Shown here one piece after another: positions 1 through 63,837 of a DNA stretch of 63,837 nt. The position numbers were made by a program, and so were the translations under genes. The DNA lies in NCBI GenBank assembly GCA_900319375.1, contig ONOI01000002.1, forward strand, positions 1 through 63,837, in the 5' to 3' direction. The stretch's first letter is position 1, and every line of letters starts with the position of its first letter. The stretch comes from an uncultured Bacteroidales bacterium (GTDB taxonomy: Bacteria > Bacteroidota > Bacteroidia > Bacteroidales > UBA932). The notes under the pieces are model-generated. The model was given only the letters and a program-made list of their open reading frames with translations. It ran no database searches and was not told the origin of the DNA.

Positions 1-93
1 TATACTTCGATTTACTATACTTTCGCTAAAGTGGCTATAATCAAATACTTATAAAACTATTTTTGAATATTATTGTTCTTGAAAATGGAGTCC

Positions 94-107
94 TATGCTC
101 CACAAAA
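94..107. repeat. 14-bp copy of the tRNA-Ala 3' end
   Basis: The 14 bases TATGCTCCACAAAA here are identical to 2815-2828, which span the last acceptor-stem bases of the tRNA-Ala gene and the sequence just after it. Both copies are followed at once by a terminator-like hairpin. I see no cloverleaf upstream of this copy, so it is at most a tRNA 3' fragment. It could be an att-like scar of integration or recombination at the tRNA gene. Confidence 0.5.
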
Positions 108-137
108 GTCGCTGAATTCAGCGACTTTTTCTTTTTG
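104..137. terminator. Perfect hairpin, probable bidirectional terminator
   Basis: Bases 104-129 are a perfect 26-bp palindrome (13-bp arms, AAAAGTCGCTGAA and its complement). A T-rich tract follows on the plus strand (to 137) and a short T run on the minus strand. It lies just beyond the stop codon of the leftward gene at 144 and would end that operon. Confidence 0.75.
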
Positions 138-143
138 TCCACA

Positions 144-989
144 CTACCGAATTAGTTGGATAAGAGCCTTACACCCCTCCTCGGGGAATTTGTCGTGGTT
201 GATCAGGCTGAACATGAATGGCACCCTCACAGCATAATAAGCCAGTATCTTATGTGTGTACTCGTCAAGTGCCGCCGAATCATTCGTGCCAAGGTAAACC
301 GGAAGGAAAGTGTCCCAGAACCTGACCAAGGTCTCCTGGGTAAGATGCAGAAGGAAATCGGCCCGACTGTCTCCAAGGTTGTGGGTCATAGTCCAAAACC
401 AGCCAAGGTCCCACTCGGGAGCGCCATAGCCGAACTGACCGATGTCAATCCACAGCGTACGATTTCCGTCCGTTATGATATTGCCGATATGGAAGTCTCC
501 ATGGACACAAGTTTCAGATTCCTGGATCTTTTCGAGGAAAGCCAGGGCACGCTCCCTGTATTCCGGTGTCACGGTGCCACTGCTTAGATAGAACGAGCGC
601 AGCAGTTCCCTGATGGAGGTCAGTCTTGTCGTATCCGCCTTGGTCGAATGGAGAGCGCGGGCGGCTTTGGCAAATGCTTCTGCAATCTTCTGCATCTTCT
701 CCGGCTCCTGGGACAGGATACGTGCAAACGAGCGTTTTCCAGTGATGAACTCGTATTCAGCCCCAAGGCGCTCGCCGTCCGTGACAAGCCTATATGGCTT
801 AGGGGTAGGAATGCCAAGATCATAAACAGTCTGCGCCACCTTGAACTCTTCAATGGCAGCATCGGCATCGAATCCGTTATTATAGAGTTTCGCGAGGGAA
901 TTGCGGCTGTTGTGCTTATAGGTAATGGCAGTACCGCCTTCGCCGGAGAGTGTGTATTCGTTAAGGTTGATTGTTTCGCAGTCTTGCAT
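144..989 (-). CDS. Aminoglycoside phosphotransferase-family (APH/choline kinase fold) protein
   Basis: 281 residues with the protein-kinase-like APH fold. A glycine-rich ATP loop lies at about 16-25 and a lysine at 34. The catalytic loop HGDFHIGN is at 163-170, with D165 as the likely base and N170 as a metal ligand. The second metal motif is IDIGQFG at 181-187, where D182 replaces the usual DFG-type aspartate; EWDL follows at 192-195. This is the family of small-molecule phosphotransferases and I cannot predict the substrate; a resistance role is not implied. It is the last gene of a leftward operon behind cysE (11-bp gap) and ends at the hairpin at 104-129. Confidence 0.8.
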   Translation of the reverse strand: MQDCETINLNEYTLSGEGGTAITYKHNSRNSLAKLYNNGFDADAAIEEFKVAQTVYDLGIPTPKPYRLVTDGERLGAEYEFITGKRSFARILSQEPEKMQKIAEAFAKAARALHSTKADTTRLTSIRELLRSFYLSSGTVTPEYRERALAFLEKIQESETCVHGDFHIGNIITDGNRTLWIDIGQFGYGAPEWDLGWFWTMTHNLGDSRADFLLHLTQETLVRFWDTFLPVYLGTNDSAALDEYTHKILAYYAVRVPFMFSLINHDKFPEEGCKALIQLIR

Positions 990-1000
990 AGTGAAGTCTC

Positions 1001-1735
1001 TTAGATCCCTGCGCCGTCGGTGAATGATTCCTGGGCGCGGCCCTGGACGATGGTTGAATGTGGAGGGACGGAGTGGGTGAGCCAGACGTTGCCGCCGATA
1101 ACCGACCCCTCGCCTATCGTGACGCGGCCGAGAATGGAAGTGTTTGAATAAACGGTCACTCCGTCTTCCAGAATGGGGTGGCGCGGAACATTGAGCGGGC
1201 GGCCGTCGGGGCCGTAGCGGAAGCTCTTCGCCCCCAGCGTAACTCCTTGATACAGAGTCACATTCTTCCCTATTATTGAAGTCTCGCCGATCACGACTCC
1301 GGTCCCATGGTCGATCGCGAAGCCCTCGCCGATGACGGCGCCCGGGTGGATGTCGATGCCCGTGACGTTATGGGCATATTCGGTCAGCATGCGCGGGATG
1401 ATCGGTACTCCGAGGGTCAGCAGTTCGTGGGCAGTGCGGTAATAGAGCATCGCGGTCACGGCCGGGTAGCAGTAGATGATTTCCTGCTCGCTCTTGACTG
1501 CAGGGTCGTTTTTAGCGAGCGCCTTAACGTCCGTGTCCAGCAGGCGCTTGATTTCGGGGATGCGGACGATAAAGGCTTCCGCGGTCGGGGCATCGGTCGC
1601 CGAACGGAGGCTGTCGTACACCCCGCGCAGCGCATTTTCCTCGCGGACGTCGCTATACAGCGGGAAAACGACGTCCTTCATGCTCGCCATCATCGACTTG
1701 AGATGGCCGATAGTGCTGTTAAGGGAGAGGCTCAT
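1001..1735 (-). CDS. cysE: Serine O-acetyltransferase
   Basis: Transfers acetyl from acetyl-CoA to L-serine, giving O-acetylserine for cysteine synthesis. 244 residues: a helical N-terminal part (about 1-110) and a left-handed beta-helix of hexapeptide repeats (about 125-235). D128 in GIDIH and H143 in DHGTG are spaced 15 residues apart, as are the catalytic Asp/His pair of E. coli CysE. It resembles the shorter EpsC/SAT type. Its ATG overlaps the cysK stop by 4 bp, so the two consecutive pathway enzymes are translationally coupled. The C-terminus (TDGAGI) lacks the GDGI-type tail in exact form but keeps a terminal Ile, the feature that docks into CysK in the cysteine synthase complex. Confidence 0.93.
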
Positions 1736-2670
1736 CGCTGGATCGGGTAGTTTTCGGAATCATAAAGGACGGTCGAGAGATAGCGTTCGCCCGTGTCCGG
1801 GAGCAGGGCCACGATCGTCTTTCCTTCGTTTTCGGGCTGGCGGCTGAGGCTGAGGGCAGCGGCGAAGGCGGCGCCGGAGGAGATTCCGACGAGCAAGCCT
1901 TCCTTAGCGGCCAGGCTGCGGGAGGCGGCAATCGCGTCATCATCGGAAATCGGGAGGACGCGATCCACAACCGCAGCGTCGTAGGTCTGCGGGACAAAGC
2001 CAGCGCCTATGCCCTGGATCTTATGTTTCCCGGCAACACCGGTCGACAGAACGGCCGAACTTTCCGGCTCCACGGCGACCACCTGAACATCGGGCTTGTG
2101 CTTCTTCAGAGCCTTGCCCGTACCGCTGACGGTCCCGCCGGTCCCAACTCCCGCGACAAAAATGTCCACGGCCCCGGCCGTATCGGCCCAAATCTCTTCG
2201 CCCGTCGTGCGCTCGTGGGCCGCCGGGTTCGCGGGATTGACAAACTGCCCTAGGATCACCGCCCCGGGGGTGCTCTCCCTTAGCGCCTCGGCCTTCGCGA
2301 TCGCGCCTTTCATCCCCTCGGCGCCCGGAGTGAGCACCAAGCTCGCGCCTAGGGCCTTTAGCAGGCTGCGGCGCTCCTGGCTCATCGTCTCCGGCATCGT
2401 CAGGACTACCTTATATCCCTTGGCCGTCCCGACCCATGCCAGACCGACTCCCGTGTTGCCGCTCGTGGGCTCGATAATAGTCGCGCCGGGCTTCAGGGTT
2501 CCCTTCTTCTCGGCATCCTCTATCATCGCGAGGGCGATACGGTCCTTTACCGAACCTCCTGGGTTGAAAAATTCGAGTTTTAAAAGAATAACCGCCTTCT
2601 GGCCTTCAAATCCGCGGACTTTCAGAAGCGGGGTTCGGCCTATAAGTTGAGTGAGTGATGTGTATACCAT
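1732..2670 (-). CDS. cysK: Cysteine synthase A (O-acetylserine sulfhydrylase)
   Basis: PLP enzyme making cysteine from O-acetylserine and sulfide. 312 residues from the ATG at 2670. I prefer this start because it gives the normal CysK N-terminus ([16 protein letters not shown]) and because the -7 box at 2695-2702 rules out a start at 2706. The PLP lysine is K42 in SVKDR, the substrate loop is PTSGNTG near 68-74, and the phosphate-binding glycine loop is [10 protein letters not shown] near 170. First gene of the cysK-cysE-APH operon. Confidence 0.94.
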
Positions 2671-2694
2671 ACTGTTAATTAACCTTCTTGAAAA

Positions 2695-2702
2695 CAAATA
2701 TA
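2695..2702 (-). promoter_or_regulatory. -7 box of the cysK operon
   Basis: Read on the minus strand this is TATATTTG, matching the Bacteroidota -7 consensus TAnnTTTG, 24 bp upstream of the cysK ATG. I see no clear -33 TTTG. Confidence 0.55.
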
Positions 2703-2732
2703 CCATATTAATGGTTATTTAGAAAAAAGTAT

Positions 2733-2740
2733 TACTTTTG
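2733..2740 (+). promoter_or_regulatory. -7 box of the tRNA-Ala gene
   Basis: TACTTTTG fits TAnnTTTG and sits 10 bp before the mature tRNA 5' end, so transcription would begin almost at the tRNA. The -33 element is not evident. Confidence 0.55.
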
Positions 2741-2750
2741 CAGTCCCAAT

Positions 2751-2823
2751 GGGGTATTAGCTCAGTTGGTAGAGCGTTAGGTTCGCAATCTAAAGGTCAC
2801 GAGTTCGATCCTCGTATGCTCCA
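2751..2823 (+). tRNA. tRNA-Ala, anticodon CGC
   Basis: 73 nt fold into a full cloverleaf: acceptor GGGGTAT/ATGCTCC, D stem GCTC/GAGC, anticodon stem TTAGG/TCTAA, loop TTCGCAA, T arm ACGAG-TTCGATC-CTCGT. The G3-U70 wobble pair, the identity signal of alanyl-tRNA synthetase, is present and supports the call. The anticodon CGC reads GCG. The discriminator is A and the CCA end is not encoded. A terminator follows directly. Confidence 0.95.
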
Positions 2824-2830
2824 CAAAAAA

Positions 2831-2857
2831 GGCTCGGCATGCGCCGGGCCTTTTTTT
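2831..2857 (+). terminator. Terminator of the tRNA-Ala gene
   Basis: An 8-bp GC-rich stem (GGCTCGGC with GCCGGGCC, one G-T pair) and ATGC loop is followed by seven T. It starts 7 nt after the tRNA 3' end. Confidence 0.85.
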
Positions 2858-2938
2858 GTGGAGCCTTTGGCTATTATCCCCCTGCGCCCCCAAGGGACTG
2901 TGGGGCGTACCCCCCAGACCCCCTGCCCTTACTATAGA

Positions 2939-2971
2939 TTTGCTGTTTATCGCTTATTTTTTGTATTTTCG
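2939..2971 (+). promoter_or_regulatory. Promoter of the nicotinamidase gene
   Basis: TTTG at 2939-2942 and TATTTTCG at 2964-2971 are separated by 21 bp, close to the Bacteroidota -33/-7 layout. The -7 box has TTCG instead of TTTG. An alternative -7 box, TAGATTTG, lies at 2935-2942. Confidence 0.45.
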
Positions 2972-2979
2972 TCGTTGTT

Positions 2980-3483
2980 ATGAAAGTACTGGCATTAATA
3001 GATCCGCAAAACGATTTCGTGGACGGATCGATGGGGGTTGGAAAAGAGAAGTGGGCCCCGGCCTACGACTTTATTCTCGACCTTATCAACAAAGGAGAAT
3101 ACGACAGGGTGATTATGACTAAAGACTGGCACCCTATCCATCACTGTTCATTCACCCCTCAGGGCGGGCCGTGGCCGGAACACTGTGTAGAAAACACCCC
3201 CGGCGCCGAGGCTTTCGACAAGCTCGAGATCGTGGCAGACAGAATCATCCTGAAGGGCAAGGATCCTGACAAGGAGGAGTATGGAGTCGACCTGCTGGAA
3301 GGCGAGGCCAATGACGAAGTAGATATCGATGTAGTAGGCCTCTGCTACGACTACTGCGTAGCCTGCTGCGCGAAAATGACCTCCGAAGCCCATCCTAAAG
3401 CAAAGGTAACGGTCTACGCCAAGGGCTGCGTCGCAATCGACCCCGCCGCCAAGCCTGATTTTGGTCTGGCAACCGTCAAGTGA
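2980..3483 (+). CDS. pncA: Nicotinamidase (isochorismatase-family hydrolase)
   Basis: Hydrolyses nicotinamide to nicotinate for NAD salvage. 167 residues, a little short for PncA. The catalytic triad is visible: D8 in IDPQNDF, a lysine at 92 or 94 in LKGKDPD, and nucleophile C126 in YDYCV. The metal site is D49/H51 in KDWHP plus H68 in WPEHC. It is a stand-alone rightward gene between the tRNA and a small membrane-protein gene. The isochorismatase family also includes other amidases, but the combination of KDWHP metal motif and GP-WPxHC is that of nicotinamidases. Confidence 0.9.
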   Translation: MKVLALIDPQNDFVDGSMGVGKEKWAPAYDFILDLINKGEYDRVIMTKDWHPIHHCSFTPQGGPWPEHCVENTPGAEAFDKLEIVADRIILKGKDPDKEEYGVDLLEGEANDEVDIDVVGLCYDYCVACCAKMTSEAHPKAKVTVYAKGCVAIDPAAKPDFGLATVK

Positions 3484-3494
3484 GACATTTTTAG

Positions 3495-3502
3495 TATATT
3501 CG
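3495..3502 (+). promoter_or_regulatory. Possible -7 box of the 58-residue gene
   Basis: TATATTCG, a TTCG variant of TAnnTTTG, lies 28 bp before the ATG at 3531 and 12 bp after the pncA stop codon. Confidence 0.35.
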
Positions 3503-3530
3503 CACCGTTTTTTAATAAATCATTACAATT

Positions 3531-3707
3531 ATGCTCGCAAAAATTATTGCTATCCTTGGCTGGATCGTAGCCATCTGGTGTATTATCGACATCCTTAAGA
3601 AGAAGTGTGACCTCGTCAAGAAGATCCTTCTCATCGTCCTCGTTCTTGCTCTGAACTGGATCGGTGTCGCTCTCTACTACTTCTGGCTCAGGAAGGCCGT
3701 CAACTAA
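3531..3707 (+). CDS. Small two-helix membrane protein (58 residues)
   Basis: An open frame from ATG 3531 to TAA 3705-3707. The protein has a hydrophobic helix at about 4-20 (IIAILGWIVAIWCIIDIL), a charged loop KKKCDLVKK, and a second helix at about 32-52 ending YYFWLRKAVN. The layout and aromatic second helix recall small phospholipase-D-N-terminal-like (PLDc_N) membrane proteins common in Bacteroidota, but the match is by shape only. Codon use resembles its neighbours and a plausible -7 box precedes it. Function unknown. Confidence 0.7.
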   Translation: MLAKIIAILGWIVAIWCIIDILKKKCDLVKKILLIVLVLALNWIGVALYYFWLRKAVN

Positions 3708-3725
3708 TACGGCTACAATCCTGGC

Positions 3726-5897
3726 TTGAGGAAAACTTCACTCATATTATTATCTCTACTACTTCCAGCCTTGGCTTTCGCACAGATGTCAAGGCTGGAT
3801 AGCTTGTCGATGGTCTCTGTCGACACCCTTGACGCCGCTGTCATCAGGGACGAAAAGACCATCAGACAGATAGTTACCCAGACCAGCCTTCAGAGAATAG
3901 ACGGATCTCAAATCGGCCGCAACTTCGCTGTTCTGGGAACCCCGGACCTGATCAAGACCCTGCAGATGATGCCCGGTGTCTCGGGCGGCGCGGAACTCTC
4001 TTCCGGCCTGTATGTTCGCGGTGGCGACGGATCGGACAACCTGTTCCTGCTGGACCAGGTCCCCATGTACCAGATCAGCCACTTCGTCGGCATGTTCTCG
4101 TCGTTCAATACAGACGTTATCGACTATGCCGACTTCTATAAGGGCGGTTTCCCGGCGCGCTTCGGCGGCCGCCTTTCGTCCGTGGTCGATGTGGGCGTAA
4201 AAGACGGTGATTTCAATAAATGGCACGGCACCGTCTCCCTGGGCCTTGTAGACGGACACGTTCAGATCGAGGGCCCGATTATCCCCGGAAAGACCTCCAT
4301 CAACTTCGGAGCCCGAAGAACCTGGACAGATATAGTCAAGAGCATCGCCATGCTCTTTATCAAGAACCCTAACACCGAAGAGATGGCGGGAAAGACCCAC
4401 TACGACTTCGGCGACTTCAACCTTAAACTTGTCCACAAATTCTCTCCTGTCAGCAAGCTTTCCTGGTCCAGTTACTACGGTCAGGACCTCCTGAAAGCCG
4501 GACTGGTTGTAAACCAGAGGGAAGACAACTCCTCGACAAGAGCAGATCTCGACTTCAACCTTAAATGGGGCAACATCCTCAGCACACTCACCTGGGACCG
4601 TCAGTGGTCCGAGACCTTCGATATGGAGGCCTCGCTCTTCTACACCAATTACACGTCCCGTATGGAGGCTGTTGTCGACGCCTCGATGGTCGAGGTCGAC
4701 GAGGATGGCAATAGGACCAATATGGGCCTCAACCTCTTCGAGAACAACCTTTCGCGAGTGTACGACATCGGAGCGAAGGTCAATTTCTTCAGCAAGCGCT
4801 GGGAGGGACACCACATCCGCTTCGGCGGGAGCGGCCTTGTCCACACCTATGACCCCTCGCGCGATTCCGGAATCAAGGTGAAAATGAACGGGATGCCGGT
4901 TACCGACATGACCCCCGACAAACAGAGCAAACACTACCTCGGAGGCGAGATGGCCGCGTATGCCGAAGACGAAATTACGCTCGGGCGAAGGTGGCGCCTG
5001 AACCTTGGCCTGCGGGACGCCCTTTACCTCGTAGACGGCAAGGCCTACAACCGGATAGAGCCCCGCGCCGCAGTTAAATTCATGGCCACGGACTACCTCG
5101 ACTTCAAGGGCTCTTTCTCGACCATGAACCAGTTTGCCCACCAGGTCTCGGCAGTCTACATCGACCTGCCCACCAACCTCTGGATGCCCTCCACGGCCAA
5201 GGTCAAGCCGATGAACTCGAACCAGTACGTCCTCGGCGGAACGCTCAAGCTGCCCGTCGGAGTAAGCGTTGATATCGAGGCATTCTACAAGTCTATGACT
5301 CACCTCTACGAATATACCGGCACCAACGCCATCCTGCCCCAGATCGACCGCTGGGAGGAAGTATTCGAAGAGGGTATCGGCCGTGCCTACGGAACCGAAC
5401 TGAGTATCGAATACGAGTCGAAAAAGTTCCAGGCGGCAGCATACTATACTTTAGCCAAGAGCGAACGTCTGTTCCGTACATTCTCCCCTTCCTGGTATCC
5501 CGACCGTTTCGACAACAGACATAAGGTGACACTTACCGCCTCATACCATTTCAACAAACATTTCGAGCTATACGGGGCGTGGCTCTACCACAGCGGCAAC
5601 CGCTTCACCGGGAAGACCGGAGTCATCTGGAACGGTGAAAACGAACTGGGATACGAACTTTACGGCTCTCCGAACAACTTCGAGCTGCCGGCCTACCACA
5701 GGATGGACGTGGGCCTCAACTTCCACAAAAAGACGCGCCACGGTTTCGATTCCACTACCACGATCAGCCTCTACAACGCCTATAACCACGTCAACCCGAT
5801 GTTCGGCTTTACCGAGCAGCACGAGGGCCGCATGGTCGGCGTTGCCTACGGCATCATCCCTATCATTCCTACCATCAGTTTCTGTTTAAAGTTCTGA
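3726..5897 (+). CDS. TonB-dependent outer-membrane receptor
   Basis: 723 residues, starting with TTG. A signal peptide covers 1-20 (cut after AFAQ). The plug domain lies at about 45-155 (LKTLQMMPGV, VRGGDGSDNLFLLD) and a 22-strand-type barrel follows to a C-terminal Phe. The N-terminal carboxypeptidase-regulatory-like domain found in most Bacteroidota SusC-type receptors is missing; the mature protein goes almost directly into the plug. The next gene, 6 bp on, is a DUF4249 lipoprotein, the usual partner of this receptor class, so the two probably form one import complex. Substrate unknown. No close -7 box is obvious, so it may be read from the upstream promoter. Confidence 0.9.
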   Translation: MRKTSLILLSLLLPALAFAQMSRLDSLSMVSVDTLDAAVIRDEKTIRQIVTQTSLQRIDGSQIGRNFAVLGTPDLIKTLQMMPGVSGGAELSSGLYVRGGDGSDNLFLLDQVPMYQISHFVGMFSSFNTDVIDYADFYKGGFPARFGGRLSSVVDVGVKDGDFNKWHGTVSLGLVDGHVQIEGPIIPGKTSINFGARRTWTDIVKSIAMLFIKNPNTEEMAGKTHYDFGDFNLKLVHKFSPVSKLSWSSYYGQDLLKAGLVVNQREDNSSTRADLDFNLKWGNILSTLTWDRQWSETFDMEASLFYTNYTSRMEAVVDASMVEVDEDGNRTNMGLNLFENNLSRVYDIGAKVNFFSKRWEGHHIRFGGSGLVHTYDPSRDSGIKVKMNGMPVTDMTPDKQSKHYLGGEMAAYAEDEITLGRRWRLNLGLRDALYLVDGKAYNRIEPRAAVKFMATDYLDFKGSFSTMNQFAHQVSAVYIDLPTNLWMPSTAKVKPMNSNQYVLGGTLKLPVGVSVDIEAFYKSMTHLYEYTGTNAILPQIDRWEEVFEEGIGRAYGTELSIEYESKKFQAAAYYTLAKSERLFRTFSPSWYPDRFDNRHKVTLTASYHFNKHFELYGAWLYHSGNRFTGKTGVIWNGENELGYELYGSPNNFELPAYHRMDVGLNFHKKTRHGFDSTTTISLYNAYNHVNPMFGFTEQHEGRMVGVAYGIIPIIPTISFCLKF

Positions 5898-5903
5898 CGC
5901 CCT

Positions 5904-6878
5904 ATGAAAAATAAGATATCGCTAATACTTCTTCTGGCGCTGGGGCTCTGCTCCTGCGAGGAGCGCTTCGAACTGAACGACGTGGGCGGAGAACCCAGAA
6001 TGTATGTCGAATGCTATGCCGGACTCGCAGACACAACGATAGTCCAGCTCTACAAAGCTATGCCCGTTAACGCCAAGGCCTCAGACGGAAGGGATTTTAC
6101 TCTGAAGCGCCTCGATTTCAAGATTAACGGAACGCCTGTCAGTCTGAAATCTTTAAGCGACTCTCTGTCTTGGTTCTATACAGACAGCCCTGTCAGCGCT
6201 GGCTCTGAACTCAGCCTTGAAGTAGAAACGGAAGAGACGGCACCGATAAGCGCAACTGCTACCGTGCCGACCAAGCCCGCATTCACTACTACCGCCGAGA
6301 TGATTGGAGGACCGGTAATGCCTTATATTCAGTTTACGGTCAACTTCCAGGGCGAGGTCGCTCCAACTGACCGCTATGGAATCGGAATAAAACAGTACAT
6401 CAAGACCCACCGCGACGACGGCTCCGAAGATATCGAATATGATATGTCCGCCGCGCCTACTATGATCAACGGAGATATTGCGGCAGAGCATAGCCTTACT
6501 GTGATGGGATATCCCGAGTCATTCCATTTCGGGATGTTCAGCGGAGAAGACCTCGGAAACGGCAAGACAATCAACGCAATAATGATGTACGACCCCCGCG
6601 ACTACACCTGGGAGGAAACCAAATACGACGATGAGGGTAACGAAATCGGAACCGTAACGGTAACACTTTCACTAAAACTTCAGATACAGATACTGAGGTT
6701 CTCTGATGAGAGCTACGGTTATCTCTATTCTCTTTACAACCGCCAGGACAATCTCCTCGCCATGCTGGGCTTCTGCCCTCCCACCGTTGCCTACACCAAC
6801 ATAGCCGGCGGGTACGGCGTACTCGGCGGGCTCTCACTCGCAGAAAGCGAAATAATAGATATCGCGGATCTTCTTTAG
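5904..6878 (+). CDS. DUF4249 surface lipoprotein, partner of the TonB receptor
   Basis: 324 residues with a lipoprotein signal and lipobox LCSC, C18 being the lipidated cysteine. After it come EERFELND and the motif region typical of DUF4249 (VECYAGLADTTIVQLYKA, an Ig-like start). DUF4249 proteins are encoded with TonB receptors and are thought to act like SusD as surface lids, although the ligand is unknown. It overlaps the end of the convergent lpdA by 4 bp, so no space is left for a conventional terminator. Confidence 0.85.
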   Translation: MKNKISLILLLALGLCSCEERFELNDVGGEPRMYVECYAGLADTTIVQLYKAMPVNAKASDGRDFTLKRLDFKINGTPVSLKSLSDSLSWFYTDSPVSAGSELSLEVETEETAPISATATVPTKPAFTTTAEMIGGPVMPYIQFTVNFQGEVAPTDRYGIGIKQYIKTHRDDGSEDIEYDMSAAPTMINGDIAAEHSLTVMGYPESFHFGMFSGEDLGNGKTINAIMMYDPRDYTWEETKYDDEGNEIGTVTVTLSLKLQIQILRFSDESYGYLYSLYNRQDNLLAMLGFCPPTVAYTNIAGGYGVLGGLSLAESEIIDIADLL

Positions 6879-8215
6879 GCCGAGTGCGCGGCCGATTGAA
6901 TTACCTCTCCAAGAGTAGGATGTGCGTGGATAACCGACTGAAGGTCGGCTAAAGTCGCGCGCTTGGAGAGCAGCGCGGCGATTTCCTGCACGATATCAGC
7001 TGCATGGGGCCCGAAAAGATGGCAGCCCAGCAGGCGGCCGTCCTGCTCTGCGACGAGCAGCTTGCAGAAGCCGTCTGCATCGTCCATGGACACGGCCTTG
7101 CCGTTGGCGCGGAACATCGACTTCAGGCAGCGGACCGGAATTCCGGCAGCCTCAGCCTCTTCCTCCGTCATGCCGACCGTAGCCGCCTCGGGCATCGTGA
7201 ACACGGCCGCGGGGATGATGCCGAAATCGATCGAATCCGCCTGGCCGCAGATGTGATTGAGAGCCCGAAGACCCTGGAACGTAGCGGCATGGGCCAGCAT
7301 CATCTGGCCGAGGACATCGCCTATCGCGTAAACGCCAGAGACGTTCGTCTGCATATTCTGATCGACCGTGATGCCCCTGCGGGTGAATTCGATCCCGATG
7401 TCGGAGAGATTCAGCGAGTCCAGGTTCGCCCTGCGGCCTACTGCCATCAGGACCACGTCCGCCTCTACTGCCGCCTCGCCCGTCTTCGCAAGATACGAAA
7501 CCGAAAGACCGCCGCCGACCTGAGAGACGCCGGTCACCTGCGCGGCAGTTTCGATTTTGATACCCCGCTTGCCGAGCGCGAGCTTCAGCCTCTTCGCGAG
7601 GTCGACGTCGAACCTCGGCAGGATAGTGGGCGCGTATTCCAGAACTGAAACTTCGCTGCCGAAGCTCTTGAATATTGATGCGAACTCAAGGCCGATTACG
7701 CCGCCGCCGATTACGGCCAGGCGCCTGGGGACCTCCGGAAGATTCAGAATCTCGCGGGAGGTGACAACGCCCGGGAGGTTGGCGCCCGGAATCGGGAGCG
7801 ATGCAGACACTGAGCCCACAGCGATTATAATCTTGTCGCCGGCGATTTCCTCGCCGTTAACGATGACCGTGCGCGAGTCTTTTAGTGAAGCGTGGCCTTC
7901 GACCAGGGTGATAAGTTTGTTTTTCATCAGCTGGGCGATTCCGGCCTGGAGCTGCCCTACTACCGCCTCCTTGCGCTCGAGAACTTTTGAGTAGTCGAAC
8001 GCAGGAGCGACAGTTATTCCGAGAGCCTCCGCCCTACGCATTTCTTCGATAAGGCCTGCATAGTGGCAGAAGGTTTTAGTAGGGATGCAGCCTTCGTTGA
8101 GGCAGGTTCCGCCGAGGGGACCGTCGCTGATAAGAGTAACTTCTATTCCCCTTTTTGCCGCTTCAACTGCGGTTTCGTATCCGCCAGGACCGGCGCCAAT
8201 GATTATAATTCGCAT
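6875..8215 (-). CDS. lpdA: Dihydrolipoyl dehydrogenase (glycine-cleavage L protein)
   Basis: Reoxidises dihydrolipoyl-H protein with NAD+. 446 residues. FAD-binding GAGPGGYET starts at 7; the redox-active disulfide is C38/C43 in GGTCLNEGC; the NAD-binding GGGVIGLE lies near 168; the C-terminal interface motif HAHPTLGE, with the active-site His, is near 433. It is the last gene of the glycine-cleavage operon and overlaps gcvPB by 13 bp, which argues that it serves this system rather than a 2-oxoacid dehydrogenase. Confidence 0.95.
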
Positions 8216-9669
8216 TTCAGGATAGGATTGCGTGCTGCTGTTGTTTCGTCGGGACGGGTGATCGGGGCCTTATGAGGCGCGTTGTGGAGGATATCAGGAT
8301 CCGCCGCGGCCTCGCGGGCAATTTCGTGCATTACATCGATAAATGCGTCCAACGTCTCCTTCGACTCGGTCTCGGTTGGCTCTATCATAAGGGCCTGGTG
8401 GAAGAGCAGAGGGAAGTAGATAGTCGGGGCGTGGAAACCGAAATCGAGCAGGCGCTTCGCTACATCGAGCGTCGTAGCGCCGGGCTTACCTGTCGAAGAG
8501 CCGTCGTCGATAAGACCGTCGAAGACGAATTCATGTTTACAGACGGTAGGGATAGGGAGCTTATAGGCGTCCTTCAGGCTTTCCTTGATATAGTTGGCGC
8601 TGAGGGTCGCGAGTTTGCCGGCCATCTTGACGTTCTGCTTTCCTAGCATAAGGATGTAGGCATACGCGCGCAGAATCACTCCGAAATTGCCCATAAAGGC
8701 AGAGACGCGACCGGCCGATGTCTTCGAAGAGCCCACTACCGTGAACTTGCCGTTCTCCAGCTTTTCCACCCTCGGGACGGGCAGGCAATCCGCGAGCTTT
8801 TCGCAGACGCCGACGGGACCGGACCCGGGGCCGCCTCCGCCGTGGGGCGTCGAGAAGGTTTTATGGAGATTGAGGTGCATCACGTCGAAGCCCATGTCGC
8901 CGGGACGGACCATTCCGAGCAGCGGGTTCATGTTCGCGCCGTCGTAATAGAGCAGGCCGCCGCATTCATGGACCAGCGCCGCGATCTCCTTGATGTCCTT
9001 TTCAAAAAGACCGAGGGTGTTCGGGTTGGTCATCATGATGCCGGCGATGTCCGGGCCAAGGAGCGGCCTGAGGGACTCGACGTCGACCAGGCCGTTCGCG
9101 CCGGACTTGACCTCGACTATCTCGAGGCCGCAGACCGCCGCCGAGGCGGGGTTGGTTCCGTGGGCGCTGTCCGGGACGATTACCTTCGTACGGGCGGTAT
9201 CCCCGCGAAGGAGGTGATAATTGCGGATTATCATCAGGCCGGTGAGCTCGCCGTGGGCACCGGCGCAGGGATTGAGCGTGAAGCGCTTCATTCCCGTAAT
9301 GGCGGCGAGTGCTTTCTGCATCTCGTAGTAAACTTCGAGAGCGCCCTGGATTGTAGACTCATCCTGGAGGGGATGAAGGCCCTGGAAGGCGGGCATCGCG
9401 GCTATCTCTTCGTTGATTTTCGGATTGTACTTCATAGTACAGCTGCCCAGCGGGTAGAAGCCGGTATCAACTCCGAAATTCATCTGGGAGAGATTGGTAT
9501 AATGTCTGACGAGATCCGGTTCGCTTACTTCCGGAAGAACCGGGGACTCTGAGCGCAGCAGCCCGGCAGGGATCTCGGACAGGCTGGCCTTAAAGCCGTT
9601 GTTGGGAAGGGTATAGGCAGTGCGCCCAGGCTTCGAAAGTTCGAAAACAAGTTTATCGTAGTATTTCAT
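8203..9669 (-). CDS. gcvPB: Glycine dehydrogenase (decarboxylating) subunit 2
   Basis: C-terminal half of the split P protein. 488 residues. The PLP-binding lysine sits in [14 protein letters not shown] (about residue 265). With gcvPA it decarboxylates glycine and passes the aminomethyl group to the lipoyl arm of GcvH. The gene overlaps gcvPA by 17 bp and lpdA by 13 bp, indicating tight coupling. The split form is usual in many anaerobes and in some Bacteroidota, whereas others carry a fused GcvP. Confidence 0.95.
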
Positions 9670-10978
9670 GGATGAGCGTGTCTATATCTTCTTTACTTCT
9701 CTTTTCGGTCACGCAGAAGCTTGCGTAACCTTCTTCTGTCTTAAGCGCGGCAAAGAAGCCGGCCTGATAGAGTTTCTTCTGAAGGGCGTCGAGATCGACG
9801 AGCGGCCTGAGGACAAATTCCTTGAGGAAGGGTTTGTCCGGGAAGACGGGCTCGAACTTTCCGGTCTTGAGCAGTTCTTCATAAAGGTAATGGGCTCCCG
9901 CATACGATTTCTCGTTTACCTCGCGCATTCCCTGAGGGCCCATCAGCGACAGGTAGACCGTCACATAAAGGGCCATCAGCGACTCGTTGGAGCAGATGTT
10001 GGAGGTAGCTTTTTCGCGGCGGATGTGTTGCTCGCGCGCCTGGAGAGTCAGCACGAACGCGCGCCTACCCTCGGAATCGACCGTCTGGCCGACGATGCGG
10101 CCCGGGAGCTTACGCATATAGTCCTTCTTGCAGGCCATGAAGCCCACGGACGGGCCGCCGAGCATCATCGGAATTCCGAGACTCTGGCCGTCGCCCACAG
10201 CGATGTCCGCACCCCACTCGGCCGGCGACTTGACGACCGCCAGTGCCGAAGGGTCGCAGTACTCGGCGAGGACCGCGCCCGCTTCGTGGAGTGCTTCGGC
10301 GAAGCCTGTCAGATCCTCAATGATGCCATAGCGGTTGATCGAAGGAATGATCGCGCCGGCTACATCGCCTCCGGCCAACAGGGCTTTAAGCGAAGAGAGC
10401 GAAGTCTGGCCGCCCTCGAGCGCAATCTCCTCTATTGTAGTCCCATAGTACTTGGCATAGGTCCTGATGACCTCGAGTACGTTCGGGAGAAGGCCCTTCG
10501 ATACGAGAACGGTGTTCTTTTTCTTCGCGCAGGCAACCGCCATCCTCATCGCCTCGGCGGCGGCGGTAGGGCCGTCGTACATGGAGGCGTTGCTGACATC
10601 GAGTCCGGTGAGGTTGCAGATCATAGTCTGGTACTCGAAGATGTAGCGGAGAGTGCCCTGCGAAATCTCGCACTGATAAGGGGTATATGCGGTAAGGAAC
10701 TCCGAACGGGAAAGAAGGTTCGGAATTACAGCCGGGCTGTAGTGATCGTAAGAGCCTTGGCCCACGAAAACCTTGAGCTTCGGGTTAAGAGCTGCGAGTT
10801 TTTCGAACCAGTCGCGGACTTCCTGCTCAGACTTTGCGTCCGGCAGGTCGTACTCGCCTTTGAAAAGGAAATCGGCAGGCACGTCGGAGTAGAGGTCCTC
10901 AAGAGAGGAAACCCCTATCCGCTCGAGCATCTGCCGAATATCCTCCGCGGTGTGCGGAAAATAAGGGAAATTGCTCAT
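9653..10978 (-). CDS. gcvPA: Glycine dehydrogenase (decarboxylating) subunit 1
   Basis: N-terminal half of the split P protein, 441 residues, normal length. It has the family's N-terminal YFPHT segment, [13 protein letters not shown] near 100, and the glycine-rich [19 protein letters not shown] near 262-280. It has no PLP lysine of its own; the cofactor is bound by GcvPB. It lies 4 bp downstream of gcvH. Confidence 0.95.
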
Positions 10979-10982
10979 ACGG

Positions 10983-11360
10983 TTACTTTGCTACTTCTTC
11001 GTATGCTTTTGCGTCCATCAGGTCTTCGAGCTCGCTTTCGTCGCTCATTTCGACCTTGATAATCCAGTTCTCGAAAGCGTCTTCGTTGATGAGCTCGGGG
11101 GCGTCTTCGAGGGCGGTGTTGACCTCGACTACCTTTCCGGAAACGGGAGCATAAAGTTCGCTGGATGCTTTTACACTCTCGAGAGCGCCGAAATCCTCAC
11201 CCTTTTCAATCTCGTCTCCTTCATCGGGGAGGTCGACATAAGTAATGTCTCCCATCTCCGCCTGAGCGAAATCAGAAACGCCGATGACGGCAATGTTACC
11301 TTCAACTTTTACCCATTCGTGGGACTCGCTGTAGAGCAGACCTTTGGCAATCTTTGACAT
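10983..11360 (-). CDS. gcvH: Glycine cleavage system H protein
   Basis: 125 residues, the usual size. The lipoylated lysine is K64 in ESVKASS. The protein carries the aminomethyl group from P to T protein and electrons to L protein. It lies 9 bp from gcvT and 4 bp from gcvPA. The lipoate ligase two genes upstream is the likely enzyme that loads K64. Confidence 0.96.
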
Positions 11361-11369
11361 AATACTGTA

Positions 11370-12473
11370 TTATTTTTTATAGTTTGTCTGATAGAAACGT
11401 TTTTTGACGACCTCTCCGGGGAAGACTTTCTTACGGATGCGGACGCAGAGCTTAGTTCCGAGAGCGCTGTAGGCTTTGTCGACCAGGGCGAAGCAGATGC
11501 TCCTGTCGAGCGAAATGCTGTGGTAGCCCGTTGTCACAACTCCGACCTCGGTTCCGTCTTCGAGCTCTACCGGATAGCCGGCGCGAGGGATGGCGCGATC
11601 GAAAATTTCGAGACCAACGATTTTCTTCGCCGTTCCCTCTGCTTTCTGCTTCTCGATTGCTTCCTTTCCGATGAACTCTTCCTTGTCGAGCTTGCAGAAC
11701 ATAGAGAGCCCTGCTACGACAGGAGAAATTTCGGGCGAAAGTTCGTCGCCATAGAGCGGAAGTCCCGCCTCAAAGCGAAGGGTGTCGCGGCAGCCAAGTC
11801 CGCAAGGGGCGACTCCGGCCTGGATGAGTTTGTCCCAGATTTCCTGAGTTCCTTTTATGTCGGTATAGAGTTCGAAACCATCCTCTCCGGTATAACCGGT
11901 ACGGCTGATCAGGAGCCTTGCGCCGTTCCACTCTCCTTCGGCGTATTCATAGAAGCCGATCTCCGGGGCGTTCTTAAGTCCGAGGACCTCGACGAGAGTC
12001 TTTTCCGCCTCGGGACCCTGAACTGCGACCTGGCCCCAGATGTCTGACTGGTTGTCGATCTTTACGTCGAAACCCTTTGAGTTCCGGAGCATCCAGTCCA
12101 CATCCTTTTCGATATTCGAAGCGTTCACTACTGCGAGGAAGTGATCGGGCTCGAACTCGCGGTATACGATAAGATCGTCTACGGTTCCTCCATCGGGATA
12201 CAGCATCATTCCGTAAAGGGCCTGGCCGGGCTTACTGGTACGGATGTCGTTGGTGAAGATGTGGTTGATGAATTTTTCCGCTTCCGGACCGCTGATGAAC
12301 ACTTCGCCCATATGGGAGACATCGAAGACTCCGACCTTAGTACGGACGGCAAGGTGTTCTTCGGTAATACCGGAATACTGGATAGGCATGTCGTAACCCG
12401 CGAACGGACTCATCTTCGCTCCGAGAGCAACGTGACGGTCGTGCAGGCAGGTAAGTTTGAGGGTTTCTTCCAT
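11370..12473 (-). CDS. gcvT: Aminomethyltransferase (glycine cleavage T protein)
   Basis: Moves the methylene group from H-protein aminomethyl-lipoate to tetrahydrofolate, releasing ammonia. 367 residues from the ATG at 12473 (MEETLKLTC). An in-frame ATG at 12494 would overlap lplA and add seven residues not typical of the family. Recognisable blocks are MSPFAGYDMPIQY near 22, GVFDVSHMGE near 49 and RTGYTGEDGFELY near 185. Directly followed by gcvH. Confidence 0.94.
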   Translation of the reverse strand: MEETLKLTCLHDRHVALGAKMSPFAGYDMPIQYSGITEEHLAVRTKVGVFDVSHMGEVFISGPEAEKFINHIFTNDIRTSKPGQALYGMMLYPDGGTVDDLIVYREFEPDHFLAVVNASNIEKDVDWMLRNSKGFDVKIDNQSDIWGQVAVQGPEAEKTLVEVLGLKNAPEIGFYEYAEGEWNGARLLISRTGYTGEDGFELYTDIKGTQEIWDKLIQAGVAPCGLGCRDTLRFEAGLPLYGDELSPEISPVVAGLSMFCKLDKEEFIGKEAIEKQKAEGTAKKIVGLEIFDRAIPRAGYPVELEDGTEVGVVTTGYHSISLDRSICFALVDKAYSALGTKLCVRIRKKVFPGEVVKKRFYQTNYKK

Positions 12474-12483
12474 TGCTTTTATA

Positions 12484-13158
12484 TTAGTTTTCAAATTTAA
12501 CGATTTTTTCGATATCGTCAGCCGTGAGAACCATTTCCGAATCGCATAATCTTTCCTCGAAGTATCTGCGCAATCCGGCGGCGTCTGTCTTCAGCCCGAG
12601 CGACTTGAGATTCACCACCCGCTGCCGGACGGACTGGACCCCGTGTTTGGCCAGTTTTTCGGCGGACGGGGTAGTCGAGCGGGCAAGCGCCTCGAAGTCG
12701 AGATCGTAGAGCATGGTCCCATGGACGATGGTCGCATTAGGCAGGGCGTGGCAGGCGTTACCGGAGACCTTACGCTCGCCCACCAGGATATCGTTGTGTT
12801 CGGTACGCGCCGCGTCAAATCCGAGGCCCCGGAGTATTTGGGCGATCTTTTCGAGAAAACCGGCGAACACCTTTTCAACCCGAGTGTCCGGCGTGATGAA
12901 CGAAAGCATCACGTTTCCACGGTCGGAGTAAACGCAGCCTCCGCCGCTCTTACGCCTTACCACCGCAATACCATTTTCGCGGCAGTAATCGAGATTGACC
13001 TCATTTTCTATTACCTGGTTGCGGCCGCAGATTACGGTCGGGGGCGACTGCCAGGTAAAGAACAATTCTTCTTTCACGCTTTTCGCGAGATACTCTTCCA
13101 CGGCGAGGAAGAAAGTAAGCCGGTCCGGAGCGCCGGCGGGAATTACCACCTTTTTCAT
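12484..13158 (-). CDS. lplA: Lipoate-protein ligase A, short form
   Basis: Activates lipoate with ATP and attaches it to apo-proteins such as GcvH. 224 residues, covering the catalytic domain only; the C-terminal accessory domain of E. coli LplA (about 338 residues) is absent. The lipoyl-AMP motif RRKSGGGCVYSD is near 68-79 and the catalytic-lysine segment GERKVSGNA near 127-135. Lying 10 bp upstream of gcvT, it is well placed to lipoylate the H protein. Its ATG overlaps the AAA ATPase stop by 4 bp. Small ligases of this type sometimes need a separate LplB-like partner, which I do not see here. Confidence 0.9.
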   Translation of the reverse strand: MKKVVIPAGAPDRLTFFLAVEEYLAKSVKEELFFTWQSPPTVICGRNQVIENEVNLDYCRENGIAVVRRKSGGGCVYSDRGNVMLSFITPDTRVEKVFAGFLEKIAQILRGLGFDAARTEHNDILVGERKVSGNACHALPNATIVHGTMLYDLDFEALARSTTPSAEKLAKHGVQSVRQRVVNLKSLGLKTDAAGLRRYFEERLCDSEMVLTADDIEKIVKFEN

Positions 13159-14465
13159 GACAGACCAGCAAGAAAGAACGAGACCGCATAGACGGGGACA
13201 TTATCCATCCACTCGCGGCCGAAGTGATTGTCGAGCGAAGCGCGTATACCGTTTCGTCCTGGATTCTTTTCGACGAAAAGCCTCATGGCTTTAGAGTTTC
13301 CGTTCTGGTAGGGCATAACCTCTACCGGGACTATACGCGAGAGCTCCTGGACTATAAAGTCTATAGAGAGGGTAGACCCCTGAGCCCCGTAATAACATAC
13401 TGGATCCCCGCGAAGAGCAATCTGGTTCAAAACGAGGGTCTGGAGCAGGGCTCCGTTGAAACCCTTGAAGGCCTCATCGCCCACCAGAATTCTTGCGGGA
13501 TCTATATCTGCCAGGGCGGCCGCCATCCCGGGATCGAAAGGGAACAGCTTGAAACTCCTCGCGTCCTGGAAGAATTCAATCGGCATCGAAACCGTACTTA
13601 GTTTATGTACCTTATATATAAGTCCCGCGCGGACGAGCCAGGAAATAGAACTGTCGTAATCCTTCAGGCGGGCGCCCTCTTTTAGTTTTGAGAGGTTGAA
13701 TTTCTGGTTCTCGTCAAGAAGCTGAGGGAACACTGAATTCAGGACAGCGGTTATTTCATCTATGTGGCGCTTAGGCGCGAAGCGGAGAATGTCGTTTTCA
13801 TACGCAGTAATAAGGTCTTTCTGTACTGCGCGGACCTGAGAAGGAAGCTGTCCTTGAACAAAAGCCGCTACCGCCTGGGGCATACCTCCGCAAAACAGAT
13901 ATTCTTTAAGATACTGGTTATACCTGGGCAGAAGAGATCCGATAGCGCCCCAGTCGAGACTCCGCAGAAGCCCCGCCATATTATCATGGCCGGTGGCGGA
14001 GAGGAACTCATCGTAAGAAAAAGGGAAGATTCTTAGGGTCTCAATAGTCCTTGATTGCTTTAATTCCTCAATCTTTGCCTCTGTCTTAGGGCTTGCGGGC
14101 AGAAATCCGCAGACTATAATGTCGAAACCGAAGTCAGACTCAACAAAATCCGGAAGCACACTGAGAGCCTCGGTACAAGCCTGGATTTCATCCCAAATCA
14201 GAAGGGTATTTCCGGGGGTAACATCTATCTTGGAGAGTGATGAAATTTCTCGAAGAACGCGGCCCGCTTCGGGCTCGTTCTGAAATACCGTTTTATAGTC
14301 CGGATTCTCCTCGAAATTGAGATAAATTACCCTCTCATACTCCGTTTTTGCGAACTCTTTGAGCAGGTAAGTCTTTCCTACTCTACGCGCCCCATAAACA
14401 AGCAGGGGACGGTGGAATTTATTGCTCTTCCAGCGTAAAAGATCCTTATAAGCAGCTCTTTTCAT
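13155..14465 (-). CDS. AAA ATPase with C-terminal DUF4143 domain
   Basis: 436 residues from the ATG at 14465. The alternative TTG at 14483 lies almost inside the promoter and is unlikely. Walker A is GARRVGKT near 25-32, Walker B is LLIWDEIQA near 85-93, and a sensor-like IIVCGF follows. The C-terminal third fits DUF4143 (nuclease-like fold; FIVQE...VPVEV). Such ATPases are abundant in Bacteroidota and have no settled function. Here it heads the glycine-cleavage operon, coupled to lplA by a 4-bp overlap; the link may be only transcriptional. Confidence 0.85.
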   Translation of the reverse strand: MKRAAYKDLLRWKSNKFHRPLLVYGARRVGKTYLLKEFAKTEYERVIYLNFEENPDYKTVFQNEPEAGRVLREISSLSKIDVTPGNTLLIWDEIQACTEALSVLPDFVESDFGFDIIVCGFLPASPKTEAKIEELKQSRTIETLRIFPFSYDEFLSATGHDNMAGLLRSLDWGAIGSLLPRYNQYLKEYLFCGGMPQAVAAFVQGQLPSQVRAVQKDLITAYENDILRFAPKRHIDEITAVLNSVFPQLLDENQKFNLSKLKEGARLKDYDSSISWLVRAGLIYKVHKLSTVSMPIEFFQDARSFKLFPFDPGMAAALADIDPARILVGDEAFKGFNGALLQTLVLNQIALRGDPVCYYGAQGSTLSIDFIVQELSRIVPVEVMPYQNGNSKAMRLFVEKNPGRNGIRASLDNHFGREWMDNVPVYAVSFFLAGLS

Positions 14466-14485
14466 ACTTTGATAGTCTTTCAAAA

Positions 14486-14516
14486 CAAATTTACACTTTT
14501 TCTAACGACTTTCAAA
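14486..14516 (-). promoter_or_regulatory. Promoter of the AAA-lplA-gcv operon
   Basis: On the minus strand TTTG (14513-14516) and TAAATTTG (14486-14493) are separated by 19 bp, an exact Bacteroidota -33/-7 promoter. It predicts transcription from about 14479, 14 nt before the ATG at 14465. Confidence 0.75.
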
Positions 14517-14566
14517 GAAATCCACACTTTTTTAAAGAAGTTGTATTTTTGAACTCTACAGTTCTG

Positions 14567-14605
14567 AAAAGGACCTTATTCTTAAATTTCTTAAAGAATA
14601 GGTCC
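14567..14605 (-). terminator. Likely terminator of the glyS-thiL-dnaE operon
   Basis: On the minus strand, arms GGACCTATTCTT and AAGAATAAGGTCC pair with one bulged base around an AT-rich loop and are followed by TTTT. It lies 67 bp after the dnaE stop. Confidence 0.55.
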
Positions 14606-14671
14606 GGCGAAAGAAATTCTTATTAAAAAGACGGACTCTGCCCCGTTGGGAACTCGGCTTTTAAAGGCCGA

Positions 14672-17600
14672 CTATCTGACCGCTTTATAGGCTAAACCGA
14701 GGGATTTCAGCTGGGAAAGGAAGTCTGAACAGACTGCAACATTGTACTTTTTGGACTTCATCTCCATAGTCCACTTATGCTTCTGGCTGACGAGCACAAT
14801 AGTAAGAGGAGTCGGGCCTTTATTTCCCTTAATAGCCTTAAGAAAATCTTTTCGGAATTGTGACGTAATTACGTCCTCGTTAACGTAAACTTTCAGGGCT
14901 TTCAGGAGCGACTCGTTGACGCTTCCGAGCATCGTAATGTCTACAACACGGAGTTCGAACTCTTCCGGAGACTTGTCGTTCGGATCTTTTTTGCCCCTGA
15001 AGCGCGCCTTTACTTCGGCGGTTACGTAAACAGCTTGATGAAGCTCGAGTTTCGGACGGAAAATGTCGACGTTTTTACCGTAGAAAGTAAGCGTATACGC
15101 GCCCGAATAATCTTCGATCGTTGCTTTAAGTGACGGATTTCCGTTGCGGGTCGTACTGATATCGATGGCTGTGACGATTCCACCCATAGCCAGCTTAGAA
15201 CCCTTCTGGTCTGCGTTTGCCTTGGCTATTACGTCACTGATGCCAGCCAGCTCGCAGTTTGTAAAGGTCTCCATTTCGAAGGAGTAGCGGTCCAGCGGAT
15301 GTGACGAAAGAAACATTCCTACTATTTCCTTCTCCTTCTGAAGAAGCGGGAGCTGATCTTCATAGGCAGGAGCGGCCGGCATCTCGGGGCGAACCGGTTT
15401 CATCTCCTCGGAATCCCCAAATAGCGAGACGCTGTTGTCCAGCTTGTCGTTCTTATAGAGTTCAGCATAGCGTATGAGCTCGTCTATAAACAGGTCTCCG
15501 CTGTTTCCGGGAAGGAAGAACTGGGTGCGTTTGTAGCCGAAGGAGTCGAATGCGCCCGCGTAGATGAGCGATTCAAGAGGCTTCCTTCCTACCGGAGCGT
15601 TGTTCTTGGGATCCATCCCATTATACTCTGCCATCCTCTCTACAAAATCCCAAACGTCTTTAAACTGGCCGTTCAGAGCTCTCTGCCTTACAATAGTGTC
15701 TACTATATTGGAGCCAAAGCCCTTCATTCCGCCAAGTCCAAAGCGTATGTCTCCAGCCTTGTTTACGGTGAAACTGGCCTCAGACTCGTTTATATCAGGG
15801 TTAAGAACCTTTATCTTATGGAGCTTGCAGTCTGCCATAATCTTCTTGATCTCGTCCATATCGGAGAGATTGCAGGATAGATTGGCGGAAAGGAACTCTG
15901 CTGTATAGTGACACTTAAGCCATCCCGTCTGATAGCTGACCCAGGCGTAGCAGGTTGCGTGGGATTTGTTGAACGCGTACTGAGCGAACTTCTCCCAGTC
16001 TTTCCAGATCTTGTCCAGGACCTTCTCGGGGTGGCCGTTGGCCATTCCGCCGCTCATGAACTTTTCCTTAAGGTCCATCATTACGTCCAACTGCTTCTTA
16101 CCCATAGCCTTACGGAGGGTATCTGCCTGGCCTTTAGTGAAGTTCGCGAGCTTCTGGGACAGAAGCATGACCTGCTCCTGATAAACCGTAATTCCGTATG
16201 TATCAGTAAGATACTCCTCCATCTCGGGGAGATCATACTCGATAGGCTTAAGGCCCTGCTTTCTGTCTACAAAGTCCGGAATATAGTCCATAGGACCCGG
16301 ACGATACAGGGCGTTCATAGCGATAAGGTCTTCAAAACGCTCCGGGTGGAGCTTCTGGAGCCAGTTTTTCATACCCTCGGACTCAAACTGGAAAACTACA
16401 GTAGTATCTCCGCGTCCGTAGAGCTCGAAAGTAGGTTTATCGTTAATAGGAATAGCCTCGATGTCGATATCGATACCGTGGCGCGCCTTTATATTGTCAA
16501 GGGTTTTATGGATGATCGAGAGTGTATTCAGTCCCAGGAAGTCCATCTTGAGCATTCCTACGCTCTCGATATAGTGTCCGTCGTACTGCGAAGTCCAGAC
16601 GTCCAGTCCGGTTTCCTTATCCTTCGAAAGGCAGATAGGGATGTTCTCGGTAAGGTCGCTGGGGCCGATGATGGTCGCGCATGCGTGCTGGCCTACCTGG
16701 CGGATCGTTCCTTCGAGCTGGCTGGCATACTTGAGCACCTCCCTATTGAGCTCTGGGCCATTCTCAAGCTCGTTTTTCATGTCGGGGACCAGGCGGAAAC
16801 AGCTGCCGAGAGTTACCTTGACATCAGTATCTTCCTTACCTACCTGAAATATCTTTCCGTCCTTTTCAACCTGCTTGAAACCGGGCTTAAGCTCGTCCAG
16901 TTTAGGGTTGAAGGGATACTCCTTCTCAACCTTTTCCGAGAGGCGGTCAGGAACCATCTTCGTAAGCCTGTTGGACTCGTCGATGGAGACGTGGCTGATA
17001 CGGGCAACGTCCTTGATTGCGCCCTTGGCGAGCATGGTGCCGAAGGTGATGACGCGCGAGACGTGGTCCGCACCATAGGTATTCTCGACGTATTCGTGGG
17101 CCGCTGTAAGGTTTTCGAAGTCTACGTCGATATCCGGCATGTTAATACGGTCCGGATTGAGGAAGCGCTCGAACAGGAGCTGGTATTTAATCGGGTCGAG
17201 ATTGGTAATCCAAAGGCAATAAGCAACCACCGAACCTGCAGCAGAACCTCTTCCAGGGCCTACCAGATAGCCCATCCGGCGCGAAGCGGCGATATAGTCC
17301 TGGACGATCAGGAAGTAGTCCGGGAAGCCCATATAGGAGATCGTCTTCAGCTCGAACTGAATTCTGGACTCCTGTTCCTCTGTAAGAGTGGGGCCATAAC
17401 GTTTGTGGGCTCCTTCGTAAGTAAGGTGACACAGGTAGGCTACGGAAGTACAGAAATCATCTCCACGATACTCCTTACTGACTATTTCGCCCGTTTTCTT
17501 GTCCTTGACAATCGAATATTTGCCGTTCTCGATTATCTCGGAGTATTTTTCGAGATACTCGTCGCGCCTGGCGAGGAACTCCGGATCGATCTTGAACTTA

Positions 17601-18499
17601 GGAAGGATAGGCGGACGGTCTATCTTGTATTGCTCTATCTTGGAAGCGACCTCGATCGTATTGTCTATTACTTCTGGGTGTTCCGGGAACAGATCGCGCA
17701 TCTCGGCCTCGCTCTTAAGATACTCCTGCTGAGTATACCTGATTCGGTTGGGGTCGTCGATGTCGTTGTTCATCGTAAGGCAGATGAGGCGGTCGTGGAC
17801 CGGACCGTCTTCCTTCATCAGGAAGTGGACGTCGTTGGTCGCGATTACCTTTGTTCCCGTCTCCTCTGCCAGCTGGAAAATAGCCTGATTAACCGTAAGC
17901 TGGCCTTTGTACACGTCCAGGCTGAGGCTCGGATCCTCGGGTTTATGGAGCATCACCTCCAGGTAATAGTCGTCTCCGAAAACCTTTTTATGCCAGGCTA
18001 TCGCAGCCCTCGCAGCGTCCATATCCCCCGCCAGGATACTCTTGGGGACTTCTCCGGCAAGGCAGGCAGAGCTGCAGATAAGGTTTTCGTGGTACTTCTC
18101 GACTATTTCATGGCTTACGCGCGGACGATAGTACATACCCTCGATATGGGCCGTGGAGACTATCTTCATCAGGTTTTTATACCCGGCGTAGTTCTTCGCG
18201 AGAAGGATGAGGTGATAGTAACGTTTGTGGTCGTTGTCCTTGAGGTGGTGGTCGTAGTGGCGCGTGACGTAGATCTCGCAGCCAATGATGGGCCTTACGA
18301 TATAATTTCCGTCGGCGTCTTTGTTGCTTTTGTCTTCCGCCCAACGGAAAAACTCCTTCACTCCGAACATATTGCCGTGGTCTGTGATGGCCAGGGCTGG
18401 CATTCCCAGTTCCCTAGCGCGCGCGAAGAGCTTCTTGATGTTCGTAAGACCGTCAAGAATACTGTACTGGGTGTGGAGATGAAGGTGTACGAAAGCCAT
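14672..18499 (-). CDS. dnaE: DNA polymerase III alpha subunit
   Basis: Replicative polymerase, 1275 residues, typical for Bacteroidota DnaE1. The PHP domain starts at residue 1 (VHLHLHTQYSILDG, then ITDHGNM near 39). The C-family palm holds GPGRGSAAGS near 415 and the catalytic PDIDVDFE near 450. A tandem HhH region and an OB domain (LAMGGIVTAIDIS, about 1070) follow. It is the third gene of glyS-thiL-dnaE with only 3 bp before it, so it may have no promoter of its own. No proofreading domain is fused. Confidence 0.97.
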   Translation of the reverse strand: MAFVHLHLHTQYSILDGLTNIKKLFARARELGMPALAITDHGNMFGVKEFFRWAEDKSNKDADGNYIVRPIIGCEIYVTRHYDHHLKDNDHKRYYHLILLAKNYAGYKNLMKIVSTAHIEGMYYRPRVSHEIVEKYHENLICSSACLAGEVPKSILAGDMDAARAAIAWHKKVFGDDYYLEVMLHKPEDPSLSLDVYKGQLTVNQAIFQLAEETGTKVIATNDVHFLMKEDGPVHDRLICLTMNNDIDDPNRIRYTQQEYLKSEAEMRDLFPEHPEVIDNTIEVASKIEQYKIDRPPILPKFKIDPEFLARRDEYLEKYSEIIENGKYSIVKDKKTGEIVSKEYRGDDFCTSVAYLCHLTYEGAHKRYGPTLTEEQESRIQFELKTISYMGFPDYFLIVQDYIAASRRMGYLVGPGRGSAAGSVVAYCLWITNLDPIKYQLLFERFLNPDRINMPDIDVDFENLTAAHEYVENTYGADHVSRVITFGTMLAKGAIKDVARISHVSIDESNRLTKMVPDRLSEKVEKEYPFNPKLDELKPGFKQVEKDGKIFQVGKEDTDVKVTLGSCFRLVPDMKNELENGPELNREVLKYASQLEGTIRQVGQHACATIIGPSDLTENIPICLSKDKETGLDVWTSQYDGHYIESVGMLKMDFLGLNTLSIIHKTLDNIKARHGIDIDIEAIPINDKPTFELYGRGDTTVVFQFESEGMKNWLQKLHPERFEDLIAMNALYRPGPMDYIPDFVDRKQGLKPIEYDLPEMEEYLTDTYGITVYQEQVMLLSQKLANFTKGQADTLRKAMGKKQLDVMMDLKEKFMSGGMANGHPEKVLDKIWKDWEKFAQYAFNKSHATCYAWVSYQTGWLKCHYTAEFLSANLSCNLSDMDEIKKIMADCKLHKIKVLNPDINESEASFTVNKAGDIRFGLGGMKGFGSNIVDTIVRQRALNGQFKDVWDFVERMAEYNGMDPKNNAPVGRKPLESLIYAGAFDSFGYKRTQFFLPGNSGDLFIDELIRYAELYKNDKLDNSVSLFGDSEEMKPVRPEMPAAPAYEDQLPLLQKEKEIVGMFLSSHPLDRYSFEMETFTNCELAGISDVIAKANADQKGSKLAMGGIVTAIDISTTRNGNPSLKATIEDYSGAYTLTFYGKNVDIFRPKLELHQAVYVTAEVKARFRGKKDPNDKSPEEFELRVVDITMLGSVNESLLKALKVYVNEDVITSQFRKDFLKAIKGNKGPTPLTIVLVSQKHKWTMEMKSKKYNVAVCSDFLSQLKSLGLAYKAVR

Positions 18500-18502
18500 A
18501 TT

Positions 18503-19474
18503 CTACCAACCTTGGGCCTTGAGAGGCAGTTCTACCCCTTCCGGGGTAACTAAGACCGCACCCACTTCCGGCTGGGCGAGATGGCCAATAATATCGAAGG
18601 TTTGGAAGTCCTTGCGGAACTGCTCAAACTGAGCGAGCGGCACTACAAACAGGAGGTGATAATCCTCTCCACCGTTCATGGCCGCCGAGACTGGATCCAG
18701 GTTCAGCTCTTTTCCGAGGTCGAAGCTACCGCCCTCGAAGGGGATCTTATCAGCATAGACCTTTACGCCGAAACCGCTGTCTCGCTGGAGGCGAAGCAGG
18801 GCATCCGCAAGGCCGTGTGTGACGAAATAACCGTACGAGGCAGCGAGGCTGACGGGCTCAAGCTCGGGCTTCAGATAGGCCGCGACCAGCATCTTATAAC
18901 GCTCCAGGGCCTCCCGATTATGGGTTCCTTTGTCGAAGTTGCTTTTCTCGCGCTGGAGGGCTTGCAGGCCGAGATAGGCCGCGCCCAGCGGGCCGGAGAC
19001 GCAGACAAGGTCCTTGCTCTGCGCCTTCGGACGGGCCGCAGAGACCGCGGCGCTGTGTCGGCCTGTAGCAGCCAGCGCGATCGTAAGACCGTTTTTCGAA
19101 GGCTGAAGCTCGAGGCTGAGGCTGCGGTAGCCATGGTCCTTTGCGGCGGAGACTATTCCTGTCCAGAGCTCCTTAATCTGGGGGAAATCCAGTTTAGCGG
19201 AGACTCCGAGCTGGATGCTCAGCGACTCAGGCTGTGCCATCACGGCATAGAGCTCGCCAGTGACTTTCAACACAGCCTTACGGCCGAGGTGAGGAAGAGG
19301 GAAATAAACCAGATCGAAGTCTACGCCCTCAGACATCAGGCCGGAAGCCGTTGTGATGCATTCCTGCTGGCCGGCAGTCAGCCACAGCGGCTCTCCGAAG
19401 GGCTCGAAACCGGTCCCTTCGAAAAGCAGGCGGATAGCTTCTACCCTGCCGAGTTCTGCAAAATTCTGAGCCAT
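18503..19474 (-). CDS. ThiL-like (AIR-synthase fold) protein lacking metal-binding aspartates
   Basis: 323 residues, collinear with thiamine-monophosphate kinase of Bacteroidales (N-terminal SEGVDFDLVYFPLPHLGRKA, SGPLGAAYLGLQALQREK near 155, NGGEDYHLLFVVPL near 270). Yet the positions that bind Mg-ATP in ThiL are changed: no GDDA block exists before residue 40, the TTD motif reads TTAS, the GGDT motif is replaced by LELQ, VSGDLG reads VSGPLG, and ISDGL reads VTHGL. Only the C-terminal GGEDY survives. I infer a protein that keeps the fold but probably not the kinase reaction. It overlaps the glyS stop (TAATG) and precedes dnaE by 3 bp. Confidence 0.75.
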   Translation of the reverse strand: MAQNFAELGRVEAIRLLFEGTGFEPFGEPLWLTAGQQECITTASGLMSEGVDFDLVYFPLPHLGRKAVLKVTGELYAVMAQPESLSIQLGVSAKLDFPQIKELWTGIVSAAKDHGYRSLSLELQPSKNGLTIALAATGRHSAAVSAARPKAQSKDLVCVSGPLGAAYLGLQALQREKSNFDKGTHNREALERYKMLVAAYLKPELEPVSLAASYGYFVTHGLADALLRLQRDSGFGVKVYADKIPFEGGSFDLGKELNLDPVSAAMNGGEDYHLLFVVPLAQFEQFRKDFQTFDIIGHLAQPEVGAVLVTPEGVELPLKAQGW

Positions 19475-21012
19475 TAGAGCTTGCGCAGGAGGTTATTGAG
19501 GTTGACCTTGCTGTCTATAAGAGAGCGGAGTTCTGCGATAGGGACACGCTGCTGCTCCATCGTATCGCGGTCGCGCACGGTGACGCAGTTGTCGTTAAGC
19601 GATTCGTGGTCTACCGTAATGCAGAACGGGGTTCCGATCGCATCCTGACGGCGATAGCGCTTGCCGATCGAGTCTTTCTCCTCGTACTGGCAGTTGAAAT
19701 CGAACTTCAGGTCGTCCATGATCTTCTGAGCGAGCTCGGGAAGGCCGTCTTTCTTTACGAGCGGAAGGACTGCAGCCTTTACAGGAGCAAGAGGAGCGGG
19801 GATGCTGAGAACAACGCGGGTCTCGCCATTTCCGAGGTCTTCCTCCTTGTAGGAGTGGCTCAGGACTGCGAGAACCATACGGTCTACACCGATCGAGGTC
19901 TCGACTACGTAGGGAGTGTAAGCCCTGTTCTCGTCCGGATCGAAGTATTCGATCTTCTTGCCGGAGAATTTCTGGTGGTTGCCGAGGTCGAAGTCTGTAC
20001 GGCTGTGAATTCCCTCAAGCTCCTTGAAGCCGAAGGGGAAGTTAAACTCGATGTCAGTAGCTGCATTGGCGTAGTGGGCAAGCTTTTCGTGGTCGTGGAA
20101 ACGATAGTTCTCGGCTCCCATTCCAAGGTTGACATGCCACTTCATACGCTGTTCCTTCCATTTTGCGAACCAGTCAAGCTCGGTTCCGGGCTTGATGAAG
20201 AACTGCATCTCCATCTGCTCGAACTCCCTCATACGGAAGATGAACTGACGGGCCACGATCTCGTTACGGAAGGCCTTGCCGATCTGGGCGATTCCGAAAG
20301 GAATCTTCATACGGCCGGTTTTCTGGACGTTGAGATAGTTGACGAAGATACCCTGGGCGGTCTCAGGACGCAGGTAGATAATATTGCTGGCGTCTGCAGT
20401 ACTGCCCATCGAGGTCTTGAACATAAGGTTGAACTGACGGACGTCTGTCCAGTTGCAGGTACCGCTGATAGGGCAAACGATGTTATTGTCAACTATGATG
20501 TTCCTGTACTCTTCGAGGTCGTTTGCATTCTCTGCCTTTACGTAGCGCTCGTGGACGGCATCGTACTTTGCTTTCTCACGAAGGACGTTGGGGTTTGTTG
20601 CCCTGAACTGGGCTTCGTCGAAGCTGTCTCCGAACTTCTTGCGGCCCTTCTCGACCTCCTTATTGATCTTCTCTTCGATCTTTGCGAGGAAGTCCTCGAT
20701 AAGGACGTCTGCGCGATAGCGCTTTTTACTGTCTTTATTGTCGATAAGAGGGTCGTTGAAGGCGCTTACGTGGCCCGAGGCTTCCCAGATTTTGGGGTGC
20801 ATGAAAATACAGGAGTCGATACCCACTATATTCTCGTTCAGGCGGGTCATGGCGTTCCACCAGTACTGTTTGATGTTGTTCTTAAGCTCCGATCCCATCT
20901 GGCCGTAATCGTAAACAGCTGCGAGACCGTCGTAGATCTCGCTGGAAGGGAAAATAAAACCGTACTCCTTGCAGTGTGCGACGAGCACTTTGAAAACTTC
21001 TTCTTGAGTCAT
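19474..21012 (-). CDS. glyS: Glycine--tRNA ligase, dimeric class II type
   Basis: 512 residues, the single-chain (alpha2) enzyme rather than the bacterial alpha2beta2 form. Class II motif 2 region FRNEIVARQFIFRMREFEQMEMQ is near 245; motif 3 GVDRMVLAVLSHSY is near 365; the anticodon-binding domain fills the last 100 residues (APVKAAVLPL). First gene of glyS-thiL-dnaE. It supplies Gly-tRNA in a window that also holds the glycine-cleavage genes, though in a separate operon. Confidence 0.96.
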   Translation of the reverse strand: MTQEEVFKVLVAHCKEYGFIFPSSEIYDGLAAVYDYGQMGSELKNNIKQYWWNAMTRLNENIVGIDSCIFMHPKIWEASGHVSAFNDPLIDNKDSKKRYRADVLIEDFLAKIEEKINKEVEKGRKKFGDSFDEAQFRATNPNVLREKAKYDAVHERYVKAENANDLEEYRNIIVDNNIVCPISGTCNWTDVRQFNLMFKTSMGSTADASNIIYLRPETAQGIFVNYLNVQKTGRMKIPFGIAQIGKAFRNEIVARQFIFRMREFEQMEMQFFIKPGTELDWFAKWKEQRMKWHVNLGMGAENYRFHDHEKLAHYANAATDIEFNFPFGFKELEGIHSRTDFDLGNHQKFSGKKIEYFDPDENRAYTPYVVETSIGVDRMVLAVLSHSYKEEDLGNGETRVVLSIPAPLAPVKAAVLPLVKKDGLPELAQKIMDDLKFDFNCQYEEKDSIGKRYRRQDAIGTPFCITVDHESLNDNCVTVRDRDTMEQQRVPIAELRSLIDSKVNLNNLLRKL

Positions 21013-21044
21013 ATTGTGTGTTTGATTTATTTCTTGAAGGGCTA

Positions 21045-21052
21045 CAAATTTA
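21045..21052 (-). promoter_or_regulatory. -7 box of the glyS operon
   Basis: TAAATTTG on the minus strand, 33 bp upstream of the glyS ATG and overlapping the folK stop region. A TTGG at about 20 bp further upstream is a weak -33. Confidence 0.55.
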
Positions 21053-21484
21053 GCAAATGCCTAGTATTTCCCCAAGGGGAACCATCACAAAATCTCTTTC
21101 TTTCATCAAGGGATGAGGGACCTTCAGTTCGGGCAGGTCTACCGTTTCGTCACCAACCAGCAAAACGTCGATATCGATTATTCTTGAATGATAGATTCTT
21201 CGTCCCTCCGGGTCCAATTCTATCCCCTTTTGGGGCCTCCCCATCTCAACCTCGACCTCCTTACATGCCCGAAGGATCTGAAGGGGCTCCAGGTCCAGGT
21301 CATACCGGACTGCGGCGTTTATAAAATCTGGGCCCACAAAACCGTCTGCCCGCGATTCAAACAGGCCGGACAACGCCATATGCGGCCCAAAACGAGAATC
21401 CAATCTTCTGACCGCCTCGAGTATGTTCTGCTTACGGTCGCCAAGATTGGATCCCAGAGCTAAATATACCGGCCTACGTTCCAC
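21050..21484 (-). CDS. folK: 6-hydroxymethyl-7,8-dihydropterin pyrophosphokinase
   Basis: Makes the diphosphorylated pterin used in folate synthesis. 144 residues. The N-terminal YLALGSNLGDR is at 7-17; the metal/substrate motif RIYHSRIIDIDVLLVG is near 95-110, followed by VPHPLMKERDFVMVPL. Both Asp of IDID are kept. Last gene of the ybeY-to-folK leftward run, 1 bp after the DUF59 gene. Confidence 0.93.
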   Translation of the reverse strand: MERRPVYLALGSNLGDRKQNILEAVRRLDSRFGPHMALSGLFESRADGFVGPDFINAAVRYDLDLEPLQILRACKEVEVEMGRPQKGIELDPEGRRIYHSRIIDIDVLLVGDETVDLPELKVPHPLMKERDFVMVPLGEILGIC

Positions 21485-21485
21485 C

Positions 21486-21848
21486 CTAGTCCTCCATTTC
21501 TACGTCCATGCCCAGTTCCAGGCGGGCTTCGTCCGACAGAAGGCTCTGGTCCCACGCCGGCTCAAATACCAGATTGATCGTACATGAGTTGATTCCAGGG
21601 GTCTGTTCTACGGAATGCTTGACCTCCGCCATCACCTCGTCTGCCATAGGGCAGTTGGGCGCAGTGAAGGTCATCGTTATAGAGACGTCGTGGTTCTGGT
21701 CTATATGGAGTTCATAGATAAGTCCCAGGTCGTAGATATTTACAGGAATCTCCGGGTCGTAGACCTGCTTGAGGGCAAGAACTACTGCGTCGTAGAGCGG
21801 AGTCAATTCCTTTACCGCCTCCGGGGTAAGAACTTTACTGTCCTGCAT
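21486..21848 (-). CDS. DUF59/MIP18-family Fe-S assembly protein (SufT-like)
   Basis: 120 residues. The family signature DPEIPVNIYDLGLIY is near 32-46 and TFTAPNCPMAD near 66-76, whose Cys is the conserved one. Such proteins help mature Fe-S proteins. Its 14-bp overlap with sufE and closeness to sufS support that role; sufBCD are not in this window. Confidence 0.88.
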   Translation of the reverse strand: MQDSKVLTPEAVKELTPLYDAVVLALKQVYDPEIPVNIYDLGLIYELHIDQNHDVSITMTFTAPNCPMADEVMAEVKHSVEQTPGINSCTINLVFEPAWDQSLLSDEARLELGMDVEMED

Positions 21849-22251
21849 ATTCGCTTGCTGTCTTCTTAATTGTAGCTATCATCGATGAAAGGCCATTTGC
21901 CCTGGTAGGAGAAAGGTTTTCGCTGAGACCTATCTCACTAACGAAGGCGAAATCATCCTCCGCAATTTCCTTTGCCGTACGGCCCGAATAAACGCTGATC
22001 AGAAGGGATATGATGCCCTTGGTTATAATCGCGTCGCTGTCTGCGGTAAACCAGAGTTTTCCGTCTCTCGGCTCGCAATCCAACCAAACCCTTGACTGGC
22101 AGCCGCTTATCAATCTGTCCTCAGTCTTTTTCTCCTCCGGAAATGCCTCCAGATTCTTCCCAAGGCCGATTATATACTCGTATTTATCCAGCCATTCGTC
22201 GAACATCGCGAAATCATCGACCACAGCTTGTTTTGCTTCTTGTAATGTCAT
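21835..22251 (-). CDS. sufE: SufE-like sulfur acceptor
   Basis: 138 residues from the ATG at 22251 (MTLQEAKQAVVDDF). A GTG at 22272 is possible but lies inside the repeat at 22269-22392 and adds non-family residues. The sulfur-accepting Cys is in LISGCQSRVWL near residue 46. It takes persulfide sulfur from SufS, encoded just upstream. The conserved-core repeat separates the two genes, so the repeat is inside the operon. Confidence 0.92.
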   Translation of the reverse strand: MTLQEAKQAVVDDFAMFDEWLDKYEYIIGLGKNLEAFPEEKKTEDRLISGCQSRVWLDCEPRDGKLWFTADSDAIITKGIISLLISVYSGRTAKEIAEDDFAFVSEIGLSENLSPTRANGLSSMIATIKKTASEYAGQ

Positions 22252-22268
22252 TTTTACTATTTGATTAA

Positions 22269-22392
22269 ACACAGGGACTATGCCCTCAAGGGACCCTGGC
22301 CACCCGCGGCCGATAGCGGGGGGACCACTAGCGCGAAGCGCGTTTGGTGGGATGAGCGAAGCGAAGGTCGCTTGGGGGCATAGTCCCTGTGT
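22269..22392 (+). repeat. Conserved-core hairpin-armed repeat, copy A
   Basis: 124 bp between sufS and sufE. The arms 22269-22290 and 22370-22392 form a 22-bp stem (outer 17 bp perfect, one T-G pair further in). The 79-bp core at 22291-22369 matches copy B (58394-58472, opposite strand) at 78 of 79 bases. Inside the core GGACC closes with GGTC, CCCGC pairs with GCGGG, and CCAC...GTGG encloses a GCGC-GAA-GCGC hairpin. The arms share little sequence with those of copy B. The core reads on the plus strand, opposite to the flanking genes. The element begins 6 bp past the sufS stop. Confidence 0.9.
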
Positions 22393-22398
22393 TCTCCA

Positions 22399-23622
22399 TT
22401 ATTGCAATAATTCAATAGCTTTATTCAGTGATTTTATAAAAGTCTTTGCCTCTTCAAGCGTATTATACGGCGCGAAAGAGGCCCTGAGCATTCCGGTTAC
22501 GCCGAAGCGCTTCATGAGGGGCTGCGCACACATGTGGCCGGAGCGCACCGCTATTCCCATTTTATCCAGAACGAGAGCAAGATCCTCGTGATGGACGCCA
22601 TTTACGCTGAATGAAAAGAGCGGCACTTTTTCCTCAAGATTTTCCGTTGTTCCACGTAGAACAATTCGCTCATCAGAGGACAAGGCGTCGTATACGTATT
22701 TCTTTATCTCAGCTATTTCCAGGGCCGTTTCAGAGGCCCAAATGTCTTCCAGTAAATTGATTGCCGGGACGAAAGTAGGGACAGAATTAATGTTGGGTGT
22801 TCCTGCCTCAAACTTGTATGGAACATCGGCGTAGGTCGATCCTTCCCAGCTTACATCGCCTATCATTTCCCCACCTCCCATATACGGAGGCATCTGCTCG
22901 AGGATAGACTTCTTGGCGTACAGGACTCCGATTCCGGTTGCCGCATACATCTTATGCCCGGAGAAAGCATAGAAGTCGCAGTCCAGATCCTTAACGGAAA
23001 TCTTCCGGTGGACTACTCCCTGGGCGCCGTCAACGAGGACTGGAACGCCTTGTGAATGGGCTATGGAGATTATCTCCGAAAGGGGGTTGACAAGCCCCAG
23101 TACATTTGAAACCTGAGCTGCGCAGACGAGCTTTGTTTTCGCGTTGATAAGCCCTTTCAGGGTATCTACGCGCAGTTTTCCGGAATCTTCTACCGGGAGA
23201 ACTACTATTTTGAAACCCTTGCGCTCGGATAGGAGCTGCCAGGGAATGATGTCTGAATGATGCTCGGACTCAGCTATGATTATTTCGTCACCGGGGCCTA
23301 TGAATTTACCGCCGAACGATGAAGCGACAAGGTTTATGGAGGCGGTTGTTCCTGAAGTAAAGACTATCTCCTCGGAAGAAGTCGCGCCGATAAACTGCGC
23401 TACGCGCTCGCGTGCGCTCTCGTACGCGCGCGTAGCCTCTGCCGCGAGCGCATACACGCTTCTGTGGGTATTTCCGTTGTGGTGGGCGGCGGAGTCTGCC
23501 TGAGCATCTATGACCCCAAGACAACGCTGCGAGGTTGCTGCATTATCCAGATAAATAAGAGGCTTTCCATAAACCTCCCTATCAAGCCCGGGGAATTGTT
23601 TTCTTAACTCTTTTACCGTCAT
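22399..23622 (-). CDS. sufS: Cysteine desulfurase, SufS type
   Basis: PLP enzyme taking sulfur from cysteine for Fe-S clusters. 407 residues, group II. The PLP lysine is in AFSGHKMYAATGIGVLY (about 226); the catalytic Cys is in VRSGHMCAQPLM near 365. It overlaps ruvA by 4 bp and precedes sufE across repeat copy A. The SufS-SufE pair is the usual two-component sulfur donor. Confidence 0.95.
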   Translation of the reverse strand: MTVKELRKQFPGLDREVYGKPLIYLDNAATSQRCLGVIDAQADSAAHHNGNTHRSVYALAAEATRAYESARERVAQFIGATSSEEIVFTSGTTASINLVASSFGGKFIGPGDEIIIAESEHHSDIIPWQLLSERKGFKIVVLPVEDSGKLRVDTLKGLINAKTKLVCAAQVSNVLGLVNPLSEIISIAHSQGVPVLVDGAQGVVHRKISVKDLDCDFYAFSGHKMYAATGIGVLYAKKSILEQMPPYMGGGEMIGDVSWEGSTYADVPYKFEAGTPNINSVPTFVPAINLLEDIWASETALEIAEIKKYVYDALSSDERIVLRGTTENLEEKVPLFSFSVNGVHHEDLALVLDKMGIAVRSGHMCAQPLMKRFGVTGMLRASFAPYNTLEEAKTFIKSLNKAIELLQ

Positions 23623-24212
23623 AGCATTTGAAGGGCAGCCTTGATAATCTCTTCCACTTTAGCGGTAGGATGCTGCTTAAGGATAGCCTGAACTGCCTTT
23701 GCGACATTGGGTTTAGTGAAGCCCAGCATAACGAGAGCGGTAGTAGCCTCATCCGCCGCGGCGTTGGACTCTGCGATAAACAGAGCATCCGAAGCGGTTC
23801 CCTCTCCCTTGACTATCTTATCCTTAAGCTCAAGGATCATCCTCTGAGCCGTCTTAAGGCCGATACCCTTGACGCTCTTTATGGTATTTACATTCTCGGA
23901 AAGAATGGCTGTTCGGAGCTCGTCTGCGCTCAGCGAAGACAGAATAATTCTGGCGGTATTCACTCCCACTCCAGAAACACTGATAAGGGTTTCGAAAAGC
24001 GCTCTTTCGTCTTTAGAGGAAAAGCCGTAGAACAATTCGGTATCGGAATTGGTCTGGAGATGATGATATACATAAACCTTGGCAGCCTCCTTCCCTTCCA
24101 GCGCGGCATAAGTCTGAACGGAAATCTCCATGGAATACCCTATGCCCTGGTTGTCTATCACCACTCTGGTAGGTGTCAGCTCGGCTACTTTTCCTGAAAT
24201 ATAATCTATCAT
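23619..24212 (-). CDS. ruvA: Holliday junction DNA helicase subunit RuvA
   Basis: 197 residues, normal. N-terminal OB domain (MIDYISGKVAELTPTRVVIDNQGIGY), two HhH motifs near 70-130 (LISVSGVGVNTARIIL, IKSVKGIGLKTAQRMILELKDK), and a flexible link to the C-terminal RuvB-contact domain. ruvB lies in another operon of this window (31314-32339). Overlaps sufS by 4 bp. Confidence 0.96.
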   Translation of the reverse strand: MIDYISGKVAELTPTRVVIDNQGIGYSMEISVQTYAALEGKEAAKVYVYHHLQTNSDTELFYGFSSKDERALFETLISVSGVGVNTARIILSSLSADELRTAILSENVNTIKSVKGIGLKTAQRMILELKDKIVKGEGTASDALFIAESNAAADEATTALVMLGFTKPNVAKAVQAILKQHPTAKVEEIIKAALQML

Positions 24213-24224
24213 AACGACTCTTTA

Positions 24225-26087
24225 TTATCTTCCGAAATATACTAAAAGTACGGAAATATCCGAAGGGGAAACGCCCGAAATACGAGAAGCCCGAGCTATC
24301 GTATCCGGTTTATAACGCTCCAGTTTTTGACGACACTCGATACTGAGGCCCGAAACCTTTGAGAAATCAAATCCTTCAGGGATACGAAGGTTCTCAAGGT
24401 GATTGATTTTCTCCGCGTTGCTTCGTTCGCGGTCTATGTAACCCTTGTACCTGATCGAGATTTCTACAGACTCTATAACCTCGGCCGGATACTGTGTTCC
24501 ACGTGGAACAAAACTGAGCAACTCGGCCAGGTTCACCTCAGGACGGGCGGCTATATCTGCTATTTTCCTGGACTCCGTCAAAGGAGCTGAGCCCTTGGAT
24601 TCCAAATAAGAGTTGACCTGGTCTGCTCTGAGATTATGGGTATAGCAGAACTCTTCCAACTGCCGGACCGCCTTATATTTCTCCTCACAAGCATCAAAGC
24701 GCTCGCGCGAAGCCAGGCCAATCTGATAACTGAGCGGAGTAAGTCTCTGGTCAGCATTATCCTGCCTGAGAAGGATACGGTATTCAGCACGGGAGGTGAA
24801 CATGCGGTAAGGCTCGTCTACTCCCTTGGTGATCAGGTCATCTATCAAGACCCCGATATAGGCGTCGTCTCTTCGGAGAATAAAAGGATCTTTCCCAGAA
24901 ACCTTGAGATGGGCGTTAATTCCGGCCATCAACCCCTGGGCGGCAGCCTCCTCGTATCCGGTAGTTCCGTTGACCTGGCCGGCGAAGAAAAGACCGTCGA
25001 AATCCTTGAGTTCGAGGGTAGCTTTCAACTGGGTAGGATCGAAGTAATCGTACTCGACCGCATAGGCCGGCCTGTAGATTCTGGCATTCTCCATGCCCTC
25101 GATACGGTGAAGCGCCTTAAGCTGGACTTCCATAGGAAGCGAGGAGGAGAATCCCTGGAGATAATACTCGTTCGTGTTCTCCCCTTCCGGTTCGAGGAAA
25201 AGCTGATGATTGTCCTTGTCCGGGAAAACGCGGAGCTTATCCTCGATACTCGGGCAGTAACGCGGACCGCGTCCGGAGATGATACCCGTAAAAAGGGGCG
25301 AGTCTTTGAAACCCTCCCTTAGGGCGTCATGGACACTTTCATTGGTATGGAGGATATAGCAGGGCTTTTGCTTGCCTTCTTTCTGAACCTTGGACTCGAC
25401 CGGCAGGAAAGAGAAACGCTCGGGAGATTCGTCTCCAAACTGAAGAGTAAGGACCGAGGTATTGACCGAATTAATGTCGATTCTCGGAGGAGTACCAGTC
25501 TTCATCCTGTCTGTCCGAACCCCAAGACTCTTGAGCTGTTCGGTAAGACCATACGAAGCTTCTTCACCGATTCGGCCTCCTATCAACTGATTCCTTCCGA
25601 CGAAAAGCTTACCTCCAAGGAAGGTCCCGGCTGTAAGAATAACCGCCTGAGAGTAAAAAATCTCTCCAGATTTAGTCTTGACTCCCTGGATTTTTGAACC
25701 CTGGAAGATAAAACCTACCGCCGTATCTTCGTAAATACTTAATAATGAATAACTTAGAAGTTTAGCGCGCCAATTTTCAGAGAAGGCTATTTTATCACAC
25801 TGCGCCCTGGGGCTCCACATCGCCGGGCCCTTCGAGCGGTTAAGCATCCTGAACTGAAGAGTTGACTCGTCTGTAACTATTCCGGACCAGCCGCCAAGCG
25901 CGTCGATTTCCCTGACGATCTGGCCTTTCGCAATTCCGCCGACTGCCGGGTTGCAGGACATCTTTGCAAAGGCTAGGGTATCCATCGAAATGAGAAGCAC
26001 GGAAGACCCGAGCCCCGAAGCCGCCATCGCAGCTTCGCAGCCGGCATGTCCCCCGCCTACGACAATTATGTCATACTCCCTTCTCAT
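24225..26087 (-). CDS. mnmG: tRNA uridine-5-carboxymethylaminomethyl modification enzyme MnmG
   Basis: FAD protein that, with MnmE, modifies U34 of certain tRNAs. 620 residues. The FAD motif [12 protein letters not shown] starts near 9; [20 protein letters not shown] near 47-66 and GTFLGG near 150 are family blocks. The C-terminal helical domain ends with [18 protein letters not shown]. Overlaps ybeY by 4 bp and leaves 12 bp before ruvA. Confidence 0.97.
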
Positions 26088-26506
26088 CCAAGTTGCTTTC
26101 TCAGGTCGAGATAGTAGTTTTCTTTGGAGCGCATGGTCTTAATATCCTCCTCCGTATGATCGTCATAACCGATGAGATGGAGGACGCCGTGGACCATTAC
26201 CCTGTTCAATTCTTCCGGGAACTCTGTTCCGTAGAAGAGGGAATTCTCCCGCACGCTGTCTATACTGATGAACAGGTCTCCGCTCAGAATATCCTTTTCG
26301 CAGTAGTCGAAGGTAATGATGTCTGTGAAGTAGTCGTGTTGCAGATACTTCATATTCACGTCGAGTATATAGTTATCAGAACAGAAAATTATGTTAATAT
26401 CCCCTATCTTTCTTAACTCACTCGCCGCGACCATCTTCAACCACTTATTGTTAAGCGCTTTATCCTTGAGTTTAAATGAAATATCCTCGCAATAATACCT
26501 GATCAT
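26084..26506 (-). CDS. ybeY: Endoribonuclease YbeY
   Basis: 140 residues. The metal-binding motif [12 protein letters not shown] (HGxLHLxGYDH type) lies near 109-120 and would bind zinc. Involved in rRNA processing and ribosome quality control. First gene of the leftward ybeY-mnmG-ruvA-sufS-sufE-DUF59-folK run; its promoter is divergent from that of the TonB-protein gene. Confidence 0.94.
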
Positions 26507-26531
26507 AGTTTTTCAGCTGAAAAAAGACGCA

Positions 26532-26539
26532 CAAATCTA
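26532..26539 (-). promoter_or_regulatory. -7 box of the ybeY operon
   Basis: TAGATTTG on the minus strand, 25 bp before the ybeY ATG; fits TAnnTTTG. No clear -33 TTTG. Confidence 0.5.
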
Positions 26540-26558
26540 CAACTATTAAATCTAAAAA

Positions 26559-26589
26559 TTGGATTAAAACAGAATAATTTTTACCTTTG
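26559..26589 (+). promoter_or_regulatory. Promoter of the TonB-protein gene
   Basis: TACCTTTG at 26582-26589 (TAnnTTTG) with TTGG at 26559-26562 as a near match to -33 TTTG, spacing 19 bp; 30 bp before the ATG. Confidence 0.6.
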
Positions 26590-26619
26590 AAGGAAATACG
26601 TAAAAAAGTAAACTGAGAT

Positions 26620-27309
26620 ATGGAAGTTAAGAAAACACCAAAAGCAAGCCTTGAGAACAAGCGGCTTCTTTTCGTGGAGTTGGGTTTGGTCGTTACCCTT
26701 GGAATAGTGTACGGAGCATTCTCGTTCGGTACCGCAGACAAGCAGACCTCCCTTCTCGACGCGGGCCCTCAGCAGGTTATCGAGGAAGAGATTATCCCTA
26801 TTACCCAGGAAACTCCTCCCCCGCCGCCCGAGACCCCGAAAGTCCCTGTCCTTTCAGACCAGATCGATATTATCGATGACGATATCCAGGTAGACGACAA
26901 TATCCTCAACCTCGAGGATGACGACGACCTCGGAGTAGAAATCATGGAATATGTCGAGGGACCGGAAGAAGAGGAAATCGAAGAAGAAGCTATTCCGTTC
27001 CAGCTCGTAGAGACTAAACCGTCTTTCCGCGGAGGCGATGCTAACCAGTTCAGCAAGTGGGTCAACGAAAGACTTGTTTACCCTGAAATTGCTAAGGAAA
27101 ACGGTGTTCAGGGAAAGGTTATGCTTCAGTTCACTGTAGAATCAGACGGTAGGGTGACCAACGTCCGCGTTCTCCGTGGAGTAGATCCTTCGATCGACAA
27201 GGAAGCTGTCCGAGTTGTTTCCAGCTCTCCGAAATGGAGCCCTGGAAAGCAGAGGGACCGCGCAGTCCGAGTGACTTACACCTTCCCTGTTATCTTCCAG
27301 CTCAGATAA
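26620..27309 (+). CDS. tonB: TonB-family energy transducer
   Basis: 229 residues: short cytoplasmic N-terminus, one membrane helix at about 17-36, a proline-rich stretch (ETPPPPPETPKVP) and an acidic spacer across the periplasm, then the TonB C-terminal domain at about 140-229 (FSKWVNERLVYPEIAKENGVQGKV, then VTYTFPVIFQL). It passes proton-motive energy from ExbBD to TonB-dependent receptors, perhaps including the one at 3726-5897. exbBD are not in this window. A terminator follows. Confidence 0.92.
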   Translation: MEVKKTPKASLENKRLLFVELGLVVTLGIVYGAFSFGTADKQTSLLDAGPQQVIEEEIIPITQETPPPPPETPKVPVLSDQIDIIDDDIQVDDNILNLEDDDDLGVEIMEYVEGPEEEEIEEEAIPFQLVETKPSFRGGDANQFSKWVNERLVYPEIAKENGVQGKVMLQFTVESDGRVTNVRVLRGVDPSIDKEAVRVVSSSPKWSPGKQRDRAVRVTYTFPVIFQLR

Positions 27310-27332
27310 CAAGCGATTTAGTTAAAACAAGA

Positions 27333-27359
27333 GGCTGTCCGCAGAGGACGGCCTTTTTT
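27333..27359 (+). terminator. Terminator after the TonB-protein gene
   Basis: 8-bp stem GGCTGTCC/GGACGGCC (one T-G), 5-nt loop, then six T. hflX starts 11 bp further on. Confidence 0.85.
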
Positions 27360-27370
27360 CAATCCGAATA

Positions 27371-28555
27371 ATGAACGAACAGCAGACAGAGAAAGCCGTA
27401 TTTGTTGGAATAATCAGACCGACAGACGACGAAAGAAGAGTAAAGGAATACCTCGACGAACTTGAATTTCTGGCAGAGACTGCCGGAGCGGTTGGCGATA
27501 AAAAGTTCGTCCAGAGGGTAGACCGTCCGGATAACGCAACATATATCAGAAGCGGAAAACTCGAAGAAATAGCTTCATACTGCGAAGAAAACCACATAAC
27601 CTACGTTATATTCGATGATGAACTGTCCGGAATGCAGCAGCGCAACATCGAAAAGGTAATCAAATGCAGCTCAGTAATAGACAGAACCAGCCTTATTCTT
27701 GAAATCTTCGCCCAGAGGGCTAAATCGTCCTACGCAAAAATGCAGGTCGAACTAGCCCGCTACAACTACATGCTCCCCCGTCTGGCGGGAATGTGGACCC
27801 ACCTCGAAAGGCAGCGCGGCGGTCGCGGTACCCGAGGCGGAATGGGTGAGACCCAGATAGAGGTAGACCGCCGTATCGTAAAAGAGCGTATTACAAAACT
27901 CAAGGAAGACCTTAAGAAGGTAGACCGTCAGATGGCTACCCAGCGCTCCAATCGAGGCAGTATGGTAAGGCTCGCCCTGGTAGGCTACACGAACGTAGGA
28001 AAATCTACTCTGATGAACGTTCTGGCTAAGTCTGACGTCTTTGCTGAGAACAAACTCTTTGCTACTCTGGATACTACTGTAAGGAAAGTAGTTATCGAAA
28101 ACGTACCTTTCCTTCTAAGCGATACTGTAGGATTTATTCGTAAACTCCCTACTCAGCTCGTAGAGGCCTTCAAGAGTACCCTTGACGAGGTTAGGGAGGC
28201 AGATATCCTGGTCCACGTAGTAGATATCTCCGCCCCGGACTTCGAAGATCAGATGAAGACTGTAGAACAGACTCTTCGCGACATAGGCGCGGCAAACAAA
28301 CCTGTCTATGTAGTTTTCAACAAGATAGACGCCTACACCTTCGAACCCTACGATGAGTTTTCCCTGGAACCTAAATCAAAGGAAAACAGGACTCTTGAAG
28401 AACTTAAAAACAGCTGGATAGCAGGAGAAAAGGCGCCTTGTATCTTTATATCTGCAATCAACAAAACGGGTATAGAAAAACTCCGCAACGACATCTACAA
28501 GATGGTTGCGGAGATTCATGCCGGGCGCTACCCGTTCAATAATTTTCTCTGGTAA
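27371..28555 (+). CDS. hflX: GTPase HflX
   Basis: Ribosome-associated GTPase that splits stalled or heat-damaged ribosomes. 394 residues. N-terminal HflX domain with the glycine-rich linker RGGRGTRGGMGETQIE near 154-170 and a coiled helix; G1 is GYTNVGKST near 206; G3 is DTVGFI; G4 is NKID near 317. It ends 3 bp from the convergent sdhB stop with no visible terminator between. Confidence 0.95.
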   Translation: MNEQQTEKAVFVGIIRPTDDERRVKEYLDELEFLAETAGAVGDKKFVQRVDRPDNATYIRSGKLEEIASYCEENHITYVIFDDELSGMQQRNIEKVIKCSSVIDRTSLILEIFAQRAKSSYAKMQVELARYNYMLPRLAGMWTHLERQRGGRGTRGGMGETQIEVDRRIVKERITKLKEDLKKVDRQMATQRSNRGSMVRLALVGYTNVGKSTLMNVLAKSDVFAENKLFATLDTTVRKVVIENVPFLLSDTVGFIRKLPTQLVEAFKSTLDEVREADILVHVVDISAPDFEDQMKTVEQTLRDIGAANKPVYVVFNKIDAYTFEPYDEFSLEPKSKENRTLEELKNSWIAGEKAPCIFISAINKTGIEKLRNDIYKMVAEIHAGRYPFNNFLW

Positions 28556-28558
28556 AAA

Positions 28559-29338
28559 TTAATCTGAGAATTTAGCCTTCAGGAACTCGCGGTTCAAGCG
28601 GGCGATGTGGGCTACTGTAATTCCCTTAGGACACTCGAGCTCGCAGGCGCGGGTGTTGGTACAGTTACCGAAGCCGAGTTCGTCCATCTTCGCGACCATA
28701 GCCTCGGCCCTGCGCTTAGCCTCGGGACGTCCCTGAGGAAGCAGAGCGAGAGAGCTGACGCGGGCAGCGACGAACAGCATCGCAGATCCGTTCTTACAGG
28801 TAGCAACGCAAGCGCCGCAACCTACGCAGGCAGCTGCATCCATACTCTCCTCAGCTTTGTCGTGGGGAATAAGCAGAACGTTTGCATCCTGGGCTGAACC
28901 GGTACGTACGGAGATAAAGCCTCCAGCCTGGAGTATCTTATCGAACGCACGACGATCGACTACGAGATCCTTGATAACGGGGAATGCGGCACTGCGGAAA
29001 GGCTCTACTGTAATAGTAGCACCGTCCTTGAAGTGGCGCATAAAGAGCTGACAGGTTGTAACGTGGTCGTCCGGACCGTGGGCACGGCCGTCGATATACA
29101 GCGAACAAGCTCCGCAGATACCCTCACGGCAGTCGTGGTCGAACGAAACAGGACCGCTGCTCTTACATCCTCTCTCTACAGCTACAGGGTCGCAACCTTC
29201 CCTGATAAGCTGCTCATTGAGGATATCGAGCATCTCGAGGAAAGAGGCGTCCTCCTCGATACCGCTGATGTGGTAGGTCTCGAAATGGCCTTTTGCCTTG
29301 GCGTTTTTCTGACGCCATATCTTAAGATTGAATTCCAT
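28559..29338 (-). CDS. sdhB: Succinate dehydrogenase/fumarate reductase iron-sulfur subunit
   Basis: 259 residues. 2Fe-2S ligands are in [13 protein letters not shown] (about 70-82) plus a later Cys near 97. The C-terminal cluster motifs are [11 protein letters not shown] near 175 and [14 protein letters not shown] near 231. This arrangement is that of the Bacteroidota and epsilonproteobacterial (type B) enzymes. Lies 5 bp after sdhA. See the finding about the missing membrane subunit. Confidence 0.95.
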
Positions 29339-29343
29339 CGTAC

Positions 29344-31290
29344 TTAGTCTTTGTAGTTTCTGGTCTTAACCTCGATAAATTCGTAGTTGAGAGGCTCTTT
29401 GTGGAGAACGGGATCTTTTCCTTCACCCTTATACTCCCAGGCCGCTACATACATGAAGTTCTTGTCATCGCGCTTAGCCTCGCCTTCCTCGGTCTGGCTC
29501 TCGATGCGGAAGTGTCCTCCGCAGGATTCGTGGCGATTCAGAGCGTCCTGAGCCATCAGAATACCTGTGTCGAAGAAGTCTTCGAGACGGAGAGCCTTCT
29601 CGAGTTCCTGGTTGAACTCGTACTGGTCTCCCGGGACATTGACAGATTTATAGAATTCTTCCTTAAGGGCTTTGATCTCTTCGATAGCCTTCTTAAGTCC
29701 AGCCTCATCGCGGGCCATTCCGACATACTCCCACATAATGTTTCCGAGGCGTTTGTGGATAGAATCAACTGTCTCAGTTCCCTTGATGGAGAAGAGTCTG
29801 TCTATACGGGCCTGAACTGCCTTTTCGGCCTCGATGAATTCCTTGGAATTAACATCGGTCTTAGGCTCGGCGAACTTATTGGAAAGATAATCACTGATAG
29901 TAACCGGAACTACGAAATAACCGTCTGCCAGACCCTGCATAAGAGCCGAAGCACCAAGACGGTTTCCGCCATGGTCGGAGAAGTTAGCCTCACCGATCGC
30001 ATACAGGCCGGGGATAGTAGTCTGGAGATCGTAGTCAACCCAGATACCGCCCATCGTGTAGTGAATAGCCGGATAAATCATCATAGGCTCTTCCCAAGGA
30101 GAGGAAGCGGTAATCTTCTCATACATTTCGAAGAGGTTACCATAACGCTCGGCAACTCTCTGATGTCCGAGGCGCTGGATAGCTTCCGAGAAGTCGAGGA
30201 ACACAGCCTTACCGGTCTCATTTACACCGAAGCCAGCATCGCAGCGCTCCTTAGCGGCGCGGGAAGCAACGTCACGGGGAACGAGGTTTCCGAACGCAGG
30301 ATAACGGCGCTCGAGATAATAGTCGCGGTCTTCTTCAGGGATCTGAGAAGGCTTGATAGTGTGTTTACGAAGTTTCTCAACATCCTCAAGCTTCTTGGGT
30401 ACCCAGATGCGGCCGTCGTTACGGAGGGACTCAGACATGAGGGTGAGCTTACACTGCTGGTCGCCATGGACCGGGATACAGGTAGGATGGATCTGAGCAA
30501 AGCACGGGTTTGCGAAGAACGCGCCCTTGCGCCAACACTGCATTGCGGCCGAGCCGTTACTGTTCATAGCGTTGGTAGAGAGGAAATAGGTATTTCCATA
30601 ACCACCTGTAGCGATGATGACGGCGTGGGCTCCGAAGCGCTCAAGCTGACCGGTAACGAGGTTACGGGCGATGATACCCTTGGCCTGGCCGTTGACGAGG
30701 ACGAGGTCGAGCATTTCGTAGCGCGGGTAGCTCTTGACTGTTCCAGCTGCGATCTGACGGTTCAGAGCGGCATAAGCTCCGAGGAGCAGCTGCTGGCCGG
30801 TTTGACCGCGGGCATAGAACGTACGGCTTACCTGTACTCCACCGAACGAGCGGTTTGCAAGATATCCGCCGTACTCACGGGCAAACGGAACACCCTGAGC
30901 CACACACTGATCGATGATAGCTGCACTTACTTCTGCAAGACGGTAGACGTTTGCTTCACGGCTGCGGTAGTCTCCTCCCTTGATGGTGTCATAGAAAAGA
31001 CGGTAAACCGAGTCGTTGTCGTTCTGGTAGTTCTTCGCGGCGTTGATACCTCCCTGAGCAGCGATGGAGTGTGCTCTACGGGGGGAGTCGCTGATACAGA
31101 ATACCTTGACGTTGTAGCCCAACTCACCGAGGGTAGCAGCTGCAGATGCGCCGCCGAGTCCGGTACCGACTACAATAACCTCGAGTTTTCTGCGGTTGTT
31201 GGGGCTGACAAGATGGATTTCGGACTTACGCTTGGTCCATTTTTCGGCCAGCGGTCCATCCGGAATTTTTGAAATGAGTTTATCTGCCAT
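29344..31290 (-). CDS. sdhA: Succinate dehydrogenase/fumarate reductase flavoprotein subunit
   Basis: 648 residues. FAD-binding [15 protein letters not shown] near 40-54, the [12 protein letters not shown] block that carries the histidine for covalent FAD near 76, active-site [11 protein letters not shown] near 280, and [10 protein letters not shown] near 410. In fermenting Bacteroidales it usually runs as fumarate reductase in the succinate pathway. Upstream is ruvB at 23 bp rather than the cytochrome b subunit gene sdhC normally found there. Confidence 0.96.
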
Positions 31291-31313
31291 TTGTTTATGA
31301 ATTGAGTTAATTA

Positions 31314-32339
31314 CTATTCTCCGAATAAATTGTCGGAAGAAACCCTATTTGGGTTAACTCCAAGATGCTTGTAGGCCAGATCGGTAGCTATACGGCCTCT
31401 CTGGGTACGGACTATGAAACCTTCCTTGATAAGGAACGGCTCATATACTTCCTCGAAGGTTCCCTGATCCTCTCCAATAGCGGTAGCTATGGTATTGGCT
31501 CCTACAGGACCTCCCTTGAAAGTATTGATTATAGTACTCAGAATCTTATTGTCTATAGCATCGAGTCCGCGGGTATCTATCTTAAGCTTATCAAGCGCAT
31601 ACTTCGCTATCTTGATATCTATCTTTCCGTCTCCCATCACCTGGGCAAAATCGCGAACCCTGCGAAGCAGAGCATTCGAGATACGCGGCGTACCGCGGCT
31701 TCTCATAGCTATTTCATGGGCTGCCTGATCGTCTATATCTACTTTAAGGATTGCTGCGCTTCTCTTGACGATACGCTTGAGATCCTCAACGTCGTAGTAT
31801 TCCAGGGCACATGTAATTCCGAAACGGGCTCTGAGAGGAGCAGTCAGAAGACCGCTGCGGGTAGTAGCTCCTACGAGGGTAAACGGATTTAGTGAAATCC
31901 TGACCGAACGGGCTCCAGGGCCCTTGTCTATCATAATATCGATAACGAAATCCTCCATTGCGGAATACAGATATTCCTCAACTTCAGGAGAAAGACGGTG
32001 GATTTCATCTATGAAAAGGACATCTCCCGGCTCAAGCGAAGTAAGAAGACCGGCAAGATCTCCGGGTTTATCGAGAACGGGACCGGAAGTAATCTTCATA
32101 TTCACTCCCATCTCGTTTGCGATGATGTGGGCCAGAGTTGTTTTACCCAGACCGGGAGGGCCATGGAAAAGGGTGTGGTCCAAAGACTCGCCCCTTAGTT
32201 TTGCGGCTTGGATATAGATATGGAGATTGGACACAATCTCCCGCTGACCCGTGAAATCTTCAAGGTCCTGCGGTCGGATAATTCCGTCCAAATCCTTATC
32301 TTTGTCCTCGATACTGCGGTGAGGGTCGAAATCTGACAT
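31314..32339 (-). CDS. ruvB: Holliday junction DNA helicase RuvB
   Basis: AAA+ motor of branch migration, 341 residues. [11 protein letters not shown] near 22, Walker [13 protein letters not shown] near 60, Walker [10 protein letters not shown] near 109, and the winged-helix C-terminus ([18 protein letters not shown]). Divergent from mfd across the candidate-origin spacer; sdhA follows 23 bp downstream. Confidence 0.97.
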
Positions 32340-32364
32340 TTCCCCTGGCTGGTTAATTGGTCTA

Positions 32365-32372
32365 CAAATATA
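32365..32372 (-). promoter_or_regulatory. -7 box of ruvB
   Basis: TATATTTG on the minus strand, 25 bp before the ruvB ATG; fits TAnnTTTG. Confidence 0.5.
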
Positions 32373-32410
32373 ATCTTTATTTCTTGATTTTTTGTTGATT
32401 TTATTACAGC

Positions 32411-32573
32411 TGTGGAAATGTTGATAAACATAAAACCCTGCTGAGTATCAATTTATTAGATAAATAAAGCGTTTTTAATTACTTGTTGGAAACTTTGTAA
32501 AAGGGTTGTTGATAACTCATCACTCCGTTTTATCCACAGTTTTATACACCGGTTTTCCACAAGCTTTTACACA
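32411..32573. other. oriC: Candidate replication origin: cluster of DnaA-box-like nonamers
   Basis: On the plus strand: TTATCCACA (32530-32538, the exact E. coli consensus), TTATACACC (32542-32550), TTTTCCACA (32553-32561), TTTTACACA (32565-32573), starts spaced 12, 11 and 12 bp, about one helical turn. On the minus strand: TTATCAACA twice (32419-32427, 32507-32515) and ATTTCCACA (32411-32419). Between the two groups lies an AT-rich stretch (about 32440-32500) that could unwind. Flanking genes ruvB and mfd point away on both sides. dnaA is not in the window, but in Bacteroidota it need not be next to the origin. Confidence 0.6.
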
Positions 32574-32578
32574 TCAGG

Positions 32579-35500
32579 ATGCAGGTTAATTCTGCCGCCA
32601 GCGCTCTTCTTAAAAGCAGGATAGTTTCCTCAAAGGAAATATTCTGCCGGGGGTTATTTCTATCCGCCCGATGGTTTGTCTTTTCAAACTGCGCTACAAA
32701 GGGTCTTCATCTTATCCTTCTTCCTGGCAGCGAAGCTGCTGAGTACTGCGCAAACGATCTCTATAACCTGATAGAGGGAGATAAGGTATTCTTTCTCCCG
32801 GCTTCAGGCGCTGGAGTTGAGCGCAGCAATTATAAATCATCTCTAAGCGTCCAGCGAACCTCGGCGGTTCAGAGTATACTATCCTCAAATAAAGAGGATC
32901 TTACCGTAATAGTTACTTTTCCCGAGGCCCTAGAGGAACTTATTCCGCTCAGCAACAATATTACGGCTTCCGCCTTCGAACTATCAAAAGGTCAGGAAAT
33001 ATCCCACTCTGATATAATTGAAAAACTGGCCGAGCTGGGATTCGAGAGAGTAGACTTCGTCTCTTCTCCCGGACAGTTTGCGGTAAGAGGAAGCATCATA
33101 GACCTTTTCTCATACTCAGACAACGAGGCTGTACGAGTTTCCTTCTGGGGCGATGAGATAGAATACATCCACACCTTCAACTGTAATACCCAGCTTTCCG
33201 GCGAGGAAGTCCAGTCCGTAAAAATAATATCGGATATGGTCTGCAACCCAGAAGGCGCGTCGCAAAACATACTCGAGGCCCTGCCCGCCGATTCTGTAAT
33301 CTGGCTGGACTCCTCAGATATGTACAAGGACAGGGAATTCTTCAGCCTTACCTCCGGCTACAAAAGAGTCTTTCTCGAAATACCTATCGACCGAAAAGAG
33401 GTAGACGCAGTTCAGTTCAGCGTCTCTCCCCAGCCGGTTTTCAACAAAAACTTCGAACTCTTTACAGCCGATATCCGAACAAAAATCGAAACCGGCTACA
33501 AGGTTTACATCTACGGCGAAAAGCAGACTCAGACCGACAGGCTCCGCTCCATCCTCGAAGAGGAGCGCTGTCCCCTGCCAGACTTCATTACAGGAAAGAA
33601 CATCCATAACGGCTTCATCGACGAGGAGGAAAAGGTCTGCCACTATACAGACCATGAAATTTTCGACCGCTTCCACCGCGTCTCTATCCGCCGTTCGGTT
33701 GAAAAGACCGAGCAACTTACCCTCAACGACCTCGCATCGTTCAATATAGGCGACTACATAGTCCACATCGACCATGGAGTCGGCGTCTTCGGCGGCCTCG
33801 TCCGTATCAAAGACGACTACGGCCGGATGAAGGAGGTAGTTAAGCTAACCTACAAAGACGGCGATGTAGTCTTCGTCTCGGTCCATGCCCTCCATAAGAT
33901 CTCGCGTTTCCGCCCGGCCGACGGCGAGACCCCGCGCATCAACAAGCTCGGCTCGAAATCATGGATCGCCCTTAAAAACGGGGCCAAGAGCAAGGTCAAG
34001 GATATAGCCAAGGAACTTATTCAACTCTACGCGAAGCGCCGGGCCTCGAAGGGCTTTGCCTATTCGGCGGACTCCTACCTGCAGACCGAGCTCGAATCCT
34101 CGTTCATGTACGAGGACACCCCGGACCAGGAAGAGGCCACCCGTGCGGTCAAGCGCGATATGGAAGAGAGCTTCCCCATGGACCGCCTGATCTGCGGCGA
34201 CGTGGGCTTTGGCAAGACGGAAATAGCCATCCGCGCCGCGTTCAAGGCCGCTACAGACGGCAAGCAGGTTGCCGTGCTTGTTCCGACCACGATCCTCGCC
34301 CTGCAACACTATACCACCTTCAGCTCGCGCCTGGCCTCCTTCCCGGTCAAGGTAGACTATGTCAGCCGCCTGCGTACCCCGAAGGAACTTACGGCGATAA
34401 AGAAGGACCTCGCCTCCGGCCAGATAGACATCATCATCGGCACCCACAAAATGCTCGGCGAGGGCTTCGAATTCAAGGACCTGGGCCTGCTCATAATAGA
34501 CGAGGAACAGAAATTCGGCGTCACGGCCAAGGAAAAGCTGCGCCAGCTGCGGGCGGAGGTAGACACCCTTACCCTTACAGCGACCCCTATCCCGCGAACT
34601 CTCCAGTTCTCGCTGCTCGGCGCGCGCGACCTCAGCATCATCGCTACCCCGCCTGCCAACCGTATCCCTATCCAGACCGAAATCATCCTCTTCGACGAGA
34701 AAGAGATCAAGTCCATAATCGAATATGAGCTCAATCGCGGGGGGCAGGTCTTCTTCCTCCACAACAATGTAGAGCAGCTCTCCGCCATCGGCGAGATCCT
34801 ACACCGGCTCGTCCCGGACATGAGGATATGCATCGCCCATGGCCAGATGGCCCCGAAGGAACTCGAAGACAAGATGCTCGATTTCATCCGCGGCGACTAC
34901 GACCTGCTTCTCTGCACCACCATCATCGAAAACGGCCTCGACATCCCGAACGCGAATACGATAATCATCAACCATGCCCAGAACATAGGCCTCAGCGACC
35001 TTCACCAGCTCAGGGGCAGGGTAGGCCGCTCGAACAGAAAGGCGTTCTGCTACCTGATAGTTCCGCCGCTCGTGAGCATCACGGACGATGCCCGAAAGCG
35101 TCTCAAGGCAATCGAGGAATTCTCCGATTTGGGCAGCGGCTTCAATATAGCCATGCAGGATCTCGACATCCGCGGCGCGGGCAACCTGCTCGGCGCGGAG
35201 CAGAGCGGCTTTATCATGGACATGGGCTACGAGACTTATCAGAAGATACTGGCCGAGGCCATGGAAGAGTTGGGAATAGAGACGGGCGGCGAGATCGGCG
35301 GCCGGGCAGAGGCCCGCTTCAGCGCGGACTGCACGGTCGAGACCGACCAGCCAGCCTACATTCCAGACGACTACATAGACATTACCGCCGAAAAGATACG
35401 TATCTACAAACAGCTGGATTCGATGAAGTCCGAAAAGGAGATAGACCGTTTCCACTCCCAGCTGGCAGACCGTTTCGGAGAAACTCCCCCGGAAGTCGAC

Positions 35501-35767
35501 AATCTTTTCAACGTAGTGAAAATTAGAAATCTGGGAGGTTCGCTCGGGTTTGAGAAAGTGATAATAAAGAACGGCATGTTTATCTGCTTCTTTATCTCGA
35601 ATGCCTTGTCTCCTTACTTCAAGAGCGAACAGTTCAGCGAACTTCTGGTCAGGATAGGAAACAATTCCCCGTTCACCCTGAAACAGACCGACGGCAAGCT
35701 GAAGATTATCACCAGGGGCATAGATTCTACAGAAGCGGCGCTCAAGACCTTGAAGAAGTTGCAATAA
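32579..35767 (+). CDS. mfd: Transcription-repair coupling factor Mfd
   Basis: Removes stalled RNA polymerase and recruits UvrA. 1062 residues. N-terminal UvrB-like region (FERVDFVSSPGQFAVRGSIIDLF near 153), RNA-polymerase-interaction domain (FNIGDYIVHIDHGVGVFGGL near 390), helicase motif I GDVGFGKTEIA near 539, DEEQKFG near 640, and the C-terminal TRCF domain (YIPDDYIDITAEKIRIYKQL near 930). Slightly shorter than usual (about 1100-1150), mostly at the N-terminus. Starts 6 bp after the last DnaA-like box. Confidence 0.96.
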   Translation: MQVNSAASALLKSRIVSSKEIFCRGLFLSARWFVFSNCATKGLHLILLPGSEAAEYCANDLYNLIEGDKVFFLPASGAGVERSNYKSSLSVQRTSAVQSILSSNKEDLTVIVTFPEALEELIPLSNNITASAFELSKGQEISHSDIIEKLAELGFERVDFVSSPGQFAVRGSIIDLFSYSDNEAVRVSFWGDEIEYIHTFNCNTQLSGEEVQSVKIISDMVCNPEGASQNILEALPADSVIWLDSSDMYKDREFFSLTSGYKRVFLEIPIDRKEVDAVQFSVSPQPVFNKNFELFTADIRTKIETGYKVYIYGEKQTQTDRLRSILEEERCPLPDFITGKNIHNGFIDEEEKVCHYTDHEIFDRFHRVSIRRSVEKTEQLTLNDLASFNIGDYIVHIDHGVGVFGGLVRIKDDYGRMKEVVKLTYKDGDVVFVSVHALHKISRFRPADGETPRINKLGSKSWIALKNGAKSKVKDIAKELIQLYAKRRASKGFAYSADSYLQTELESSFMYEDTPDQEEATRAVKRDMEESFPMDRLICGDVGFGKTEIAIRAAFKAATDGKQVAVLVPTTILALQHYTTFSSRLASFPVKVDYVSRLRTPKELTAIKKDLASGQIDIIIGTHKMLGEGFEFKDLGLLIIDEEQKFGVTAKEKLRQLRAEVDTLTLTATPIPRTLQFSLLGARDLSIIATPPANRIPIQTEIILFDEKEIKSIIEYELNRGGQVFFLHNNVEQLSAIGEILHRLVPDMRICIAHGQMAPKELEDKMLDFIRGDYDLLLCTTIIENGLDIPNANTIIINHAQNIGLSDLHQLRGRVGRSNRKAFCYLIVPPLVSITDDARKRLKAIEEFSDLGSGFNIAMQDLDIRGAGNLLGAEQSGFIMDMGYETYQKILAEAMEELGIETGGEIGGRAEARFSADCTVETDQPAYIPDDYIDITAEKIRIYKQLDSMKSEKEIDRFHSQLADRFGETPPEVDNLFNVVKIRNLGGSLGFEKVIIKNGMFICFFISNALSPYFKSEQFSELLVRIGNNSPFTLKQTDGKLKIITRGIDSTEAALKTLKKLQ

Positions 35768-35772
35768 TTTCT

Positions 35773-35780
35773 TAAATTTG
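35773..35780 (+). promoter_or_regulatory. -7 box of the coaX-like operon
   Basis: TAAATTTG, a full match to TAnnTTTG, 13 bp before the ATG at 35794 and just after the mfd stop. The leader would be very short. Confidence 0.55.
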
Positions 35781-35793
35781 TCGGCTTGTAAGT

Positions 35794-36516
35794 ATGGCGA
35801 ACCTGCTGATAGAAATTGGAAACACGGCGCTTAAGGCTGCCTGGGCTGAGGGTAGAACTCTCGGAAAAACAGTGCGTTACCAGGGAGAAAGGCTCCATGG
35901 TTTCCTTCTCGGAACTCTCCTTGCAAAGGAGAAGCCCGATGTCCTGGTTCTGGCTTCAGTGCGCGACATACCCGAGGAAGACATCCGCGAAATACGGGAA
36001 AGGTGTGGGCAGCTGGTCCTTATAGACCGTAGTCATCCCGCTATTCTGAGGGCTTATGGCCTTCCCGAATACCTCTCGCCTTCGCGTGCCGCCTCGATAA
36101 TCGCGGCAAGGGAACTTTTCAAGGGTAAGCCCTGCCTGGTTTTCGATTTCGGAACAGTGCTATCGATAGACTCCGTCTCGGCTGATGGGACCTATCAGGG
36201 TGGAAACCTTTCGCTCGGATGCCGCACCCGCTTCAAGGCGCTGAACCGCTATTCGAGGACTCTGCCGCTGGTAGATACGCCCGATAATCCGCCCGCAATA
36301 GGGACATCGGAAACATCGGGAATAGAGGCCGGAGTTATTTCGGGCATAGTCTTTGAGGTTGACAACTACATCGCTGGGGCCCCCGGCAGTGTAGTAGTGT
36401 TTACCGGAGGGGATGCTAGCTACTTTGCAAGACAGACTAAAAACTCGATATTTGTGGTCTCCAATCTGGTTTTGATGGGGCTCGCGACTATCTCGGAAGA
36501 TTATGACAGGAAGTAG
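35794..36516 (+). CDS. coaX: Type III pantothenate kinase-like protein with altered active site
   Basis: 240 residues, collinear with Bacteroidales CoaX, which phosphorylates pantothenate in CoA synthesis. The acceptor region (YQGGNLSLG, RFKALNRYSRTLPLV) and the C-terminal GIEAGVISGI block are clear. Of the three aspartates conserved in CoaX, the first (DIGNT) is Glu, E7 in IEIGNT; the GYDR one is replaced in SPSR; only the DAGT one remains, in DFGT. It may be a weak or repurposed kinase. The ATP-binding fold (ASKHA) seems intact. First gene of a rightward run leading to the outer-membrane protein, which it overlaps by 14 bp. Confidence 0.82.
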   Translation: MANLLIEIGNTALKAAWAEGRTLGKTVRYQGERLHGFLLGTLLAKEKPDVLVLASVRDIPEEDIREIRERCGQLVLIDRSHPAILRAYGLPEYLSPSRAASIIAARELFKGKPCLVFDFGTVLSIDSVSADGTYQGGNLSLGCRTRFKALNRYSRTLPLVDTPDNPPAIGTSETSGIEAGVISGIVFEVDNYIAGAPGSVVVFTGGDASYFARQTKNSIFVVSNLVLMGLATISEDYDRK

Positions 36517-37825
36517 GGTTAAATTGTTTATTCTGGCGGCGCTGCTGCTGCCCGTTCTCAGTTTGAAAGCCGAGGACGGCGGATCCTATGCCGGTTATAC
36601 CCCGTATTCCGTTTTTGGAATAGGGGAGTTGATGACCCCCGGTACGGCGTACAATAAGACGATGGGTGGAGTAGGAATAGCTTCGCGCAATGCCCGCTTT
36701 ATCAACATCCTCAACCCTGCTGCCGTTACCGCCCGCGACTCGCTGGCCTTCATGTCTGATTTTTCGATTTACGAAACGAACAAGATACTCCGTCAGGACG
36801 GCAGGGTCTCGGCCAATAATCTGTTCAATATCAACAACTTCATCATTTCGTTCCCGCTGTTCTACTCTAAGCCGGCAGACGTCTCGATGATGCTTGGTAT
36901 TAAGCCCTACAGTTCTACCGGTTACTCCTACGGATACTACGAGACCAATCCAACCACCATCGCTACGGTAGGAAATGTATCACACTCTTACAGTGGTCTT
37001 GGAAGCCTTTATCAGGCTTTTGCTACAGTCGGAGTGGATCTGTTCAAAAAAGTTTCCATTGGTGCGGAGTTCACTCGCTACTTCGGAAATATAAAGAAAA
37101 CCTATACTGAGACACTTTCGGATCCGGCAGCAGTAGGTCTTACCAAGACAAACGAGATGCAGCTAAGCGCCAATTCCGTAAAGTTCGGCCTTCAGTACGA
37201 ACAGCCTATCGGCGACAAACTCCGTATCGGGGTTGGAGCCGTCTACGGACTGGATGCCCGTCTTGGCGGCCGCCTTATCAACACTACTACCAGCGGAATA
37301 GAGAAGAAAGATACAGTCCAGATCGGAGGCGCTTCGGATCGGCTCTACCTTGCCGGCGAAGCGGGAGTCGGCCTCAGCGTGGTCTATGGTCCTAAGTTCA
37401 GGGCTGAAATAGACTTCGTCCGCTCGGATTGGACAAACACCGGATTCAGCTCGGTAAACGGTTTTGCGGTAAACGGCCCGGCCGGCCCTATCTTCAGTAC
37501 CGGGGTCTCGCAGTCGCTTCGCGCGGGAGTGGAATTCATCCCCAATCCTACCGACATCCGCTACTACCATAAGCTCATCGCCTACAGGGCGGGAGTCTAC
37601 TACACTAAGGAATATTTCAGCGTCTCAGGCAACGAAATCTACTCCAGAGGCATCACTTTAGGCGCGACCCTCCCGGTATTCCGCTGGAACAACGGCATTA
37701 CTCTCGGCATGGAACTTGGACAGAGAGGATCGCTGAAAAACAGTATGGTTCGCGAAACCTATGTCGGCTTCAGCCTTGGAGTCAATCTCTTCGACATATG
37801 GTTCCAGCAGCCCAGGTATGAATAA
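36503..37825 (+). CDS. Outer-membrane beta-barrel protein (FadL/PorV-like)
   Basis: 440 residues. Signal peptide to about residue 23 (LSLKA). The mature part begins with SYAGYTPYSVFGIGEL and MGGVGIASRNARFINILNPAA, a pattern seen in Bacteroidota barrels annotated as FadL/OmpP1-like. Strands alternate to the end, YVGFSLGVNLFDIWFQQPRYE. Following coaX in an operon with a repeat protein, LptC-like and PpiD/SurA-like genes, it fits an envelope-assembly cluster. Exact role unknown. Confidence 0.75.
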   Translation: MTGSRVKLFILAALLLPVLSLKAEDGGSYAGYTPYSVFGIGELMTPGTAYNKTMGGVGIASRNARFINILNPAAVTARDSLAFMSDFSIYETNKILRQDGRVSANNLFNINNFIISFPLFYSKPADVSMMLGIKPYSSTGYSYGYYETNPTTIATVGNVSHSYSGLGSLYQAFATVGVDLFKKVSIGAEFTRYFGNIKKTYTETLSDPAAVGLTKTNEMQLSANSVKFGLQYEQPIGDKLRIGVGAVYGLDARLGGRLINTTTSGIEKKDTVQIGGASDRLYLAGEAGVGLSVVYGPKFRAEIDFVRSDWTNTGFSSVNGFAVNGPAGPIFSTGVSQSLRAGVEFIPNPTDIRYYHKLIAYRAGVYYTKEYFSVSGNEIYSRGITLGATLPVFRWNNGITLGMELGQRGSLKNSMVRETYVGFSLGVNLFDIWFQQPRYE

Positions 37826-37840
37826 ACAAACAACAAGGAT

Positions 37841-39169
37841 ATGAAAAGACTGATTATCGCAATTCTGGCTGTCGCCACTCTCAGCGCGACTAGCGTATTT
37901 GCACAGGGCAAGTATGGCGCAGACAGCGCCGAGTGTATCAAGTACCTTTCGTACTACAAAGAGTACTTCAAGCAGAAAAACTACGACTCCGCTACCCCCA
38001 ACTGGCGTGAGGCGTTCCGAATCTGCCCTCCTACCGCAAACCAGACCATGTTGGTAGACGGTACGGCCCTGATGCGCAAGCTTATCTCCAAGAACGGCAA
38101 GAATCCTGTTTATAAGGCTCAGCTCGTAGACTCCCTGATGATGATCCACGACATACGTATCGAGTACTATCCGAAGTACGGAGTTACCGCCCGCAACAAC
38201 AAGGGCCTCGATATGGCGAACTACATCAAGGACGACAACAAGCGCCTCTATGAGGGCCTCAACGAAATCATCGAGTTCAACGAGAGCGACACTAAGCCCA
38301 GCCTCTATATCTTCAACCTCAACGCCGCTATCGAGCTCTGCAAGATCGGCCTTATCGATGAAGAAGAGGTAATCGATGTCTATGAGCGCAACTCAGGTCT
38401 TCTCGATAACGCAGAGGCCAAGACCGCGACAGATAAAGAAGCGAACGAGAAAGTCCGTACTGATCTCGATAATCTGTTCGTAGCCAGCAAGCTCGCAGAC
38501 TGCGACAAGATCATCTCCCTGTATGGCCCCCGTTTCGAGGCTAATCCTTCGGATGCCGAATTCGCGGCAAAGGTCGTCAGGATCATGTCTTCCGCCGAGG
38601 ACTGCATGGACAACAACCTGTTCGTCGCCGCCGCTACTACCGTCTACAACGACAACCCCAGCGCTGCAGCAGCAAAGATGCTCTATCAGCTGAACGCCGC
38701 CCAGGGCAAGGTAGACCTCGCTATCAAGTACATGGAAGAGGCAATCGCAGCCCCCGATTCAGATGCCGAGGCAGATGCAGACCTGTACTACGAACTCGCT
38801 GTTTACTCATACAAGTCCGGCCGTCCTCAGCTTGCTGAGAGCTCGGCAAAGCGTTCGGTCGCAATGACCTCAAGGAGCGACCTCAAAGCAAAGAACTATA
38901 TGCTTCTTGCTACCGTATGGGGCAATGTCCGCTGCGAAGGCAATGAAATCGCAGTCCGCGCTCCTTACTGGGTTGCAGTAGACTTCCTCGAGAAAGCAAA
39001 GCGCGCAGATTCTTCCCTCGCCGAAGAGGCCAACAAGATGATTGCGCAGTTCCGCCAGTACTATCCTACCGCCGCAGACGCCTTCATGTATGACGTCAAG
39101 GACGGCGACTCCTACACCGTCAGCTGCGGAGCCTTCCGCGAGACGACAACCGTCAAGACGCAGAAGTAG
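37841..39169 (+). CDS. Secreted tetratricopeptide-like repeat protein
   Basis: 442 residues. Signal peptide 1-22 (VFAQ). The rest is helical: an initial block with CIKYLSYYKEYFKQKNYDSATPNWREAF (TPR-like), a middle alpha-rich region, and another TPR pair at about 285-345 (ADADLYYELAVYSYKSGRPQLAESSAKR). It sits 15 bp after the barrel gene and 2 bp before the LptC-like gene, so an envelope-assembly role is likely, but no activity can be named. Confidence 0.75.
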   Translation: MKRLIIAILAVATLSATSVFAQGKYGADSAECIKYLSYYKEYFKQKNYDSATPNWREAFRICPPTANQTMLVDGTALMRKLISKNGKNPVYKAQLVDSLMMIHDIRIEYYPKYGVTARNNKGLDMANYIKDDNKRLYEGLNEIIEFNESDTKPSLYIFNLNAAIELCKIGLIDEEEVIDVYERNSGLLDNAEAKTATDKEANEKVRTDLDNLFVASKLADCDKIISLYGPRFEANPSDAEFAAKVVRIMSSAEDCMDNNLFVAAATTVYNDNPSAAAAKMLYQLNAAQGKVDLAIKYMEEAIAAPDSDAEADADLYYELAVYSYKSGRPQLAESSAKRSVAMTSRSDLKAKNYMLLATVWGNVRCEGNEIAVRAPYWVAVDFLEKAKRADSSLAEEANKMIAQFRQYYPTAADAFMYDVKDGDSYTVSCGAFRETTTVKTQK

Positions 39170-39171
39170 AG

Positions 39172-39801
39172 TTGAGGACCTGGCCGCATATCAAGACTAA
39201 GGCAACCGCTTTGATCGCGGTTGCTTTTGTCGTTTTCGGGTGTGGCGGAAAACTCAAGGAAGCAGACAAGATCAACCTGGCCGAAACCCCTACTCAGGTG
39301 GTTAACGACATGTTTGCGGTCAATACTGCAGACGGTCTCGTCAAGCAGCGTTTCGAATCGCCGGTGATGCTGAAGTTCGTTACCGACTCTGTAGACTACG
39401 ATCTCTTTCCTAACGGACTCCAGGTCTTCGGCTATACCGAGGAGGGCCTTCTCGAGACCATCATCATGGCCGACAAAGCAAAACATGTCGCGTCCGGTAA
39501 GCGCTCTTCCGGCGAACTCTGGGAGGCGACCGGCAATGTGATCGTTTCCAACGTCATCAAGAAAGAAACTATGGAAACCGATACTTTGTACTGGGACCGC
39601 AAGAAAGAAGAGATTTATACAGATGCCTACGTAAAACTGTATTCCGAAGACGGAATGATGCAGGGATACGGAATGCGCTCAGACGACCGCGCCCGCAACG
39701 CTATTCTTCTCCGGCCTTTCGACAGTTACGGTTACTCGCAGTCGGATTCGACCGTTGTGAAGATAGATTCGGTCAACTTCATCGGACCTTTGCTCAAATA
39801 A
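39172..39801 (+). CDS. lptC: LptC-like LPS-export protein
   Basis: 209 residues, TTG start 2 bp after the preceding stop. A lipoprotein-like signal ends in VVFGCGG (C24), as in Bacteroidota LptC. The beta-rich LptC/OstA fold is visible: SPVMLKFVTDSVDYDLFPNGLQV and ELWEATGNVIVSN, with METDTLYWDRKKEEIYTDAYVKLYSEDG typical of the jelly-roll family. It would bridge LptBFG and LptA in LPS transport. The N-terminal Cys suggests it is lipid-anchored instead of helix-anchored. Confidence 0.85.
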   Translation: MRTWPHIKTKATALIAVAFVVFGCGGKLKEADKINLAETPTQVVNDMFAVNTADGLVKQRFESPVMLKFVTDSVDYDLFPNGLQVFGYTEEGLLETIIMADKAKHVASGKRSSGELWEATGNVIVSNVIKKETMETDTLYWDRKKEEIYTDAYVKLYSEDGMMQGYGMRSDDRARNAILLRPFDSYGYSQSDSTVVKIDSVNFIGPLLK

Positions 39802-39820
39802 AGAATTATTACTATCTTCG
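39789..39820 (+). promoter_or_regulatory. Promoter of the PpiD/SurA-like gene
   Basis: TTTG at 39789-39792 and TATCTTCG at 39813-39820, spacing 20 bp; the -7 box is the TTCG variant. Confidence 0.5.
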
Positions 39821-39858
39821 CAGCCCAATTTCGATAATTTTAAAGAAAAAACTATCAT

Positions 39859-41946
39859 ATGGCAGTACTACAAAAGATGCGCAACAAGTTCGGAGTCGCT
39901 ATCTCCGTAATCATCGCGCTTTCCCTTCTGTACTTCATCGCCCCTATGGACGACCTGATGAACCTTTTCGGCAGGCCTGAGAACGTAGGAGAGATCAACG
40001 GTACAGGTATCTCGTATGAGGATTTCACCGCCGAGGTGGGAACCTTCACAACGATCAACGAAATTACTACAGGCTCCAGCGCTCAGACTGAGCAGGCCCA
40101 CCAGCAGATCCGCAATGCGGCATGGCAGTCCCTTATAGACCGCTTCATGTTCTTTAAGAACTGCGAGGCCGCCGGAATCAAGGTTGGTGACGCCGAGGTC
40201 GCAGACCTCATCGCCGGAAACCACCTCAGCCCCATCATCGAGCAGAACCCTCTGTTCGCAGCGGAGGATGGTACTTTCTCAGTTGAGAGAGTCCGCGAGA
40301 TCAACCGTCAGGCCGAGACAGACGAGACCCTCAAGCTTTACTGGAACTATCTGAAGCAGACCGTCCGTACCCAGCAGTTCTATGCTAAGTATGGTTCACT
40401 TTTCGCCCTTAGTTCCATCGAGAGCCCTCTGACCCTCAAGCAGGCAGTTGAGGAAGGCAACACTACCGCCGACATCGAGCTTGTCACCATCCCTTACGGA
40501 TTCGCAGTCGATACTACTGTAAACGTCAGCTCCAAGGAGATCAAGGCCTACTACAAGGCCCATCAGGACGAGTACAAGCAGAAGGCCAGCCGCGATGTAG
40601 AGTATGTCGTCTTCGAGGTTAAGCCTTCGGATTCAGACGTAGCCGCCACCGAGAAGGCAATGGATGATGTTCTTGGCGAGTTTGCTTCGACAGACAACCT
40701 TAAGAACTTCCTTCTTAAGAACTCCGACAGGTCCCTTTCCAACCGCTGGTACAAGAAGGGCGAGCTTGCAACTGTATCTGCAGACATCGACAAGTTCGTA
40801 TTCTCCGGCAATAAGGGTATTTCGCCCGTCGTCAAGGAAGGCGATTCTTTCTTCTCGGCCCGCGTAATCGAAAGCGCAAATGTTCCGGATTCTGTTTATG
40901 TAAAGCATATCCTCCTTCAGGGAGCCGGTGCGGCCAAGAAAGCAGACAGCCTCGTTGCTGTAGTTTCAAAGACCCCCGCCCGCTTTGCTGAACTCGTTCT
41001 CGAACACTCAGCCGACCAGGGCTCGTCAGACGGCGGCCAGCTTGGAAACATCGGCTGGATGACCCAGAGCTACATGATCCCCGGCTTCGAGTCCGTCATG
41101 ACCGCTAAGGTTGGAAAGCCTTTCGTCATCAAGACCCAGTACGGCAGCCATGTAGTAGTTGTCACAAAGACCACCAAGCCCATCGCCAAGAAGCAGGTCG
41201 CGATTCTTGAGAAGGCCGTCCTTGCGAGCAAGGAGACCTTCAACGGCTTCTACAACGAGGCCAACAAGTTCGCCACCATCGCCGGCGGTACCCTCGAGGG
41301 TTATCTCAAGGCCGTTGATTCTCTCGGAGTTTACTCCCACAAGCAGAATCGCGTTCTCGAGAGTACCTCAACCTTCGGTTCGGTAGACGAGGCCAAGGAA
41401 GTCACCCGCTGGATCTTTGACGACAAGACAAAGAAAGGCAAGGCTTCCGGTATCATCACCGTGAACAACAACTTCTTCTTCGTAGCGGCAGTCAAGGAAG
41501 TCCGCAAGGACGGCGTTGCTGAGCTCAAGGAAGTTGCAAACCAGATTCAGAGCAAGCTCTATAACGATAAGCGCAATGCCAACAAGGCAGCTCAGGTTGC
41601 CGAGACCCTCGCCGGTAATCCTACCCTCGAGGCTGTTGCAGCAGCAAACGGAACAACCGTTTCTACCCGCAACGACATCAGCTTCTCGCCTATGAGCGCA
41701 GGTGTTCTGGAGCCGGCTCTTCTCGGTGCTGTTCTTAAGGCTGAGCTTGGAGAGGTCTGCGGACCTGTCCAGGGTATGAACGCCGTTTATGTCTTCAAGG
41801 TAAATCGCCGCGAAGCAGGTCAGTTCTACACCGAGCAGGATGCGAAGAACTTCGCTTCTCAGAAAGCCCAGTACTCTTCGCAGATGATTCTCCCCGTCAT
41901 GCAGGAAGCTGCTGGCGTGGTAGACAATCGCGCCCGCTACTTCTAG
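39859..41946 (+). CDS. Membrane-anchored peptidylprolyl isomerase (PpiD/SurA-like)
   Basis: 695 residues. A short cytoplasmic start, one membrane helix at about 13-29 (AISVIIALSLLYFIAPM), a SurA-N-like chaperone domain (MFFKNCEAAGIKVGDAEVADLI), a parvulin domain near 350-445 (VKHILLQGAGAAKKADSLV, SDGGQLGNIGWMTQSYMIPGFE) and a second degenerate isomerase-like region. The family folds outer-membrane proteins in the periplasm. It follows the LptC-like gene and ends at a strong terminator. Confidence 0.9.
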   Translation: MAVLQKMRNKFGVAISVIIALSLLYFIAPMDDLMNLFGRPENVGEINGTGISYEDFTAEVGTFTTINEITTGSSAQTEQAHQQIRNAAWQSLIDRFMFFKNCEAAGIKVGDAEVADLIAGNHLSPIIEQNPLFAAEDGTFSVERVREINRQAETDETLKLYWNYLKQTVRTQQFYAKYGSLFALSSIESPLTLKQAVEEGNTTADIELVTIPYGFAVDTTVNVSSKEIKAYYKAHQDEYKQKASRDVEYVVFEVKPSDSDVAATEKAMDDVLGEFASTDNLKNFLLKNSDRSLSNRWYKKGELATVSADIDKFVFSGNKGISPVVKEGDSFFSARVIESANVPDSVYVKHILLQGAGAAKKADSLVAVVSKTPARFAELVLEHSADQGSSDGGQLGNIGWMTQSYMIPGFESVMTAKVGKPFVIKTQYGSHVVVVTKTTKPIAKKQVAILEKAVLASKETFNGFYNEANKFATIAGGTLEGYLKAVDSLGVYSHKQNRVLESTSTFGSVDEAKEVTRWIFDDKTKKGKASGIITVNNNFFFVAAVKEVRKDGVAELKEVANQIQSKLYNDKRNANKAAQVAETLAGNPTLEAVAAANGTTVSTRNDISFSPMSAGVLEPALLGAVLKAELGEVCGPVQGMNAVYVFKVNRREAGQFYTEQDAKNFASQKAQYSSQMILPVMQEAAGVVDNRARYF

Positions 41947-41970
41947 AATCCGGATTCGGATATAGACTCA

Positions 41971-42006
41971 TACCCTCGGCGTAATCGCTGAGGGTATGTT
42001 CGTTTT
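41971..42006 (+). terminator. Terminator after the PpiD/SurA-like gene
   Basis: 11-bp stem TACCCTCGGCG/CGCTGAGGGTA (one G-T), TAAT loop, followed by the T-rich TGTTCGTTTT. Confidence 0.8.
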
Positions 42007-42033
42007 AGGGGGTCCGCATTAACAAATAATCGT

Positions 42034-42041
42034 TATATTTG
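42034..42041 (+). promoter_or_regulatory. -7 box of galK
   Basis: TATATTTG, full match to TAnnTTTG, 30 bp before the galK ATG. Confidence 0.55.
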
Positions 42042-42071
42042 TACTTACCTCGAAACTAAAACCAATACAAT

Positions 42072-43223
42072 ATGAAATCAAAGATTCAGAACAAATTCAA
42101 GACTCTCTTCGGAGAGGGCGGAAACCTCTTTGCCAGCGCGGGCCGCATCAACCTTATCGGCGAACATACCGACTATAACGGCGGTTATGTATTCCCCGGC
42201 GCAATAGACAAGGGAATAATGGCCCAGATTAAGCTCAACGGCCTCAATAAGGTGCGCGCTTTCTCGCTGGACTACAACGAGATGGTAGAGTTCGGCCTGA
42301 ACGAGGAGGACAAGCCGAAGCAGCAGTGGGCCTGCTATATCTTCGGCGTATGCCGTGAGACTATCAAGCGCGGCGGAAAGGTTGCCGGCTTCGATACGGT
42401 CTTCGCAGGCGACGTGCCCCTTGGCGCCGGTCTTTCCTCATCGGCCGCCCTCGAGAGCTGCTTTGCGTTCGCAATCAACGAGCTCAACGGCAACAATATC
42501 GACAAATTCGAGCTCGCAAAGATAGGCCAGAGTACTGAACACAATTACTGCGGCGTTATGTGCGGAATTATGGACCAGTTCGCTTCCTGCTTCGGAAAAC
42601 AGGGCTGCCTTATCCGCCTCAACTGCAAGACCCTCGAGTATAAGTACTTCCCCTTCGATCCCGAAGCTGCTGGCTATAAACTCGTTCTGATTGATTCTTG
42701 TGTCAAACACGAACTCGCTTCTTCGGCTTACAACAAGCGCCGCGCTTCCTGCGAGAATGCTGCGGCAGCAATTCGTAAGTACCATCCGGAGGTTGAGTTC
42801 CTCAGCGACGCGAAGCGAGTCTGGCTCGAAGAGGTACGCGCAGAGATTCCCGAGGAAGACTTCCTCCGTGCGGAATATGTTATCGGCGAAGTCCAGAGGG
42901 TGCTCGACGTCTGCGATGCTCTTGAGAGAGGAGACTACGAGACCGCTGGAGAGATGATGTATCAGACCCATTTCGGAATGAGCCGCCTCTACGAAGTCAG
43001 CTGCGAAGAGCTCGACTTCCTCAACAAACTGGCCCGCAAGATGGACGTCACCGGATCCCGCGTTATGGGCGGAGGCTTCGGCGGCTGTACCATCAACCTC
43101 GTTAAGAAAGAGCTCTACGAGCCCTTCATCGCTACCGCCGTTGAGAAGTTTGGCGAGAAATTCGGCCACAAACCGAAGGTCATCGACGTAGTCATTTCCG
43201 ACGGCGCGAGGAAGGTAGAGTAA
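42072..43223 (+). CDS. galK: Galactokinase
   Basis: Phosphorylates galactose at C1 (Leloir pathway). 383 residues. GHMP signatures: GRINLIGEHTDYNGG near 24-38 (sugar-binding), PLGAGLSSSAALE near 117-129 (ATP loop), and VMGGGFGGCTINLV near 334. A mutarotase gene (galM) is at 55128-56129 but not linked. It overlaps the convergent downstream gene by 32 bp. Confidence 0.95.
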   Translation: MKSKIQNKFKTLFGEGGNLFASAGRINLIGEHTDYNGGYVFPGAIDKGIMAQIKLNGLNKVRAFSLDYNEMVEFGLNEEDKPKQQWACYIFGVCRETIKRGGKVAGFDTVFAGDVPLGAGLSSSAALESCFAFAINELNGNNIDKFELAKIGQSTEHNYCGVMCGIMDQFASCFGKQGCLIRLNCKTLEYKYFPFDPEAAGYKLVLIDSCVKHELASSAYNKRRASCENAAAAIRKYHPEVEFLSDAKRVWLEEVRAEIPEEDFLRAEYVIGEVQRVLDVCDALERGDYETAGEMMYQTHFGMSRLYEVSCEELDFLNKLARKMDVTGSRVMGGGFGGCTINLVKKELYEPFIATAVEKFGEKFGHKPKVIDVVISDGARKVE

Positions 43224-44091
43224 CCATTATCGGAAGATGATCAGACAGCCCTCCGTTGTAGCGGGGGCCGATAAAAGTTCGGCGGGGTTTTACTCCGCCG
43301 AATCTTTTGTCAGGCTCCTGCAGGAAAGGAAGGGCTGCAATCCGAAGGGTTGCCGTGGCGGCGGGGGAGACGAACGCGCGGTCGATCTGCTCCCAGCGGC
43401 CCTGGAACTTGATGGTACCGGGCGCGGAAGGGGCCGGGCCGTCGTCTGCCGGAGAGAGTTCGAGCATCGGAGCCATCACGCTGTCTGAGGCGGCCGTTCG
43501 GACGTCGTTGAAATCGCCCAGGGCGATTAAAAGGCGGTCGGGAGTGGCTGTTCGGACGGAATCACACACGCGCGAAAGCGCTGCCAGCGCGAGCAAGCGG
43601 CGCCTGTCCGCCTCGGCCGAGCCGCCCCGCTTCGAGGGAAGATGACAGACGATTATGGCAATAGAATCGAACTCGGCGAGGAGAAGAGCGCGGGTTGGCA
43701 GGATGGATCCGGAAGAGTCTCGAACCGGGATGGCGCAAGAGTTAACAGGAGGCTTTCCGCGCCAGAGCAGGGCGCAGTCTATCCCGCGATGGTCTGGGGA
43801 GTCGTAGTGTACGAACCGATAGCCGTACTTTCTAAGCGCGGGCTGGGCGACAAGGCGGCGCAGGCAGGCGGCGTTCTCCACCTCGCAGAGCCCGACAAAG
43901 TCCGGCGGCGCGCCGGTGGAGTCCGCCAGCGCCATCACCACCTTCGCAATCGCCCGCGCCTTATCATTGAAATGCGGGCTGTCTTCAAAGAAATTCTCTA
44001 CATTCCAGAACGCGACATTCTGGGCGGCGCCGGGAAAAGCGGCGAAAAGAATAAGGCCAATCAGAGCCTGAAGTCTCATAGTCAGTTTCAT
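43192..44091 (-). CDS. Secreted endonuclease/exonuclease/phosphatase-family protein
   Basis: 299 residues from ATG 44091, chosen because it opens a good signal peptide (MKLTMRLQALIGLILFAAFPGAAQ region); the longer frame to 44487 runs antisense into ychF and is not family-like. EEP motifs: FWNVENFF near 29, GLCEVEN near 69, GIDCALLW, LLIALGDFNDV near 197 and LSDHLPIMVTL near the C-terminus. It is likely a metal-dependent phosphoesterase outside the cytoplasm; the substrate is unknown. The last 32 bp overlap galK tail-to-tail. Confidence 0.85.
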   Translation of the reverse strand: MKLTMRLQALIGLILFAAFPGAAQNVAFWNVENFFEDSPHFNDKARAIAKVVMALADSTGAPPDFVGLCEVENAACLRRLVAQPALRKYGYRFVHYDSPDHRGIDCALLWRGKPPVNSCAIPVRDSSGSILPTRALLLAEFDSIAIIVCHLPSKRGGSAEADRRRLLALAALSRVCDSVRTATPDRLLIALGDFNDVRTAASDSVMAPMLELSPADDGPAPSAPGTIKFQGRWEQIDRAFVSPAATATLRIAALPFLQEPDKRFGGVKPRRTFIGPRYNGGLSDHLPIMVTLPSSRRRK

Positions 44092-44115
44092 AAGGCGAAT
44101 ATGCGGATTATTTCC

Positions 44116-44123
44116 TAAATTTG
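44116..44123 (+). promoter_or_regulatory. -7 box of ychF
   Basis: TAAATTTG, full match, 22 bp before the ychF ATG in the 54-bp divergent spacer. Confidence 0.6.
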
Positions 44124-44145
44124 CACCCACAAAAACGAAGAAACA

Positions 44146-45246
44146 ATGTCTCTTAAATGCGGAATAGTAGGACTGCCGAACGTAGGTAAATCCACCCTTT
44201 TCAACTGTGTCAGCTCGGGTAAAGCCCAGAGTGCTAATTTCCCGTTCTGTACGATAGAGCCGAATCTCGGATCTACCAATGTACCGGATAAGCGCCTTGA
44301 GGTATTGAGCGATATCTGCAAGCCTCAGCGCACAATCCCCGCTACAGTCGACATAGTCGACATCGCGGGCCTTGTCAGGGGCGCCAGCAAGGGCGAAGGC
44401 CTCGGCAACCAGTTCCTCGCAAACATCCGCGAGTGTGACGCCATCCTCCACGTCCTGCGCTGCTTCGACGACGGAAACGTGGTCCACGTAGACGGTTCAG
44501 TCGACCCTGTCCGCGACAAAGAAGTCGTAGATACCGAACTCCAGATCAAAGACCTTGAGACGGTTGAGGCGCGGCTTGCAAAATGCGAAAAAGCAGGGAA
44601 GGCCGGAGACAAAGAGGCTGCGAAACTGGCCGCCCTCCTGACTCGCTATCGCGACGCCCTCCTTCAGGGCAAGTCCTGCCGCAGTGTTGCCCTTCTGAAC
44701 GATGAAGAAACCGTCTTGGCACACGATCTGTTCCTGCTGACTAACAAACCTGTTATGTACGTCTGCAATGTCGACGACGCCTCCGCGGTAAACGGAAATG
44801 CCTATGTCGACGCAGTCCGCGAAGCGGTCAAGGACGAGAACGCGGAGATCCTCATCATTTCCGCAAAGACTGAATCTGAAATCGCCGAACTTGAGGACTA
44901 CGAAGAAAGGCAGATGTTCCTCGAAGAGATGGGGCTGGAAGAGTCCGGAGTCGTCCGTCTTATCCAAGGCGCATATCACCTCCTTGGCCTGCAGACCTTC
45001 TTCACCGCCGGCGCGGACGAGTGCCGTGCGTGGACTATCCACAAAGGCGACAAAGCGCCTCGCGCGGCAGGCGTCATCCACACCGACTTCGAGCGCGGCT
45101 TCATCCGTGCGGAGGTAATCAAGTACGACGATTTCGTCGCGCTGAAGACCGAAGCCGCCTGCCGCGCGGCCGGAAAGATGGGCGTCGAGGGCAAGGACTA
45201 CGTAGTCCAGGACGGAGACATTATGCACTTCCTCTTCAACGTTTAA
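44146..45246 (+). CDS. ychF: Redox-regulated ATPase YchF
   Basis: 366 residues, Obg-related but ATP-preferring. G1 [12 protein letters not shown] near 8-19, [20 protein letters not shown] near 68, NVDD in place of the GTP-specific NKxD, which fits ATP use, and the C-terminal TGS-like domain ([14 protein letters not shown]). Followed 3 bp on by ksgA. Confidence 0.96.
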
Positions 45247-45249
45247 GCG

Positions 45250-46029
45250 ATGTCGGAAGTTCGAGCGAAAAAGGCCCTGGGTCAACATTTCCTTACCGAC
45301 CAGCGTATAGCGAAGGCAATAGTCGACGCGCTGGGCGAGGGGGCGCGCGACGTCCTCGAGGTCGGTCCTGGAATGGGTGTCCTGACCCAGTATCTGCTCG
45401 AGCGGCCGGACATTGACCTCAAGATGGTTGAGGTAGACGGCGAGTCGGTACAGTACCTTATGCGCCATTTCCCCGGCCTCGAAGGCAAGCTGCTGGAAGC
45501 AGACTACCTTAAACTCAACATTCGAAAGATCTTCCCCGGGCCCTACCGCGTAATCGGCAACTTCCCCTACAACATCTCCTCGCAAATCTTCTTCAAGATT
45601 CTGGAAGACAAGGACCTCGTCCCGGAGGTTGTCTGTATGATTCAGAAAGAGGTCGCAGATCGTATCGCCGAGCCGCCCGGAACGAAAACCTACGGCATCC
45701 TTTCGGTTCTCCTTCAGGCCTGGTACGACATTGAGTATGTCCTGAGCGTAGGCCCCGGCGCCTTCAACCCTCCTCCGAAGGTCAACTCTGCAGTAATCAG
45801 GCTCAGGCGCAACTCCCGCACCGAACTCGGCTGCGACGAGGCTCTCTTCAAGCAGGTCGTCAAGACTGCCTTCAACCAGCGCCGCAAGACCCTTCGCAAC
45901 GCCCTTAAGCCCCTCATCAAGGAGGGCACGGACACTTCCGACCCCGTTTTCGATCTCAGGGCCGAAAAACTTGGCGTCGAGGATTTCGTAAGGCTTGCCA
46001 TTATTATTGCTACTGATGCGAGAAATTAG
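45250..46029 (+). CDS. ksgA: 16S rRNA dimethyladenosine transferase
   Basis: Dimethylates two adenosines near the 16S 3' end. 259 residues. KALGQHFLTD near 8, SAM motif EVGPGMGVLT near 38, and the catalytic motif NFPYNIS near 103 (NLPY-type, with Phe as in many Bacteroidota). Follows ychF by 3 bp and ends at a terminator. Also known as rsmA. Confidence 0.96.
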   Translation: MSEVRAKKALGQHFLTDQRIAKAIVDALGEGARDVLEVGPGMGVLTQYLLERPDIDLKMVEVDGESVQYLMRHFPGLEGKLLEADYLKLNIRKIFPGPYRVIGNFPYNISSQIFFKILEDKDLVPEVVCMIQKEVADRIAEPPGTKTYGILSVLLQAWYDIEYVLSVGPGAFNPPPKVNSAVIRLRRNSRTELGCDEALFKQVVKTAFNQRRKTLRNALKPLIKEGTDTSDPVFDLRAEKLGVEDFVRLAIIIATDARN

Positions 46030-46068
46030 TACGCCCTCTATGTGTGACACATAGAAGTGTTTCTCCCT

Positions 46069-46105
46069 ACAGGTCGGGCCCAAAACGTGCTCGACCTGTG
46101 TTTTT
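46069..46105 (+). terminator. Terminator of ychF-ksgA
   Basis: 8-bp arms ACAGGTCG and CGACCTGT around a 15-nt loop, then GTTTTT. An imperfect palindrome, CTATGTGTGACACATAG, lies just before it at 46038-46054. Confidence 0.7.
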
Positions 46106-46150
46106 GCGCATATTGGCAGACTGCCGGTATGTTATTATTCGTTTTTTCCT

Positions 46151-46158
46151 TACATTTG
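46151..46158 (+). promoter_or_regulatory. -7 box before the Rhs fragment
   Basis: TACATTTG fits TAnnTTTG and lies 18 bp upstream of the ATG at 46177, so the broken Rhs gene may still be transcribed and drive the two orphan genes. Confidence 0.45.
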
Positions 46159-46176
46159 AGAAGGTTTGAATCGATT

Positions 46177-46389
46177 ATGAAAAAGGTTCTTCCTTTGTTT
46201 TTTTACGCTGACAACGGCAACATAACCTCAATCGGCGGCGTGGGAACCCTGATTTACGGCGGAGGTGCAGGGGTGAGCCCTTACGAGGTGACGGGCCTGA
46301 CTCCTGAGCCCGGCCAGCCTGCTTATGGTCAGAGGGCGGTGACATATATGGTGCCTACGCGCCCGACGTATATTGCCCCAAAACCATGA
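46177..46389 (+). pseudogene. Fragment of an Rhs-repeat (polymorphic toxin) gene, N-terminal scar
   Basis: A 70-codon frame. It starts like a signal sequence (MKKVLPLFF) and passes straight into an Rhs/YD-type repeat: YADNGNITSIGGVGTLIYGG, PYEVTGLTPEPG, QRAVTYMVPTRPTYI. In intact Bacteroidota Rhs proteins that repeat block lies deep inside a protein of over a thousand residues, so this looks like a large internal deletion joining the start to a repeat. Its stop overlaps the next start codon (ATGA). The matching Rhs core tail is at 47390-47554. Confidence 0.75.
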
Positions 46390-46808
46390 CAAAAGAAACC
46401 AAATATACCTTTTCAAAAATAATCTATTTCGTTAGTCTAGTCTTATTTGTTGTGACGCTTCTGTTTTTTATTTGGCAACAAATAATAAACGTCGAACTAT
46501 TACGCAATGGGACTCCAGCAGTGGCGACTATGATTCATAGAGATGGTGCTAATGCGTACTATGATATTGAATATGATGGTGTATATTATACTGGATCTAT
46601 ACAGTTATCTAAGTCGGCCATGAGGCGTTTTTTACCCGGGGAAAGAGTTGAAGCATTAGTATTACCGGAGAAATTAGAATATGATAAGGAACAAACTTTT
46701 CTCCGTCATCATATGGTGTTTCTTCGCCCGCTTCCTCCCTCCCAACAGGACATTACGAAAGAGCGCGAAAGAATTGATTCGATGTATAATTGTATAGGGC
46801 GTCCTTGA
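46386..46808 (+). CDS. Orphan membrane protein within the Rhs islet
   Basis: 140 residues: cytoplasmic start, one membrane helix at about 13-34 (FVSLVLFVVTLLFFIW), then a small beta-rich domain (AVATMIHRDGANAYYDIEYDGVYYTG...PGERVEALVLPE) resembling DUF3592-like modules. The DNA is AT-rich (18 of 60 bases G+C at 46441-46500), unlike the neighbours. It is start-stop coupled to the Rhs fragment. Its place between Rhs remnants suggests an immunity or cassette gene left over from toxin exchange, but this is inference; no function is recognised. Confidence 0.65.
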   Translation: MTKETKYTFSKIIYFVSLVLFVVTLLFFIWQQIINVELLRNGTPAVATMIHRDGANAYYDIEYDGVYYTGSIQLSKSAMRRFLPGERVEALVLPEKLEYDKEQTFLRHHMVFLRPLPPSQQDITKERERIDSMYNCIGRP

Positions 46809-46875
46809 TATAAACTAATGTGGTGGCCTGCCGTACCTGGGAAGACCGCGTTTTCCCACTCATTTATAGAATTGT

Positions 46876-47385
46876 ATGAAAACTTTTATTCCTGTTTTTT
46901 TGATTGCGCTCCTTTTCTCCACCAATGGTTGTATGGAGGCCGGGGATGCGCAGATAGATATGCGTAACAACTCCCATTCTATTATAGCTTGTTATACTGC
47001 TGACGGGTTAAATTCGGGCTTTTCATACCCCGATACAATTCTCCCCGCCACACTTAACAATTACCTACTAAGAGAACATATTGATTCTTTTTGCCATGTG
47101 TATGGTAGAAGAGCAGCTAGTTACAATGATTTGTTGTCTACCACTCAATGCGGCATTCTTTCAATTTTTATCTTTGATCAGGAGTCAATAGATATACATG
47201 GATGGCCTAATATACTATCTGAGAGTCAGTATTTAGTGAGATATGATCTCACCGGTGATGATTTACTCTCATTACTAGGGCTCATCACTTTTCCTCCAGA
47301 TGAAAGAATGGCATCAATGAAAATGTGGCCACCATATGAAACAGTCCTGAAAGAGTGTGCCGAGCGTGAGGCCGAATCGAGATGA
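46876..47385 (+). CDS. Orphan lipoprotein within the Rhs islet
   Basis: 169 residues. Lipoprotein signal with STNGC (C19). It contains NNSHSIIACYTADG, IFIFDQESIDIHGW and LVRYDLTGDDLLSLLGLITFPPDE. Small lipoproteins with that IFIFD ... RYDLT pattern recur in Bacteroidota genomes, often in variable loci. AT-rich like the gene before it. Next, 4 bp on, is the Rhs core tail. I suspect an immunity or cassette protein; unproven. Confidence 0.65.
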   Translation: MKTFIPVFLIALLFSTNGCMEAGDAQIDMRNNSHSIIACYTADGLNSGFSYPDTILPATLNNYLLREHIDSFCHVYGRRAASYNDLLSTTQCGILSIFIFDQESIDIHGWPNILSESQYLVRYDLTGDDLLSLLGLITFPPDERMASMKMWPPYETVLKECAEREAESR

Positions 47386-47389
47386 CATA

Positions 47390-47554
47390 ATGGCGTTTAT
47401 AAAAATAACCCCGCCCGGCCTAAGCAGGACTGGACACCCGCCGGGCACGGAGACCTTTGGATACGACGGCCTCATAAACGCCAACGCCCGCCTGTACGAC
47501 CCTCTGCTCGGCCGCTTCCTCAGCCCCGACCCCTACGAAATAAGGACCATTTGA
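47390..47554 (+). pseudogene. Rhs core C-terminal fragment
   Basis: A 54-codon frame. It carries the Rhs-associated core end: TFGYDGLINANARLYDPLLGRFLSPDPY, matching the Bacteroidota form (FGLINMNGRLYDPLLGRFLSPD). Translation stops seven codons after the core, at the very junction where a variable toxin domain would begin. The reading frame also runs back to 47357 in the previous gene. So this is a stump with no toxin. Confidence 0.8.
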
Positions 47555-47596
47555 GCGAAAGAGGTTTCGAGGTAAAGAAAATTTAAAAGAGGTATA

Positions 47597-48166
47597 TTAC
47601 CCTGCAATAAACTGAGCGACCCAGTCCTGATCCACACGGACCAGACCGGAAGCCTTTTCGCGAAGGATAGGATTGCGATCGACTATCCCGGCGCAGTCTG
47701 AGTAGACATTGTAGCCGATAACCAGCATCTGCATTTCTCCCTTTTCGGGGTAGGTAAGCGTAATCTCCCCGTCGGGTCCGTCCATCTTCAGAAACTTCAA
47801 TGAGACGTCTTTTTTCAGTTCCTGCGCAGTAACGTATTTGCAGAGTTCCAGGGCGATATCGTCAAGCCCGGCGTCGAAGATCTTGACCTTTTCGATAAGC
47901 TCGCCGATAGAACTGACGAGCCTGCAGGTGTAGCCCTCAAGCCCTTCAGACGAAAGACCTGCTGTAGTGTAAGCAATCAGCAATTGAGCAGAAGGATCAT
48001 GGTAGAGGACAGGCTCTGTTACCAGCGCCTCCGCTCCGCAGCGTGGGCATTTCACCACAAAAAGGGATCCGTCCTTCACCCTTTCCTTAAGCGAAGGATC
48101 CTTAGAGACGTTGATGCTTCTTAAATCGGGCGCGGCGAATTCGCTGCCGCATTTAGGGCATATCAT
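47597..48166 (-). CDS. CpXC-domain protein
   Basis: 189 residues. Two CxxC pairs near the start, MICPKCGSEF and VKCPRCGAEA, with the segment INVSKDPSLKERVKDGSLF between them, as in the CpXC family (zinc-ribbon-like). Function is unknown. The start overlaps the upstream metalloprotease-like gene by 4 bp; it is the last gene of the galM-to-CpXC block and lies against the Rhs scar. Confidence 0.85.
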   Translation of the reverse strand: MICPKCGSEFAAPDLRSINVSKDPSLKERVKDGSLFVVKCPRCGAEALVTEPVLYHDPSAQLLIAYTTAGLSSEGLEGYTCRLVSSIGELIEKVKIFDAGLDDIALELCKYVTAQELKKDVSLKFLKMDGPDGEITLTYPEKGEMQMLVIGYNVYSDCAGIVDRNPILREKASGLVRVDQDWVAQFIAG

Positions 48167-51045
48167 AGGTCAACGTTGAGAACGAGGTTGATTTCGTAGG
48201 GTTTAGCGTCAGGGTCGGGGTTGCCGTGGACATAGACGGCCGACACCCCCAGCCTGATTTTATATGGAATGAACCAGAAGTTCCCCAGCACCACATCCAG
48301 CGCCGCCCCAGCGGTCCAGATGTTGACATCCTTCACCTCGCCAGATGGAGTAACCTTGGCCGGGTCCCATATCAGATTGTAATGGGTGAGCGAGCCCTTG
48401 GGTATGAATTCGAAGTTCCTCACATACGCTACCGGACTCAGACCGTTCCAGTCCACCGAGAGGAACGGTATGGCGTAATTAACGCGGAGTTCCGTGGTGG
48501 CCAGGGTTATTCCGGCGGCCTTGTCGACCACGCTTATGGAAGTGATAGTCGAAGGACCTTCTGATCCTAGAGACATACCTTCCTTTTCCGAAACACTTAC
48601 AGACTGGTATGGCTCTGTGGAATAACTAAGGCTAACTCCGAGGCCGCTGGTTTTCCATAACCCCGGAAGATATCCGTACAATGAGGCGTAAGGCAACAAT
48701 TGCGAAAACTCGAAGTCCTTGGTGACTCCTGCGGAAAAACCTACTCCCAACCGGGGAAAATAGCTGGAGTTGAGAGTGGGCAACACAGAGTATGCGCGAA
48801 TTCCGGCGCTTGCCTGCAGCATTTGCTTATGTCTTTTTGTCCGCACCGCATTGTCCGAGGGCAGATAGCGGGCTTCAATGCTTGGCACTATCCCCCTCGA
48901 CCAACCGTCCGAGGAGAAGTTTAATGGGACGTAAGCGCGTAGTCTGGAACTCATTCCGGTCCTGTTCGCAATGATCTTCCCCTCGAAGACGGGATATAGC
49001 CCTCGATAGGTGACATCTATCACGCCGGAATGAAGCGACAGGCTGTCCGTCATCAATGCCCCCGGGAAATAGTTATATCCCACGGAACCATATAATGTGT
49101 TGAGGTCGTTCTGGAAAAAGGTCGTGGCGCCCAGACCCAGGCTGGTGTTGAGGCTCTCGTAACTCATGGAAGACACTTCGTCGTAGTCCGCATAGAACGG
49201 CAGCCATGAGTGGATTTTGATGGCGTGCAGGGCTTTTGAGTAGCGGCGGGGCGCGCTGACCTGCGGCGCGGCCGTGTCGGCTGGAGCCGCGGCCGCCAGC
49301 GCCGCCTCCTGCGCGCTGAGCCGGTCTTCCAGTTCGTACTTGTGCACGTCATAGAAGTCCACCGCCCGCACCGGCAGGCTGTCCACCGGCGTGCGGCAGA
49401 CCATGCGCCCGTCGGAGCGCAGGTAGGTGAAATATAGCTGTCCGTCGTCGCCGAAGACGAAATCCTGTCCGCCGGCCTTCAGGTGCGTGTGCTGAATCAC
49501 GCTCCCGCCTTCCAATGAATACAGTTCGTTTACTCCCGTGCGGTCGGAGGTAAAGAATATCTTGCCGTCCCGGACGAACAGATGGTTGATTTGGACGAAT
49601 AAAGGCTCGAGAACGGGCTCGAACGACGGCAGTCGGTAAATTCCCTCGCCGGCCTCCGTAACGGCCGCACAGAAGATTTCTCCGCCGTTTATGACGGCTT
49701 CGTGCGGCGTCAGCCCGTCCGGCGCGCGGAACTCGGTCAGCACCTCGCCGCTGAAGGCGTCCAGCAGGCTGACGTAGGCCGAGCCGTCGTAGCCCGTGCG
49801 GCATACGGAGAGCGTGTCGCCATGGACCTTGGGATTGAACCAGCGGCCTTTGCCGACCAGCGTGTGGGTCTTGCCGCCCTCCATATAGCGTATCGCGCTG
49901 GTCGAATGCATCTCCCAGCGGAGGTCGGGAAGCGCTTCGGACCAATAGATGCGGCTGCTGCCGGCGGCAAGCGGCGAGTCCGCGCCCGTGTAATGCTCGT
50001 GGGAGACGCGCCCGCTCGCGGGGTCTATGGCCACGATCGCATGGTCGTCGGCAACCCCGCTCGTGCGCGAGTAGAGCATGCCGTCCTGCCAGGTGAGGCC
50101 GGAGAAGGTGGAATAGTAGTGGCCGGGCCGGGTGAGCTGCTCGAGCTTCTGGAACGGCCTATCGAGGGCACGCAGGGAATCGTCCTGCCGCCAGAGGCTG
50201 TCCTGAACCGTCATCACGCCGCCAAAGGCATCCTTGAATTTCAGGCCTGTCTGGCGCCTGACCTGCTTACGGTAGGGAATCAGCCAGTCGTAGTAGTCCT
50301 TCATAAACAGCGGCTTGTCATAGACGGCGCGTACTCCGCCTATCGCCAGATAGCCTACCTTGTAGTAGTCCGGGGTAAAGAGGCGCTGGGAGCCGTAGCG
50401 CCAGCGCTCATAGTTGCGAAACTCCCCTTCATCGAAACTGGCGCGGAAATACTCCAGGAAGTCTGCCGTACGGGCGCGGCCACTCCGGGTGAGGGCGGTC
50501 TCGGTAGTAACCGCGTCTCCCTCGAAGTGAGAAGGGTCGAAATAGTAAATTGAGAAGAAACCAGCCAACGCCTCTCCAGATAGATAACTCCACACCTTCA
50601 GCGGTTTCTGATGAACGAACTGCATCTGGGCGACGTGGCGCTGTTCGTGGATTGCGAGCAGAGTCGTCCAGGGCAGCGGCCAGGGATTTACCATCTCCGG
50701 GCCGGTATACATCTCCATCCTTCGCGGAGTCCAGACAACCATTCCGTTGGAGTACCCGAGATACGGGTGGAGGATGACGGGCATCTGGCGTTTGTAGGCC
50801 TCGTTGGGCTCGCGGCCAATCGAGAGCGATACGGGCACCTTCCACCTCTCCCACTCGAGGGCATAAGTCCGGGCGAGCGAATCGAAAGGCGCAGGATATA
50901 CGAAACGATAGTCTTCAGTCTTAATCTGATTCCATCGCAGGAACGCACTCTCGCTTCCGTCTACTACGAACTGTGCGCGGGCAACCTGGGCCGCTCCGGC
51001 TACAAGGACGACCAGCAACAGTTTCTTAAGTACGGAAGAACTCAT
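48163..51045 (-). CDS. Exported HEXXH-motif / propeller / beta-barrel protein
   Basis: 960 residues from ATG 51045, which opens the signal peptide (MSSSVLKKLLLVVLVAGAAQ, cut near VARAQ); the frame back to 51126 is antisense-like noise in the preceding gene. Three parts: about 30-290, a domain with HEQRH (HEXXH zinc motif) in TTLLAIHEQRHVAQ and a downstream EGDAVTTE that may give the third ligand; about 330-600, repeated beta-blade segments (IYWSEALPD, IFFTSDRTGVNELY) like TolB/WD propellers; about 640-960, strands resembling an outer-membrane barrel (NTLYGSVGYNYFPG) ending NLVLNVDL. A surface protease is possible. Overlaps its neighbours by 4 bp on both sides. Confidence 0.75.
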   Translation of the reverse strand: MSSSVLKKLLLVVLVAGAAQVARAQFVVDGSESAFLRWNQIKTEDYRFVYPAPFDSLARTYALEWERWKVPVSLSIGREPNEAYKRQMPVILHPYLGYSNGMVVWTPRRMEMYTGPEMVNPWPLPWTTLLAIHEQRHVAQMQFVHQKPLKVWSYLSGEALAGFFSIYYFDPSHFEGDAVTTETALTRSGRARTADFLEYFRASFDEGEFRNYERWRYGSQRLFTPDYYKVGYLAIGGVRAVYDKPLFMKDYYDWLIPYRKQVRRQTGLKFKDAFGGVMTVQDSLWRQDDSLRALDRPFQKLEQLTRPGHYYSTFSGLTWQDGMLYSRTSGVADDHAIVAIDPASGRVSHEHYTGADSPLAAGSSRIYWSEALPDLRWEMHSTSAIRYMEGGKTHTLVGKGRWFNPKVHGDTLSVCRTGYDGSAYVSLLDAFSGEVLTEFRAPDGLTPHEAVINGGEIFCAAVTEAGEGIYRLPSFEPVLEPLFVQINHLFVRDGKIFFTSDRTGVNELYSLEGGSVIQHTHLKAGGQDFVFGDDGQLYFTYLRSDGRMVCRTPVDSLPVRAVDFYDVHKYELEDRLSAQEAALAAAAPADTAAPQVSAPRRYSKALHAIKIHSWLPFYADYDEVSSMSYESLNTSLGLGATTFFQNDLNTLYGSVGYNYFPGALMTDSLSLHSGVIDVTYRGLYPVFEGKIIANRTGMSSRLRAYVPLNFSSDGWSRGIVPSIEARYLPSDNAVRTKRHKQMLQASAGIRAYSVLPTLNSSYFPRLGVGFSAGVTKDFEFSQLLPYASLYGYLPGLWKTSGLGVSLSYSTEPYQSVSVSEKEGMSLGSEGPSTITSISVVDKAAGITLATTELRVNYAIPFLSVDWNGLSPVAYVRNFEFIPKGSLTHYNLIWDPAKVTPSGEVKDVNIWTAGAALDVVLGNFWFIPYKIRLGVSAVYVHGNPDPDAKPYEINLVLNVDL

Positions 51046-52400
51046 AAGAACAAATTGGAAAGGAATATAACGACTATAACTATCGGGGAAACCCAGCGGA
51101 TCATAAAATAAATCGGCCTGAACCATCTGGAACTGCGAAGCCGCCCGCCGCAGGTGAGCTCATCCCAGACATCGGCTTTCTTCATTCTCCAGCCGACGAA
51201 AACGACAAACAGGAGACTTCCTATCGTCATCACGAAGTTGGAGATAAGTTTGTCGCAGAAGTTGAAGATGGTTTCGCCAAGGATGTGGAAGTCTTTCAGC
51301 GGGCCGAAGGACAGCGAGCAGACGACTCCGATAGCCCAGCAACATAGGAAGAGCACCAGCGTAGCTTTCTTCCTCGACCAATTCTTCTGGTCCACGAGGA
51401 ACGCGACGCAGGTCTCGAGCATGCTTACAGACGAGGTAAGGGCCGCCACGACGATGGTCGTGAAGAAGAGAATCGAGATGACGTGGCTGAGGACGGGGTG
51501 GGTCAGGCCCATGGCCGAAAATATGTAGGGCAGGGTCTCGAAGATAAGGCCGGGACCGGCGCCAGGCTCGATTCCCGCCGCGAAGACGGCCGGCATTATC
51601 GCGAATCCGGCGAGCAGCGCGAACATCAGGTCGAAGGCCGCCGTGCCGATCGAGGTGGCGACTATGTTCTCCCCGCGCTTCATATACGAGGCATACGTAA
51701 GGATGCAGCCGACTCCGATCGAGAGCGAGAAGAATGCCTGGCCCATCGCCGAGAGCATCGCCCCGCCCGTGAGCTTGCTGAAATCGGGCTTCAGCAGGTA
51801 GTCAACCCCCGCCTTGGAGCCGGGCAGCGTCAGCGAATAGGCCATGATCACGAGAATCAGCACGAAAAGCAGCGGGGTAGAGGCGCGGGTAAACTGCTCC
51901 ACTCCCTTGCGGATGCCGAGCCGGACGATGATGGCCGTAAGGCCGATAAAGACCGTGTGCCAGATGAGCGGGGTCCACGTCGAGGCGATGAAGCTGCCGA
52001 AGCGGGCGGAGTGATCGGCCTGGGTCATAGAGACGTCGGTGACGGCGAACGAAAGCGCGCGTACCTGGTATGCGACCGACCAGCCGCCTACGACGCTATA
52101 GTATGAGACCAGGATGATCGGGGCGAAGAAAGTAAAAAGGCCGATGTATTTCCATGGCGTCCCGGGGGCTAGTTTTTCCATCGCCCCGACCGTGCTGAGC
52201 TGCGCACGTTTGCCGATGATCGACTCCGAAAGGAAGATCGGAACGCAGAGGAAAATGGCAGCGAACAGGTACACGACGATGAACGCCGCGCCCCCGTTCT
52301 GGCCGACCATATAGGGGAAGCGCCAGATGTTGCCGAGTCCGATGGCGGACCCGGCCATGGCCATTATGGCGGCTCTTCTACCGCCGAAGCTTTCTCTCAT
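51042..52400 (-). CDS. Sodium-dependent transporter of the SNF (neurotransmitter:sodium symporter) family
   Basis: 452 residues, about 11-12 membrane helices. The SNF N-terminal signature GSAIGLGNIWRFPYMVGQNGGAAF is near 17-40, including the sodium/substrate-binding GNIWRFP of helix 1. Prokaryotic members move amino acids (LeuT, TnaT) with Na+. Starts inside folA (23-bp overlap) and overlaps the metalloprotease-like gene by 4 bp. Substrate not predictable. Confidence 0.92.
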   Translation of the reverse strand: MRESFGGRRAAIMAMAGSAIGLGNIWRFPYMVGQNGGAAFIVVYLFAAIFLCVPIFLSESIIGKRAQLSTVGAMEKLAPGTPWKYIGLFTFFAPIILVSYYSVVGGWSVAYQVRALSFAVTDVSMTQADHSARFGSFIASTWTPLIWHTVFIGLTAIIVRLGIRKGVEQFTRASTPLLFVLILVIMAYSLTLPGSKAGVDYLLKPDFSKLTGGAMLSAMGQAFFSLSIGVGCILTYASYMKRGENIVATSIGTAAFDLMFALLAGFAIMPAVFAAGIEPGAGPGLIFETLPYIFSAMGLTHPVLSHVISILFFTTIVVAALTSSVSMLETCVAFLVDQKNWSRKKATLVLFLCCWAIGVVCSLSFGPLKDFHILGETIFNFCDKLISNFVMTIGSLLFVVFVGWRMKKADVWDELTCGGRLRSSRWFRPIYFMIRWVSPIVIVVIFLSNLFL

Positions 52401-52881
52401 ACACTACGAACTCGAACTCGAATCCCGTCTCGGGATCGGTATGGGTCTCGGAAGTACTGATGCGCTCCCAGACTTCCGGATCAATCACCGGGAAGAAGGC
52501 GTCTGCATCCTTTACTTCGGTGTGGACATGGGTGATGTACAGCCTGTCCATTTCCGGCATCGCGGCCCGGTAAACGGAGGCTCCTCCCATTATGAAGCAC
52601 TTGTCTTTACCCGTCTGCTCTGCCTCGCGGAACGCTTCGTCGAAACTATAGGCGCAGGTAACCTCCGGAATCGGGTCGCCGCCGAGGTTGAGGACTATGT
52701 TTTTACGGCCCTTAAGCGGCCTGAAAGGCAGCGAAAAGTATGTGGTGCGGCCCATTATCACCGGATATCCGGCGGTGACGGCCTTGAAGTACTTGAGGTC
52801 TTCAGAGATGTGCCAGGGAAGGTCTCCCTTGACACCTATTCCATAGTTGTCTGCGACTGCGACGATAAGACATTTTTTCAT
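52378..52881 (-). CDS. folA: Dihydrofolate reductase
   Basis: 167 residues. IVAVADNYGIGVKGDLPWHISEDLKYFKAVT near 5-35 holds the active-site Asp/Glu of helix B and the NADPH loop; PVIMGRTTYFSLP follows near 42. Regenerates tetrahydrofolate after ThyA, whose gene is 14 bp upstream. The glycine-cleavage operon is a further consumer of THF. Confidence 0.95.
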   Translation of the reverse strand: MKKCLIVAVADNYGIGVKGDLPWHISEDLKYFKAVTAGYPVIMGRTTYFSLPFRPLKGRKNIVLNLGGDPIPEVTCAYSFDEAFREAEQTGKDKCFIMGGASVYRAAMPEMDRLYITHVHTEVKDADAFFPVIDPEVWERISTSETHTDPETGFEFEFVVYERKLRR

Positions 52882-52895
52882 ACTGCTGCGGGTGT

Positions 52896-53693
52896 TTATA
52901 CTGCTACGGGTGCTTTGATTGCGGGCCAGGGGTCGTATCCTTCAAGGGTGAAGTCTTCGGTCTTGAAGGCGAAGATATCTTTTACTTCAGGATTGATGTG
53001 CATGGTAGGCAGGGCGCGCGGGGTGCGGCTGAGCTGCTCGCGGGCCTGCTCGAAGTGGTTGAGGTAGAGGTGAGTGTCGCCGGTAGTGTGGACAAACTCG
53101 CCGGGCTCGAGGCCGCAGACCTGCGCGAGCATCATCGTCAGAAGGGCGTAAGATGCGATATTGAACGGCACTCCGAGGAAAACGTCCGCCGAGCGCTGGT
53201 AGAGCTGGCAGCTAAGTTTTCCGTCCGCTACGTAGAACTGGAAGAGGCAGTGGCAGGGCGGCAGGCCCATCTGGTCTATCTGCGCTACGTTCCAGGCGCT
53301 GACGAGGATGCGGCGCGAATCCGGGTGATTCTTGATAAGATCTACTACGTTAGCGATCTGGTCTATATGGCCGCCGTCATAAGTGTCCCAGGCGCGCCAT
53401 TGGTGGCCGTAGATAGGGCCGAGCTCGCCGGTCTGGTCGTCTCCCCACTCGTCCCAGATGTGGACATTCTTCTCCTGAAGGTGTTTTTTGTTTGTATCGC
53501 CGGCGAGGAACCAGAGAAGTTCCTCGATAATTCCGCGGGTAAATACTTTCTTGGTAGTCAGGAGCGGGAAACCGTCAGCGAGGTTGAAGCGCATCTGGTA
53601 TCCGAAGATACTCTTCGTACCCGTCCCGGTGCGGTCTGTCTTGACCGTACCTTCGTCCATTATCTTTTTGAGGAGATCTAGATATTGCTGCAT
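52896..53693 (-). CDS. thyA: Thymidylate synthase
   Basis: Methylates dUMP with methylene-THF. 265 residues, E. coli-type. The catalytic Cys is in [15 protein letters not shown] near 147; [16 protein letters not shown] near 21-36 is the phosphate-binding start; [17 protein letters not shown] near 167. Start overlaps the previous stop (TAATG). Paired with folA, as in many bacteria. Confidence 0.97.
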
Positions 53694-54403
53694 TATAGAT
53701 AAAATCTGATACCGATACTTGCGTCAACGTGAGAAGCGGCCTGAGCCTGACCGTTTTCCACCTCAACTTTGCTTTTTACCCCGTTCTCGGTTCGATAGAT
53801 ATCTCTTACCGCTCCGGTGTACAGCGCCAGTTCTGCCCCGAGAGCCAATTTCGGGGTTATCATGAAGTCATATTGAAGACCAAGATAGTACCCTAAGGTC
53901 CACCCTGTCACCAGGAAGGGGTCTATGACGCAGGCGTCGTCACGGTATCCGACGTAGCCGACTCCGGCATTCATTGCATAAACGTGTTTGGAGCCCCCGC
54001 CGGCATTCGTTACTCCATAGTATGGCCCGATGAAGAGGATGGAAACGTTATCCGAGACGGTACCGGTTTTCTTTGTCCCATCTTCAAAAGTTAAAGTTCC
54101 GTAAGAACTGACAGCACTTCTCAATCGGTTGTATTTGATACCTACAGAGGAGCCGGCTGCGATGTAATATGTGATATCGGCGCCTTCATTACCTCCGATT
54201 TTCAAATCTTTGTAATACTTGACAAGGTCTTCGCCCATAGATTTATCTATGGATCCAAACATATAGGCAAACCCGCCTTGAATGGCGATTCGGAACTTTG
54301 GCGACCAAGTATTTATAGCAAGAGAGTCGGACGTTACGATGGTCTGGGCTCCCGCTCCAATTGCCACCAATACGAGAAATAAAGACAGAACCAGTTTTTT
54401 CAT
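53693..54403 (-). CDS. Outer-membrane beta-barrel protein of unknown function
   Basis: 236 residues. Signal peptide 1-20 (AIGAGAQ). The rest alternates amphipathic strands and ends in IGIRFYL, a classical barrel C-terminus. The start overlaps the upstream lipoprotein gene by 4 bp and the stop overlaps thyA. Probably an eight-strand porin-like or OmpW-like barrel. No family can be named. Confidence 0.7.
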
Positions 54404-55131
54404 TTCGTATCAATAGAATTATAGATGTTAACTCCAAAGCGGGGGTCTGTAACACGAAGGTCGGGCCGTCCCACAAATATGCCCATAGCGACGTCGCACT
54501 CAATGTAGTAATCTTCTCCCTGAGCGACGTCTAAAGTGATTTCCGTTTTCGCTTCCGTTTTTGCCCAGATTCTCACCTTTGCCGGTTCATAGATTTTGAC
54601 CTCAGCCTTTGTGTTCCTGACGCAATGATACACTTTTGTGTCGTTTATATAGACGTCGTATTTAACTAAAGGGCCGATGGTGTCGCCCGGCCTGTAAAAG
54701 TATATAATGGCATAATCAGGGTGCTGCGACGTTACGACAGTATCGTTCTCTTTTTCCCGTGTCAGGAGGGAGAGGTCGTCCAATCTGTAAATCTCTGCTT
54801 CTATCCTGTGTGTGGTGTAATTCGGCGTGGGTGGAATTTCCTTTGTAATACGGATTACATTTCCGCCGGCACTCCGTGCCTCCCCCATAACAAGGGAGAG
54901 AGTCTTGTCGTATGTCCCATTTGCCGGAGTCGTAAATCCCGAGTCACCAACCTTCGCTGTTCCAAGCAATATGGCATTATCAGGAATAGCGGTCCGCGCA
55001 TCTATGACTACGATGTCGTCTTCTGCTGTAAGTGGCGCCAGTTGGCGGGTAATGCTGCTTGTCAGTTTTGGAGAACAGGCGGGAAGGGCCAAAACAGCCG
55101 CTACGAGCGATAAAAAATGTGAAAGTTTCAT
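54400..55131 (-). CDS. Lipoprotein with DUF2846-like C-terminal domain
   Basis: 243 residues. Lipobox LPAC, C19. An N-terminal domain (about 25-110: IVVIDARTAIPDNAILLGTAKVGDSGF) resembles stress-type or SHOCT-like modules; the C-terminal half (FYRPGDTIGPLVKYDVYINDTKVYHC, then AQGEDYYIECDVAMG) follows the DUF2846 layout. Coupled by 4-bp overlaps to galM upstream and the barrel gene downstream, so the two may work together in the envelope. Function unknown. Confidence 0.7.
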   Translation of the reverse strand: MKLSHFLSLVAAVLALPACSPKLTSSITRQLAPLTAEDDIVVIDARTAIPDNAILLGTAKVGDSGFTTPANGTYDKTLSLVMGEARSAGGNVIRITKEIPPTPNYTTHRIEAEIYRLDDLSLLTREKENDTVVTSQHPDYAIIYFYRPGDTIGPLVKYDVYINDTKVYHCVRNTKAEVKIYEPAKVRIWAKTEAKTEITLDVAQGEDYYIECDVAMGIFVGRPDLRVTDPRFGVNIYNSIDTK

Positions 55132-56129
55132 TCGAATGCGAAAATTATGGCCTCTTCGAAAGTCTCGCCGGGCTTGAGGAGGGTGGTGGGATAATCAGGG
55201 TTGTTGGGGCTGTCGGGGAAGTGCTGGCACTCGAGGGCTACGGCGCAATAGTCGTCGTAGATTGCGCCACCCTTACCGGTAGGGCAGCCTTTGAGCCAGT
55301 TTCCTGTATAGACCTGGATGCCGGGCTGGGTGGTGTAGACCTTGAGGGTGCGGCCGCTCTTTGCTGCTTTGAGTTCCGCCGCCTCGGCCAGCTGGCCTTT
55401 CTGGTAGCCGTCTATTATCCAGCAGGCATCGTAGCCCTTGCCGTAATTAAGGGCGGGGAAGTCTTCCTTTATGTCCTGGCCGAGTTTCTTGGGCTTCAGG
55501 AAGTCCATGGGCGTACCCGCTACTGGATCCGGCTCGCCGAGGGGGATGAGGGTCTCGTCCGTGGGCAGGTAGAGCGAAGCGTTGAGCTTCAGGGTATGAT
55601 CCAGGACGCTGCCCGAATCATGGCCGTCCAGGTTGAAATATGAGTGGTTGGTAAGGTTCACTACGGTAGGGGCGTCACACTGGGCCGTGAAGGTAAGCCT
55701 GAGTTCGTTCTGCTCGCTCCATTCGTAGCGCGCTACGACCTTAAGGTTGCCGGGATAACCCATCTCGCCGTCTTCGGAGAAGTACATGAACTCTACTGCG
55801 TCTCCGTCTTTTCTGCTCTCCCAGATCTTGTTCTGGAAGCCCTCTGGGCCGCCGTGGAGGTGGTTAGGGCCGTTGTTGATAGGAAGGCTGTAGATCTTGC
55901 CGTCTATCTCGAGGCTGCCTTCGGCGATACGGTTGGCGTACCTGCCGGGGCATTTACCTGCGCATGGGCCGTCTGCGAAGTAGTTTTCCAGGTTATCGTA
56001 GCCGATTACTACATCGGCGAGCTTTCCGTCTTTATCCGGGACGATTATCTTCTGAATCGCCGCGCCGAGGCTGCTGAGCGTAACGCTGGCGCCGCTCTTG
56101 TTTGTAAGGGTATAGGTCTTGATTTCCAT
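55128..56129 (-). CDS. galM: Aldose 1-epimerase (mutarotase)
   Basis: Interconverts alpha and beta anomers of galactose and other aldoses. 333 residues from ATG 56129 (MEIKTYTLTNKSG). Catalytic His in NGPNHLHGG near 82-90, second His in LTNHSYFNLDG near 157, catalytic Glu near the C-terminus in ALECQHFPDSPNNPDYPTT. It heads an eight-gene leftward block ending with the CpXC gene. A -7-like TATATTTA lies about 10 bp upstream. Confidence 0.93.
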   Translation of the reverse strand: MEIKTYTLTNKSGASVTLSSLGAAIQKIIVPDKDGKLADVVIGYDNLENYFADGPCAGKCPGRYANRIAEGSLEIDGKIYSLPINNGPNHLHGGPEGFQNKIWESRKDGDAVEFMYFSEDGEMGYPGNLKVVARYEWSEQNELRLTFTAQCDAPTVVNLTNHSYFNLDGHDSGSVLDHTLKLNASLYLPTDETLIPLGEPDPVAGTPMDFLKPKKLGQDIKEDFPALNYGKGYDACWIIDGYQKGQLAEAAELKAAKSGRTLKVYTTQPGIQVYTGNWLKGCPTGKGGAIYDDYCAVALECQHFPDSPNNPDYPTTLLKPGETFEEAIIFAFE

Positions 56130-56148
56130 AAGTGTTGTAAATATACAA

Positions 56149-56183
56149 AAAAATCCCCGCAAGGAGCACCTGCAGGGATTTTT
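56149..56183 (-). terminator. Terminator of the EF-G2-like gene
   Basis: On the minus strand arms AAAAATCCCTGCA and TGCGGGGATTTTT pair with one mismatch and end in a seven-T run, 20 bp after the stop codon at 56203. The galM promoter region begins right after it. Confidence 0.8.
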
Positions 56184-56202
56184 GCGAAGTATCTCGGGCG
56201 AA

Positions 56203-58287
56203 CTACTCGTCTTCCTTCTCGGATGCGGCGTAGTCGGCGATGAGCTTGTTCTGGATGTCTCCCGGTACCGGCTGGTAGTCGGCGAACTCCATCGTGAAGC
56301 TTGCGGAACCTGAGGTCAGCGAGCTCAGAACTGTAGAGTAACGGTAGAGCTCTGCGAGCGGAACCCTGGCCCTGAGGATGCTGAATCCTTCATCAGAACC
56401 GAGGTCGCCGAGGATACCGCGACGGTTCTGGAGGTCGGACATGACTGCGCCCTGATACTCTCCGGGGGTAGTAACCTCAACGTTGTAGATAGGCTCGAGG
56501 ATCTTCGGACCGGCGATACGGAAGGCCTCCTTGAAGGCGTTGCGGCCGGCGATGATGAAGGCGATTTCCTTGGAGTCTACCGGGTGCATCTTACCGTCGT
56601 AGACATAGACGCGGATATCGCGTGCGTATGAACCGGTAAGAGGTCCTTCTACCATACGGTCCTTGATACCCTTAAGGATAGCGGGCATGAAGCCGAGATC
56701 GATAGCGCCACCGACGACGCAGTTGTAGAACTCAAGCTTTCCGCCCCACTCGAGGTCGATGATTTCCTGGCTCTTGATGTTGAGCTGAGTGTCTTTTCCG
56801 TCGATAGGGAACTTAGTCCTGAGTTCTCCTTCTGCAGGGCAGACGAGGAGGTGGACCTCACCGAACTGACCGGCGCCGCCGGACTGCTTCTTATGACGAT
56901 ACTGGGCGGTAGCGACCTTTGTGATAGTCTCGCGGTAAGGTACCTTCGGAGCGAAGAGCTCAATCTCGAGACCGAACTCGTTATTGACTCTCCACTTGAC
57001 GGCGTTGATGTGCTGCTCGCCGTTTCCGCTGAGGATGGTCTGACGGAGTTCCTTGCTGTATTCTACGATGACGGTAGGATCCTGAGAGGAGATCTTCTTC
57101 AGGGCCTCGCCGAGCTTCTGCTCGTCCTGCTGGACCTTGGCCTTGATGGCGCAACGGTATTTAGGAGCGGGGTACTGGATCTTCTCGAAGTTCAGACCTG
57201 AACCGATAGCGGAGAGGGTAGTGTTGCTCTTTCCGTTCTTGAGCTTGACTGCGCAACCGAAGTCGCCGGCCTTGAGAGCCTGGACGGGCTCCTTCTTTGT
57301 TCCAGCAACAGCGTAGATAGCGCTGAGACGCTCCTTGTCACCTGTCTCGGGGTTCTCGAGGTCGAGACCCGCGGTGACGGTGCCGGACATTACCTTGAAG
57401 TAAGAAACTTCTCCGAGGTGATGCTCGACATTGTTCTTGTAGATGAAGAGACCAGCTGCGGCTTTCTCGTCTGCCTCAGGGGCGACGGCTGCGCCGATCG
57501 TGAACTCGAGCAGACGCTTGACTCCGATGTCCTTCTTTCCGGAAACGCAGAGGACAGGATAAACCTCGCGGTTCTTGATACCGATTGCGAGACCGTTGCG
57601 GATTTCTTCGTCTGAAAGGGTTCCTTCCTCGAAGAACTTCTCCATAAGGGCGTCGTCGAACTCGGCTACCTTCTCGATGAGGGCCATACGGGCCTCTTCT
57701 GCCTTGTCTGCGTACTCTGCAGGGATCTCGAGGGTGTCGTTGTACTTCATTGTAAGTACGTCTACGACTCCGTCAAAACCAACACCGGTGTTGGTAGGGA
57801 ACTGGATAGCGAGATACTTGCTGCCGAGGGCCTCCTTAAGGGCGTGCTGAGCGAGATCCCAGTCTGCCTTCTCACCGTCGAGGTGATTGACTGCCACTAC
57901 GAGGGGGAGCTTGAACTGGTCTGCATAGCGAAGGGCGTTGCGGGTACCGACCTCGATGCCCTGCTGGGCGTTGACTACGAGGATACCGTTCTCGCAGACG
58001 CGGAAGCCTGCGTATGCGCCGCCGATGAAATCATCGGAACCGGGGGCGTCGAGAATGTTGATTTTCTTGCCCTGGAACTCGGCGTACACGGGAGTCGCAT
58101 AGATCGACCTCTGGTTGAGCTTCTCAAGTTCGTCGAAATCGGAGACGGTGTTCTTGTCTTCAATGGTACCGCGCCTGTCGATAACTTTTCCCTCAAAAAG
58201 CATAGTTTCTGCAAGCGTAGTCTTACCGGACTTCGTTGCGCCCAGAAGGACCACGTTGCGGATGTCTTGTGCTGAATACTCTTTCAT
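56203..58287 (-). CDS. fusA2: EF-G paralogue (EF-G2-like) with altered GTPase motifs
   Basis: 694 residues, full EF-G length with all five domains (domain IV near KKQSGGAGQFGEVHLLV). The G1 loop is GATKSGKT near 16-23 instead of GHIDAGKT, and switch II is DAPGSDDF at 80-87 instead of DTPGHVDF, so the catalytic His is Ser84. G4 is NHLDG in place of NKMD. These changes are those reported for the Bacteroides EF-G2 that supports translocation without GTP hydrolysis during carbon starvation. It has its own promoter and terminator. The main fusA is expected elsewhere with the ribosomal-protein genes. Confidence 0.88.
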   Translation of the reverse strand: MKEYSAQDIRNVVLLGATKSGKTTLAETMLFEGKVIDRRGTIEDKNTVSDFDELEKLNQRSIYATPVYAEFQGKKINILDAPGSDDFIGGAYAGFRVCENGILVVNAQQGIEVGTRNALRYADQFKLPLVVAVNHLDGEKADWDLAQHALKEALGSKYLAIQFPTNTGVGFDGVVDVLTMKYNDTLEIPAEYADKAEEARMALIEKVAEFDDALMEKFFEEGTLSDEEIRNGLAIGIKNREVYPVLCVSGKKDIGVKRLLEFTIGAAVAPEADEKAAAGLFIYKNNVEHHLGEVSYFKVMSGTVTAGLDLENPETGDKERLSAIYAVAGTKKEPVQALKAGDFGCAVKLKNGKSNTTLSAIGSGLNFEKIQYPAPKYRCAIKAKVQQDEQKLGEALKKISSQDPTVIVEYSKELRQTILSGNGEQHINAVKWRVNNEFGLEIELFAPKVPYRETITKVATAQYRHKKQSGGAGQFGEVHLLVCPAEGELRTKFPIDGKDTQLNIKSQEIIDLEWGGKLEFYNCVVGGAIDLGFMPAILKGIKDRMVEGPLTGSYARDIRVYVYDGKMHPVDSKEIAFIIAGRNAFKEAFRIAGPKILEPIYNVEVTTPGEYQGAVMSDLQNRRGILGDLGSDEGFSILRARVPLAELYRYSTVLSSLTSGSASFTMEFADYQPVPGDIQNKLIADYAASEKEDE

Positions 58288-58325
58288 CTTGATTATAGTT
58301 TTTTGTAGATTTTTCTGAAAGTCTG

Positions 58326-58333
58326 CAAATCTA
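58326..58333 (-). promoter_or_regulatory. -7 box of the EF-G2-like gene
   Basis: TAGATTTG on the minus strand, 38 bp before the ATG, with GTTG about 20 bp upstream as a weak -33. It lies between repeat copy B and the gene. Confidence 0.5.
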
Positions 58334-58370
58334 TTAAAAATAGTGGTTTAAAACAACATTATGAACCTAG

Positions 58371-58494
58371 AAAATAGGGCTATCCACTCTTCGGACCTTC
58401 GCTTCGCTCATCCCACCAGACGCGCTTCGCGCTAGTGGTCCCCCCGCTATCGGCCGCGGGTGGCCAGGGTCCTCAGAGTGGATAACCCTATTTT
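58371..58494 (-). repeat. Conserved-core hairpin-armed repeat, copy B
   Basis: 124 bp, the same length as copy A, between mutS and the EF-G2-like gene. On the minus strand the core (58394-58472) matches copy A at 78 of 79 bases, the one difference being C for T. The arms AAAATAGGGTTATCCACTCT and AGAGTGGATAGCCCTATTTT form a 20-bp stem with one T-G pair. They differ from the copy A arms at about half the positions. The core here reads in the same direction as the flanking genes, opposite to copy A. It begins 14 bp past the mutS stop. Confidence 0.9.
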
Positions 58495-58508
58495 CATTTG
58501 AAATACAG

Positions 58509-61121
58509 TTATACCCCAAGCTCCTGTTTCATCTTCCGAAGGAGATCAAAAGCCTGTAGCGGAGTCATATTGTCCAGGTCGGCGGCTTCGAGCTTTTCGC
58601 GTATTCCGGAGAGGGCCGGATCGTCGAGCTGGAAGAACGAGAGCTGGAGGCTTCCGTCCGCCTCGACCTTGCCCTGTTTCGAAAGGGCCTCCGCGCGCTT
58701 TTCGCGCCGTTCGAGCTCCACGAGCGTCCGTTCGGCCGATTCCACCACCTCCTTGGGCATACCGGCGAGGCGGGCGACGTGGATACCGAAGCTATGGGCC
58801 ACTCCGCCCGGTTCGAGCTTGCGAAGGAAGATGATGTCCTTGCCCTGCTCCTTGACCGCGATATGGTAGTTCTTCACGCGCGGGTAGAGCGCCTCGAGGT
58901 CGTTGAGTTCGTGGTAGTGTGTCGCGAACAGCGTTTTCGCGCCCTTGCCGTATTTGTGGACATACTCGACCAGGGCGCGGGCTATCGACATGCCGTCGTA
59001 GGTTGAGGTTCCACGGCCGATCTCGTCCAGCAAGACGAGCGAACGCTGGCTGAGGTTGTGCATGATCATGGCCGTTTCGAGCATCTCGACCATGAAGGTA
59101 GACTCGCCGCGGGAGATGTTGTCCGTGGCCCCGACGCGGGTGAAGATTTTGTCGAAATAGCCGAAGCGCGCGGCGTCCGCCGGAACGAACGAGCCCGCCT
59201 GAGCCATCAGGATGATGAGGGCGGTCTGGCGCAGCAGCGCGCTCTTTCCGGCCATGTTCGGACCGGTCAGGATCATGATCTGGTTGGTAGCGCTGTCCAT
59301 CCGGATGTCGTTCGGGACGAACTGCTCGCCCGCCGGCATCAGCGTCTCGATTACCGGGTGACGGCCGGCCTTGATGTCGATGATGTTCGATTTGTCTATC
59401 TCTGGACGGCAGTAGTTGTGGTCAAGGGCCTGCTGGGCATAGCCCTGGAGGACGTCGAGCTGGGCGACTATCTTGCAGTTTGTCTGGATGTCGCGGATGC
59501 TGCCCTGGATGTGGGCGATAAGCTCGCCGTAGATGCGGCTTTCGATTTCGTAGATGGTGGCCTCTGCGCCCAGGATCTTTTCTTCGTAGTCCTTGAGTTC
59601 TTGGGTTATGTAGCGCTCCGCGTTAACGAGGGTCTGCTTGCGAACCCACTCGGGCGGGACTATGTCTTTATAGGCGTTGCGGACTTCGAGATAATAGCCG
59701 AAGACGTTGTTGTAGCCTATCTTGAGCGACGGAATTCCGGTACGCTCGCTCTCGCGCTGCTGGAGGTCGAGCAGGTACTGCTTTCCGCCGGTAGAGATGT
59801 TTCTGAGCTCGTCAAGGTCTTTGTCCACTCCTTCGGCGATGACCGGGCCTTTGCCGATTTGGGCGGCCGGGCTTTCGCTCAGCGTCTCGCCGATGCGGGC
59901 GACTACCTTTTCGCAGTTCTTCATCTTCGAGGCGAGCTTTTCGAGCGCCTCGACTCCGGATCCGGCGCAAAGGGCCTGGATCGGGCCCATCTGGGCAAGG
60001 CTGCGGCCGAGCTGCATCATCTCGCGGGGGAGGATCTTTCCGGTCGCTGCGCGGGCGATAATGCGCTCAAGGTCGCCGACGTTGCTTATCTCGCCCTGAA
60101 TCTCTTCGAGCGCGCCGTCGTTGTCATAGAAGAACTGGACGCAGTCATAGCGGGAGTTGAGCTCCGCAAGGTCGAGGCTGGGCAGGGCGAGCCACTGCCT
60201 AAGGAGGCGGGCGCCCATCGGCGAGCAGCAGCGGTCGATAGTTTCGACCAGGCTGACGCCGTCTTTGCCCGACGCGCTGGCGAAGATCTCGAGGTTGCGG
60301 ACGGTGAACTTGTCCATCCACACGAACTTCGCCTCATCGATTCGGGATATGCTGCAGATATTCTTAAGGCCTACATGCTGGGTCTGTTCGAGGTAGAAGA
60401 TCAGGGCTCCTGCCGAGCAGATGCTCAGCGGGAAGTTGTCTATCGCAAAGCCTTTAAGGCTCTTTACTCCCAGCTGTTGAGTAAGCTTTTCGTATGCTGC
60501 CTCATAGACGAAGGCCCATTCGTCTACACAGGTGATGTAATAGTCTCCATAGCGCTCCTTTACGGCGTTCCTTACCGAGCGCTCGACTACCAGCTCCTTC
60601 GGCTGGAACGAAGACAGAAGAGTTCCGATATAATCGAGGCTTCCCTGCGCCACCTGAAACGTTCCGGTTGAGGCGTCCAGAAACGCCGCTCCGCATTCGT
60701 TGTCCTCGAAAAACAGACCGCAGAGGTAGTTGTGCTCTTTCTGGTCTAGCATACCCTCTCCGAAGGCCACTCCGGGCGTAAGTATTTCTGTTACACCGCG
60801 TTTAACAAGTTTGTTTTTCGCCAGGGCGGGGTCCTCCAACTGGTCGCAGATAGCTACTTTGTAGCCTGCGCGGATTAGTTTCTGGAGGTAAGTCTCGATA
60901 GCATGGTGGGGGAAGCCGGCCATCTCGGTCGGTCCCTTCTCCCCATTGGCCCTTTTCGTAAGGACAAGCCCCAGGACTTTGCTTACCAGGACGGCGTCGT
61001 CTGAGTAACACTCATAAAAGTCGCCGCACCTGTATAGCAATACTGCTTCCGGGTGCTGCGCCTTAACGGCGAAGTAGTGCCGGAGCATCGGGGTATCTTC
61101 TGTTTTCTTGGTTTTAGCCAT
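58509..61121 (-). CDS. mutS: DNA mismatch repair protein MutS
   Basis: 870 residues, normal. N-terminal mismatch-binding domain with RCGDFYE near 32 (usual GDFYE, holding the Phe-x-Glu); Walker A GPNMAGKSA near 617; DEIGRGTSTYDG near 702; the helix-turn-helix tail ends MTPLQAFDLLRKMKQEL. Carries out mismatch recognition with MutL. Upstream is mrp in the same direction. Confidence 0.97.
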   Translation of the reverse strand: MAKTKKTEDTPMLRHYFAVKAQHPEAVLLYRCGDFYECYSDDAVLVSKVLGLVLTKRANGEKGPTEMAGFPHHAIETYLQKLIRAGYKVAICDQLEDPALAKNKLVKRGVTEILTPGVAFGEGMLDQKEHNYLCGLFFEDNECGAAFLDASTGTFQVAQGSLDYIGTLLSSFQPKELVVERSVRNAVKERYGDYYITCVDEWAFVYEAAYEKLTQQLGVKSLKGFAIDNFPLSICSAGALIFYLEQTQHVGLKNICSISRIDEAKFVWMDKFTVRNLEIFASASGKDGVSLVETIDRCCSPMGARLLRQWLALPSLDLAELNSRYDCVQFFYDNDGALEEIQGEISNVGDLERIIARAATGKILPREMMQLGRSLAQMGPIQALCAGSGVEALEKLASKMKNCEKVVARIGETLSESPAAQIGKGPVIAEGVDKDLDELRNISTGGKQYLLDLQQRESERTGIPSLKIGYNNVFGYYLEVRNAYKDIVPPEWVRKQTLVNAERYITQELKDYEEKILGAEATIYEIESRIYGELIAHIQGSIRDIQTNCKIVAQLDVLQGYAQQALDHNYCRPEIDKSNIIDIKAGRHPVIETLMPAGEQFVPNDIRMDSATNQIMILTGPNMAGKSALLRQTALIILMAQAGSFVPADAARFGYFDKIFTRVGATDNISRGESTFMVEMLETAMIMHNLSQRSLVLLDEIGRGTSTYDGMSIARALVEYVHKYGKGAKTLFATHYHELNDLEALYPRVKNYHIAVKEQGKDIIFLRKLEPGGVAHSFGIHVARLAGMPKEVVESAERTLVELERREKRAEALSKQGKVEADGSLQLSFFQLDDPALSGIREKLEAADLDNMTPLQAFDLLRKMKQELGV

Positions 61122-61153
61122 TTTTTACGGGCGCCCGTCTTGGAAGCGCTATC

Positions 61154-61161
61154 CAAATTTA
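61154..61161 (-). promoter_or_regulatory. -7 box of mutS
   Basis: TAAATTTG on the minus strand, 32 bp before the mutS ATG, overlapping the mrp stop region. Confidence 0.5.
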
Positions 61162-62214
61162 AGCAATTTCAGCAACTTTCGCGGCCAGGCCCAGGAAAGC
61201 CTGGGCGTCGGGGCCTGTTCCGAGGGCGGCAGGCTCCCCTGCATCGCCGCTTTCGCGCACGCTCTGGACCAGCGGAATCTGCGCGAGCAGATCCAGTCCG
61301 AGCTCGCGCGCCATCGCGGCGCCGCCTTCCCTGCCGAAGATGAAGTACTTCTCTTCGGGGTGTTCCGCCGGGGTAAACCAGGCCATATTCTCTACTATTC
61401 CGAGTATCCTGCGGTCTACATTCTCGTTCTGGAAGAGGCCGATGCCCTTTCTTACGTCGCTGATCGCAACCTTCTGCGGGGTAGTGACGATGATGGCGCT
61501 GTCCAGCCTGATGTCCTGGACGAGCGAGATGTGGATGTCGCCCGTTCCGGGAGGGAGGTCGATGAGGAGGTAGTCAAGCTCGCCCCAGTCGACCTGAAGG
61601 ATCATCTGCTTTAGCGCGCTGCAGGCCATCGGTCCGCGCCAAATCAGCGCCTGGTCCTCGCCCGCGAAATAGCCGATCGACATCCATTTTACGCCGTACT
61701 TCTCTATCGGGACCATCAGTTCGTGGCCCTCCTCCCCGTACGCGGCCGGCTGCTCGCCCACCGTCGCGGTCATAGTAGGCACGGAAGGTCCATAAACATC
61801 CGCGTCCGCGAGTCCGACCTTATACCCGAGCCTCGCCAGCGCCACGGCCAGGTTCACTGCCACGGTCGATTTCCCTACGCCGCCCTTGCCGGATGCGATG
61901 CCGATCACTTTGCCTATGTGTTTGATGGTATCGCCGGTAAGTTCCAGCTTCTTTTTCGCCGGTTTGGGGTCTTCTGCTACGACAGTCTTTACTTCCGATT
62001 CGATCCCAGGGAAATTGCGGATAAGAGCCGCGCGGGCCGCGCCGATAAGGTATTCGGCGAGGGGGTCGCGGCGCTTGGGGAAGACCAGGGTGACGGTTAT
62101 CTTGCTGTCCGTCGCCTCTATGTCTCCGACCATTCCGAGTTCAACGATGCTTTTATTCTGCTTTGCGGGGTGTACAACCTCGAGCAGAGCTGCGCGTATA
62201 TTATTGATATCCAT
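61159..62214 (-). CDS. mrp: Mrp/NBP35-family Fe-S carrier ATPase
   Basis: 351 residues from ATG 62214 (MDINNIRAALLEVVHPA), which overlaps the rnhB stop as TAATG; a longer frame to 62334 would run through rnhB. N-terminal DUF59-like domain (about 1-90), then the deviant Walker A GKGGVGKST near 108-116 and a C-terminal region (MACSALKQMILQVDWGELDYLLIDLPPGTGD). It transfers Fe-S clusters to target proteins. The usual CxxC near the C-terminus of NBP35 is not apparent, as in several Bacteroidota Mrp proteins. Also called ApbC. Confidence 0.93.
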   Translation of the reverse strand: MDINNIRAALLEVVHPAKQNKSIVELGMVGDIEATDSKITVTLVFPKRRDPLAEYLIGAARAALIRNFPGIESEVKTVVAEDPKPAKKKLELTGDTIKHIGKVIGIASGKGGVGKSTVAVNLAVALARLGYKVGLADADVYGPSVPTMTATVGEQPAAYGEEGHELMVPIEKYGVKWMSIGYFAGEDQALIWRGPMACSALKQMILQVDWGELDYLLIDLPPGTGDIHISLVQDIRLDSAIIVTTPQKVAISDVRKGIGLFQNENVDRRILGIVENMAWFTPAEHPEEKYFIFGREGGAAMARELGLDLLAQIPLVQSVRESGDAGEPAALGTGPDAQAFLGLAAKVAEIA

Positions 62215-62831
62215 TAGAATAATGTTGGTCCAAGTTCTTTCGGGTGGAAACTTTTTCTGTGGTATTCCGTGTACCCGTATTGTTTGATTGCGGCTATGTG
62301 TTCTGCGGTGGGGTAGCCTTTGTTTGTGTCCCAACCGTATTGCGGATACTTTTCGGCCAGTCGGCTCATATATTCGTCGCGATAGGTCTTTGCCAGGACC
62401 GAGGCCGCTGCGATGCTGGCATAGGTAGCGTCGCCATGGACAACCGTCTCGTACCGGGTTCTGTCGTAATCCGCGAACGGCCTGAATTTAGGCCCGTCTA
62501 TCAGAAGAAAATCAGGCTTAGGGTTCAGTTTCATCACCGCCCTCTGCATCCCAGTTATCGAGGCCCAGAGGATGTTGAGCCGATCTATCTCCTCGGCGCT
62601 GACTTCCTCCACGGCCCATGCGATCGCTTCGCTCTCGATTATCGGACGGAGAAGGTCGCGCTGCTTTTCGGTCATCTGCTTCGAGTCGTTGAGCAGCGGG
62701 TGATGGAAATCGCTCGGCAGGATTACTGCCGCGGCGAAAACCGGCCCGGCAAGCGGTCCTCTCCCCGCCTCGTCGCACCCTGCCTCGACTCTTCCCTCCT
62801 TCCCGCAGCTCTTCAAGCTAATTTCCTTCAT
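62214..62831 (-). CDS. rnhB: Ribonuclease HII
   Basis: 205 residues from ATG 62831 (MKEISLKSCGKEGRVEAG), preferred because a -7 box sits 6 bp upstream and the extra residues of the longer frame come from hairpin DNA. RNase H fold with DEAGRGPLAGPVFAAAV near 20-36, NDSKQMTEKQR, and KGYPTAEH near the C-terminus. Removes ribonucleotides from RNA-DNA hybrids. Confidence 0.94.
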   Translation of the reverse strand: MKEISLKSCGKEGRVEAGCDEAGRGPLAGPVFAAAVILPSDFHHPLLNDSKQMTEKQRDLLRPIIESEAIAWAVEEVSAEEIDRLNILWASITGMQRAVMKLNPKPDFLLIDGPKFRPFADYDRTRYETVVHGDATYASIAAASVLAKTYRDEYMSRLAEKYPQYGWDTNKGYPTAEHIAAIKQYGYTEYHRKSFHPKELGPTLF

Positions 62832-62836
62832 ACACG

Positions 62837-62844
62837 CAAATATA
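62837..62844 (-). promoter_or_regulatory. -7 box near rnhB
   Basis: TATATTTG on the minus strand, 6 bp before the chosen ATG at 62831, so the transcript would be almost leaderless. Confidence 0.4.
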
Positions 62845-62854
62845 ATAAAAGTTA

Positions 62855-62945
62855 GGGACACTACATAGTCCCCTTGCGGAGGTCCTGAGGGCCCCCGCAA
62901 AGGGTGGTGAGCGGAGTGCGCGTCTATCCGCTCAGTCGCGCCAGG
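62855..62945. other. Intergenic stack of hairpins between the XRE gene and rnhB
   Basis: Three stems in 90 bp: GGGAC...GTCCC at about 62855-62873; a 12-position arm pair around TGA at 62874-62900 (TTGCGG/CCGCAA, with a G-T pair and a mismatch inside); and GAGCGGA/TCCGCTC at 62909-62933. Two AGTCGCG direct repeats follow, the second running into the XRE stop region. Composition and position (just past a stop codon, between codirectional genes) recall the repeats at 22269 and 58371, but I find no convincing base-by-base alignment to their core. Confidence 0.45.
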
Positions 62946-62948
62946 CGC

Positions 62949-63419
62949 TTAGTCGCGGCGGTTCTTAACGGCGCGAATCTCCTTACGAAGGTCTATGTTT
63001 TCCTGCGCAAGGTGAGCGATCCTCGTCTTCTGCTCGTCAATCAGCTGAATCTGGGTCTTGACGGTCTGCCTTTCAGAAAAGATCAACTGGGTAAGAATGT
63101 CGAGTTTTTCCTTGAGGGACTCGATCTCTTTATCCTTCTCTCCGATAAGAGCATTCATACGCTCCTTGTATGCCTCGTTTTCGTGAAGCATAGAAGAAGA
63201 AAGCTCCTCAACGCTGTATCCGAAGAGGATCTTCTCCTCCGGGAGCCCGCAGCTTTCCGCCATCTTCGTAATCTGCTTGTTGATTACAGAAGTTTTGCCG
63301 TGTTCAAGATTGATGTAGGCCTGACGGGAGATTCCGATTTTGTGGGCCATTTCCGCTTGTGTCAACTTCATCGAGTTGCGCACTTCTGCGATGTTGTCTT
63401 TGACATCTTTTTTGCTCAT
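62949..63419 (-). CDS. XRE-family HTH regulator with C-terminal coiled coil
   Basis: 156 residues. An XRE helix-turn-helix at about 10-65 (LTQAEMAHKIGISRQAYINLEHGKTSVINKQITKMAE). From about 88 to 150 a heptad-rich coiled coil (MNALIGEKDKEIESLKEKLDILTQLI ... RIAHLAQENIDLRKEI), suggesting a dimeric or longer oligomeric regulator. Target unknown. The upstream 418 bp contains an AT-rich start and a pyrimidine-rich tract. Confidence 0.88.
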   Translation of the reverse strand: MSKKDVKDNIAEVRNSMKLTQAEMAHKIGISRQAYINLEHGKTSVINKQITKMAESCGLPEEKILFGYSVEELSSSMLHENEAYKERMNALIGEKDKEIESLKEKLDILTQLIFSERQTVKTQIQLIDEQKTRIAHLAQENIDLRKEIRAVKNRRD

Positions 63420-63680
63420 TTCTTAAGCGTTTTAAAATGAGCTACAATAATATAATAGAATTCCGTAATTTCCGACCAACCAATACTTTACATAGTAAAA
63501 GACAGCTTTACATTTTGCGATTTTTTTCAAATTTTTTTCATTTTTTGCCTTTCCCCTTCCGAAAAAATCCTGTCTAAAACCCCTATCAGACTTCCCCCCC
63601 TGCCCTTCTGCTCATCATATCTCGCCCATTCTCCCGCTCTGTCCCCGTGGCCTTCTTCTCCCTCAAAAAAATTCATACCA

Positions 63681-63704
63681 CTCTGCGGAAATTTCCGCAG
63701 AGTC
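63681..63704. repeat. Perfect 24-bp palindrome
   Basis: ACTCTGCGGAAA followed directly by its exact complement. It may be a dimeric-protein operator, or, with the CGTTCTATTTTT after it, a terminator. Confidence 0.6.
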
Positions 63705-63760
63705 GTTCTATTTTTCCCTTCCGCGGACGTCTCCTGCCCTTATTTGCGGAAGGTCCCCGC

Positions 63761-63768
63761 TATTTTTG
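63761..63768 (+). promoter_or_regulatory. Possible -7 box for a gene beyond the window
   Basis: TATTTTTG fits TAnnTTTG and points right. Downstream, CAAGGT and ACCTTG form an inverted pair (63771-63776 and about 63802-63807). Confidence 0.3.
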
Positions 63769-63837
63769 CACAAGGTGGAATTCTAACACGCGGACCTTGC
63801 GCGCAAAACCCCATCACATGCCTTCTAGCGCACAAGG

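Follow-up and report, generated by a model that had tools for sequence, protein, structure and literature searches.

Invertons, in which a segment lying between inverted repeats is inverted, occur in Bacteroidales. Palindromic elements that settle within genes have been described in Rickettsia, which belongs to a phylum other than that of the host considered here. In the available excerpts of the respective reports, Rickettsia palindromic elements (RPEs) are about 150 bp long, occur in many copies and lie in frame within unrelated genes (PMC10969869), and REPINs are non-autonomous, with two inverted arms that form a hairpin in single-stranded DNA or mRNA and that are REP sequences common to a family (PMC3116915). 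CGTC-tagged REPs are found in Bacteroidetes among five phyla, within coding regions and with no dedicated transposase; the excerpted source describes simple palindromes of 20–40 bp and no pseudoknot core (PMC3733652). Long coding palindromes exist in the mitochondria of Nematomorpha, according to the accessible part of a further report (PMC6649704). As to how paired arms may stay paired, work on yeast coding DNA, available in excerpt, reports that template switching between inverted repeats homogenises the arms and inverts the spacer (PMC8604942), and the accessible portion of a second study reports that template switching can maintain stems through multibase compensatory change (PMC8794818).

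Here we describe a palindromic element of small size (about 124 bp) and probable mobility, which we file with the small palindromic (RPE- or REP-like) elements. It consists of a core of about 80 bp between two arms of about 22–27 bp, and within a Bacteroidales genus it spreads and persists both between genes and in frame within genes. Our main reading, to which we assign a probability of roughly 0.6, is that the arms are copied by template switching and that the core is inverted thereby. Two copies lie 36 kb apart and on opposite strands of the window, the 63,837-nt stretch of DNA from an uncultured Bacteroidales bacterium that was analysed:

22269–22392, + strand: copy 1, whole, 124 bp
22269–22290, + strand: left arm of copy 1, 22 nt, copy-specific; pairs with 22370–22392 (from the fold and the arm comparison)
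22291–22369, + strand: conserved core of copy 1, 79 bp, with a GGACC/GGTC closure, a pseudoknot and two hairpins; identical to copy 2 at 78 of 79 bases; 84.6 bits with covariance model R1
22370–22392, + strand: right arm of copy 1, 23 nt (from the fold and the arm comparison)
58371–58494, − strand: copy 2, whole, 124 bp
58371–58393, − strand: right arm of copy 2, 23 nt (from the fold and the arm comparison)
58394–58472, − strand: core of copy 2, 79 bp (from R1 and the core comparison)
58473–58494, − strand: left arm of copy 2, 22 nt (from the fold and the arm comparison)
21835–22251, − strand: sufE-like gene downstream of copy 1; best NCBIfam match SufE at 104 bits, below the equivalog cut-off of 160
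22399–23622, − strand: sufS, upstream of copy 1 (TIGR01979, above cut-off)
56203–58287, − strand: EF-G-like gene downstream of copy 2 (NF009381, above cut-off)
58509–61121, − strand: mutS, upstream of copy 2 (TIGR01070 and NF003810, above cut-off)

Copy 1 fills the gap between sufS and sufE. The first-pass annotation had recognised two 124-bp copies with a near-identical core, arms differing at about half of their positions and pairing of each arm with its own partner, and our coordinates, strands and comparisons bear this out: the left arms agree at 11 of 22 positions and the right arms at 11 of 23, and the two copies fold at −81.6 and −76.3 kcal/mol (z −7.8 and −8.5), with none of 200 shuffles folding as well.

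Further copies exist, as expected of the folded, dispersed element proposed at the outset. The window's own genome holds six copies by blastn and nine covariance-model matches at E ≤ 0.001, three of them weak; the copy at one site, C37 (L131), is split by an inserted hairpin. By blastn, 10 of 61 genomes, counting the window's own, contain a match, and these 10 belong to one genus. A covariance model of the core (R1), built on 20 copies from blastn or a pattern search, matched 50 of these 61 same-genus genomes (own included), with 638 matches in total and up to 44 per genome, a multiplicity that recalls the RPEs, likewise short palindromes. Order-wide, R1 matched 3 of 149 genomes, the two beyond the window's own lying in another genus of the family (six hits) and in another family (three hits); one further same-genus genome of this set gave no R1 match. 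One carrier has a name, Bacteroidales bacterium Tb.RUG.374 (L035), which from its RUG label is presumably a rumen genome. The impression that this is not a described family agrees with Rfam 15, in which copy 1 had no covariance-model match up to E 10 and another copy (L146) had three chance-level matches only, far below gathering score. Copy 1 was without a match in phage and plasmid collections, and a search of the open-access literature found nothing on this family, nor on copy-specific arms with an inverting core. A hammerhead-like ribozyme, considered for a resemblance in the GATGAG...GAA string, was dropped because Rfam gave no match at copy 1 up to E 10. Compared with RPEs by description only, and from excerpts of that description, this element differs in its copy-specific arms and inverting core. 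We know of no RPE report of either feature.

Within the core, four substructures can be placed on copy 1:

22298–22311, + strand: P2, first stem of an H-type pseudoknot, GGCC (22298–22301) with GGCC (22308–22311) (from covariation)
22303–22320, + strand: P3, second pseudoknot stem, crossing P2, CCCGC (22303–22307) with GCGGG (22316–22320) (from covariation)
22325–22350, + strand: P4, hairpin CCACTAGCGCG-AAG-CGCGTTTGGTGG (from the fold and family covariation)
22356–22362, + strand: P5, mini-hairpin GC-GAA-GC, conserved 3' part (by eye; absent from the minimum-energy fold)

The core is a conserved fold made of the P2/P3 pseudoknot and hairpin P4. Over 91 distinct cores, 95.6% of the cells of P2, P3 and P4 are standard pairs (93.9% in P2, 98.9% in P3 and 94.1% in P4, helices 1 to 3), and pairing drops to 35–56% when the partners are slid. 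Two-sided changes occupy 167 cells, against a shuffle mean of 39.4 and 6–22 in the slid controls; they fall at five of six pairs in helix 1 and in 31 and 35 cells at two pairs of helix 2. Because P2 and P3 cross, the core contains an H-type pseudoknot, and because the model to which the 91 cores were fitted contained P2 and P4 without P3, the evidence for P3 is more independent. Consistent with this, a MAFFT alignment of 20 copies has 92.1% of cells paired and two-sided changes at eight pairs. The core substructures noted earlier are real (the GGACC/GGTC closure, CCCGC/GCGGG and GCGC-GAA-GCGC inside CCAC/GTGG), and CCCGC/GCGGG proves to be the second pseudoknot stem; read by eye, P5 is a GAA-capped stem of variable length, longer in other copies. 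Larger variants of the core also occur. In G011 and G004 (L182, L221, L222) a further long hairpin replaces or lengthens its conserved 3' part, and L131:2501-2623 and L195:1501-1622, from two genomes, have a common hairpin insert of about 43 bp at different sites within the core, perhaps a nested small element.

The arms pair copy by copy. Among 74 copies the arm-pairing score averages 18.0, and the lowest value, 4, belongs to L182, in which a nested hairpin disturbs the core end; 300 control draws of left and right arms from different copies give a mean of 4.2 and a maximum of 13. Arms of different copies therefore do not pair, unlike the shared REP arms of REPINs: here the arms are unrelated between most sites, and the core is the conserved part. 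Nor does the element resemble the CGTC-tagged REPs as their excerpted source describes them. The arm score was passed by 125 of 134 distinct copies, with a median arm of 27 aligned positions, and their arm pairs comprise 3089 Watson-Crick pairs, 113 G.U, 38 A.C, 74 other mismatches and 35 gaps. The excess of G.U over A.C on the element strand (113:38, p 8e-10) is roughly threefold and is not built in, since the scoring weights G.U and A.C alike; the G.U-rich strand is fixed relative to the core. When the copies are divided by spanning frame (stop-free stretches, only some of which are confirmed as genes), G.U:A.C is 48:20 for copies that no long frame spans, 26:13 for those with a sense spanning frame (p 0.05) and 39:5 for those whose longest spanning frame is antisense to the element. 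Were the fold of the host mRNA under selection, the antisense group should show the reverse bias, so selection does not act on the host mRNA strand. The overall excess nonetheless indicates that some selection acts on one element strand, and it suggests recognition of one strand of the fold as well. We infer that this strand is recognised as single-stranded DNA; alternatively, strand-specific deamination could produce the bias without recognition.

We then compared orthologous loci, matched by blastn with both flanks of 138 copy records, of which three were duplicates. Occupied sites, 27 in number and drawn from three groups of related genomes, yielded 33 comparisons. Between the genomes compared, the core has turned round within its arms in 15 of the 33 comparisons, at 14 of the 27 sites, like the segment of an inverton. 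Flipped cores lie between arms that are 98% identical in L319/L329 (flanks 96.2%), 100% identical in L275/L311 and 95% identical in L295/L306, the last being the ygiQ site by flank match to L159 and L185. Arms were compared without gaps at a limit of 65% identity, because an earlier, lenient alignment had inflated identities. They reach this limit in 21 comparisons, whose arm pairs are unchanged in 429 cases, changed on one side in 61 and on both sides in 46, otherwise changed in 7 and gapped in 5. The two-sided changes divide into 19 transition-type and 27 transversion-type; since the flanks show 1260 transitions and 1149 transversions, these changes are indistinct from background (p 0.14) and are not dominated by a G.U route. 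Their clustering is weak, with 9 adjacent cases where 5.8 would be expected (p 0.09). Among the one-sided changes, 43 of 61 are transitions, a larger share than in the flanks (p 0.005). In the other 12 comparisons the arms fall below the limit although the flanks are 69–97% identical, reaching 95–97% in some cases (sufSE, C78, mutS); here arms may have been replaced wholesale, or the element may have been re-inserted at old sites. At the L128/L190 site the arms match (94%) and P2 differs (GGCC/GGCC versus AAGC/GCTT), which suggests homogenisation of cores between sites.

Sites with and without the element were also compared. Two genomes have an occupied sufS-sufE gap, of 147 bp in the genome of the window and of 155 bp in Tb.RUG.374, and their cores point in opposite directions; in 29 other species this gap ranges from −4 to 75 bp, four of these shorter gaps holding short hairpins of another kind. 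One short hairpin, ATGCCCGATCAGGTCGGGCATGACG, lies in the gap of G003, G064 and G061 (L075, L078, L086), with a similar one of other sequence in G062 (L076); the ATGACG end of the sufS-sufE hairpin resembles a CGTC-tagged REP. In ygiQ, 11 same-genus species have a loop of 21–24 nt at the element site, and six species (G082, G011, G004, G019, G005, G008) carry the element in frame in this loop, with model matches at E 3.5e-10 to 3.8e-21; a model search of ygiQ in 14 other species returned no element match. In each of the 23 loci measured, among them the six with the element, the length of the ygiQ gap is divisible by 3. The loop of G015 and G023 holds another repeat, and that of G010 a 93-nt insert without the element. 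This second dispersed repeat, CCCCCTGCACCCCC...GGGGACGGGGG..., is in frame in both genomes (L219, L220), and L031 contains a similar string. Site C37 is filled in the window genome, and both relatives carry a different stretch of 158 bp.

At the mutS and C78 sites, the sister genome G006 has a short hairpin only, which keeps the outer ends of the arms. Because these outer ends are shared, deletion scars are at least as likely as hairpins that preceded insertion. Beyond the elements, long hairpins with loops of 3–12 nt hardly occur, the best score over 275 kb being 17, and the ygiQ and sufSE sites without the element showed no such long stem. Insertion into the loops of native terminators was at first favoured from the G006 mutS hairpin. 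Three points then lowered its standing: the scarcity of long hairpins away from elements, the position of copies within genes and between neighbouring genes of one strand, and the outer arm ends retained by the G006 hairpins. Inverted target duplication found no support at ygiQ or sufSE, and no donor-to-target transposition was caught in this analysis.

We favour template switching because it fits the core inversion and the two-sided, transversion-type changes together, which RNA selection or a recombinase alone does not. During replication, the two arms would act as an intrastrand inverted repeat; a polymerase switching template between them would copy one arm onto the other, so that any sequence stays matched, and the same switch would invert the spacer, which is the core. 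Recombination would homogenise core copies between sites, and the hairpin of the core strand, probably as single-stranded DNA, would be recognised by a mobility enzyme, which would keep the G.U/A.C bias. The combination of arm homogenisation and spacer inversion is like that in the yeast study, which in its excerpt concerns short repeats scattered in genes (PMC8604942), whereas here a dispersed element is flipped in 15 of 33 comparisons. The first-pass annotation had offered two causes for matched arms, selection or production as a pair at insertion. Some one-strand selection is indicated, as noted above, and beyond these two a third cause is favoured, namely that the two arms go on being rewritten together once inserted, as argued by related arms in 21 of 33 comparisons, two-sided changes and core flips. 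Such copying would not be immediate, since one-sided changes outnumber two-sided ones. Several observations count against template switching: a long switch should leave clusters, and the clustering of two-sided changes is weak; slow copying does not explain poor arms in 12 of 33 comparisons with flanks of up to 95–97% identity; and template switching alone predicts no strand bias.

That bias is among the points in favour of selection on a folded RNA, whether an element-encoded ncRNA or an mRNA hairpin, which alone would match the arms through one-by-one compensation. The transition-rich one-sided changes and the covarying core helices suit this explanation as well, but a G.U route should make transitions dominant among two-sided changes, where they account for 19 of 46; the wobble bias persists at 39:5 with an antisense spanning frame, which speaks against mRNA; and the inversion of the core is unexplained. 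We therefore regard RNA selection alone as unlikely. Arms made fresh as a pair at each insertion, by inverted target duplication or by landing in a terminator hairpin, would account for unrelated arms on cores that are about 98–100% identical within one genome, and for the short hairpins alone at two sites of sister G006. However, long hairpins are nearly absent outside elements, the empty ygiQ and sufSE sites show no such stem, the G006 hairpins are at least as readily deletion scars, and the relatedness of orthologous arms in 21 of 33 comparisons shows that matched changes also arise after insertion, which leaves fresh arms slightly less probable than RNA selection. Least probable, in our judgement, is a site-specific recombinase that flips the core at its GACC/GGTC ends, as in the invertons known in Bacteroidales, with the arms a separate matter: about half of the orthologous comparisons are flipped and the core ends are largely conserved, but the conserved core-end repeat spans merely 4–5 bp or so, and neither the two-sided arm changes nor the persistence of long matched arms is explained. 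A broader reading, one that we hold only tentatively, is that this is a mobile element inheriting its core as sequence and its arms as self-complementarity, with a rewritable, site-specific stem that would be copied in a single-strand life cycle and would reshuffle a peptide of host proteins. The flip-flop of hairpin-ended viral genomes is a parallel for such arm-to-arm copying.

The leading candidate for the mover is a RAYT-like Y1 (HUH) transposase, the link being correlative and unproven. PF01797 genes are present in 44 of 50 element-bearing genomes and in 2 of 11 element-free genomes (p 1.3e-5, kinship ignored), so that element-bearing genomes mostly have Y1/RAYT-like genes, a correlative resemblance to REPIN/RAYT systems; six element-bearing genomes are without PF01797. 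In an earlier, hand-picked genome set, RAYT-like genes accompanied the element in 12 of 12 genomes and occurred in 1 of 8 others. Three PF01797 proteins match the NCBIfam REP-associated tyrosine transposase weakly, at 30–35 bits against a cut-off of 80. Among 20 Y1 loci, none showed a RAYT-like gene bordered by the element; L360 gave two weak element matches (E 0.00025) and L350 a chance-level one (E 0.32). Among the loci listed, many RAYT-like genes have on either side long hairpins that are particular to the gene and unlike the element. Because of these other hairpins and the few element matches beside them, the element is not filed as a REP or REPIN, and RAYT was set aside as its owner, given the correlative link and Y1 loci almost free of the element. 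Several divergent RAYT-like genes occur per genome (L345–L364).

The family offers dozens of natural replicates per genome in which palindrome pairing is kept and sequence is not. It can thereby separate mutation-driven pairing, by template switching, from selected pairing, a long-standing question on the evolution of RNA stems. Because part of the arm covariation here appears better explained by a DNA copying process, these data suggest that covariation by itself is not necessarily proof of a functional RNA.

Many copies lie within genes, in frame, as do RPEs. Half of the testable copies (65 of 130) fall within a frame that runs without a stop for 250 codons or more, at least 50 of them to either side of the copy; these counts, together with Pfam matches, supersede a figure of 35 of 74 from a crude gene finder. 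Such a frame contained a Pfam domain at 18 of 19 loci scanned, the exception, L162, having none in its spanning frame, and Pfam matches flank or cross the element in at least 10 loci (L139, L142, L143, L150, L156, L159, L177, L180, L283, L284). Domains among the 18 include PP-loop (in a gene we call TilS-like), RsmF-type, SpoU-type methylase, FAD synthetase/flavokinase (RibF-like), DNA polymerase III gamma/tau (DnaX-like) and YgiQ, for which the TIGR03904 match spans residues 13–616. Because the reading frame is kept, the element is probably translated in place. Self-removal from RNA is unlikely, as the ygiQ insertions stay in frame. Flips inside genes such as ygiQ would alter a stretch of the host protein in one step with the frame kept. 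In G027, one PrmC-like open frame holds two copies in the same orientation (L150:1478-1559 and 1769-1851).
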